From a virus: a stretch of 35,488 nucleotides of DNA. The position numbers and the translations under genes were made by a program. Of the stretch, positions 1-35,488 are shown piece by piece; the stretch's first letter is position 1, and each line of letters opens with the position of its first letter. Location of the stretch: IMG/VR virus record IMGVR_UViG_3300010354_000260, positions 1 through 35,488 of that record; one strand, 5' to 3'. The notes beneath the pieces are model-generated. The model searched no databases. It saw only the letters and a program-made list of their open reading frames with translations, and was not told the origin of the DNA.

Positions 1-4
1 CACT

Positions 5-80
5 TGGCGCCCTGGGTAGGACTCGAACCTACAACCCACAGATTAGAAGTCTGTTGCTCTATCCATTGAGCCACCAGGGC
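5..80 (-). tRNA. tRNA-Arg (anticodon TCT)
   Basis: A full cloverleaf folds on the minus strand: acceptor stem GCCCTGG/CCAGGGC, D-arm GCTC/GAGC, anticodon stem ACAGA/TCTGT with loop CTTCTAA (anticodon TCT), and T-arm GTAGG TTCGAGT CCTAC. The discriminator G is followed by an encoded CCA at positions 7-5. It reads AGA, and AGG by wobble. Its 5' end is only 8 bases beyond the ribonucleotide reductase stop codon on the same strand, so it is probably transcribed with that gene and cut out of the message. Confidence 0.96.
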
Positions 81-88
81 TGGCAGGA

Positions 89-2014
89 TTACTTTACAGG
101 GCAAGCCCCAGTAGCGCAATCATCAAGACTGAGCTCGCCAGAAAATGTGGACTGCACCAAGGGGACGGTGAAGTCGATTTTTGCTACCGTCTTCTCATAA
201 ACCTCTTTTGTTATCTCCTCGTACGGGGGGAGAACAAAGTTGTGGTCACTGTGGAGAAGGAAAGACACAGACTTAACGCCTTTGTCGTAGTTCTTTGAGA
301 GCCATTCCTTGATGCTGTCAAGCTCGTCTTTTCTGTAATAAACAGTTACAGACACGGCATTGTCGGCCCACTCCGTCTGCATCTTCTTGACCCACTCAAG
401 CTGTTCTACGGCGGTCATCTGCGATGCCAGAATTGACCCGTCCGGAGACATGCAGGGGAACTCGACCACGTAACGCGAATGGTCCTCTCGGCCGTCTATG
501 CCTATATCCCACACAACCTTGTAGCCCCTCTTCCTGCAGGCGTCAACCAGGGGGTCGTTAGAGCCGAATCTGACCCGACGTATATAGTAAGGGGCGTATG
601 CAGGGTGAATACCTGGAGTAACGCCAGGAAGCAGAGAGAGTGTTCCGGACGGCTGAACGGTGGTAATCCGAACAGACTGCGGGAATCCCATCTTCTCGCT
701 ATATTCCTTGTCGAAGTCGCGGAGATACTCGTATGTCTGACCCAGCCAGGCAAGCTGGCGCTCAGAAGACTGCAGTACACCAGTGATGCTCTGACCAAGG
801 CGGGCATTCTGTCTGACAATCGATGTTGTCTTTTCGTACGGGTATGGAAGTCTGGTGATGTGCTTCTGGGTCATATATAGCAAACGAGAGATGGACAACA
901 GTTGCTTAAGGGACTCGACGTTGGGCAAAAATATCGTTGCAAGGTTGCAGGACTCACCGTCGGCTAGCGCAATCTCGGCACAGGGGTTAAAACCCTCGAT
1001 TGATGGGTCTGGTCTCTTTTCGCCAAGACGGCCATATGTGCGCGCGAGTTTCCTGTTGACCAGTCCATACGGCTCGCCCGAGCCGTCGTAGCCGCGCCAC
1101 AGTTCGGTCGGAAGCTCATCGAACCCATCGGCGTAAATCGAGTTATTGCTGTTTGCCCTCCAGCCTGGAATGGAGCCAGTAGACCAGTTCTTTGCCCGAA
1201 GGAACAAAACATCATCGGGGTCGCCCATCGCTATTTGCGCCGACCGCCTAGACGAGCCGGAAACAACAATGCGACCAATAATGTTGCAAATATCCAAAAC
1301 ATCAACTGACCTCAGTTTCTTTCCGACACGGTTATCCATTACTTTGCAGATATCAGCTATGCCGTCGATTAAAGCTCCAGGCCCAGAGGCAGTGCCCCCG
1401 AAGGACTTGAGTGGAGCACCGTATTCACGGATGAGTATCGTGGAGTAACTAAATGACTTGCCGGTGTCGAAGTATGACTTGAGCACGCTATGGAGTAGTC
1501 GACGCCAGCCCTGACGCGAGTCCGGCACAATTATGTCAGCATCGTTTGTGCGTTCATGTGTAATTGTCACCCCAGCCTTGACCTTCGGAAGGTCGTGAAT
1601 TTTTGCGCGCTCTACGGAAAATCCAACGCCCCCACCAAGCATGAGGTAGTCGAAAAGAAACTCAAAGTCCTCAACTTTTTCAATGTTTGTGAAGTAACAG
1701 TTGTTCAGTGACGCTCCGCCAAATTTCTGCACCATTGGGGTGCCGAGCTGCCATAGCGCTCTACCACTCATTGAGCAACGCAGGTTATACATGTGGTCAA
1801 AAAGCTCTTCGGCCTCGCTCTGCGTGTACGGGACACCAATCTCGACAGCCCCATTTATGACCCGCTGAACAGTTTCGCCCCATGTCTCAATGGTGCCATT
1901 GTCTTTTGTTCTGCTATATGTACGCAGGAAGACTATTTCTCCCATCCCGTTAAAACCCCACGGGATTGGGCGCTGGGCGTAATTTGAAACAAACGAGTCA
2001 CTAATCATGTTCAC
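89..2014 (-). CDS. nrdJ: Class II (adenosylcobalamin-dependent) ribonucleoside-triphosphate reductase, monomeric
   Basis: Reduces ribonucleotides to deoxyribonucleotides for phage DNA synthesis using coenzyme B12. All hallmark residues of the Lactobacillus leichmannii-type monomeric enzyme are visible: N343-P-C345-A-E347 (thiyl-radical Cys with its Asn and Glu), the two redox cysteines C106 (in LNNCYF) and C356, and the swinging C-terminal pair C633/C638 in CATGACPVK, with the same C-x4-C spacing as the reference enzyme. It has 641 residues against about 740 in the bacterial enzyme, so it is a trimmed phage version. The start is probably GTG at 2014, because AAGGA lies 9 bases upstream; ATG at 2008 is the alternative. 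A thioredoxin gene at 34047, its usual electron donor, is in the same window. Confidence 0.95.
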   Translation of the reverse strand: MNMISDSFVSNYAQRPIPWGFNGMGEIVFLRTYSRTKDNGTIETWGETVQRVINGAVEIGVPYTQSEAEELFDHMYNLRCSMSGRALWQLGTPMVQKFGGASLNNCYFTNIEKVEDFEFLFDYLMLGGGVGFSVERAKIHDLPKVKAGVTITHERTNDADIIVPDSRQGWRRLLHSVLKSYFDTGKSFSYSTILIREYGAPLKSFGGTASGPGALIDGIADICKVMDNRVGKKLRSVDVLDICNIIGRIVVSGSSRRSAQIAMGDPDDVLFLRAKNWSTGSIPGWRANSNNSIYADGFDELPTELWRGYDGSGEPYGLVNRKLARTYGRLGEKRPDPSIEGFNPCAEIALADGESCNLATIFLPNVESLKQLLSISRLLYMTQKHITRLPYPYEKTTSIVRQNARLGQSITGVLQSSERQLAWLGQTYEYLRDFDKEYSEKMGFPQSVRITTVQPSGTLSLLPGVTPGIHPAYAPYYIRRVRFGSNDPLVDACRKRGYKVVWDIGIDGREDHSRYVVEFPCMSPDGSILASQMTAVEQLEWVKKMQTEWADNAVSVTVYYRKDELDSIKEWLSKNYDKGVKSVSFLLHSDHNFVLPPYEEITKEVYEKTVAKIDFTVPLVQSTFSGELSLDDCATGACPVK

Positions 2015-2125
2015 TTTTTCTTATCCTTGGGTGCTTGAATGGAGTGGCGATAATACCTGGAGACACGAGTTTAACCCATACGAGAATACTGAAAAAGTCG
2101 AGACCTGTTTGAATTTATTTGTTGG

Positions 2126-2461
2126 TTAGATGAGGCCCAGTTCTTTTGCAACCGCAAACGGAATATGTTTGCCTTTCCTGTGGATAAGCACCTTGGTCCT
2201 CAATCCCGCTACAAGCTCGCGCTCCTCATAATAATCTTCTTCAAGATAGAAGGTCGTTTTTTCATCCAAGGTCGAGTTTGTGTTAAATCCAAAAACGGTA
2301 GTTGGTGGGCCAGTCGTGCCAGTGCAGTCGCCGGTTGGGTGCCCGCAAACTGGACATGGATTTCTTGTCGCACGAAGAAATTCAACGCCCTTAGAATCAA
2401 CAAATTTTTCTGGAGGGTTAAAACCAGGGCTGTCGTAAAAAGGCATATAAAATAATACCAC
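2126..2461 (-). CDS. Hypothetical protein with a CxxC zinc-knuckle motif
   Basis: A 111-residue protein of unknown function. Its middle carries C-P-V-C-G-H-P-T-G-D-C, a plausible zinc-binding knuckle; the C-terminal half is charged and could be alpha/beta. The upstream gene ends TAG directly on this GTG (TAGTG, sharing the G at 2461), which points to coupled translation. ATG at 2446 would shorten it by five residues; neither start has a clear ribosome binding site. About 110 bases separate it from nrdJ downstream, so nrdJ may have its own promoter there, but I could not identify a convincing one. Confidence 0.75.
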   Translation of the reverse strand: MVLFYMPFYDSPGFNPPEKFVDSKGVEFLRATRNPCPVCGHPTGDCTGTTGPPTTVFGFNTNSTLDEKTTFYLEEDYYEERELVAGLRTKVLIHRKGKHIPFAVAKELGLI

Positions 2462-3096
2462 TAAGCAAATTCTTGCATCAGAAATCCCATACCATAAATG
2501 GCATCCCTGGCTTCGCTGAAGGACGTGTCAGACGCATCCCCGGATGGCGGTTCCATCAGCGATTTGCGCAGCATCGATGGGTAACGGGCTTGACGAATAA
2601 ATTCCTCAGCCCTCTCGGGGTAGACAAGAGAATCGAGCCACTGAACCGTCCTGCCAGCCATCACCTTGTAGGGGGCCGCAACCATCGACACCGGACCAAC
2701 CCCGCCTGGGGTTTGTATTGACGCGTGGTTTATGGCTATGCACTCCAGGACTGGCATTTCGGAATTTGTAAAAGCCTCAGCCAACTCAAGCCCCTTAGTT
2801 TTGTTTTCGTCAAGGGAACAATAGGCCTCGGATACCATTGTTACCGCATCTATCCACCACATGGACCTGAGCGTGGAGCAAAGCTCATAGCTAGCAACGA
2901 GTTTTTCATCGTGCGTTTTTTTTGAAAGTTCATCATTCATTTGACAAATTACGACTAAGGAATCCTCAATCCACCCAAGAAAGTGAATATAGAGGTCTTC
3001 GCCCGGCCCGTGTTCCTTGACTGCATCGTCTTTTGCCATCTGGGCAGACGTCAGGGCGAGCGCCATTTTGCTTATGTCGTCAAAATATCCATCCAC
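2461..3096 (-). CDS. Hypothetical helical protein
   Basis: A 211-residue protein that I do not recognise. It looks mostly alpha-helical, has no obvious signal peptide or membrane segment, and its few cysteines show no metal-site spacing. The likely start is GTG at 3096; the in-sequence ATG two bases upstream is in another frame. It is the first gene of the minus-strand run (this gene, the zinc-knuckle gene, nrdJ, tRNA-Arg) and is divergent from the Lys/Ala-rich gene starting near 3212, so the promoter for this run probably lies in 3097-3202. Confidence 0.72.
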   Translation of the reverse strand: MDGYFDDISKMALALTSAQMAKDDAVKEHGPGEDLYIHFLGWIEDSLVVICQMNDELSKKTHDEKLVASYELCSTLRSMWWIDAVTMVSEAYCSLDENKTKGLELAEAFTNSEMPVLECIAINHASIQTPGGVGPVSMVAAPYKVMAGRTVQWLDSLVYPERAEEFIRQARYPSMLRKSLMEPPSGDASDTSFSEARDAIYGMGFLMQEFA

Positions 3097-3211
3097 ATGT
3101 TAGATACTAAATCTAAACAATCAAAACAATAGTCAAAAGATGTAGCGATGCCGAAAGTTTGATACATAAATTGACACCACCCGGCGTTTTTGCCCGACTA
3201 TTGTGACCGGC
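3097..3211. promoter_or_regulatory. Divergent intergenic region, probable promoters
   Basis: This gap of about 110 bases separates the minus-strand nrdJ group from the plus-strand replication group, so it should hold outward promoters. A perfect TTGACA sits at 3171-3176 on the plus strand, but the only -10-like candidate (GACTAT at 3196) is weak and 19 bases away. The location is well supported; the exact elements are not. Confidence 0.4.
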
Positions 3212-3553
3212 ATGGCAAATAGCAAAAAACCACAGACAGCAAAAAATACCCCAGCCAAAAAGGCGGCTGTAAAAAAGACCGCTGCAAAGAAGCAGGCTGC
3301 AAAGAAGGCTCCGGCCAAGAAGCAGGCTGCTCCAAAGAAAAAGGCTGAGCCAAAGGCAGTGAATGAGGACACGGCGCTCCACGAGGCCGCCCACGAACTT
3401 CACGCGAAACTGGTAGACCCGATTGTCAGCGAGGCGCTAAGCAAGGTTGGTATTTCCTTCGATTCGTCATCCGACAATGAAATCCGCGTTGACACGGTTA
3501 AGGCCAAGGGGTTTATTAAGCGACTTTTCTCTCGGCCAAAGAAGTCGAAGTAG
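3212..3553 (+). CDS. Lys/Ala-rich histone-H1-like DNA-binding protein
   Basis: The first 45 or so residues are degenerate repeats of the P-A-K-K-A-A type, resembling histone H1 tails and the C-terminal tails of actinobacterial HU proteins. The remaining 65 residues form a mixed acidic/basic segment ending in a basic KKSK tail. Such tails bind DNA non-specifically, so a role in genome compaction or in binding host nucleoid DNA is reasonable but inferred. ATG at 3212 is chosen; GTG at 3203 in the same frame would add three residues. The DNA repeat encoding the tail spans about 3254-3350. Confidence 0.75.
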   Translation: MANSKKPQTAKNTPAKKAAVKKTAAKKQAAKKAPAKKQAAPKKKAEPKAVNEDTALHEAAHELHAKLVDPIVSEALSKVGISFDSSSDNEIRVDTVKAKGFIKRLFSRPKKSK

Positions 3554-3565
3554 ACTAACTGCGCT

Positions 3566-3976
3566 GTGACGACCGAGCATAGAAAAGCTCCGCGTCGAAA
3601 AATAACAAGCATTGAAAAAACTGGCGGATGGGGCAATGTCTCCTACGTCCACCACCTTTCGTGCGGTCATGCTGAAAGCAGAAAGCGCGCAGCAACAACT
3701 GGCGAAATAGCGTGTGTTTGGTGCCTTCGCGCAGAGCAAAAAAATGAAGAAATAAAGGCGCTTGTGCGCATAGCACCGCTTCCCCCAGTAGAGCCGAGCC
3801 TTGCAGATGAAGAAGTAAAGATAGAGAAAACACGCGCCGCAATCTCTATCAGATTCGGTGTTCCGCTCGATGCTGTAGATATTTCCGTGGAGGACGTTGC
3901 TGGAAATCTTCAAATTCGAAGCGCAACAATTTATCTTTCCGCGCAGGATGTGGCGCGCGCCACCGATAATCGCTAG
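3566..3976 (+). CDS. Hypothetical protein with a Cys/His cluster
   Basis: A 136-residue protein starting at GTG 3566, 12 bases after the preceding stop. The N-terminal third has H-H-L-S-C-G-H followed by C-V-W-C about 20 residues later, a layout that could bind one zinc ion. The C-terminal half contains a predicted helix and a segment with alternating hydrophobic residues. I recognise no family. It sits between the histone-like gene and whiB, all in the same orientation. Confidence 0.68.
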   Translation: MTTEHRKAPRRKITSIEKTGGWGNVSYVHHLSCGHAESRKRAATTGEIACVWCLRAEQKNEEIKALVRIAPLPPVEPSLADEEVKIEKTRAAISIRFGVPLDAVDISVEDVAGNLQIRSATIYLSAQDVARATDNR

Positions 3977-4013
3977 TCTGTGCGGACAGCACGACGAGAA
4001 GGGAAAACTAATC

Positions 4014-4322
4014 GTGAATTCATCAGAGACCGTCAAACCACCAACCGACGGTGCGTGTGTTGGCCATGACACAAACATTTGGTTCCCCAGGGCAGATGAC
4101 CATAAATCGCCCACCTATAAAGAGAGCTACCGCAAGGCGCGGGCAAACTCCATCAAGGCGATAGAAATTTGCAATACGTGCCACTGCCGTCGTCAGTGCC
4201 TTGACTATGCGCTCCACCATGAAGCGCATGGGATTTGGGGCGGAAAAACAGAGCGTGAACGAGAGGTGCTTAGGCGCCGACTCAACATCCAATTGCGTAC
4301 TATCAGCATCTATACTGCCTAG
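4014..4322 (+). CDS. whiB: WhiB-family iron-sulfur transcriptional regulator
   Basis: WhiB proteins hold a [4Fe-4S] cluster through four cysteines and bind the sigma factor of RNA polymerase. All four are present in the family order: C15, then C53-x2-C56-x5-C62, followed by the turn motif G-I-W-G-G (73-77) and a basic C-terminal R-x-x-L-R-R-R stretch for DNA contact. I chose GTG at 4014 because GAAGGGA lies about 9 bases upstream and the Cys domain starts immediately after; the open frame extends back to ATG 3897, but that would overlap the previous gene. The protein is 102 residues, a normal length. In actinophages such as TM4, WhiB proteins down-regulate host WhiB genes; that role here is inference. 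Confidence 0.9.
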   Translation: MNSSETVKPPTDGACVGHDTNIWFPRADDHKSPTYKESYRKARANSIKAIEICNTCHCRRQCLDYALHHEAHGIWGGKTEREREVLRRRLNIQLRTISIYTA

Positions 4323-4336
4323 CCGGTGAATCAAAA

Positions 4337-6148
4337 TTGGATATTTCTGACCAGACAGAAAACTTTCTATCCCGCCTAGACGGCGTAAGGCGTGCTGGGG
4401 CTGGCTGGGTTGCCCGCTGTCCATGCAGAAACGACGATAGCAATCCATCGCTGTCAATAGGGCAGGGGGATGACGGGCGTGTTCTGGTCACCTGCCATCG
4501 CGGAATTTCCTGCAACGTCGAGGAGATTTGTTCAGCAGTTGGACTTAAGGTGTCTGACCTAATGGTGCCGGATAGGGATGCAAACCCCCAAAGTGTGCCG
4601 AAACCCAAGAGCCCGCCCCCAGCTCCGCGTGCAGTGGAGCAACAGGTGCGGAGTGCGACCCCACAGTCAAAACCAAAATTTGTTGAATCGTATGACTATT
4701 TAGACGAGCACGGAGCGTTACTATTCCAAAAATTGCGCTATATCGACGAGGATGGAAAAAAGACTTTTAGACAGCGTAAGCCAGATGGAAATGGTGGCTG
4801 GGAGTGGTCTCTCGGCGAAACACCAAAGGTGCTCTACAACCTGCCAATGGTTCTCCAGGCAAAGCAGGACGGATATCCAATATGGCTCGTAGAGGGCGAG
4901 AAGGACGCTGACACCCTCTCCAATATGGGCCTTGTGGCCACAACAATGCCGGGTGGTGCGGGAAAGTGGCTCGATATTCATACCGAGGCCCTAGCTGGCG
5001 CGCTGGTTGAAATTGTTGCCGACAATGATGAGGTTGGAATTAAGCACGCGCGCACCGTTAAAAAAGAGCTCGACGTAGCGGGATGTGATGCCCAAATATG
5101 GATATCGCCGACATTTAAAGACATTACAGACCACATTAACGGCGGAATGTCGCTGGATGAGTTGAATGAGTTGGGGGAGGAAGATGATTATGAAATTGAG
5201 CCGTTCACTGAGCACCAACCACAAATACAGCAAGACGAATTATCGCCAGAAGAACAGGCCATCCAGAGGCTAAGAGAACTCCTGGATAGGGATGACCTAA
5301 ATACAAAACAGAAAATAGTTAAAAGCAATCTCATACTCGCTGGCTCAACTGTTAGTTTTGTCCTTGACACTGGAAGGCTTGTTCAGTGGAACGACTTTTT
5401 GGCAGAAGCAACAGCGGAAACGTATGACTGGGTAATACCCGGTCTGTTGGAAAAATCAGAGAGAGTCATCGTTGTTGCGGCGGAGGGTGTGGGCAAAACG
5501 ATGCTGGCTCGCCAGGTGGCAATACTTTCATCAGCTGGCATCCATCCATTTTCATTTCAGCCAATGAAGCCCATAGTTACGCTCACGGTTGACCTGGAAA
5601 ACCCGGATAAAATCATCAGAAGAACGTCGAGGTCTATTGCCTCCCAGGCGATGCATCTTGGTCGAACTACGCGCCTGAGCGCACACCTGCTGACAAAACC
5701 ATCTGGAATGGACCTTCTCAAGGCTACGGATAGGTCAATTCTCGAGCAGGCGCTGGACGAAATTAAACCAGACATGCTGGTAATTGGGCCGTTATATAAG
5801 TCATTTGTTGACCCGGGTGGCAGGACGTCGGAGTCTGTTGCGCTAGAAATAGCAAAATACCTGGACACAATAAGAACTGTCTATAGATGTGCTCTATGGA
5901 TTGAACATCATGCACCCCTTGGCACAAGCATAACAACCAGGGATTTGCGCCCATTTGGTTCCGCCGTTTGGTCGCGCTGGCCGGAATTCGGAATTTCTCT
6001 TCAACCAGACCCAATGGCGATGGGTGCATATGTGTACGATGTAAGACATTTCCGTGGTGCACGTGACGAGCGCAATTGGCCCACTAAAATGAAAAGAGGA
6101 ACTAAGTTTCCCTTTGAAGTTTTAGAGTGGGTTAATGTGCCAAAATGA
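4337..6148 (+). CDS. DNA primase-helicase (zinc motif, Toprim, RecA-like ATPase)
   Basis: A 603-residue replication protein. Order of parts: an N-terminal zinc-ribbon like those of phage primases (C28, C30, C53-H54, C59); a Toprim domain with V-E-G-E-K-D near residue 186 and V-A-D-N-D near 230, the acidic metal-binding residues; an acidic Gln/Glu-rich linker at about 275-310; and a RecA/RepA-type ATPase with Walker A A-E-G-V-G-K-T near 382-388 and the Walker-B-like strand D-M-L-V-I-G-P near 478. It probably primes and unwinds at the phage fork. The start is TTG at 4337, with GGTGA 7 bases upstream; no better in-frame start exists. Its stop overlaps the next start (ATGA at 6145). Confidence 0.87.
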   Translation: MDISDQTENFLSRLDGVRRAGAGWVARCPCRNDDSNPSLSIGQGDDGRVLVTCHRGISCNVEEICSAVGLKVSDLMVPDRDANPQSVPKPKSPPPAPRAVEQQVRSATPQSKPKFVESYDYLDEHGALLFQKLRYIDEDGKKTFRQRKPDGNGGWEWSLGETPKVLYNLPMVLQAKQDGYPIWLVEGEKDADTLSNMGLVATTMPGGAGKWLDIHTEALAGALVEIVADNDEVGIKHARTVKKELDVAGCDAQIWISPTFKDITDHINGGMSLDELNELGEEDDYEIEPFTEHQPQIQQDELSPEEQAIQRLRELLDRDDLNTKQKIVKSNLILAGSTVSFVLDTGRLVQWNDFLAEATAETYDWVIPGLLEKSERVIVVAAEGVGKTMLARQVAILSSAGIHPFSFQPMKPIVTLTVDLENPDKIIRRTSRSIASQAMHLGRTTRLSAHLLTKPSGMDLLKATDRSILEQALDEIKPDMLVIGPLYKSFVDPGGRTSESVALEIAKYLDTIRTVYRCALWIEHHAPLGTSITTRDLRPFGSAVWSRWPEFGISLQPDPMAMGAYVYDVRHFRGARDERNWPTKMKRGTKFPFEVLEWVNVPK

Positions 6149-6801
6149 GCGATAACAAGCCAAAGCCAATTACAACAAAAGAATTCCTGAGTGAACGCGA
6201 TATGCGTATCTTCAAGATGCGGCAGGCTGGCACATCGGTAAATGAGATAGCCAGGAGATTCGGGGTGTCAACATCCTCCGTATCAAGGGCCATACAAAGA
6301 CAGCTTGAAAAGATGAACCGCGAGGCAATACTTGCCTACCCGGAAGTTTTAAGGTTGGAGCTAGAGCGCCTTGACAACCTCCAGCAGGCAATTTGGCCCA
6401 TGACGCAACACCGGAGGGTTGTGCTTGACGACGGAACAGAAATGCAAGTCGAGCCAGACCTAAAGGCAATACAGCAGGTTTTGTCCATAATGGACAGGCG
6501 GACAAAGCTTCTCGGCATGGAGCAAACGAACGTGAACGTTCAGGTGGAGGCATCAAATACTCAAACAGTTCGTGCCGTTATAGCCGGACAGCCTAGCCTG
6601 AATCAACCAGCCACCGGATTTGATGCTGAATCCGAAGCCAAGAAATTATTGCAACTTATGGCAATATCTGGCGTTCTTCCGGATGAAACAGTTAAAGCAA
6701 TTCTTGGAAAAGAAAGTGCAGACATAATTGATGCTGAAATAGTAGCGATAGAGGGGGAGGATGAGGAATATGATGATGTTTCATATGAACCAGAGGATTA
6801 A
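6145..6801 (+). CDS. terS: Terminase small subunit-like helix-turn-helix protein
   Basis: A 218-residue protein with an N-terminal helix-turn-helix (about residues 20-55, R-F-G-V-S-T-S-S-V-S-R) and then a long helical region with L-x-R-L-D-N-L and D-R-R-T-K-L-L-G. This matches small terminase subunits of actinophages, which recognise packaging sites and assemble as rings on the helical segment. The C-terminus is strongly acidic. It overlaps the primase gene by four bases (ATGA). A plain HTH regulator is the alternative. No large terminase follows, which is the usual neighbour. Confidence 0.68.
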   Translation: MSDNKPKPITTKEFLSERDMRIFKMRQAGTSVNEIARRFGVSTSSVSRAIQRQLEKMNREAILAYPEVLRLELERLDNLQQAIWPMTQHRRVVLDDGTEMQVEPDLKAIQQVLSIMDRRTKLLGMEQTNVNVQVEASNTQTVRAVIAGQPSLNQPATGFDAESEAKKLLQLMAISGVLPDETVKAILGKESADIIDAEIVAIEGEDEEYDDVSYEPED

Positions 6802-6803
6802 CA

Positions 6804-7115
6804 ATGACCGGCAACGATGACAATATTGAATCAGCAATGGCTAGAGTTGCCGAAACAATAAATAAATCGGTGTCACCAATTGTAAAGACCGATGACGGTC
6901 CAGCTGATAAACAGGTTTTAATCAGAACAACAGAATATGAAAGGGAGAGATGGAAGCAGGCTTCCGAGTCTGAACAAATAACACTTTCTGCCTGGATTAG
7001 GAATATATTAAACGCAGAGGCGACTAGAATACTTGAATGCGACCACCCAATGAATATGGTCAGATTTTACCCATGGTCAAAAGTCTGCACAAAATGTGGA
7101 AAGCGTTTAAAGTAG
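6804..7115 (+). CDS. Ribbon-helix-helix protein with C-terminal zinc ribbon
   Basis: A 103-residue protein starting two bases after the terS-like stop. Residues 38-72 (strand V-L-I-R-T-T, then E-R-E-R-W-K-Q-A, then L-S-A-W-I-R-N-I-L) have the ribbon-helix-helix pattern of Arc/MobC-type DNA-binding proteins. The tail has C-D-H about 20 residues before C-T-K-C-G-K, a zinc-ribbon-like pair. It is probably a small DNA-binding regulator; it lies directly in front of the giant gene and could control it, which is inference. Confidence 0.7.
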   Translation: MTGNDDNIESAMARVAETINKSVSPIVKTDDGPADKQVLIRTTEYERERWKQASESEQITLSAWIRNILNAEATRILECDHPMNMVRFYPWSKVCTKCGKRLK

Positions 7116-7162
7116 CAAAAGAGCCACAAAATGAGCCAATTTTAACGTATTATTACTAGGCA

Positions 7163-10100
7163 ATGGATTCTAATAATAACCATCCAGATTTCCCAATAGA
7201 CGATAGTCATACTGGCCGCTTCACCGAACAGGAGGAGAAGGCTGCTCCGGGACGCCTTGGCAAATACCTTGCTTCCAGGCTCATAGATAAGCCGAGTATT
7301 GGCGACCTGCGTGGCCGCCGACGTGGGCGCAGGGATGGTTTTGATATCGACATCCCCACAGGTGGGAAACCAGGAACAAGGACGCCAACCGGCTCAAGAC
7401 GCGACCCCGACAATGACGGCTGGGCAGACGAAGGGACAACCAGGCCAGTCTGGGTTGGTATTGACGGGCAACAAACACCATCATCAGACGCGGAGACACG
7501 GCCCACGCCCGAGCCCCCCAAAACGCTCTCATCCGGCGCTAGCGCAGCTGAAAAAACACTGATTGAGCGTGCTAAAAGAGCTGGAGTAGACCTGTCTCTA
7601 TTTTTTGACACATCAACCGACGATGACGACGTATCTGAGGCAACATCAGAGTGGTCGCTTTCGAAGTCCGGCAAGCAGATGGCCGGAGACGTTGTTGTAA
7701 TCAGAGATGATGAAAATGGGAAAGCACAGCTACTAACTATTACTAGAACTCGCGGACCGTTCCGTGGTGCGCTTGCCCTCCCCGGTGGGATGTTCGACGA
7801 AGAGAAAGACAATCTACTATCGGATACGCCACTTAGGGAAATGGAAGAAGAGGTTAACCTAAAGGCATCCGACGCATATGCGGTGTCGATTCTTGGAATT
7901 CTTGATTCACCATTGTGGGACCCGCGCTTTGTTGATGGCGTTAGGGTTGCGGGAACATCGGTTAAGTTTCGCTACGAAGAATCGCTTTCTGCACAAGCGG
8001 GAGATGATGCTTCTAAATTTGAATGGGTAGATATCGAGGACATATCTCTCGGCAAGCATAAAATTGCATTTGAGCATGCGAAATGGCTTGCGATGGCGTA
8101 TGCCAGCGACCCAATACTTGGAACGCGGTTTCGCATACTTGCCGATGCGTCAACCCTGCGCAATGCACGTTTAATATCAAAAATAAATGATGTTAGGGAA
8201 AAGTTGGGTTTCCCACAGTTTAGTCGCGAAAGCATAGAGGCGGCTCTTGCCAAGCGTGGCGTCTCGGCAGCGGATGTGGCCAGGGTGGTCAACGCAATGG
8301 ATTCTCGTGGATTCTTTGTTCTGCTGAAAGATTTGCTAGACCAATCACCAACACCAAAACAACAGGAAATAATTATTGATTCGATAGCCGATTCAGTAAG
8401 ACGACTTTTGGGTGAGTTTTACGAAAAGCGTAACCGTTCGTTTAGTGATGAATTTTCCGATGGACTGGGAGATGAGCTAATTGATTCACTCTCAATACAC
8501 ATTACGACAGATGGAATGCCTGTTATAACTGGATTGCCGATTCCACAAATAGCAAAACATATTCCAGATAAAAGAGATTGGCGTGATGTTGAATTACCGC
8601 CAGCAAGCGCAGTCGACGAAGTTATTGAATACGCCAAAAACCACACACTCTATTTTGATAGAGCCCGTAGCGCCTGGCTAGACAGAAGTGGGAATCTTGT
8701 TGCCACTGTAACTGGTGATTCATCAAATCCACTTGATTGGGTGAGCGAGGAAGCAAAAGAAAAATATCCAAACCTTCTGACATACACGAAAAATGGGGAA
8801 TTGCCGTCTCTACAGTCAGACATGGGTGATTTCGGATATCCAGCGCTATCAAGGTCATTGAAAAAAATAGGGGGTGCGCCCGGTACTCCCATTAAAACAC
8901 TAGATGAGCAAATTAAAGAACTTGACGAGATGTCAGATGATGAATTCAGCACATCGATAGCCAAACAAGGTGGGCTACCGAATAAAAAAATTCTGATGGC
9001 GTGGCTAAAGTGGGACAAATTTATATCTCAAGATATTGCAAGACGTGTCGGCCGCGATTTTGGCAAGGAAGAAATGTTTGTGCGCGGTGCACCGGGACGG
9101 GTCAGGGGTAATGACAGTGGTGGTTTTGCGGGTGCATATATACGTGGACTGACTAATCCTGCGCAATTTGATTTGGCAATCGCTGGAGATGCACTCCAGG
9201 AATATCACGACCTATTTGGCCATATCGGAATTGGCCGTTCTTTTGACAGACATGGAGAATGGGCTAATGACCTAGCAATGTTTTCTCTTATGGACCACCC
9301 GGAATCACCACTTAACGATGATGAAAAACGACTATTAAAACACCTTTATTTTACGATGTATTCATCTACGCGACTATACATCGGTCGGTTTAATGAGCGG
9401 AGAGAGGAAACAGAATCTTTATCGCCGAGTCAACGTTCCGCATTGTCTGATGCAATAAATCCGCTACCAGGAAAGTTTGACGGGCGAGTCACCGATGAGC
9501 GCAGAGACACAATTTTTGCCGGAGATATCAATGACGTAATAAAAATGCTCGACGAAGCATCAATGCCGAGCCGTTTGTCGTCCGGTAGAACACGAATTGT
9601 CGATGCCAATATTGACGACATAGTTCTGGCGCAAGCGCAGGATGCTATCGGTGCATACATGCGCAAAAACATGTTCGATGGAGAAAATAATTATGATGTA
9701 GTTGATTCACTGCGTCTATCGTCCGGAGATAGACCACGCTTCCCACGGCAGCCAGCGTATGGGCCGATGCTTGGTCGCGCTGAGCAGGTTTTCGCCGGCG
9801 TTTCCACATGGGAAGAATTTCTAGATAGATACAACAACACAGACATAGTCTTCCTCGACTATGAAACAACTGGTTTAGTCAACGATGAATTCGGCGAATT
9901 GATGGGCCGTGGAATGCCAGTTCAAATAGGCGCAGTACGTATGCGTAACGGAAAAGTTGTCGACAGATTTAACACCTATGTAAACCCGGGGGAACTGCTT
10001 GGTGAGTGGTCGCGTAATAACCTAAAACGCCAAGATGGCTCACCATTAACAGATGAATTTCTGGAAGAACAAATATCACAGTTGACCGCCCACCAGAAAC

Positions 10101-13100
10101 TTGCCGAGTTCATAGGCGATTCAATAATCGGCGTTCAATACGCTCCATTTGATAAAAACGTACTAGAAGATGCCCTGAGTGTTGAGGGCATCGACTGGAG
10201 GCCATCTGGGTATATAGACACCAATGCATTTGCGGAACTAGCCCTGCCTGTGTGGAGCCCTGAATCACCAGACGGACCGCGTACTATTGATGGAAACGGG
10301 ATAGTAAAGCCATCAACAAGCCTGAAGGCTATTACTGAATACCTTGAAGTTGACCTAGGTGATAAACACCATCGCGCCGACGAGGATGCATTTGCAACAG
10401 CAATGGTGATGCAGCGGATGATTGAACGCGCTGTTGAGTCCGGTCACAAAACCGACGCCTTGGACAAAACAAAAAGAGACAAGCATTTTGCCAATAGAAA
10501 AGCTGAATGGCTTCAGACGGTTGAAGATTTCAGGGTATCAAAAGAATCTTATTTAGATGCAACTAGCAGAAGACAGGAGAGACTTTCTTCCGGTCTTGGC
10601 CGTCGTCTTGGTATCACCAGAAGAGGACAGGCCGGAAAAGTACGGACAGACAGAAACAAGTCATATAAGTACGGCGATAAAGATAACAGCGGTAAAGAGA
10701 TAAGAAAAACCTCCACCACATGGCTAAAGGGCCTTACTGAGGAGCAGATGGCAAGCGTTCTTGTTCCATCAACAGAAGATGAAATGATACAAATGTGGGC
10801 TGACGATTTTGCCCCAGGATGGCGCGACCTTGACGGCGGAAAGCAGTTCCTTGTTTACTTCAAACAGCAGCTGGAGAAATTCCCAGTTATGCGCCCGGAT
10901 TTTTCTGAAGAGAGGGTCACGGCGATAAGAAATCTTGTGGCCGATACATTGAAATCAAACAAACAGCTGAGATGGTTATTTGAAAACTTCGGTGCGCCAA
11001 ACTTCTTTATCAGCGAAGACGATGGCTGGAATTGGTATGAAAACCAGCCAGAAGTATTTGAAGCGCTTGAGGAGTTGCGCGTATCGCGTGGCTTAACAGA
11101 AAGACCATATACACGCGGCATCTCCCTGCCAGCAATTGACGCAATCGCATTTAACAGCAGGGCTGTCATTGACAGAGAATCTCCCGTACCAGGACGGCAG
11201 TTATCCCTACTAATGTCAGAACAAGACGAAGTCATACCAGGCGATACGCATATATCGCAAGCCCTTTCGGCTCTGCTCATCCACGAATATGGCCACTGGC
11301 TTGTCGGTCGTGCGTCTGAAGACAGCGAAGTTAGCGAAACAAATAGGGGCAGGTCGTACTACGGTAGCGGAAAACTGAGTGACCCACGATATGCCATGGC
11401 AATGGACACATGGGCACAATATGTTGACGAAAATCCCGAAAATGACGAGAAATTATTGCGTTCATTTGAATCCGGCATACACATGGATAGGACGCCAGAA
11501 TTACCCAGATTGACGACGTCATACGGTCACACTTCATATGCCGAAGCGTTTGCGGAAGGTTTAGTTGCCGTTCTTCACCCCAATAGGGAAGTTCAACTCC
11601 GTCACATAAATAAAAAACTGCGTGACGATATATACACGATGATGGGTGGCGACGAAAACTTTAAGCCCTGGGATGATGCTCCGGAAAGACTGGCGTCCGG
11701 CTTGTCAAGCGACGTAAGAGACGAGCGCCGTCAAAAAATAAGAGCAGCCCTCAGACAGTTAGTTGATACTTCTAGATTTAATAACGTTAATCGCGGTGAT
11801 TCGGGCTCAGAGGAAAGGGCGCGGGCTGAAGATAGACGCAGTTCGGTGCGCGCAAAGCTGGCGGAAATTTTTAGCGCCGTTGGACTAGAACGGCATTCTG
11901 GGGATGCCGATAAAGCAATGGTTGATGCCGATGCAGTTGATTTAGTTAGAACCCGCTCCACGCTAACTTCGCCACATGTTGCAGGAACTATAGGGACAAT
12001 GACGTCGGACACAATAGCGAGTTTATTAAAATCAAATGTTGCACATACAATATCCGAAACACTTCCATATAGCGTCGAAGAGATAATCGACATACTTGAG
12101 ACGAAAGAAAATGACCCATTGGGCCTAGTTTCGCTCAGTTTTGACGGCCCTACATTTAATGCTCTTCGCGGATATCAATTGTCTTCGCTTGGATACATAA
12201 GGGATAGTAATAATCAAATAATTTCCGAAAGCACACTTTCAAGCGTCGAGGATGCAAGGACAATTATTGAGGCGCAAAGAGCTTTTGATGCTAACCCCGA
12301 CTGGAAAAAAAACGGAACATCAGTCAGGCTCAAAAATGGCCTCGAAATAGCTAGTGGTCAATATGGGGAATCACGATTCTATGAAACACCTTCGGGAGTA
12401 GTATTTTTCGTTACCAAAGAGGGGTATATAAGAATTCTTGAAAATGGAGATAACGTTCCTAGCCCAATCCGTGAAGCGTTCTTAGTATCAGATTCGACGC
12501 TTGAGGGAATTAACAGGGTGTTAGATAAACACCTAACGGATTATTTTGACGGCCGAGCAAATCGCCTTGACACCGCGATGGGGAGGGGGCTGGTATTAAA
12601 TGCAATTCACAACGATATAGAAAATGAAGTAGAACAGGCAATTTCGAAGTCACCATCAACCCGCAATCTTCCAGATGTTGTGCGTGAGTCATTAAAAGTC
12701 TCGATGTCGGCACAAATGATGGACAATATCAGAGTTTTCTTGGATAACGTCGAGGCCGATGCAGTAAATAAGGAGCAGTCAGCAAACGGGGAAAAACCCA
12801 GCAGTAAGGCGTCATTTTTCGGCGTATATGTTCCGTCTCGCAACATATGGATGCGCGTATCGGAACAAATGCATGCATTCCTAACGTCACAAAACGATAC
12901 CGCGGAATCCAAGCAGCACACAATTTCCGTATGGGGTGAATATCCGGGCCAACAAATTGATGTAAAAACATTTACCGTAGCCGATATACAGGCAATACAG
13001 GACAACGTAGGTAAATACACGTTTAGTTTCAATGAAGTTTCAACATCAAATTTAGCAAAACTTGCAGTCGATTCAGTAAAGCAAATATACCTTGGCGGAG

Positions 13101-16100
13101 GGGTTGCGGTAGGTAGAAACCGTCATGGATTCGCTGAAGTTGGATATCATACAGCAAAGTCTCCCACTGGCCAGGCAGAACTTAAATCTGCCATAGTTTC
13201 AGATATAGTTCATCTATGGGCTATTTCCTCTAATGACGCGAATGCCGCCATGCTTCAAATGCAACATGAGGCGCGCAAGCTTTTTGGTCTAGAAGATGCC
13301 GTAGGGTGGCGATGGGGACAATCAAAGGTAAGCGATAGACCTGCGCATCGCACTTTCATCGGCGATACTAGCGAAAACGCTACTAGCGTAGCTTCTGCCG
13401 ATGGGACTGCTGTACTTGACTCTGGTAAAAGCGGTTTTGTCAGAGATTTGCTTACCTCAATGTATGAATCAACCCAGCAGTACTATAAGTCAAAAGGGAT
13501 AACACATGTTCCCGTATACCGTGGGTACACTGTTCCGGTAGAGAACAACACAGTGAAGTCTGGCGTTGATGTGGTCGCAATGAGACCGCTTTCATCATGG
13601 GCGACAACCAGGGGAATAGCGGAAAGGTTTACAGCTGGTAGAGGTAGGTTATACGAAGACGGCGTTGTGGTGATGGCCTATGTTCCAGTTGAGCAAATTT
13701 TAGCTAATCCGCTGACAGGGTTCGGATGCTTTGCAGAAGATGAAATAGTTTTATTAGGTAAACCAACACTTGCCGTTGTACAGAGGTTTTCCGAAAATAA
13801 TGAATATAAACCAGGGGCATTCCCACTTTCTAAGGCAATGTACGATTCGGCAATTTCTGGACTTAGTTCAGCACTGTCGCAAGAATCACTTAACATGGAA
13901 ATGGACAGAATTGTTGTTGACAACGCATTAAGTCGTTTGTCGTCTGGCCAGCGTGCTGGAACAATTTCTAGAGAACCAGCGCGAAAAATGTCTCACGGCG
14001 GCATGGTTCGCGGATTCACAACTGGATTAGCAAGCAAAGATGAAATTGAAGACGATGTGCTTGATTTTCCGAATGATGCGGAATTAATACGCGATGCATC
14101 ACGCAGGATAATCACTCCGACACCAGAGCCACTTTCAGAACAAATGGTGTTTGAATTCTCGCGAGACACTGCACTAATCAGACAAATGCATGATGGGCAA
14201 ATATTTAGTCCGGTAAGAAGCACACGGTTTTCGAACGGTGATTTATCAAAATTCAGGCTTGTATCAGACGAAGATAGGGCTGCGGCAAAGGCGGTGGTTG
14301 CACGCAATATATATGCATCAATGGGAATGAAAACGTCTGAATTTTTAGATGCTATGTCCAGTGCCGATAATGCTATTTTTTCAGAAATAGCACCAAGAAA
14401 CTGGGCGCAAAAAATGCGCAAGATAATGGCTGACCCATCACTGTTGGAGCGCACAAAAATTTTCCCAGGGAAACGTTTTATTTTCATTGTCGCCGACAAA
14501 GATGGAAAAGTTGTAGAGGTTTCAGGCGACACATTTACAAAGGGTGATGAACTCGCATATCAACAAATGTTTGATGGGGATGATGGGATTAGCCTTAAGG
14601 GGTTAAGCGAGAAAGAACTAGAGCGGGTCATAGGGGAATCAGTTGTTGGGATAATGATAAGCGGATGGGCCAGTTCGTCAACAAACCCATTTTCTAATGC
14701 AGTACAAAATACGGCACGCCGCATGTTTGGCCTAAATAGCGCTGCCGGGTTTATTGATGGCAAATTCATTACCGATAAGGATGCAATAGCAAAAGCCAAC
14801 ACATATGAAATTGATGGGGCCAAGACGCCGAGCCCATCAGAGGAACGCCTTCTTTCGCTGTTTGTAGAGTCCATATATATGGCAACACAGCAGTATTTTG
14901 CAGATAAGGGAATTACGCACGTACCGGTCTGGAGGGGAATGTATGTTGGGGACAGATACAACCCAGTACCTGCCCTATTAAACGAATCGATACGCGCAGA
15001 AGAAATAGTTATGCGTCCTCTTTCATCATGGACGGTGAACCCAAATGTTGCAACAAGTTTCACCGGTATTGGTTCAAGTGAACGGTACTCACCAAGATTC
15101 TTATTCTCCTATGTACCGGTTGAACAAGTTTTTTCGACGCCATTTACAGGAATAGGAACACTCTTCGAAGACGAAGTTGTTCTACTTGGTGCTCCGACCG
15201 AAGCCCTCATAGTCGACCAAAATTCCAAAGAGATATCAATCACTGGTCTTACAACAGGAAAAATAAACGGAATAAGCAGAAGCGAGTATCTTGACCAGCT
15301 CGCTACAAGGAGACTATCTTCCGGAGCTTCCCGCCCATGGGGTGCAATTTCTGTTCCTGACGAAATACAGGAGGACAGGGAGTATAAGGAAGATTTAGAG
15401 TACCTCACAAGGCTTAAGGCCGCAGTCGCAGAATATGAGTCGACAGGAAACTGGATGGGTGCAAAGCACAATGTATCGCCATCGTTTGAATCTGCGTACG
15501 AATCGGTTAATTGGCAGACAGGTAAGGTAATAATTCACACCGACACTGTGCCGCGGAATGCATCAAAGGAAGAGCTCGCCGCAATGGAGCCAGAGCGTCT
15601 AAAAGGGCTGGAGCGGCAGATGCGGGAAAAAGTATCCATTCTTGAAGCGGAGGTTACAAGAAAGAAATTCGTTGCCCACTCGAAGCGAATGAGGTTAGAG
15701 CAGGGAACAATAGACATTGAAGATATTACGGACGAGGAATATGCGGAGCTCTTGGCTGAGTCGAACGAAATACGCTTGCTCCACGAAAAAGCATATTCAC
15801 AAACTCCAAGCACAGAACGTGAAATAGCCCGCCAAAAATTATTTGAGCTCTTTCCTTCTGTCGGCGCAGAGAATGGAATTGCGTACGCAACACACGCTGG
15901 CCACCAATACCTGCAGGGCGGTGTATCTCGTCCAGAAATGACAGTTGGTCGTTCCGGCATGGAGGGCAACACACGTGGGCTGAACGACATGATGGTTGCC
16001 AAGCTCGGGGACAGGGTTAATAGGGCTCGAAACGAAGTATCGACATTGTCGCAAGCCATTATTTCTGCGAGGCAGTCGGGAAAAATAGAAGTAACACGAC

Positions 16101-19100
16101 AAACCAGGGATATTATCGTTCCGGCCCTTGTTAACGGTGACTATCAAATACCCTGGTTAACTTCACCGATAAATACAGACAGTGGTTCGTTCATAATAGA
16201 TATTCCGGAAAGCGTGGATAGGGATTCCGTTGTCGAAGGGATGGAATCACATATGTCTTCCCGACTTAAGCCGGAACTAGAGAAATTGACAGAGCTTCAA
16301 CAAACAATCGAATCGTCTGGAAATCAATTTCTTAGCGCATACAGTGCAGCAAATACGGTTGGGATGCAGACACTTGGCTATTTTGGCCGATATGCATGGA
16401 AAGACCTGCCAGAAGACATCACGGAGGAAATTCGTTCTGGCCGCGGAGACGTCGATGGTCGTAGGTTTATAAACTCACCAGCCGGCAGGCACATGGCTGA
16501 AGCATGGCAAACTAGAGCAGCCAGTAGAGGAACTCTTTATCTTTTTGCAGGAAAAGCGGAAACTGAAATAACAGCCAGTCTTGGTCCGGGGGATGAACTG
16601 CAAATAGCTGGCTCACATGCGCCGTTGATTGGTATTTCAAATGGCATTACTGCCGAACTGTCGGCTGGAACTGACGGAAAAAGGGTTACAAAAATCATGC
16701 CAGCCCTATTTGCGAGGGCGATACGTGCTCATAGAAATCATGGCGTTGTAACACCAAATGTAGTTCTCAAGCGGGATGAAACTCCGACAATGAGAAAACT
16801 TTCATCAGGGCGCGTATTGATACGTCCAGAATCAGATAAAGATGCCGCTGATATTCCGCGCCTTCAGAGGCTAATGGGTATTTTTAAGTCGGATGCAGAA
16901 CAACGCGAAATGCGTCGAGTTCGCTCAAACGTACAACGATGGGGCGGACGGGAAGGATTCCCCAGGGACTATACGGTTTCACGACAGACTGCAAACGCTA
17001 TCAATTTTGTGTACGACGACATAGTAAATGGACGCCTAGAGATGGACATTTACAGGGAGATGTTCGGTTCTTTTGCTGACGAACCAGATACGGTCGAAGA
17101 GGCCATACGTTTGGTTGATATTCCATCACTTGACGGAGCAGATGGAAAGTGGAAGTTTTTAACCGAAAACAATATAGAGTGGGGATACTCTGGCAACCCC
17201 TTTAGACCAGAAGTCTCACCAGTATCAAGAACAATTACTGAGTCGAACAGTCAAGCAATTAAAAGATTGCGTTCAATACAAAACTCTGCAGTCGCCCACA
17301 TATTTAAAGAGCTTCGCGATACGGCACCAGTTACGAAGACATGGAGGGGCCTATATATAGATTACTCAAGCAGGGATGCGTCATCTCCAATCCTGTTTGG
17401 AGATATTGGTGACGAATTAGACATTCCGCTTTCCACGTCAACGGGCAAAAAAAATCTTGCAGCCCAATTTGCAACCGGCAGATTATCACACCCGAACGAA
17501 ACGATTCCCCTTGGCTCAATGCCTGTCGTCCTTGAGGTTGTTGGGAGAAATATACCAGTATCGTGGCGTGGTGATGGTCCGAATTCGGTGATTCCGCGAG
17601 ACACACCACTAGCGCAATTCCACATCAGAAATGCAGATGAGCGCCTAGTTGGTGGAAAGTTCAGGATTGTATCGCGCAAATACGAACCAGCGGAACAATT
17701 TGGCCTGATGTCCACGGATAGGGCATTAGAAGATGTTGACGGCAAAGTCATGGTCGTTCAAATTGAGCAGGTTGAACAACAGGGGGACAAAATTGTTGCC
17801 CTGAAACCCATAACCGAAAGACTGTCGTCGGGGGCAAAACAAAAATACACAGACCTGGAAACAGCAAAATTATCACGTTCAATGCGTGTAAGGCAAACAG
17901 CAGACAACGACCGTTCCTCCACATTTGACGCAATTATCGGTGGCATCAACGAACTGGACGGCCCATATGAGTCCAATAGTGGAAAGTTTGTCCGTTCTGG
18001 TATCGCCATATTTAGAAATGGCATGGGAATGCGCTCCGAATTAGATACGAGCAGCTATGAATCGCGCAAGTTGGCATCAAGAAAAATAAAGAATTGGCTC
18101 GACATGCATGGTCCTGCAGTACTTCTTCAAGACTATGAGGGGGCCGAAAGCACAATAGGACTAACTGTTTCGGATGGTCGTATTGATGTTGACATTGCTG
18201 ATGTTATTGAAGCGACAAATGCCGTACGCAATAATGCCGACAAAATTGCGAGACGGCAAAATCAAACATTTGCAATTGACCTCGACAAGCTATGGTCAGG
18301 CGAAAAGGGCGGTCGCCTTAATAGGGACGGTTATATTATGGCCGGCGGAAACAGCATGATGAGAGTTTCCGACGCATCGATAGACGATATTGATTCTATT
18401 AATACATTCCTTGATAACAATAAACTTAGGACTGGCTCGGCGCGATTTAGCATAATTGGCGATGTTTATGGTGGTGCTACTGATGAATCCGGAAACAGAA
18501 TAACTGACGGATTTATGAGGATACGCCCGATAAATGGTCCGGGCGATGGTTCTGGGGACTATTGGGTCGTAGCGCAAAGTGATGAGTATATCGGCGTATT
18601 TACCCATGCTGATTTCTCGTCAGCTAGAGATGAAATGCTTCAGCGTGCAGAATTTGGGAAGTCACCCGCTCAGCGTTCTGTGGCGAACATAATCTCGCGG
18701 TTGATAAATTCAGATATTGAGCCAGTATCAAAGATGAGAACAAGAAAACTGGACAATAATACAAATGAACTGACAGAAATATCATCTCGCCGTGAACATA
18801 GGAAACTTGGACTGCCATCAGTTTTAAGGAAACTGCATGAAGATACATATGGCAAGGACAGACTCCGCATCGCAGATGAGCGTGATGGGACATTCAGAAG
18901 ACTGTCAAGTGGCGAAACTGAAATAACAAAACTTGAGTCCCAGTACGTTGACAGCGAAGATGGCGTTGTGTACGTACGTTCCCCACGTAGAACACCAAAG
19001 CGCCCCACTAGAAGTCGTCATTACGATGAAACTAAGAAACAAATAACCGACGATGCCATAGAAATTGCCCAAAACATAACCGGCATGTCAAGAAATGAAC

Positions 19101-22100
19101 TGGGCGAAAACGAAATTGCACGCGCACTGAAGTCAACAGTGGCAAAAAATGTAGCGCTGACCATACTGGGCCGGGGGGAGTTAAACATTCAAGAACTCCG
19201 CGACATGTTAATGAAAAATATGAATTCTTCCAGATTCGATAGCGGCACAGAGGGGACACTCGGCCTACGGCAATTGTTTAGATTCCTGGTTGACCTACCG
19301 ACAGATGTTGATACCCCCACATCAGAAGGCCAGAGATTTATATTAATAAATGATGATGAGATATTGCCAATAGATTCTTCGATTAGACGGCTTGAGTCAC
19401 TTTCCTCCGTATGGAGTGCCATAACCGACGGAATGTCGGATATGTCCCTTGATGAGCTTACAAATAGCCAATCCATAAGACGGCTATCTGATTCCCTATT
19501 TGCTGAAGTTGAAGACCTATATAAACTTCTGGATGACGCACCTGATGAGCAGTCCGAACAAAAGATAAGGCAGCGCATCAACACGCGCGACGGTGAATTC
19601 AAGAGGGTGGTAGCAAACGAACTAAATACATTCCTAAATAATTTTGCACAGAATGTATCTCAGTCACAGAAAATTGCCAGAGAAAAATCATCGGACCAGC
19701 GAAGCATATCTTCACGATTCATAGTTGAAATGCCTGCGTACCATGACGGCAAACAAATTACAAATGAAGACGGAAGCCCAAGAACAATCCTGGCAATAGT
19801 TGATGTGTCAGAAAAAGATAATCCAGTTGGTGATTCGGCGACACTAGACGGATTCAAGGTAAGGGTTTTGAATCAGCATGGAAATCCGGTTGATTCAACC
19901 ACCCACGTCATTGGCGGCATGATTGCCAGCACCAGTGATATGAGGGTGGTTTCAAGATTGACAAAAGAAACGGTTGATACGCCAGAAGTCAAGGAGCTGT
20001 TCACTCAATATATTAAACAAAACATCGAGCACCGAATTGTATCGAGATTGATGGGGGCAACATCTGCTGGAGAATTTGCACTTCCAGGCACAGACGATAT
20101 GGAGACGCAAGATGCCATAGTGGCAATGAATTATTTGCTAAATAATGGAATTATAACCGGGCCAGAGCATGAAGAAATTAAAAAACTCATAGACGACATA
20201 ACCGACAAACATAATACGTTTGCGCCTAACGGAAATCTTTTCTGGAACAACGCACGAACCTCTGGTCTGATATATACAACTTCCCCCGATGGAATAATTG
20301 TTGCCAATAGCCAGAAGGGGCAAGAAGCAATTGCCACATCGCTTGTTTCCGCAGTGGTCAAGCAGTGGGCGAATACGGCAAATAGCACGAACCCATTTTC
20401 TCTTGAAATACAACACGCCGCTAGGGAGCTTTTTGGTCTGACTGATGCTATTGGCTGGAACTCACGCAGGGGCGAGGCGATGCCTTTTGCTCCAGATAGT
20501 CCGCTTCAGTCTGACGGACTAAACGATGACGAAGTGTTCATGACTAATATATTGAAGCCAATACTTCGTGCACAATATCTTGCAACACAAAAATACTTTG
20601 CTGACAAGGGAATAACACATGTGCGCCTGTTTAGGGGTAGCGGCGGCCACTCTTCGCCGGAGACTGATGTTGATTTTGCAGCTATCACACCTGGGTATAC
20701 AAGACCAATGTCTTCATGGTCTACGAACGTAACTGACGCCAGCTCTTTCTCTGATGTAAATAGCGGAAATGTGATAGTAGCAGAGGTTCCAGTTGAAGAC
20801 ATTTTCTCAATTCCGCTCACTGGCGCTGGCTGTTTTGATGAAGATGAAGTAATTGTTCTAGGAAAAGAGAGACAAATTCTTGTTTGGCCACCAGGGTGGT
20901 CAGAGGAGAATATGCAGGTCGTCGCAGAGTTTAGTCCAACCACTTACGGAAATTTTTCGGATGCCGTTGCAAGTCTTGAAAGCCCATCTCAAGATGAACT
21001 AGATGACAGCGAATATATCTCCTTGTTTGACCCACGCGGAAACCAGGAAGCAACAATAATTGAAATTCTCACAGATGCGTTTTTTGCTGAGAGCATGCTC
21101 GAAGGACTTTCGTCGGAAGATGACATAACCGAACAAAATATATCCTGGCGAACGACGGAAGCAGAGCATGGATTGTTCCGTGTGGTTGATTTTATGCTGT
21201 CATCTGAAGAGATGATGGCCGAATTGCCTACTGGCGAAGAAATGCCAGAATCTGTACGTGCATCAATTGAAAGAACAAAAAACAATATCAGGCCGATATT
21301 GGCATCAATTACCCGGACAGAAAAACTATTACGTGAACTGCAAAAAGATGGAAACATATCATCTAATGGCGTTGCTATTGAAAAAATAGACAGCATTAAG
21401 ATATCTATAGAGACTGCGCGTAATCAGGCGCGTCGAATAATGGCTATTGATACTGGCTCTCAGTCTGGGCAAATCACTGAAAGAAGTAGGCCACTATTTA
21501 CCATTGATAAAACTGGAAAAATAATTAACATCGACGATGCAGAGCGTTTCTCTAGCGGTCGAGTTAATGTCATGGCAAAACACATCAAGAACCCTGTTTT
21601 GCAAAGAGTTGTTGCCCACTCAACGCCAGAACCAATTTCCAAACTGGACCCAACTGACGACCTAAGAACAGCACAACAAACTGGACGGCCCATATCGTGG
21701 CTATTGCCAGAAACAATGGATGACAAATTAGCGCAAATAATTGCTGAATACATCGATAAATACGTGTCATCGGATTCATCGCTAGAAATGGTGGACAATA
21801 TCGAAGAAGAATATGGAGAGCTTGGTATCCTGAGCTTTGAGATAGAGAGTGGCAAATATTGGCCACAAACATCATCACTGCCAAAGCCAACGGCCGAGTA
21901 CGGGGTACTTATCGCACGGATGATTTCTAGGTTGATAGAAATTGAACCGGATTTAGCAAAACCACAGAACCAGTACACTCTTCAATTACTGGCAGAATCA
22001 GTATTAGTGCGGGCAATACCATTCTTGTCAAAAGCGCTCTTCCTTCGTCGTAAATTCGATGATGATGAATCTAAAATAGATAATTACATTTCTGAGCAAC

Positions 22101-25100
22101 TAGATGAATTAAGCCGAAACATCCGAAGAAATAACCCAGGAGCACCTCCATCGATTGCAGTGCGAATGGGGCCAGTGGCACTTCGGTCCGTGGCTGAAGA
22201 TGGAGTAATTAAGTCACAATTTGAGACATCTACAAGCGCTGGTCTTTTTGACCCAGAGGGACGACAGCGGTCAGAGGCAGCACTATTTGGTTATCATCCC
22301 GAAATAAAACCCGAATCACGTCCGATATATGGCCTCGTTGCGTTCTCCGGAATAGACGATGCATTTCTATCCCATGGAGAACAGTATGGTGATTTCGTTG
22401 TCTTTTTAAATCAAGATGTTGCCTCGCGCTCAACTTTTGTACAGGGCGATTCTCTGTCATTGGCCGGCAGTACCTCTGCCGTAAATAGCCCATCACGTGC
22501 ATCGCTCTGGCTACAGGGAGAAAGACTAGAGGTAATGAGGCCAGACGATGAATACATGAACATTGACCTTTATGATGAGGCACAAATCCACGCAGAGTCT
22601 CCGGGACAAAGAACACTAACAGTTGACGACATTGATTACGTACTGTTTAATGATATTCCATGGGCATACAAGATAAGCGATGAGGAATTAAGGCAAATAG
22701 AACAGCGACTTGGTGTCCCAATTATTAGACGTAGCAATACATTGATTGATAATGGTGAGACGCTCAATAGAGACTATGTAAACATGCGCAAGCAGGAAGT
22801 TTCTGGGCGGAGGCTGTCGTCTGGTGGTTCAACATACCCAGAAAGTATCAGCGATGAAAGATGGAATGAAATCTTCAAGATAGCTATAGATGAGAAGAAA
22901 ATTCAGGAATTCTTTAATGACCCCAACGTCACGTCAGATGAACGGCAGGCTCTTCTATCTGTCTATATGACTAGACAAAAACGCGCAGTGGCCGGGCGTG
23001 CGCTTGTGGCCCAAATGCAAAAAAATGCAATACGGGACCTTCAGTCGGTCCAACCCCGTCGCGATACAGACATTGTAGACAGAGACATCAAGGCAGCAGC
23101 TGGAAGAATAATACCGACAAACGATGACGAGACAGATGCAGTCCTTGCATCGAATCCATACCTTGAAATATACCCATTTGATGGTACACGCGAACAGCAT
23201 ATTTCCGCCACGGCTGGCGGTCTTCTCATCGCAGATATCGACTGGGATGCACAAAAGGTCGCACGAGAAAAACTTGAAAAACTGCTTGAGGAATCTCCAA
23301 TTCTGCGGATGATGGTGAAACTGTTTGATGCACCACCGATATTCGTAACACATCGTGCCGACAAAGATAAATACACCAACCCCGATACCGATAAATGGGC
23401 TGGCGCTGCCGGATATTTCTCTAACCAAACTGGACTGATACTGCTCGACAGAATACATTTCGCACCAGAAGCGGAGCAGAATGCTTCAGACTTTGAAACA
23501 CTTGATGGTGATTACTTAATTGCCCATGAGCTAGGGCATGCATTTGGCGCCATGTCTAGGGCACTGCAGTATTCACAACCAAATGAAAGCCAAACACAAC
23601 ACCCGGCATCTTCAGCAGCACAGCGCGGTGCGGACGCACTGAAGCAGATTGTAGCGCAAGCAGTGATGAACAGGTCATTTGAGTCATCTGACACACTTGC
23701 GGAAACAATGAGAAGAATGCGATTCGCCGGCAAGATGTTATCGCGTGACGAGAGTGAGCTCGCATACTCACTAACACAATACGCAGCAACAAACAGGGCG
23801 GAACTAGAAGCGGAAATTTTTGCTCATCTTATTCTTCAGTCTACAGGAAGAGACGGACCTCAGGTTCGTGAATTGTTCAAGGAGCATATTGAATGGCTTG
23901 CCAGGGAAATGAGCCTCACAAATGAAGACACGTCATCAATAATTGCGGAATATGAAAACCGGGCAAATGGCGGAAATGCGCTGCAAACCCTAGCGACATC
24001 ACCGCTATTGGGTCAGATTCGTGAACGACTCCGCATAAAAGAGCAAAATCAACCTGGCTCTACCGGCGAGTCGCTCGACGGCTCATACAGACTTTCATCT
24101 GGCGCAGAAATGAAAATCCTTACAGATGTCGACGACACGACACGAACAAGGTGGCGCAAGCGCGTAGAGGAGCTGCTTGAACCAATAAATTCAATACCAC
24201 CCCTACGAGATAACAGTCGTGATGAGGTGAATAGATATGAGTCTGCACGACGAGCCGCGCGTGATTCAATTGCTAATAACCTTATTCCAATAACTGGTCC
24301 AGATGATGACGGATACATGTATGTTGTTCACTTTGGCGCGTCAAGCCTCAGGGGTGGAGTTTTGGACCCATCCTTCATCATGGGCAGGAGAGCCGATAAT
24401 GCACCACAGGTAGACGACAGTTTCCAACTGAATCGGATGTTCGCAGCAACATTTAGACAGGAGAGATGGCCGCTGTTATCCCGTCGAGCAATCGCGGCAC
24501 GGGCGATAGAACAACTAGAAGCCGGAGAAATGATTGACCCGGCAGATAATCCCCTAGACAAAACATGGAGAGATGCTCCCCAAAATCTAGACAAACTTGT
24601 TTTGGCAATTAATGTCGAAGGGGAAAAATATATAAATGTAGCCGGAAAAGACAGAACCAGATTTGAAAAAGACCAGGCAGGTCGGCCATGGCCCGATGAA
24701 TCAGACCTACAGGCAATGGGCCTTACTAGGGATGAGTTGATACGCAGGCTAAAGATGGGCCTTGCGCGAGACGATGCTGCTCTTGCAGAAACAGAACCGG
24801 TTGCAAAATTGTTAGAACAATACAATGACCAATTTTTTAGTTCATACTCGGCTCTTGATACTCTTTCCCAAAATGTTGATGCGCGGAGCTATTTGGGTAG
24901 ATATGAAAACCGTGAACGTTCATCGACAGAAGACATAGGCTCTCTTAGCGATAGATGGGAAACGGGTGAAACGGGCGGAATTTATATATTCAGGGTGAAG
25001 CTTGGAGAAACGGCGGCACGTCTCAGGCGGACAGCGCAAGTTAATAACATCAACAATGAATATCAGCTATTTGGCGTGCATGAACCGATAGCAGCACTGC

Positions 25101-28100
25101 GTGTGCCAACAGATAAACCGGAAATACGTGATGAGTATCTTGGCTGGATATTGGAGTCGATTGAGACTGATAGAGAAGCACGCCCAAGACTAAGTTCCGG
25201 TAGCAAGAATGACATTTCCGGTCCAATGCTTTCCAGTGGTTTGACCCCAGAAGAAAATAACAAGCGTATTGACCAAGAAGCAGAACGCCTTGGCATTAAA
25301 TGGAAAGAAAAAAACCAGAATGTCGGCCCAGAACAACGCGCAGCAATGGTTTCAGGACAAGTAAAATATTTGCGTAATAGATTTGCAGCTGGGGAATTTA
25401 ATCGAACTGAACGACATCCAGTAATAACACAATCAATCAAACAGTGGATGGAAATGAACCCACTAAGACATTGGGGTGAGTTAAGGTCTATTTTGACCAG
25501 AAATATGGACTCAACGCCAGGAATGAAAAATTCTAAACAATTCGGCGATTTATTCAAGGGTTTTCTGAGCAGGGTTGGGCTTCCTACGAGGTGGAGGCTT
25601 GCTATTGAAAAAGAAATCGCCGAGATAGACGGCGATATAGATAAAGTAAAAAAGATAGATGATTTTATTGAAACGCTTCAACGCATACCTGAAATGTCTG
25701 ACGAAGAGTTGGGGAAATTGGTTGAGCAAGCAATATTCCACCATGAACAGGGATTGAGCTCCCCGATAGTGCATACACACAAAGTTGGGAGAATACTCAG
25801 GGGGGAGGGGGGTACGACTATACACGATTTGAAGGGGAGGGCGGAAGATGAGATTAGGGGGACAACCGGCGGTCTATACGAAAACCCGACTAACGCAATA
25901 AATGCAAGACGAAAAGTAGAGGCAAATTTTGGTTTCCCGTGGCTAGGGGTACAAAGTGAATTTCAATGGAGGCCAGGTACTACAGAAAACGATGAAGACC
26001 CCGCAATAACGGCATTGCGACCAATATCGGGACATTCACTGCCAAAGGACATAGTTGTAGAACGAAATAGGAGATTACAGCGTCTTTATGGTCCGGGCGT
26101 TGAATCAATGTACGATTTTCCGCTGGTCTATGACTCCATAAGATTTAGCCATGTGTCGTCGTACGGTTTGAACCATTTAGTGTTGAAGGACAGCGTTCGC
26201 CCCCGAACAAAGATATTTAATGGCGATTCACTGGCGTCTAACGGCAGGGGAATGATTGGCGTCAATATTGACGATATCGGAATAATGGCCGGCGCGGTTG
26301 GCGACATAGCCGGAATGATGTATTCATATGTAACTGGAGAGCCTCGGTCATCTCTGTCCGGGGCATGGGAGGTTGACAGAAATGACTCCCAGAAATATTT
26401 TGAAACCTTAACCTTGGGCACTTTTGTTCCCAGTGAAGTTCGGGCCATTGTGGTGGATGATATTGCCCAACTAAGAAGAGGTTCCGGACCACCTAGAAAC
26501 AATACCCCCAATCCGGACCACCCATCCAATATAAATCTGTGGATTGATGCGGCACGAACACGTGACGAGATTCTAGATGCAACCGGCACGGAGGTTGTGT
26601 TCGGATGGGGGTCCCTAGAAATCGGGAAATCACAACCCGAATACTATGGCATCAAACCATTCCTTTCACCAGAATATGTTGAACTTTTCAACCCCACAAT
26701 GACTCGCCCTTGGGCTGAGCGTTTTGCTGAAGATTTGGGTAATACACCCATGGATGTGCTCATACCGGAAGACGAGCCAGAAACAACGCCGTATGAAGCC
26801 CTGCTACGCGCATTAATACACGATGAGAGCAAGCTCATTTTCTTTGACGAAATAAGAGAGGGACAGCCTTCTGGTAAAGAGCTTTATGAACAAGAGCTAG
26901 CACGCGCTATTAAGGCAAGAAAAGACAGGGCATCACGACTGTCATCCGGTGGTAATGCGCCATACGGCCCCCTAAAGTCCATGATTTCGGACATGGACAA
27001 TGATGGTAGCGGGTGGATGGATGAAGAGATACGCCAACAAAGGCTCGATGAACTTGAGGCGATGTTTGGCGTAACAGCCCGTGACGCTGTCGACATGTGG
27101 GCCGCTGGGGCCGACGATATTACATATTCAATACGTGACGAGATTTCAGAAGGACGTCGTGACGGTTCTTTCGCCAGTGCGCTAGTTGACCTTGTTGACT
27201 CAAGCCCAATACCGCGTGACCCGCTGTACAGGGGGATGAGGCTTGACGAAAATACTAGAGCAAAAATATTAAACGGTGAAACAAAAACAATAGAATTCCC
27301 TCTCGCCGCTACAAGCGCTTCAAAATATTCTGCATCTGAATATGCGCGAGACCCGGGTCTCTCATATGCCAGCGGGATTATGTTTGAAATCACCGATACA
27401 AACGCATTCCCAGTGCACCATTTTTCACCAATAGATGAAAGTGAATACTTAATCAGGGGCGATTTTGAAATTGTTTCTGTTGGAACACACTACATCAACG
27501 GGAGCGGAGGTCAGACGGAAGTTCCGCTGGTAAGACTAAAGCCGGTAACACGAAGACTGTCTAGCGGTAGAAGAAGCACAATGCGCCTGTCTTCTGGAAG
27601 AGATGAAGAGGGACAGCAGTACTGGACAGCACATAGACCAAGCGAAGACGGCTATGGCGTACACGACCTTGACCAAATGGTTGTAAGCCAAGACGTCTAT
27701 GACAATCCAAGCCAGTACAGCGGATTCAGTCGTGAGCAATTCTTCCGTGAGACTGTCCAGCAAATAAGAAGCGCCAAGGGCAACCCTGAAGCAGAAATAA
27801 CAATATATAGGGCAACTACTAGTGATTCTATTAACAGTGGAGACTGGGTGACCCTGAGTCGTGGGTATGCAGAGCAGTACCTTGATGATGAAAGCTTTAA
27901 GGTTGTAACGAAGCGTGTTAAGGCAAAAGATGTTTTGTGGCCCGGCGATGACCTTATGGAATTCGGGTATTTCCCTGGGGATGATGATGCACGCCTTTCT
28001 TCTGGAAATAACGGCGACATGCCCGGGGATGGAAGAATCACATTTGAGGACCAGGACGACGAAATTTACGACGAAGCTATCGGCCCGCGAGACCCAAGAA

Positions 28101-30055
28101 GTAGGGCGAGAAGAGCTCGAAGAATTTCAGAACTTGGCGGTGTTGGTGACCCAACTGCAGATTTTGTCCTTGACAGGGTCGAAGCAGAGGAAAGGCGTGA
28201 CAAGGTTCGTCGCGCTTTACAAAAACGGCGTGAGGAGCGTGAACTTAAGCTTCAGAGAGAACGTGAAAAGCAGGCACGGCGTGAAGCCAGGTTAGCCCGC
28301 AAAGCCAAAGAAGCCCGTAGAGCGCAAAGACGGGCACGGGCATCGGGAGCCAATGACAGGCTGTCATCCGGCGGAAGCGGACCAAAGTATATGGGCTGGG
28401 GAACGTACACGGATGAAGAAGTACGTGGGCTAATGGACCAAGCCATGGAGGATGTGCCGCAAGAACTGCGCGGGCCACTATCTGAGAAATTTAATCGCGC
28501 AATTTCACCGTTACTAGCACAATTGCGAAAAGAAGAAGAGGAGAAAGCTGTTGAACTAGGGCGAAAAATGGCTGAACTGACCCCTGATAAATTGAATCAA
28601 ATGTCAGTCGAGTCACTCGGCGCAGAACTCAGGTTAATAATAGACGAAGCAATATCGAGAGAAAAAAATCTTGGACAAAGGTCAAAATCTTTGTCTTGGT
28701 CAGTGGGGCAATTTGCTGATTATTCGGCTGAGGCATTTTCGCCAAATCTATTAGAATTAATACAAAGTTCAGCGCTTTCCGAAATTAAGCCGGAGACGCC
28801 GGACGACAAAGTACGTCGCCCCTTATCGGGTTTGGGGCTAGCGCGCCCAGTAAGAGAGGCTCTCGCTGAATTTTTAATACTCGCTCGAAAAAACTCTGGT
28901 CTAAAACAGGACATCAGGGAAACACGTAGCTTCATTGCGCAGGCAGAGCAACTTGCCATTGCTATAGAGTCTCGACTCAACGAAGTTAATAATCCGACAC
29001 ACTTGAGCGCGCTGCGAAACATTATCGCCGAGGCAAGGGATATAGGACTAGAAAGAACGTTCTCTCCACTGCAAACAGAGCTCACGCAAAAAGCGGTAAG
29101 AGAACTGGCGGACAGAATAACGCAGGGAAATCTGCGGAGGCAAAGAATCGTTGACAACTATATGTCGTCTCGATATCCAGATGGGCAGCCCAGGTTTGAA
29201 TCTATTAATTTGAAACGACTACAAGAATTAGCTAATGCTCACGCCAGTGATGAATTTTTGCGTGAGGAGCTGGATGACTGGGTCCGCGCTGTTTTTGAAA
29301 TCGATAATATTGTTGGTAAAGATGGTAAAAAATACTTTACGCGCATCACCGATATAGAAATAGGTGGTCCGGACGACACCAAGAGGTCATATATTGCGGT
29401 TAAGGTCGACATATTCGCCGAGAAAGCAGTATTAGATAAAGATAGCAATGAGCCGGAACTGGTTGGATATTCCAGAAGAGTACTGCAATTTAATGATGGA
29501 ATAGTTAGAAATGATGTTCTTAAGGTACAAAAACGCGATGAGCTAACAACTGATGAAAACCTGGATGAAAGAAATTCCGGCAGATATCAGTCCTTTGACA
29601 AAGGAAACGGCCTGGCAACAATATTCAATGGGCATGCCTGGATGTTCCTGCGTCAAGCTGGATTTAGAAAAGTAAATGTCGCGGCAGCTGACGATGGCCC
29701 TGTTGTTTGGCCTCGCGTTGGATTCAGGGCGCCAGTTTCATATGACCAAATTCAGAATATGGAAAGAGAGCTGAACAAGTACCAGCTTGGAGTAATGGAT
29801 ATCATAAAATCAGAAGCAGATGCATTAATCATTAAAATGTTAATTCAAAGCTATTACAGAAATCCAGATAACGTGACGCACCAAGATTTTATTTACGCAC
29901 TGACAAATGAATTTTCCCCAACGCAACAGCCAGAAGAGTTTAGAGAGAGACAGAGGCAGATATTCCACTGGCTTGCCCAGAACATGGCCCTTGGCGATGG
30001 AAGCATGAGCCTAACATCTATGGACATTCCACAACAAAGACTATCAGGAGAGTAG
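7163..30055 (+). CDS. Giant multidomain polyprotein (7630 residues) with recurrent RLSSG motifs
   Basis: One uninterrupted frame of 22,893 bases starting at ATG 7163. Recognisable parts in order, by residue: Nudix hydrolase 170-318; H-D-L-F-G-H region 670-735; DEDDh exonuclease 892-1090; HEYGH metallopeptidase 1300-1490; ARTs at 2005-2210, 2485-2682, 3350-3545, 4385-4575 and 6598-6797; duplicated unknown domain at 2890-3190 and 5713-5995; DUF3626-like 4985-5205; HELGH metallopeptidase 5380-5560; ART-like 6813-6943; Arg-rich coiled coil 6990-7060; helical C-terminal domain. Domains are separated by R-L-S-S-G motifs, suggesting cleavage into about 20 products. There is no signal peptide or membrane segment. 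It fits the phage 'polyvalent protein' theme, delivered or expressed to manipulate the host. The ribosome binding site is weak (TAGG 5 bases upstream). Polyprotein processing is inferred, the domains are seen. Confidence 0.95.
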   Translation: MDSNNNHPDFPIDDSHTGRFTEQEEKAAPGRLGKYLASRLIDKPSIGDLRGRRRGRRDGFDIDIPTGGKPGTRTPTGSRRDPDNDGWADEGTTRPVWVGIDGQQTPSSDAETRPTPEPPKTLSSGASAAEKTLIERAKRAGVDLSLFFDTSTDDDDVSEATSEWSLSKSGKQMAGDVVVIRDDENGKAQLLTITRTRGPFRGALALPGGMFDEEKDNLLSDTPLREMEEEVNLKASDAYAVSILGILDSPLWDPRFVDGVRVAGTSVKFRYEESLSAQAGDDASKFEWVDIEDISLGKHKIAFEHAKWLAMAYASDPILGTRFRILADASTLRNARLISKINDVREKLGFPQFSRESIEAALAKRGVSAADVARVVNAMDSRGFFVLLKDLLDQSPTPKQQEIIIDSIADSVRRLLGEFYEKRNRSFSDEFSDGLGDELIDSLSIHITTDGMPVITGLPIPQIAKHIPDKRDWRDVELPPASAVDEVIEYAKNHTLYFDRARSAWLDRSGNLVATVTGDSSNPLDWVSEEAKEKYPNLLTYTKNGELPSLQSDMGDFGYPALSRSLKKIGGAPGTPIKTLDEQIKELDEMSDDEFSTSIAKQGGLPNKKILMAWLKWDKFISQDIARRVGRDFGKEEMFVRGAPGRVRGNDSGGFAGAYIRGLTNPAQFDLAIAGDALQEYHDLFGHIGIGRSFDRHGEWANDLAMFSLMDHPESPLNDDEKRLLKHLYFTMYSSTRLYIGRFNERREETESLSPSQRSALSDAINPLPGKFDGRVTDERRDTIFAGDINDVIKMLDEASMPSRLSSGRTRIVDANIDDIVLAQAQDAIGAYMRKNMFDGENNYDVVDSLRLSSGDRPRFPRQPAYGPMLGRAEQVFAGVSTWEEFLDRYNNTDIVFLDYETTGLVNDEFGELMGRGMPVQIGAVRMRNGKVVDRFNTYVNPGELLGEWSRNNLKRQDGSPLTDEFLEEQISQLTAHQKLAEFIGDSIIGVQYAPFDKNVLEDALSVEGIDWRPSGYIDTNAFAELALPVWSPESPDGPRTIDGNGIVKPSTSLKAITEYLEVDLGDKHHRADEDAFATAMVMQRMIERAVESGHKTDALDKTKRDKHFANRKAEWLQTVEDFRVSKESYLDATSRRQERLSSGLGRRLGITRRGQAGKVRTDRNKSYKYGDKDNSGKEIRKTSTTWLKGLTEEQMASVLVPSTEDEMIQMWADDFAPGWRDLDGGKQFLVYFKQQLEKFPVMRPDFSEERVTAIRNLVADTLKSNKQLRWLFENFGAPNFFISEDDGWNWYENQPEVFEALEELRVSRGLTERPYTRGISLPAIDAIAFNSRAVIDRESPVPGRQLSLLMSEQDEVIPGDTHISQALSALLIHEYGHWLVGRASEDSEVSETNRGRSYYGSGKLSDPRYAMAMDTWAQYVDENPENDEKLLRSFESGIHMDRTPELPRLTTSYGHTSYAEAFAEGLVAVLHPNREVQLRHINKKLRDDIYTMMGGDENFKPWDDAPERLASGLSSDVRDERRQKIRAALRQLVDTSRFNNVNRGDSGSEERARAEDRRSSVRAKLAEIFSAVGLERHSGDADKAMVDADAVDLVRTRSTLTSPHVAGTIGTMTSDTIASLLKSNVAHTISETLPYSVEEIIDILETKENDPLGLVSLSFDGPTFNALRGYQLSSLGYIRDSNNQIISESTLSSVEDARTIIEAQRAFDANPDWKKNGTSVRLKNGLEIASGQYGESRFYETPSGVVFFVTKEGYIRILENGDNVPSPIREAFLVSDSTLEGINRVLDKHLTDYFDGRANRLDTAMGRGLVLNAIHNDIENEVEQAISKSPSTRNLPDVVRESLKVSMSAQMMDNIRVFLDNVEADAVNKEQSANGEKPSSKASFFGVYVPSRNIWMRVSEQMHAFLTSQNDTAESKQHTISVWGEYPGQQIDVKTFTVADIQAIQDNVGKYTFSFNEVSTSNLAKLAVDSVKQIYLGGGVAVGRNRHGFAEVGYHTAKSPTGQAELKSAIVSDIVHLWAISSNDANAAMLQMQHEARKLFGLEDAVGWRWGQSKVSDRPAHRTFIGDTSENATSVASADGTAVLDSGKSGFVRDLLTSMYESTQQYYKSKGITHVPVYRGYTVPVENNTVKSGVDVVAMRPLSSWATTRGIAERFTAGRGRLYEDGVVVMAYVPVEQILANPLTGFGCFAEDEIVLLGKPTLAVVQRFSENNEYKPGAFPLSKAMYDSAISGLSSALSQESLNMEMDRIVVDNALSRLSSGQRAGTISREPARKMSHGGMVRGFTTGLASKDEIEDDVLDFPNDAELIRDASRRIITPTPEPLSEQMVFEFSRDTALIRQMHDGQIFSPVRSTRFSNGDLSKFRLVSDEDRAAAKAVVARNIYASMGMKTSEFLDAMSSADNAIFSEIAPRNWAQKMRKIMADPSLLERTKIFPGKRFIFIVADKDGKVVEVSGDTFTKGDELAYQQMFDGDDGISLKGLSEKELERVIGESVVGIMISGWASSSTNPFSNAVQNTARRMFGLNSAAGFIDGKFITDKDAIAKANTYEIDGAKTPSPSEERLLSLFVESIYMATQQYFADKGITHVPVWRGMYVGDRYNPVPALLNESIRAEEIVMRPLSSWTVNPNVATSFTGIGSSERYSPRFLFSYVPVEQVFSTPFTGIGTLFEDEVVLLGAPTEALIVDQNSKEISITGLTTGKINGISRSEYLDQLATRRLSSGASRPWGAISVPDEIQEDREYKEDLEYLTRLKAAVAEYESTGNWMGAKHNVSPSFESAYESVNWQTGKVIIHTDTVPRNASKEELAAMEPERLKGLERQMREKVSILEAEVTRKKFVAHSKRMRLEQGTIDIEDITDEEYAELLAESNEIRLLHEKAYSQTPSTEREIARQKLFELFPSVGAENGIAYATHAGHQYLQGGVSRPEMTVGRSGMEGNTRGLNDMMVAKLGDRVNRARNEVSTLSQAIISARQSGKIEVTRQTRDIIVPALVNGDYQIPWLTSPINTDSGSFIIDIPESVDRDSVVEGMESHMSSRLKPELEKLTELQQTIESSGNQFLSAYSAANTVGMQTLGYFGRYAWKDLPEDITEEIRSGRGDVDGRRFINSPAGRHMAEAWQTRAASRGTLYLFAGKAETEITASLGPGDELQIAGSHAPLIGISNGITAELSAGTDGKRVTKIMPALFARAIRAHRNHGVVTPNVVLKRDETPTMRKLSSGRVLIRPESDKDAADIPRLQRLMGIFKSDAEQREMRRVRSNVQRWGGREGFPRDYTVSRQTANAINFVYDDIVNGRLEMDIYREMFGSFADEPDTVEEAIRLVDIPSLDGADGKWKFLTENNIEWGYSGNPFRPEVSPVSRTITESNSQAIKRLRSIQNSAVAHIFKELRDTAPVTKTWRGLYIDYSSRDASSPILFGDIGDELDIPLSTSTGKKNLAAQFATGRLSHPNETIPLGSMPVVLEVVGRNIPVSWRGDGPNSVIPRDTPLAQFHIRNADERLVGGKFRIVSRKYEPAEQFGLMSTDRALEDVDGKVMVVQIEQVEQQGDKIVALKPITERLSSGAKQKYTDLETAKLSRSMRVRQTADNDRSSTFDAIIGGINELDGPYESNSGKFVRSGIAIFRNGMGMRSELDTSSYESRKLASRKIKNWLDMHGPAVLLQDYEGAESTIGLTVSDGRIDVDIADVIEATNAVRNNADKIARRQNQTFAIDLDKLWSGEKGGRLNRDGYIMAGGNSMMRVSDASIDDIDSINTFLDNNKLRTGSARFSIIGDVYGGATDESGNRITDGFMRIRPINGPGDGSGDYWVVAQSDEYIGVFTHADFSSARDEMLQRAEFGKSPAQRSVANIISRLINSDIEPVSKMRTRKLDNNTNELTEISSRREHRKLGLPSVLRKLHEDTYGKDRLRIADERDGTFRRLSSGETEITKLESQYVDSEDGVVYVRSPRRTPKRPTRSRHYDETKKQITDDAIEIAQNITGMSRNELGENEIARALKSTVAKNVALTILGRGELNIQELRDMLMKNMNSSRFDSGTEGTLGLRQLFRFLVDLPTDVDTPTSEGQRFILINDDEILPIDSSIRRLESLSSVWSAITDGMSDMSLDELTNSQSIRRLSDSLFAEVEDLYKLLDDAPDEQSEQKIRQRINTRDGEFKRVVANELNTFLNNFAQNVSQSQKIAREKSSDQRSISSRFIVEMPAYHDGKQITNEDGSPRTILAIVDVSEKDNPVGDSATLDGFKVRVLNQHGNPVDSTTHVIGGMIASTSDMRVVSRLTKETVDTPEVKELFTQYIKQNIEHRIVSRLMGATSAGEFALPGTDDMETQDAIVAMNYLLNNGIITGPEHEEIKKLIDDITDKHNTFAPNGNLFWNNARTSGLIYTTSPDGIIVANSQKGQEAIATSLVSAVVKQWANTANSTNPFSLEIQHAARELFGLTDAIGWNSRRGEAMPFAPDSPLQSDGLNDDEVFMTNILKPILRAQYLATQKYFADKGITHVRLFRGSGGHSSPETDVDFAAITPGYTRPMSSWSTNVTDASSFSDVNSGNVIVAEVPVEDIFSIPLTGAGCFDEDEVIVLGKERQILVWPPGWSEENMQVVAEFSPTTYGNFSDAVASLESPSQDELDDSEYISLFDPRGNQEATIIEILTDAFFAESMLEGLSSEDDITEQNISWRTTEAEHGLFRVVDFMLSSEEMMAELPTGEEMPESVRASIERTKNNIRPILASITRTEKLLRELQKDGNISSNGVAIEKIDSIKISIETARNQARRIMAIDTGSQSGQITERSRPLFTIDKTGKIINIDDAERFSSGRVNVMAKHIKNPVLQRVVAHSTPEPISKLDPTDDLRTAQQTGRPISWLLPETMDDKLAQIIAEYIDKYVSSDSSLEMVDNIEEEYGELGILSFEIESGKYWPQTSSLPKPTAEYGVLIARMISRLIEIEPDLAKPQNQYTLQLLAESVLVRAIPFLSKALFLRRKFDDDESKIDNYISEQLDELSRNIRRNNPGAPPSIAVRMGPVALRSVAEDGVIKSQFETSTSAGLFDPEGRQRSEAALFGYHPEIKPESRPIYGLVAFSGIDDAFLSHGEQYGDFVVFLNQDVASRSTFVQGDSLSLAGSTSAVNSPSRASLWLQGERLEVMRPDDEYMNIDLYDEAQIHAESPGQRTLTVDDIDYVLFNDIPWAYKISDEELRQIEQRLGVPIIRRSNTLIDNGETLNRDYVNMRKQEVSGRRLSSGGSTYPESISDERWNEIFKIAIDEKKIQEFFNDPNVTSDERQALLSVYMTRQKRAVAGRALVAQMQKNAIRDLQSVQPRRDTDIVDRDIKAAAGRIIPTNDDETDAVLASNPYLEIYPFDGTREQHISATAGGLLIADIDWDAQKVAREKLEKLLEESPILRMMVKLFDAPPIFVTHRADKDKYTNPDTDKWAGAAGYFSNQTGLILLDRIHFAPEAEQNASDFETLDGDYLIAHELGHAFGAMSRALQYSQPNESQTQHPASSAAQRGADALKQIVAQAVMNRSFESSDTLAETMRRMRFAGKMLSRDESELAYSLTQYAATNRAELEAEIFAHLILQSTGRDGPQVRELFKEHIEWLAREMSLTNEDTSSIIAEYENRANGGNALQTLATSPLLGQIRERLRIKEQNQPGSTGESLDGSYRLSSGAEMKILTDVDDTTRTRWRKRVEELLEPINSIPPLRDNSRDEVNRYESARRAARDSIANNLIPITGPDDDGYMYVVHFGASSLRGGVLDPSFIMGRRADNAPQVDDSFQLNRMFAATFRQERWPLLSRRAIAARAIEQLEAGEMIDPADNPLDKTWRDAPQNLDKLVLAINVEGEKYINVAGKDRTRFEKDQAGRPWPDESDLQAMGLTRDELIRRLKMGLARDDAALAETEPVAKLLEQYNDQFFSSYSALDTLSQNVDARSYLGRYENRERSSTEDIGSLSDRWETGETGGIYIFRVKLGETAARLRRTAQVNNINNEYQLFGVHEPIAALRVPTDKPEIRDEYLGWILESIETDREARPRLSSGSKNDISGPMLSSGLTPEENNKRIDQEAERLGIKWKEKNQNVGPEQRAAMVSGQVKYLRNRFAAGEFNRTERHPVITQSIKQWMEMNPLRHWGELRSILTRNMDSTPGMKNSKQFGDLFKGFLSRVGLPTRWRLAIEKEIAEIDGDIDKVKKIDDFIETLQRIPEMSDEELGKLVEQAIFHHEQGLSSPIVHTHKVGRILRGEGGTTIHDLKGRAEDEIRGTTGGLYENPTNAINARRKVEANFGFPWLGVQSEFQWRPGTTENDEDPAITALRPISGHSLPKDIVVERNRRLQRLYGPGVESMYDFPLVYDSIRFSHVSSYGLNHLVLKDSVRPRTKIFNGDSLASNGRGMIGVNIDDIGIMAGAVGDIAGMMYSYVTGEPRSSLSGAWEVDRNDSQKYFETLTLGTFVPSEVRAIVVDDIAQLRRGSGPPRNNTPNPDHPSNINLWIDAARTRDEILDATGTEVVFGWGSLEIGKSQPEYYGIKPFLSPEYVELFNPTMTRPWAERFAEDLGNTPMDVLIPEDEPETTPYEALLRALIHDESKLIFFDEIREGQPSGKELYEQELARAIKARKDRASRLSSGGNAPYGPLKSMISDMDNDGSGWMDEEIRQQRLDELEAMFGVTARDAVDMWAAGADDITYSIRDEISEGRRDGSFASALVDLVDSSPIPRDPLYRGMRLDENTRAKILNGETKTIEFPLAATSASKYSASEYARDPGLSYASGIMFEITDTNAFPVHHFSPIDESEYLIRGDFEIVSVGTHYINGSGGQTEVPLVRLKPVTRRLSSGRRSTMRLSSGRDEEGQQYWTAHRPSEDGYGVHDLDQMVVSQDVYDNPSQYSGFSREQFFRETVQQIRSAKGNPEAEITIYRATTSDSINSGDWVTLSRGYAEQYLDDESFKVVTKRVKAKDVLWPGDDLMEFGYFPGDDDARLSSGNNGDMPGDGRITFEDQDDEIYDEAIGPRDPRSRARRARRISELGGVGDPTADFVLDRVEAEERRDKVRRALQKRREERELKLQREREKQARREARLARKAKEARRAQRRARASGANDRLSSGGSGPKYMGWGTYTDEEVRGLMDQAMEDVPQELRGPLSEKFNRAISPLLAQLRKEEEEKAVELGRKMAELTPDKLNQMSVESLGAELRLIIDEAISREKNLGQRSKSLSWSVGQFADYSAEAFSPNLLELIQSSALSEIKPETPDDKVRRPLSGLGLARPVREALAEFLILARKNSGLKQDIRETRSFIAQAEQLAIAIESRLNEVNNPTHLSALRNIIAEARDIGLERTFSPLQTELTQKAVRELADRITQGNLRRQRIVDNYMSSRYPDGQPRFESINLKRLQELANAHASDEFLREELDDWVRAVFEIDNIVGKDGKKYFTRITDIEIGGPDDTKRSYIAVKVDIFAEKAVLDKDSNEPELVGYSRRVLQFNDGIVRNDVLKVQKRDELTTDENLDERNSGRYQSFDKGNGLATIFNGHAWMFLRQAGFRKVNVAAADDGPVVWPRVGFRAPVSYDQIQNMERELNKYQLGVMDIIKSEADALIIKMLIQSYYRNPDNVTHQDFIYALTNEFSPTQQPEEFRERQRQIFHWLAQNMALGDGSMSLTSMDIPQQRLSGE
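7670..8116 (+). other. Nudix hydrolase domain of the polyprotein
   Basis: Residues about 170-318. The Nudix box is clear: P-G-G at 207-209, then R225-E-M-E-E-E-V with the metal-binding Glu residues. Compared with the consensus (G-x5-E-x7-R-E-U-x-E-E-x-G-U) there is a three-residue insertion before R225, and Asn replaces the late Gly. Nudix enzymes cleave nucleoside-diphosphate-linked compounds; in a protein full of ARTs, ADP-ribose or NAD is an attractive substrate, but the sequence alone cannot say. Confidence 0.9.
9170..9367 (+). other. H-D-L-F-G-H domain of the polyprotein
   Basis: Residues about 670-735 contain Y-H-D-L-F-G-H, then F-D-R-H-G-E-W-A, then a helical stretch. A similar pattern (V-H-D-x-F-G-H followed by G-E-x-x-A-W) recurs in large phage and conjugative-element polyvalent proteins. 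The conserved His, Asp and Glu could form an active site, but I know no demonstrated activity. Confidence 0.5.
9836..10432 (+). other. DEDDh 3'-5' exonuclease domain (DnaQ/RNase T-like)
   Basis: Residues about 892-1090, occupying most of the segment between motifs at 851 and 1140. All catalytic residues are present: D899-x-E901-T-T-G (Exo I), D997 in A-P-F-D-K-N (Exo II), and H1070-x4-D1075 (Exo III, the DEDDh subtype). It should be an active metal-dependent exonuclease on DNA or RNA once folded or released. Its neat fit between two R-L-S-S-G motifs is one of the best arguments that the motifs delimit separate proteins. Confidence 0.92.
11060..11632 (+). other. Zinc metallopeptidase domain 1 (HEYGH)
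   Basis: Residues about 1300-1490. H1374-E-Y-G-H1378 gives the zinc ligands and the catalytic Glu; about 85 residues later Y-A-E1461-A-F-A-E1465 supplies the probable third ligand, as in gluzincins of the anthrax lethal-factor-like type. It lies in the segment between motifs at 1140 and 1509. It could cleave host proteins or the polyprotein itself; nothing in the sequence decides. Confidence 0.85.
13175..13792 (+). other. ADP-ribosyltransferase domain 1 (R-S-E type)
   Basis: Residues about 2005-2210. It shows R2120 in V-Y-R-G, the serine motif S2144-S-W-A-T-T, and the E2192-D-E2194 motif that marks arginine-modifying ARTs. A helical lead-in (H-E-A-R-K-L-F-G-L, then Q-Q-Y-Y-K-S-K-G-I-T-H-V) is shared with ART domains 2 and 4. 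The likely reaction is transfer of ADP-ribose from NAD to a host protein. Confidence 0.88.
14615..15208 (+). other. ADP-ribosyltransferase domain 2 (R-S-E type)
   Basis: Residues about 2485-2682. Catalytic pattern: R2591 in V-W-R-G, S2621-S-W-T, and E2669-D-E2671. The lead-in Q-Q-Y-F-A-D-K-G-I-T-H-V is nearly identical to that of ART 4 and close to that of ART 1, so these three arose by duplication. It is followed by the motif at 2717. Confidence 0.88.
15830..16732 (+). other. Unrecognised domain, copy A
   Basis: Residues about 2890-3190. It shares an ordered series of blocks with copy B at 5713-5995: A-T-H-A-G-x-x-Y-L-x-G-G, then S-A-Y-S-A, then Y-F-G-R-Y, then G-T-L-Y-L-F, then G-S-H-A-P-L-I-G-I. 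Copy B has V-V-H-F-G, S-S-Y-S-A, Y-L-G-R-Y, G-G-I-Y-I-F and G-V-H-E-P-I-A-A-L. The conserved His, Tyr and small residues may form an active site; I cannot assign a family. Confidence 0.6.
17210..17797 (+). other. ADP-ribosyltransferase-like domain 3, altered E motif
   Basis: Residues about 3350-3545. R3395 (T-W-R-G) and a canonical S3424-T-S motif are present. The last motif reads A3491-D-E3493-R-L-V-G-G-K-F-R-I-V, so the catalytic Glu is kept but the first Glu of E-x-E is Ala. Such changes alter or abolish Arg specificity in ARTs. It could modify a different residue or be weakened. Confidence 0.72.
17831..18898 (+). other. Polyprotein segment of unknown function (3557-3912)
   Basis: This is the whole stretch between motifs at 3553 and 3913, about 355 residues. 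It looks like a folded alpha/beta protein with charged helices and a glycine-rich loop near G-G-N-S-M-M-R-V. I recognise no motif. If cleavage at the flanking motifs occurs, this is a complete unknown protein of about 40 kDa. Confidence 0.5.
20315..20887 (+). other. ADP-ribosyltransferase domain 4 (R-S-E type)
   Basis: Residues about 4385-4575. Key residues: R4491 in L-F-R-G, S4517-S-W-S-T, and E4560-D-E4562. The lead-in S-T-N-P-F-S, R-E-L-F-G-L and Q-K-Y-F-A-D-K-G-I-T-H-V is shared with ART 2. It has the complete set of residues expected for an active arginine-type ART. Confidence 0.88.
22115..22777 (+). other. DUF3626-like domain
   Basis: Residues about 4985-5205. Blocks I-K-S-Q-F-E-T-S-T-S-A-G, S-R-P-I-Y-G-L-V, F-V-Q-G-D-S and Y-D-E-A-Q-I-H resemble the conserved blocks of DUF3626 proteins (S-Q-F-E-T-G-x-S, R-P-x-Y-G-A, G-D-S, Y-x-E-A-Q-V-H) as I remember them. 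The biochemical role is unknown. A profile search would settle the assignment. Confidence 0.55.
23300..23842 (+). other. Zinc metallopeptidase domain 2 (HELGH)
   Basis: Residues about 5380-5560, between motifs at 5217 and 5643. H5455-E-L-G-H5459 is a standard zinc-peptidase signature; the downstream helix with E-L-E-A-E-I-F-A-H around 5547-5553 gives the likely third ligand. Like domain 1 it may act on host proteins or in self-processing. Confidence 0.83.
24299..25147 (+). other. Unrecognised domain, copy B
   Basis: Residues about 5713-5995, the paralogue of copy A at 2890-3190, with the same five ordered blocks in the same spacing order. Copy B occupies nearly the whole segment between motifs at 5643 and 6009, which defines the domain size at about 300-360 residues. 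Confidence 0.6.
25241..26935 (+). other. Polyprotein segment of unknown function (6027-6591)
   Basis: About 565 residues between motifs at 6022 and 6592. The N-terminal part is helical and charged. A later block, F-S-H-V-S-S-Y-G-L-N-H-L-V followed by G-D-S-L-A-S, has the look of the opening of an ART- or DarT-like fold, but the other catalytic residues are not convincing. A Pro-rich stretch near 6445-6455 precedes the C-terminal part. Confidence 0.4.
26954..27553 (+). other. ADP-ribosyltransferase domain 5 with N-terminal Ca-binding-like loop
   Basis: Residues about 6598-6797, filling exactly the segment between two R-L-S-S-G motifs. It begins with D-M-D-N-D-G-S-G-W-M-D-E-E, an EF-hand/dockerin-like acidic loop. 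Then come R6690 in Y-R-G-M, A-T6717-S-A-S, and E6759-S-E6761-Y-L-I-R-G-D-F, a full R-S-E set. Its end (L-K-P-V-T-R) resembles the end of the ART 3 segment (L-K-P-I-T-E) just before the motif. Confidence 0.85.
27599..27991 (+). other. Small ART-like domain common in actinophages
   Basis: Residues about 6813-6943, a complete segment between motifs. It has I-T-I-Y-R6883-A, then G-D-W-V-T-L-S-R-G-Y-A, then M-E-F-G-Y near the end. This block order occurs in many actinophage proteins and looks like a compact R-S-E fold (Arg, Ser after W-V-T, terminal Glu). Activity is not established to my knowledge. Confidence 0.6.
28007..28357 (+). other. Acidic loop plus Arg-rich coiled coil
   Basis: Residues about 6949-7065 between two motifs. 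The start is rich in Asp/Gly (D-M-P-G-D-G-R-I-T-F-E-D, EF-hand-like). Residues from about 6990 to 7060 are an almost continuous Arg/Lys/Glu/Ala helix, probably a coiled coil or nucleic-acid-binding helix. No enzyme motif is present. Confidence 0.6.
28373..30052 (+). other. C-terminal helical domain with GNAT-like block
   Basis: Residues about 7071-7630. Mostly helical to 7340, then a beta-rich section and the block A-W-M-F-L-R-Q-A-G-F-R-K-V followed by V-V-W-P-R-V-G-F-R near 7495-7520. That block resembles one I associate with GNAT-fold-like modules in phage and toxin proteins; the assignment is tentative. The protein ends with R-L-S-G-E, a shortened copy of the interdomain motif. Confidence 0.4.
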
Positions 30056-30058
30056 GAT

Positions 30059-30295
30059 ATGGAGCAGAAAAATGATAAAGGGGATATTAGATTTGCCCTA
30101 TTTTCCCTTAACTCTCGCAAAAGAAATTTAATATATGCGTTGGCCGATGAGCTTTATGCTGATGACCAGTCACTCAGGGATGCCGCTGTAATGTATTTCG
30201 CCCAACCTGAAAATAGGGATGAGCTTGATGCGATGTTGGACAATTTTGGTGAACATATAATTTCACCGTCTAGAGAAAAAGAAAACAAAAAATGA
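30059..30295 (+). CDS. Hypothetical protein
   Basis: A 78-residue, mostly helical, acidic protein starting three bases after the giant gene's stop. No recognisable motif. It is the first of a chain of seven tiny genes that are packed end to end and probably translated by re-initiation from the same message as the giant gene. Its stop overlaps the next ATG (ATGA at 30292). Confidence 0.7.
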   Translation: MEQKNDKGDIRFALFSLNSRKRNLIYALADELYADDQSLRDAAVMYFAQPENRDELDAMLDNFGEHIISPSREKENKK

Positions 30296-30510
30296 TTCCG
30301 CAAAAGAAAAAAAATCAAAAAGAACAAGTAGATAACGAATTTACCATGGACGAAATTGACCTCTATGGCCTAGAGACGGCGCTGGGTCTCATGTTTGGCC
30401 AGGACGCGGAGGATGGACAACAATTTCTTAACGCGCTAGACCCAGAATTTTATCAGAAAGCTAGTGAGGTGTGGGAAAAGCTTACCGGCATGAGAAAGGA
30501 TAAGAAATGA
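30292..30510 (+). CDS. Hypothetical protein
   Basis: A 72-residue protein with a lysine-rich start, an acidic middle and a lysine-rich end; no family recognised. It begins at an ATGA overlap with the previous gene and ends in another ATGA overlap with the next (30507). Confidence 0.68.
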   Translation: MIPQKKKNQKEQVDNEFTMDEIDLYGLETALGLMFGQDAEDGQQFLNALDPEFYQKASEVWEKLTGMRKDKK

Positions 30511-30683
30511 AACTTATTGCACGAAATGGTGAAGTAAAGCTTTATTACACAGAGTCTCGTCGGGATGTGTTCGATAATGAGATAAAAGTTGGTTTTGTAG
30601 AGTTCCCCGATGGAAGACGTATTTTTGCCAATATTAATGATGTGCTTTCACGCAATGATTGGAATATAGTTGGACAGTTATGA
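30507..30683 (+). CDS. Small hypothetical protein (58 aa)
   Basis: A 58-codon gene that is easily missed. It starts at ATG 30507 inside the preceding stop (ATGA) and ends TGA 30681-30683, itself overlapping the next ATG at 30680. The product begins M-K-L-I-A-R-N-G and looks like a small beta-rich fold (alternating hydrophobic strands, G-F-V-E-F-P-D-G). Perfect fit in the overlap chain supports it as a real gene. Confidence 0.72.
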   Translation: MKLIARNGEVKLYYTESRRDVFDNEIKVGFVEFPDGRRIFANINDVLSRNDWNIVGQL

Positions 30684-30931
30684 TAATACTGGACGATAGT
30701 AACGATAATGCCGACTGGATTAAGTGGCGTAAATTAGATATTCCAGGAATTAAAACATTTGAAGATGTTGAAAGAATGTTTAAATTTCCAAAACAGCAAC
30801 CGGAACGTGGGCGCGCTATAAGACGTTTTGTTCGTGACCATGTCTGGGTTAATTCAATGCCTCTAGAAGAGCGCAAAAAATTTGATATTGCCATTACTGA
30901 GAGAACAGAAAAAGATGACACGGACGAATAA
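30680..30931 (+). CDS. Hypothetical protein
   Basis: An 83-residue protein. I start it at ATG 30680, which overlaps the preceding TGA, and not at the upstream ATG 30659 that would run through the previous gene. It has a basic central region (R-G-R-A-I-R-R-F-V-R-D) and an acidic C-terminus. Unknown function; it overlaps the next gene by 17 bases. Confidence 0.68.
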   Translation: MIILDDSNDNADWIKWRKLDIPGIKTFEDVERMFKFPKQQPERGRAIRRFVRDHVWVNSMPLEERKKFDIAITERTEKDDTDE

Positions 30932-31415
30932 AAGCATTGATGAATCGCCGGCATGGGTTGAGGAAAGTATTAATTCGTTTGTCGCCGATGCCCCAGATTT
31001 TTTAGCTAAGGCCGCAAATTTAAATTACACAAAACCAGCTCTTAGGGAGAGGCTTAAAAACAGAATTATGGCTGGCTCTAAGGGTGGAAAACCGGGCCAG
31101 TGGTCAGCCAGAAAAGCACAACTCCTCGCGGCGGAATACCAAAAAGCTGGTGGTGGGTATAGGGGTGGCTTAAAGAAGACGCAACGGTCCCTGAAAAAAT
31201 GGACTCGGGAAAAATGGACAACAAGCGACGGCAAGCCAGCCATTCGCAAAGGTGGAACACGGCGGTATTTGCCAGCCAAGGCATGGACGAAACTAACGCC
31301 AGCCCAAAGGCGTGCGACAAATAAAAAGAAGATTCTCGGCAGTCGCCGTGGTGAGCAGTTTGTTGCAAATACAGAAGCAGCAGAGAGCGCTGGTCGCTCA
31401 GCCAGAAAGAACTAG
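30915..31415 (+). CDS. DUF5872-like basic protein
   Basis: A 166-residue, strongly basic protein starting at ATG 30915. The block R-E-R-L-K-N-R-I-M-A-G-S-K-G-G-K-P-G-Q-W then S-A-R-K-A-Q-L-L-A-x-E-Y, followed by W-T-R-E-K-W and R-Y-L-P-A-K-A-W, matches what I recall of DUF5872 proteins found in phages and large DNA viruses. The role is unknown; the charge suggests nucleic-acid binding. A start at ATG 30882 is possible but overlaps more of the previous gene. Confidence 0.72.
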   Translation: MTRTNKSIDESPAWVEESINSFVADAPDFLAKAANLNYTKPALRERLKNRIMAGSKGGKPGQWSARKAQLLAAEYQKAGGGYRGGLKKTQRSLKKWTREKWTTSDGKPAIRKGGTRRYLPAKAWTKLTPAQRRATNKKKILGSRRGEQFVANTEAAESAGRSARKN

Positions 31416-31429
31416 AAAGTCACATTCCA

Positions 31430-31621
31430 ATGGGAGCAAGTCGTTTTAACGAAGATGACGACGAGTATGTAGAGTTACTCCAAGAGTACGAGCGATACAT
31501 GCGCTCTACGCCGGGGGCCTACGAAGACTTTGAGGACTGGCTTGACCTAACATACGGCGACGGACGTAAAAAGAAATTTATCAAGCGCTCACCACGAAGA
31601 ACGAAAGATGAGGACTACTGA
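31430..31621 (+). CDS. Small acidic hypothetical protein
   Basis: 63 residues: an acidic Asp/Glu/Tyr-rich first two thirds and a basic tail. No family recognised. Its TGA stop shares a base with the ATG of the next gene (TGATG at 31619-31623). Confidence 0.65.
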   Translation: MGASRFNEDDDEYVELLQEYERYMRSTPGAYEDFEDWLDLTYGDGRKKKFIKRSPRRTKDEDY

Positions 31622-31800
31622 TGACGATGATTGGCGTAGACGGGAATTTGTCAAACCTTGCAAAGGCAGTCAAGGGCCATGCCGTGTTTCAGAAAAATTC
31701 ACGCAACGACAGGCTAGATATGCAGGCGATATTCGGACACCTCGTGCGAAGGAACAAAAAGAAAGCTAAAGACGATGGACAACAAGACGAATCCGTATAG
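31621..31800 (+). CDS. Small basic hypothetical protein (59 aa)
   Basis: A 59-codon frame beginning M-T-M-I-G-V at ATG 31621, overlapping the previous stop by one base, ending TAG 31798-31800. The C-terminal part is Lys/Arg-rich. It is too short to classify; the overlap chain is the main support. Confidence 0.6.
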   Translation: MTMIGVDGNLSNLAKAVKGHAVFQKNSRNDRLDMQAIFGHLVRRNKKKAKDDGQQDESV

Positions 31801-31939
31801 CATCGTCGCCTCCCTTCACCCCCAGTACTTCTCCATGTCTGATGAGGAGAAGGAAAAGTGGATTCAGTCTCTCCTTGATGACGTGGTTGGCCCGTTAGGT
31901 TCGAACGACGAGCCAACCACGCCAAAAATCGAAGACTAG
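31775..31939 (+). CDS. Small hypothetical protein (54 aa)
   Basis: A 54-codon frame from ATG 31775 to TAG 31937-31939, overlapping the previous gene by 26 bases in another frame. The product begins M-D-N-K-T-N-P-Y and contains S-M-S-D-E-E-K-E-K-W-I-Q-S-L-L, a pattern common in short phage proteins. It ends convergently with the minus-strand gene, both stops lying in the same CTAG. Confidence 0.6.
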   Translation: MDNKTNPYSIVASLHPQYFSMSDEEKEKWIQSLLDDVVGPLGSNDEPTTPKIED

Positions 31940-32187
31940 GAAGACTTCCTGGTTGCCTTCTTCTTGGGCGACGAGGAGTCACTCTGCTCGGTCAGCAGGG
32001 TGTTCATTTCCTGTTCGCAGATGGCTGCGAATTCCTCTTCGTACCTGCTCTTGAGCACCAGATGAGCCCTCCTGCGAGCCTCCTGGCGAACTGCGTTGAG
32101 GGCCTTTGCCTTTGCCCTCTGCTCTTCGGTGTGACGAGGCCGTCCTCGCCCCATCCCCTTTTCCTTCAGCTTGCTGTATTCCGACAT
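31936..32187 (-). CDS. Small basic protein with AT-hook-like motif
   Basis: 83 residues starting at ATG 32187, which has a good ribosome binding site (AAGGGAG about 7 bases upstream). It contains G-R-G-R-P-R-H, the core of an AT-hook, within a basic helical protein ending K-K-K-A-T-R-K-S-S. It is probably DNA-binding. The open frame extends to 32244 but without a ribosome site. It lies downstream of ssb, behind the ssb terminator, so it should have its own promoter within 32188-32285. Confidence 0.72.
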   Translation of the reverse strand: MSEYSKLKEKGMGRGRPRHTEEQRAKAKALNAVRQEARRRAHLVLKSRYEEEFAAICEQEMNTLLTEQSDSSSPKKKATRKSS

Positions 32188-32285
32188 TTGTATCTCCCTT
32201 CGAGGTAGGTTGGCAAAACTATATCTTGTTCCACTGAAGAACACAACATCAGTAGTCGGTTAAAAAACTGTGGCAGTAAATGCAG

Positions 32286-32326
32286 AAAACCCGCCCCCTG
32301 TACCACGGAGGGTACCTGGAGCGGGC
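32286..32326 (-). terminator. Rho-independent terminator after ssb
   Basis: On the minus strand, starting about 20 bases past the ssb stop, a GC-rich stem (CCCGC pairing with GCGGG, inner GTACC pairing with GGTAC, a bulge between, loop of about 6 bases) is followed by TTTT. The T-run occurs only on the minus strand, so it terminates ssb. The rest of 32188-32347 holds no other recognisable feature. Confidence 0.8.
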
Positions 32327-32347
32327 TTCCCAGGGGGTTCTGTCGGG

Positions 32348-32830
32348 TCAGAACGGCTCTTCCCTGTCTGAGCCCGAGCCCGCCATCGCTGGCGAAGTCG
32401 ATGGCCTCGTGCGACGCTGCTGGCCCTGCTGTGCCTGTCGCGGTCCTGCGCTTGTCTGGGAACCTGCTCCATCCTGTCGCGTTCTACGCTCCAGCGTTTC
32501 AATCGACTTTGTGGCGATACCGATTTCATCGGCGACGAGCTCGACGATGCTTCTCTTCGCGCCGTCCTTGTCCTCGTACGACCTCTGCTCGAGTCGACCG
32601 TGAACAACGACCGCAATTCCCTTTTCCAGCGAACGGGCCGAGTGCTCAGCGAGGTAGCGCCATGCCACAACATTGAAGTAGCTCGTCTTGTCCTGCTTCT
32701 CATTGTCCTGGTCATACCACACGTGGCTAGATGCGATGCCAAATGTCAGCCTCGCCTGCCCGCCGGTTGTGAATGTCAGCTCTGGGTCTGACGTCAAATT
32801 GCCTATGATTGTTGTTGGCGCTAGGTTCAT
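32348..32830 (-). CDS. ssb: Single-stranded DNA-binding protein
   Basis: A 160-residue SSB that coats single-stranded DNA at the fork. The N-terminal 105 residues are a typical OB fold (I-G-N-L-T-S-D-P-E-L, Y-F-N-V-V-A-W-R, L-E-K-G, V-V-V-H-G-R-L), then a Gln/Arg/Ser/Pro-rich disordered tail ending D-R-E-E-P-F, a variant of the usual acidic D-D-x-P-F tip that recruits partners. AAGGAG lies 5 bases before ATG 32830. It is divergent from the gene at 32888. Confidence 0.95.
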   Translation of the reverse strand: MNLAPTTIIGNLTSDPELTFTTGGQARLTFGIASSHVWYDQDNEKQDKTSYFNVVAWRYLAEHSARSLEKGIAVVVHGRLEQRSYEDKDGAKRSIVELVADEIGIATKSIETLERRTRQDGAGSQTSAGPRQAQQGQQRRTRPSTSPAMAGSGSDREEPF

Positions 32831-32871
32831 CTTTTCTCCTTAATTTCCCTGCGTGTTGGATTAGACATTAG

Positions 32872-32883
32872 CACCAGCTGGTG
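32872..32883. promoter_or_regulatory. 12-bp perfect palindrome, possible operator
   Basis: CACCAGCTGGTG lies in the 57-base gap between divergent ssb and the gene at 32888, four bases before that gene's ATG, where it would cover the ribosome site and a promoter. A dimeric repressor (WhiB or one of the ribbon-helix-helix proteins) could bind here. One copy was seen; no second copy was noticed in the window. Confidence 0.4.
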
Positions 32884-32887
32884 TAGC

Positions 32888-33127
32888 ATGTCAAACATGT
32901 CCCCCCAGAATTTCAGCGAGCCAGAACTACGTCTTAAAATTGCAGATATATTATTAGACTGCATTTTAAAGCTAACAGGAAATGATGAAAACACATCAAT
33001 GGAGCCATATGAGTGGCTTGTTGATGCCATCATAAGGTCAATGAACATGGAAATCCTGGGCGTCAACGATAAGGGTGAGATAGAGGCAACAATACGCCTG
33101 TCTGACCCAATCGACATGTACCTATAG
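32888..33127 (+). CDS. Hypothetical protein
   Basis: A 79-residue helical protein of unknown family. ATG 32888 or 32897 are both possible; neither has a Shine-Dalgarno sequence, so translation may be leaderless. It begins a plus-strand run that continues with the nuclease-like gene at 33145. Confidence 0.65.
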   Translation: MSNMSPQNFSEPELRLKIADILLDCILKLTGNDENTSMEPYEWLVDAIIRSMNMEILGVNDKGEIEATIRLSDPIDMYL

Positions 33128-33144
33128 ATGGTCGCAGTAACCGC

Positions 33145-33594
33145 ATGGAAAATAGAAGCAATTTTGATATCGCCGGCCGCTCATTTTCAAGCGATTTGGC
33201 ATTCGGTCATATTGGCGAAAACCTCGTCGTAAATTTTCTCGACGCCATATCTGATGGTTCATTCGAAGTGAAAACCGACAGATACAGAAATGGTCGTATG
33301 GTTGTTGAGACCGACCAGAACCCCCGGGCAGCGGTTGACGAGGACGGAAACCCCATATGGGTGAAGAGCGGAATAAACGTCACGACCGCCAAATGGTGGG
33401 TATATGTTTTTTCCGAGTACGGAGCATTTGTGTGTGTCGACACAATGCGACTGAAGAGATACCTAAGGCACAATAAAAAACTGTTCAACGAGAACACTAA
33501 AATAAATTTAGGTAACAGCGAAAATCCTGCGCGGGGATTTCTTCTCATGTCCAACCATGTCGCCGATTTGCTAACTGGGCGTGAGTACGACTAA
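33145..33594 (+). CDS. PD-(D/E)XK nuclease-like protein
   Basis: 149 residues. The pattern F-G-H-I-G-E-N-L-V (helix with a Glu), then D-G-S-F-E-V-K-T-D (the D ... E-x-K catalytic strand), then a later strand and helix matches the PD-(D/E)XK nuclease fold of resolvase- and restriction-type enzymes. It probably cuts or processes DNA during replication or recombination. The match rests on the motif and predicted topology only; a non-catalytic relative is possible. Confidence 0.6.
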   Translation: MENRSNFDIAGRSFSSDLAFGHIGENLVVNFLDAISDGSFEVKTDRYRNGRMVVETDQNPRAAVDEDGNPIWVKSGINVTTAKWWVYVFSEYGAFVCVDTMRLKRYLRHNKKLFNENTKINLGNSENPARGFLLMSNHVADLLTGREYD

Positions 33595-33605
33595 GGTTTA
33601 CGCCT

Positions 33606-34019
33606 ATGCAGACATTTGTCCCCTACCCAGATATCCGCGAATCAGCCATAGTGCTTGACAGGCAAAGGCTCGGCAAGCAAAGAGTGGAGACATTCCAGCT
33701 CCTGCGGGCAATATCAAACGAGTCACTCGGCTGGAGGAATCACCCGGCAGCAAAAATGTGGCGTGGACACGAATCTGGCTTAGTTGCCTATGGACTGGCT
33801 GTCTGCACCGAGTGGATTTCCAGAGGATACAAAGACACGTGCACCGAGAAGATTTTGGCTTATGGAGAACCGGATGAAAACAACATGCCGGCGTGGTGGG
33901 GGGATGAGGCTGTACACTCATCCCATAGGGCAAACTTGTTGCGCAAACTCCCCGACCACTACCGTCAGTTTGGTTGGACAGAGGACCCATCAATGCCCTA
34001 TGTATGGCCAGAGCTGTAG
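33606..34019 (+). CDS. MSMEG_6728-family protein (pyrimidine dimer glycosylase-like)
   Basis: A 137-residue protein beginning M-Q-T-F-V-P-Y-P-D and containing L-D-R-Q-R-L-G-K-Q-R-V-E, W-R-N-H-P-A and M-W-R-G-H-E, the conserved blocks of a family found in actinobacteria and phages that is related to the pyrimidine-dimer DNA glycosylase (T4 DenV-like) group. Likely role: recognition or repair of damaged DNA; direct evidence for this branch is lacking. It starts 11 bases after the preceding stop. Confidence 0.82.
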   Translation: MQTFVPYPDIRESAIVLDRQRLGKQRVETFQLLRAISNESLGWRNHPAAKMWRGHESGLVAYGLAVCTEWISRGYKDTCTEKILAYGEPDENNMPAWWGDEAVHSSHRANLLRKLPDHYRQFGWTEDPSMPYVWPEL

Positions 34020-34046
34020 AATTCAAGGACAAACCAGGAGAAAGAC

Positions 34047-34385
34047 ATGCCAGTAGAGCTAACAAAAGACACATATGATGAATTCATTAACGCGGCTAGC
34101 ACCCCAGTAATTGTGGATTTCTGGGCACCATGGTGCGGGCCATGCCATCGACTATCTCCAGCCATAGAGGACCTGTCCGTGGAGATGGCAGAGGAAGTAT
34201 CCTTCGCCAAGGTGAACATTGATGATTTTCCCGAGCTGGGTGCTCGCCACGAGATTAGGTCAATTCCGGCGCTAATCCTTTTTAAGGGTGGCGAATACAT
34301 TGGTCGCATACAGCTCAGCGGAAGTTTTGCCAAACAGAACGTCCAAGACCACATCCGAATAGCCATCGCTGGCGACAGCAACTAA
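34047..34385 (+). CDS. trxA: Thioredoxin
   Basis: 112 residues with the active site W-A-P-W-C30-G-P-C33 and the cis-proline loop R-S-I-P-A-L. AGGAG lies 8 bases before ATG 34047. It should reduce disulfides, and the obvious client here is the class II ribonucleotide reductase at 89-2014, whose C-terminal cysteine pair needs thioredoxin. Length is typical for the family. Confidence 0.96.
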   Translation: MPVELTKDTYDEFINAASTPVIVDFWAPWCGPCHRLSPAIEDLSVEMAEEVSFAKVNIDDFPELGARHEIRSIPALILFKGGEYIGRIQLSGSFAKQNVQDHIRIAIAGDSN

Positions 34386-34398
34386 AACAGCGATGGCT
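34361..34398. repeat. 11-bp perfect inverted repeat spanning the trx stop
   Basis: AGCCATCGCTG at 34361-34371 is exactly complementary to CAGCGATGGCT at 34388-34398, with a 16-base loop that contains the thioredoxin TAA. There is no T-run after it, so it is not a standard terminator. Its right arm includes the first bases of the tRNA-like acceptor stem. Confidence 0.75.
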
Positions 34399-34471
34399 GG
34401 AGTATCGGCTCACTCTTATAAAGTGTAGAAACCGTAGAGGTGACACGCGGGTTCAAATCCCGCCTCCAGCA
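34396..34471 (+). tRNA. tRNA-like element, possibly tRNA-Ile (TAT), D-arm not found
   Basis: Acceptor stem GCTGGAG/CTCCAGC and a perfect T-arm GCGGG TTCAAAT CCCGC are present, and total length (76) is normal. A CACT/AGTG stem with the loop CTTATAA gives an anticodon TAT with T33 in place, which would read the Ile codon ATA. I cannot draw a normal D-arm: only 8 bases lie between the acceptor and this stem, while about 21 bases follow it. It could be an unusual tRNA, a degenerate tRNA, or a tRNA-like regulatory RNA. Confidence 0.5.
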
Positions 34472-34503
34472 CGATTGGTTACCAATACGATAGGTACAGT
34501 ATC

Positions 34504-34953
34504 ATGACAAAAATGAATTGGGACAAAGCTAAGGCGTGGCAGAAGATGAAGCAACAGCCAAGTTCCCCAAATACAAAATCGCCCACCTTAAAAATGGCCA
34601 CAGAAAAACAGCTGTCTTATCTAAAATCCCTTGGTTACGACGGGACACTTGATTTAACATCGGCCCAGGCATCGGACCGTATTAAGGAAATAATAAAAAA
34701 TAAAATGAATGATAATTCGGCTAACAAAAAAAATTCCGGCCACTACCCAGGAAAAAATAAATTACAAGTCACCCTTATTGGTGGACCGCGCGACGGTGAA
34801 AAAATGTATGTTGGCAAAACCATAAAGTTCGTAACACTCAACGCCAGAACACGTGATGACTTCGATACAGATAATCCAATTCCCCTTTATGTCCAAGTTG
34901 ACTACGCTAAGGGTGATGATGGAAACTTTTACTATGTTGACCCAAACAACTAG
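34504..34953 (+). CDS. Hypothetical phage protein with T-E-K-Q-L-x-Y-L module
   Basis: 149 residues in two parts. Residues about 32-66 (A-T-E-K-Q-L-S-Y-L-K-S-L-G-Y then S-A-Q-A-S-D-R-I) form a short helical module seen in many actinophage proteins, similar to DUF3072. The C-terminal part (L-I-G-G-P-R-D-G-E-K-M then Y-V-Q-V-D-Y) is a small beta-rich module also common in phages. Function unknown. ATG 34513 is an alternative start. Confidence 0.7.
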   Translation: MTKMNWDKAKAWQKMKQQPSSPNTKSPTLKMATEKQLSYLKSLGYDGTLDLTSAQASDRIKEIIKNKMNDNSANKKNSGHYPGKNKLQVTLIGGPRDGEKMYVGKTIKFVTLNARTRDDFDTDNPIPLYVQVDYAKGDDGNFYYVDPNN

Positions 34954-34987
34954 TTTTTTAAAAATCAATCGCTAGAATGGCTGGATA

Positions 34988-35197
34988 GTGAATAAAGAAT
35001 TTGAAAAACTGGTCATCCATTTATCGGCAGAAATGGCCGAACGTCTTCAGAACGCCTCGGAAAAACTCAAGCTTTCCCGCGGGTCAATCATCAGGCAAGC
35101 CCTGATTGAGTTTCTCGGCGATGATGTGTCGCAAAAAAGAAGGACAAACAAGTCAAAAGATGAAACACATAGTCCACGTCCACCAGCAGAAGATTAA
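34988..35197 (+). CDS. Ribbon-helix-helix (CopG-like) DNA-binding protein
   Basis: 69 residues starting at GTG 34988. The pattern L-V-I-H-L-S, then E-M-A-E-R-L-Q-N-A-S-E, then S-R-G-S-I-I-R-Q-A-L-I-E-F-L is a clear ribbon-helix-helix of the CopG/Arc type, which binds DNA as a dimer and usually represses. The tail is basic and probably disordered. A candidate binder of the palindrome near 32872, by inference. Confidence 0.78.
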   Translation: MNKEFEKLVIHLSAEMAERLQNASEKLKLSRGSIIRQALIEFLGDDVSQKRRTNKSKDETHSPRPPAED

Positions 35198-35408
35198 GAA
35201 GAACGAGCCAGCTATAATTGACCGCACCTACAAAGGCTCTACACATCATCGCCGGCTCGAAATTGTCTGCCCTTGTGGCTGTGCTATGGTTGCAGCAGTT
35301 GTAGTGCAGTCAGATATTCCCGATTCATGTGGAGCACGAGTCTGGATAGAAGCCCACGAAACAGGGGCGCTTAGCTCAGCGGTAGAGCAACTCGTTTACA
35401 CCGAGTAG
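35160..35408 (+). CDS. Small phage protein overlapping tRNA-Val
   Basis: 82 residues from ATG 35160, overlapping the previous gene by 38 bases in another frame. H-I-V-H-V-H-Q near the start and S-C-G-A-R-V-W-I-E near the end resemble a small conserved actinophage protein of unknown function; a C-P-C-G-C lies between. The frame does not stop before the tRNA: its TAG at 35406-35408 lies inside tRNA-Val, so the last 15 residues or so are encoded by tRNA sequence. Confidence 0.6.
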   Translation: MKHIVHVHQQKIKKNEPAIIDRTYKGSTHHRRLEIVCPCGCAMVAAVVVQSDIPDSCGARVWIEAHETGALSSAVEQLVYTE

Positions 35409-35436
35409 GTCGGGGGTTCGAGACCCTCAGCGCCCA
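35365..35436 (+). tRNA. tRNA-Val (anticodon TAC)
   Basis: Full cloverleaf: acceptor GGGCGCT/AGCGCCC, D-arm GCTC/GAGC, anticodon stem ACTCG/CGAGT with loop TTTACAC (anticodon TAC, reading GTA and, by wobble, GTG), and T-arm GGGGG TTCGAGA CCCTC with one G-T pair. CCA is not encoded. Confidence 0.96.
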
Positions 35437-35438
35437 CA

Positions 35439-35488
35439 ATGGAAGTTGTTAATATGGATGAAGAGTGGTATTGTGATACTCCAAAACC
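35439..35488 (+). CDS. Start of a further frame, cut by the window end
   Basis: ATG 35439 opens a frame (M-E-V-V-N-M-D-E-E-W-Y) that runs off the end of the window after 16 codons. It starts three bases after tRNA-Val with no clear ribosome site; the second ATG at 35454 is also possible. Too short to identify. Confidence 0.35.
   Translation, partial: MEVVNMDEEWYCDTPK

Follow-up and report, generated by a model that had tools for sequence, protein, structure and literature searches.

A phage tRNA-Ile(UAU) with a probably permuted interior, in which half of the D-arm lies beyond the anticodon arm

Close to the end of a viral DNA of 35,488 nucleotides (IMG/VR record IMGVR_UViG_3300010354_000260, positions 1 to 35,488; the whole stretch is called the window below), a thioredoxin gene (trx) is followed by an element that resembles a tRNA and offers no place for an ordinary D-arm. 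What kind of RNA this is, and what became of its D-arm, are the questions raised by this locus. A preliminary description had noted well-formed acceptor and T-arms, an anticodon-type loop (CTTATAA), and an 11-bp inverted repeat sharing bases with the acceptor stem. Direct reading of the sequence agrees as far as the arms are concerned: the element possesses a 7-bp acceptor stem, a T-loop of the GTTCRANY type, and an anticodon arm with U33, as functional tRNAs do, and it lacks a D-arm hairpin between positions 9 and 26 of the canonical cloverleaf. Its sequence is GCTGGAG TAT CGG CT CACT CTTATAA AGTG TAGAAA CCG TAGAGGTGACA C GCGGG TTCAAAT CCCGC CTCCAGC A. The Rfam tRNA model assigned it 37.3 bits (gathering threshold, 29) but recovered no ordinary cloverleaf; the sequence could be aligned only if the D-arm was left out and 17 nt were inserted ahead of the T-arm, which bears out the reported absence of a D-arm from its usual place. 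With the same model, the window's two ordinary tRNAs scored 69 to 74 bits. ARAGORN reported these two in the window and not the element, and a permissive Rfam scan of the element found no family better than tRNA.

The D-arm is missing from its usual place because its 5′ strand and loop seem to have been relocated (Table 1). Downstream of the anticodon arm, the second strand of the D-stem (34432-34434, paired with 34406-34408 and with compensatory changes among relatives) is followed by the series U-A14-R15-Y(Y)-G18-G19-N20-..-A21 and then by Y48 and the T-arm. In the window copy, R15 is located at 34437, G18 and G19 at 34439-34440, U20 at 34441, and A21 at 34445, and U34405 stands opposite U34435, giving a D-stem of only 3 bp plus U.U, a shortness that speaks against the permuted reading. 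The D-loop signature in canonical order, the pair between positions 15 and 48, and the identity of N20 (see below) therefore point to a displacement of block 10-21 behind block 22-47: the canonical order 1-9, 10-21, 22-47, 48-73 becomes 1-9, 22-47, 10-21, 48-73. Compared with canonical class I tRNA-Ile(UAU) and tRNA-Arg, the element has in common the acceptor, anticodon, and T arms, U8, A14, R15-Y48, G18 G19, A21, the T-loop, and the identity bases N20 and N73; it differs in the swap of the two blocks, in a D-stem that encloses the anticodon arm so that the D-loop directly precedes Y48, and in an anticodon stem of 4 bp plus Y.U. Judged by sequence comparison, the element is a real phage tRNA-type RNA for isoleucine with half of its D-arm across the anticodon arm, and we consider it very probable (roughly 85%) that it represents a functional tRNA-Ile(UAU) of the phage, with a permuted interior set within a fixed frame of acceptor stem and T-arm.

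Table 1. Coordinates of the permuted tRNA, its parts, and neighboring features in the window
Feature	Position	Strand	Remark
Single ORF of 7630 aa	7163-30055	+	Two thirds of the window; Pfam domains only NUDIX, RNase_T exonuclease, and DUF3626; giant polyprotein-like phage protein
Pyrimidine-dimer DNA glycosylase family protein	33606-34019	+	Pfam Pyr_excise; just upstream of trx
Thioredoxin gene (trx)	34047-34385	+	PHROG 22 thioredoxin domain; upstream of the tRNA, syntenic in relatives
Hairpin of trx 3′ end and tRNA leader	34361-34398	+	Arms 34361-34371/34388-34398, perfect 11 bp
Whole tRNA-Ile(UAU), probably permuted interior	34396-34471	+	Mature ends 1-73; CCA not encoded
Acceptor stem, 5′ strand (1-7)	34396-34402	+	7 bp with 34464-34470
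U8 A9	34403-34404	+	In 76/76 unique matches listed; free in the anticodon-arm pattern
D-stem strand, canonical 22-25 (TCGG)	34405-34408	+	C34406-G34408 pair with 34432-34434
Anticodon arm	34411-34425	+	4-bp stem; loop CTTATAA at 34415-34421
Anticodon TAT	34417-34419	+	Reads AUA
Linker TAGAAA (43-47 region)	34426-34431	+	Connects anticodon arm and relocated D-stem strand
D-stem strand, canonical 10-12 (CCG)	34432-34434	+	Relocated 3′ of the anticodon arm
Relocated D-loop	34435-34445	+	U13 A14 R15 .. G18 G19 U20 .. A21
Y48	34446	+	Levitt partner of R15
T-arm	34447-34463	+	Loop TTCAAAT

The rearranged structure was examined in an alignment of 66 diverse, nonredundant sequences (A2), the members of which had been picked with the cross helix present. 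Of the predicted pairs, 99.4% form, and 18 of 20 pairs show compensatory double changes; the covariation score is 0.895, whereas shuffles score 0.217 and slid structures no more than 0.19, and RNAalifold, unaided, recovers the identical 19 helix pairs. Compensatory changes occur at six of the seven acceptor pairs (98.5% paired), four of the five T-arm pairs (99.7% paired), and all four anticodon-stem pairs. The D-stem is 100% paired in A2, and both partners change in all three of its pairs and in the Levitt pair, the stem occurring as CGG/CCG, CCC/GGG, CTC/GAG, ACC/GGT, or AGG/CCT. R15-Y48 is A-U in 37 and G-C in 29 members of A2; in 144 sequences it is A-U in 91, G-C in 52, and A-C in a single case. 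Since A2 was picked for the helix, the unbiased figure comes from a scan that used the anticodon arm only and produced at least 119 stretches, with 76 unique sequences having enough flank. Among the matches listed, the full 3-bp cross helix is present in 75 of these 76 without selection for it, the acceptor stem in 76, and U8, A9, A14, R15, A21, and Y48, none of which is set by the scan pattern, likewise in 76; the GG at 18-19, also not fixed by this pattern, is present in 75. Several other nucleotides of the class were fixed by search patterns, and the invariance of linker columns T31, G33, A35, and A36 in A2 was mostly imposed in this way. A chance origin is excluded, because a descriptor of the full structure matched nothing on either strand of 4.0 Mb of shuffled sequence and none of 1,914 ordinary tRNAs. 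A covariance model of the permuted form, R1, yields bimodal scores, with 45 to 97 bits for permuted and at most 35 bits for ordinary tRNAs; the window element reached 91.8 bits (E value of 2e-24), the window sequence having belonged to the training set of R1.

The same data bear on two other ways of drawing the interior. A tRNA that had simply lost its D-arm, as mitochondrial tRNA-Ser(AGY) has, with the extra nucleotides before the T-arm being an unrelated variable region, would account for the empty interval between 9 and 26 and for the Rfam alignment. We regard this as very unlikely: G18 G19 and a D-stem do exist, downstream of the anticodon arm, the extra sequence has the D-loop signature, with its Levitt partner, arranged in canonical order, and the 3 nt with which this sequence begins pair with the D position and undergo compensatory changes, so that the covariation contradicts it. 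D-armless metazoan mitochondrial tRNAs resemble the phage form in having no D-arm between 9 and 26 (PMC4013460), whereas the phage form keeps a D-stem strand and D-loop beyond the anticodon arm. A class II tRNA, with a degenerate D-arm and an extended variable arm, would need the hairpin ACCG/CGGT, which the sequences of the window and of close relatives permit; across relatives, however, only 46.2% of cells are paired, against a shuffle mean of 46.0%, with no excess of covariation, so that this fold is refuted and its probability is negligible. Folded on its own for minimum energy, the window copy also takes a different interior (-27.1 versus -23.5 kcal/mol for the permuted fold), which counts against the permuted form; this fold was rejected, with only 73% of its pairs formed across relatives and a covariation score of 0.191.

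The rewired layout is common to hundreds of phage sequences, in IMG/VR contigs as well as isolated phages, with one or two copies per whole record. A pattern left free at the helix and at the anticodon matched 39 viral contigs. Helix, anticodon stem, and T-arm were present in every one of them, although the test was crude in that a few of the acceptor matches comprised only five or six of the seven pairs. The anticodons of these contigs were TCT, TCG, and ACG (Arg), and genome contigs added TAT, GAT, and CAT. Throughout, only Arg and Ile anticodons were found, CAU being presumed to be Ile2: anticodon-open scans with N36 other than U gave Arg only (ACG, TCG, and CCG; GCG by hand), and the type A scan for anticodons with A35 gave none besides xAU. 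Type B, with linkers AA and TAGNA, is confined to Arg(TCT), and of its 67 pattern matches 59 are fully paired; type C, with GC/GAGAA linkers, comprises Arg(ACG, TCG) in an unchanged layout. Divergent copies of permuted Arg(TCT) with other linker lengths were observed at L264:1405-1481, L331 (LilMartin 85682-85756), and L352:1495-1573; their R1 scores of 45 to 58 bits suggest more subtypes than the three described. Some Arg(TCG/ACG) copies (L361, L365, L366, L382, L420, and similar ones), with linkers such as GC/GAGAA, have C.A as the innermost D-stem pair and apparently represent a form with a 2-bp D-stem.

Isolates with a permuted tRNA are the Streptomyces phages Coruscant, Jay2Jay, EGole, LilMartin, and Mildred21, the Microbacterium phages Magritte, A3Wally, and Zooman, and also Agrobacterium Atu_ph04, Salmonella SSBI34, Stenotrophomonas SOVA965, Limnohabitans DC31, and Alishewanella Slicko01. 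Depositors had left these tRNAs unannotated or called them tRNA-Leu (EGole), tRNA-Phe (Mildred21), or tRNA-Ser (Slicko01). Cellular genomes of one phylum contained none (0 of 297, in a scan without a built-in positive control), and those of a second contained one in 295, solely the seeded genome; the class therefore looks viral, though permuted tRNAs occur on a few metagenome-assembled genome (MAG) contigs, of which at least L247 carries phage-type genes.

Relatives of the window site itself were collected in IMG/VR via relatives of the thioredoxin. Orthologues of the permuted tRNA were found in L002, L003, L005, L010, L015, L027, L028, and L032. Downstream of trx, two groups can be distinguished, one with the permuted element (L002-L005, L010, L015, L027, and L028) and one with an ordinary tRNA-Ile(TAT) at the corresponding site (L020, L021, L024, L025, and L026). 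The anticodon arm of the window equals that of L027 except for one U-A/U-G change, and the ordinary tRNAs of L020, L021, and L026 have this arm in the L027 form. In L015, CCC..GGG takes the place of CGG..CCG in the window, which was the first hint of a helix between the "D" and "variable" regions. Most relatives lie away from trx, for instance beside a nucleotidyltransferase or an HNH gene or within tRNA clusters. Two of the origins proposed for the element, a decaying tRNA and a 3′ structure of the trx mRNA that mimics tRNA, could draw on the absence of a canonical D-arm and on the 3-bp overlap with the hairpin. Neither withstands these comparisons, and together they retain next to no probability: decay is rejected because the element is conserved, under strong purifying selection and with compensatory changes, in dozens of phages, and the mimic of the trx message because most relatives are situated elsewhere.

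The perfect inverted repeat is real, with a predicted energy of -19.4 kcal/mol (z score of -5.1) in the window, and it is likewise strong in L002, L003, L005, L010, and L015 (z scores from -3.8 to -5.6 over the set including the window). That it and the tRNA exclude each other, as first proposed, was an overstatement, because only 3 of its 11 bp (34396-34398, in the acceptor strand) overlap the tRNA; the remaining 8 bp (-11.4 kcal/mol) are compatible with the tRNA fold and can coexist with it. The suggested processing switch was abandoned on account of this small overlap and because the hairpin was not found in L027, L028, and L032, all of which retain the permuted tRNA. The hairpin is a local leader or 3′-end structure outside the mechanism of the tRNA; it perhaps assists processing by RNase P or shields the trx mRNA.

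The identity nucleotides agree with the anticodons. N20 is A in 70 of 70 Arg versions and U in 74 of 74 Ile/CAU versions, and A73 is present in 72 of 72 Ile versions, so that N20 and N73 match the anticodon. A20 is the main determinant for bacterial ArgRS (PMC9976931), and the ordinary phage tRNA-Arg of these loci mostly has A20 as well. CCA is encoded in 53 of the 70 Arg copies. With respect to decoding, AUA is the commonest Ile codon of the window genes (287 of 660). Among 52 cases from loci that have six or more ordinary tRNAs (many on partial contigs), the anticodon of the permuted tRNA was otherwise absent in 48; in L201, L207, and L219, Arg(ACG) and Arg(TCT) occur in permuted form only, amid 11 to 22 ordinary tRNAs. 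In a 156-kb relative (G010), no ordinary tRNA-Ile(TAT) was found, and a CAT tRNA that could be Ile2 was present. Jay2Jay is a counterexample to gap filling, having an ordinary tRNA-Ile(GAT) beside the permuted one at 75237-75313, and in some phages the permuted tRNA is therefore not the sole reader.

This redundancy, the high conservation, and the adjacency of an RNA-repair gene of the RlaP family in Streptomyces phages would also suit a conserved mimic outside translation, either a tRNA-nuclease decoy or an RNA with a regulatory role. We consider such a role unlikely, given that the aminoacyl identity nucleotides are kept per isotype, CCA is often encoded, gaps in the tRNA set are filled, and an ordinary tRNA-Ile is replaced at one site. 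As far as sequences can tell, the members of the permuted class are most likely working elongator tRNAs.

In ordinary tRNA, the base triples 9-12-23, 45-10-25, and 8-14-21 and the pair 15-48 make neighbors of the residues concerned. In the permuted tRNA, block 22-47 (3′ D-strand, anticodon arm, and variable linker) would precede block 10-21 (5′ D-strand and D-loop), and because the new joints 9-22, 47-10, and 21-48 connect residues that are close neighbors in ordinary tRNA, we infer that a near-normal L-shape would be reached. Maturation would proceed by RNase P and CCA addition, host IleRS (ArgRS for the Arg versions) would charge the product, and the window tRNA would decode AUA. The arrangement likely arose when 10-47 was duplicated in tandem and the first copy of 10-21 and the last copy of 22-47 were then lost.

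Known permutations of RNA offer both precedent and contrast. Circularly permuted tRNA genes, whose transcripts are restored to the standard form, are established (PMC3978253; PMC10085705), and the phage element might analogously be spliced or circularized into a canonical tRNA. This appears highly improbable, as the two acceptor strands stand in their usual order in every aligned sequence, the encoded order itself forms the covarying structure with mature ends, and an intron signal was not seen. Both cases involve tRNA segments permuted in the DNA, but the circularly permuted genes swap the outer halves (PMC3978253), whereas the ends of the phage tRNA are normal and its interior would stay permuted. 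Closer in kind are natural non-circularly permuted hammerhead ribozymes, before which no such case was known among natural RNAs according to Eckert et al. 2023 (PMC10085705). They, too, are natural RNAs with reordered internal segments and apparently retained core contacts (PMC10085705); the present case differs in being a tRNA, in being widespread in phages, and in preserving amino acid identity. Of what defines a non-circularly permuted RNA, segment order and covariation were seen here, and the three-dimensional contacts we infer. No description of a tRNA with a permuted interior was found in the open-licence literature, and one may exist elsewhere; the permuted-interior tRNA is treated here as a structurally novel form of tRNA.

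Why such a form evolved may have to do with defense: evasion of a tRNA-targeting defense is a possible reason. The permuted tRNA-Arg and tRNA-Ile could be replacements resistant to nucleases or to recognition, keeping their contacts with synthetase and ribosome and giving up the contiguous D-arm that a host tRNA-targeting defense or a tRNA-modifying enzyme would need, a tentative proposal that we think rather unlikely. Phage tRNAs that withstand tRNA-targeting defenses likewise supply the translation machinery, and in the available portions of the sources (PMC10264068, PMC11555353) they are either canonical or altered in anticodon-loop bases, with no change of topology described there.

The cloverleaf is regarded as among the most conserved secondary structures in biology. 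If the reading as a functional permuted tRNA is true, the L-shape rather than the cloverleaf would be what translation requires, equal contacts being attained by a different chain order, and tRNA would join the hammerhead ribozyme among natural RNAs with a non-circular permutation. Cloverleaf-based tRNA finders miss or misname this class of phage Arg and Ile tRNAs, so that surveys of the tRNAs carried by phages and of codon compensation are incomplete. Permuted tRNAs may also serve as a scaffold for orthogonal tRNAs and as a direct test of host factors that read the D-arm.

Some observations concern the neighborhoods of individual copies. A partnership with homing endonucleases was considered and set aside as too weak, an HNH-like ORF lying within 600 nt of 10 of 108 permuted and 24 of 511 ordinary tRNAs. 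The MAG contig L247, binned with Methylophaga, carries a permuted CAT tRNA beside phage-type HNH and LAGLIDADG genes, and L241, binned with Prevotellaceae, carries a permuted TAT tRNA near genes for a glycosyl hydrolase and an AAA protein. In Streptomyces phages, a small nucleotidyltransferase gene (L261:961-1482, L262:953-1474, and L265:957-1478) is located directly upstream of a permuted tRNA-Ile(GAT); its product matches RlaP, of the RNA-repair polymerase-beta family, with weak scores around the cutoff, and a link to tRNA damage is possible.
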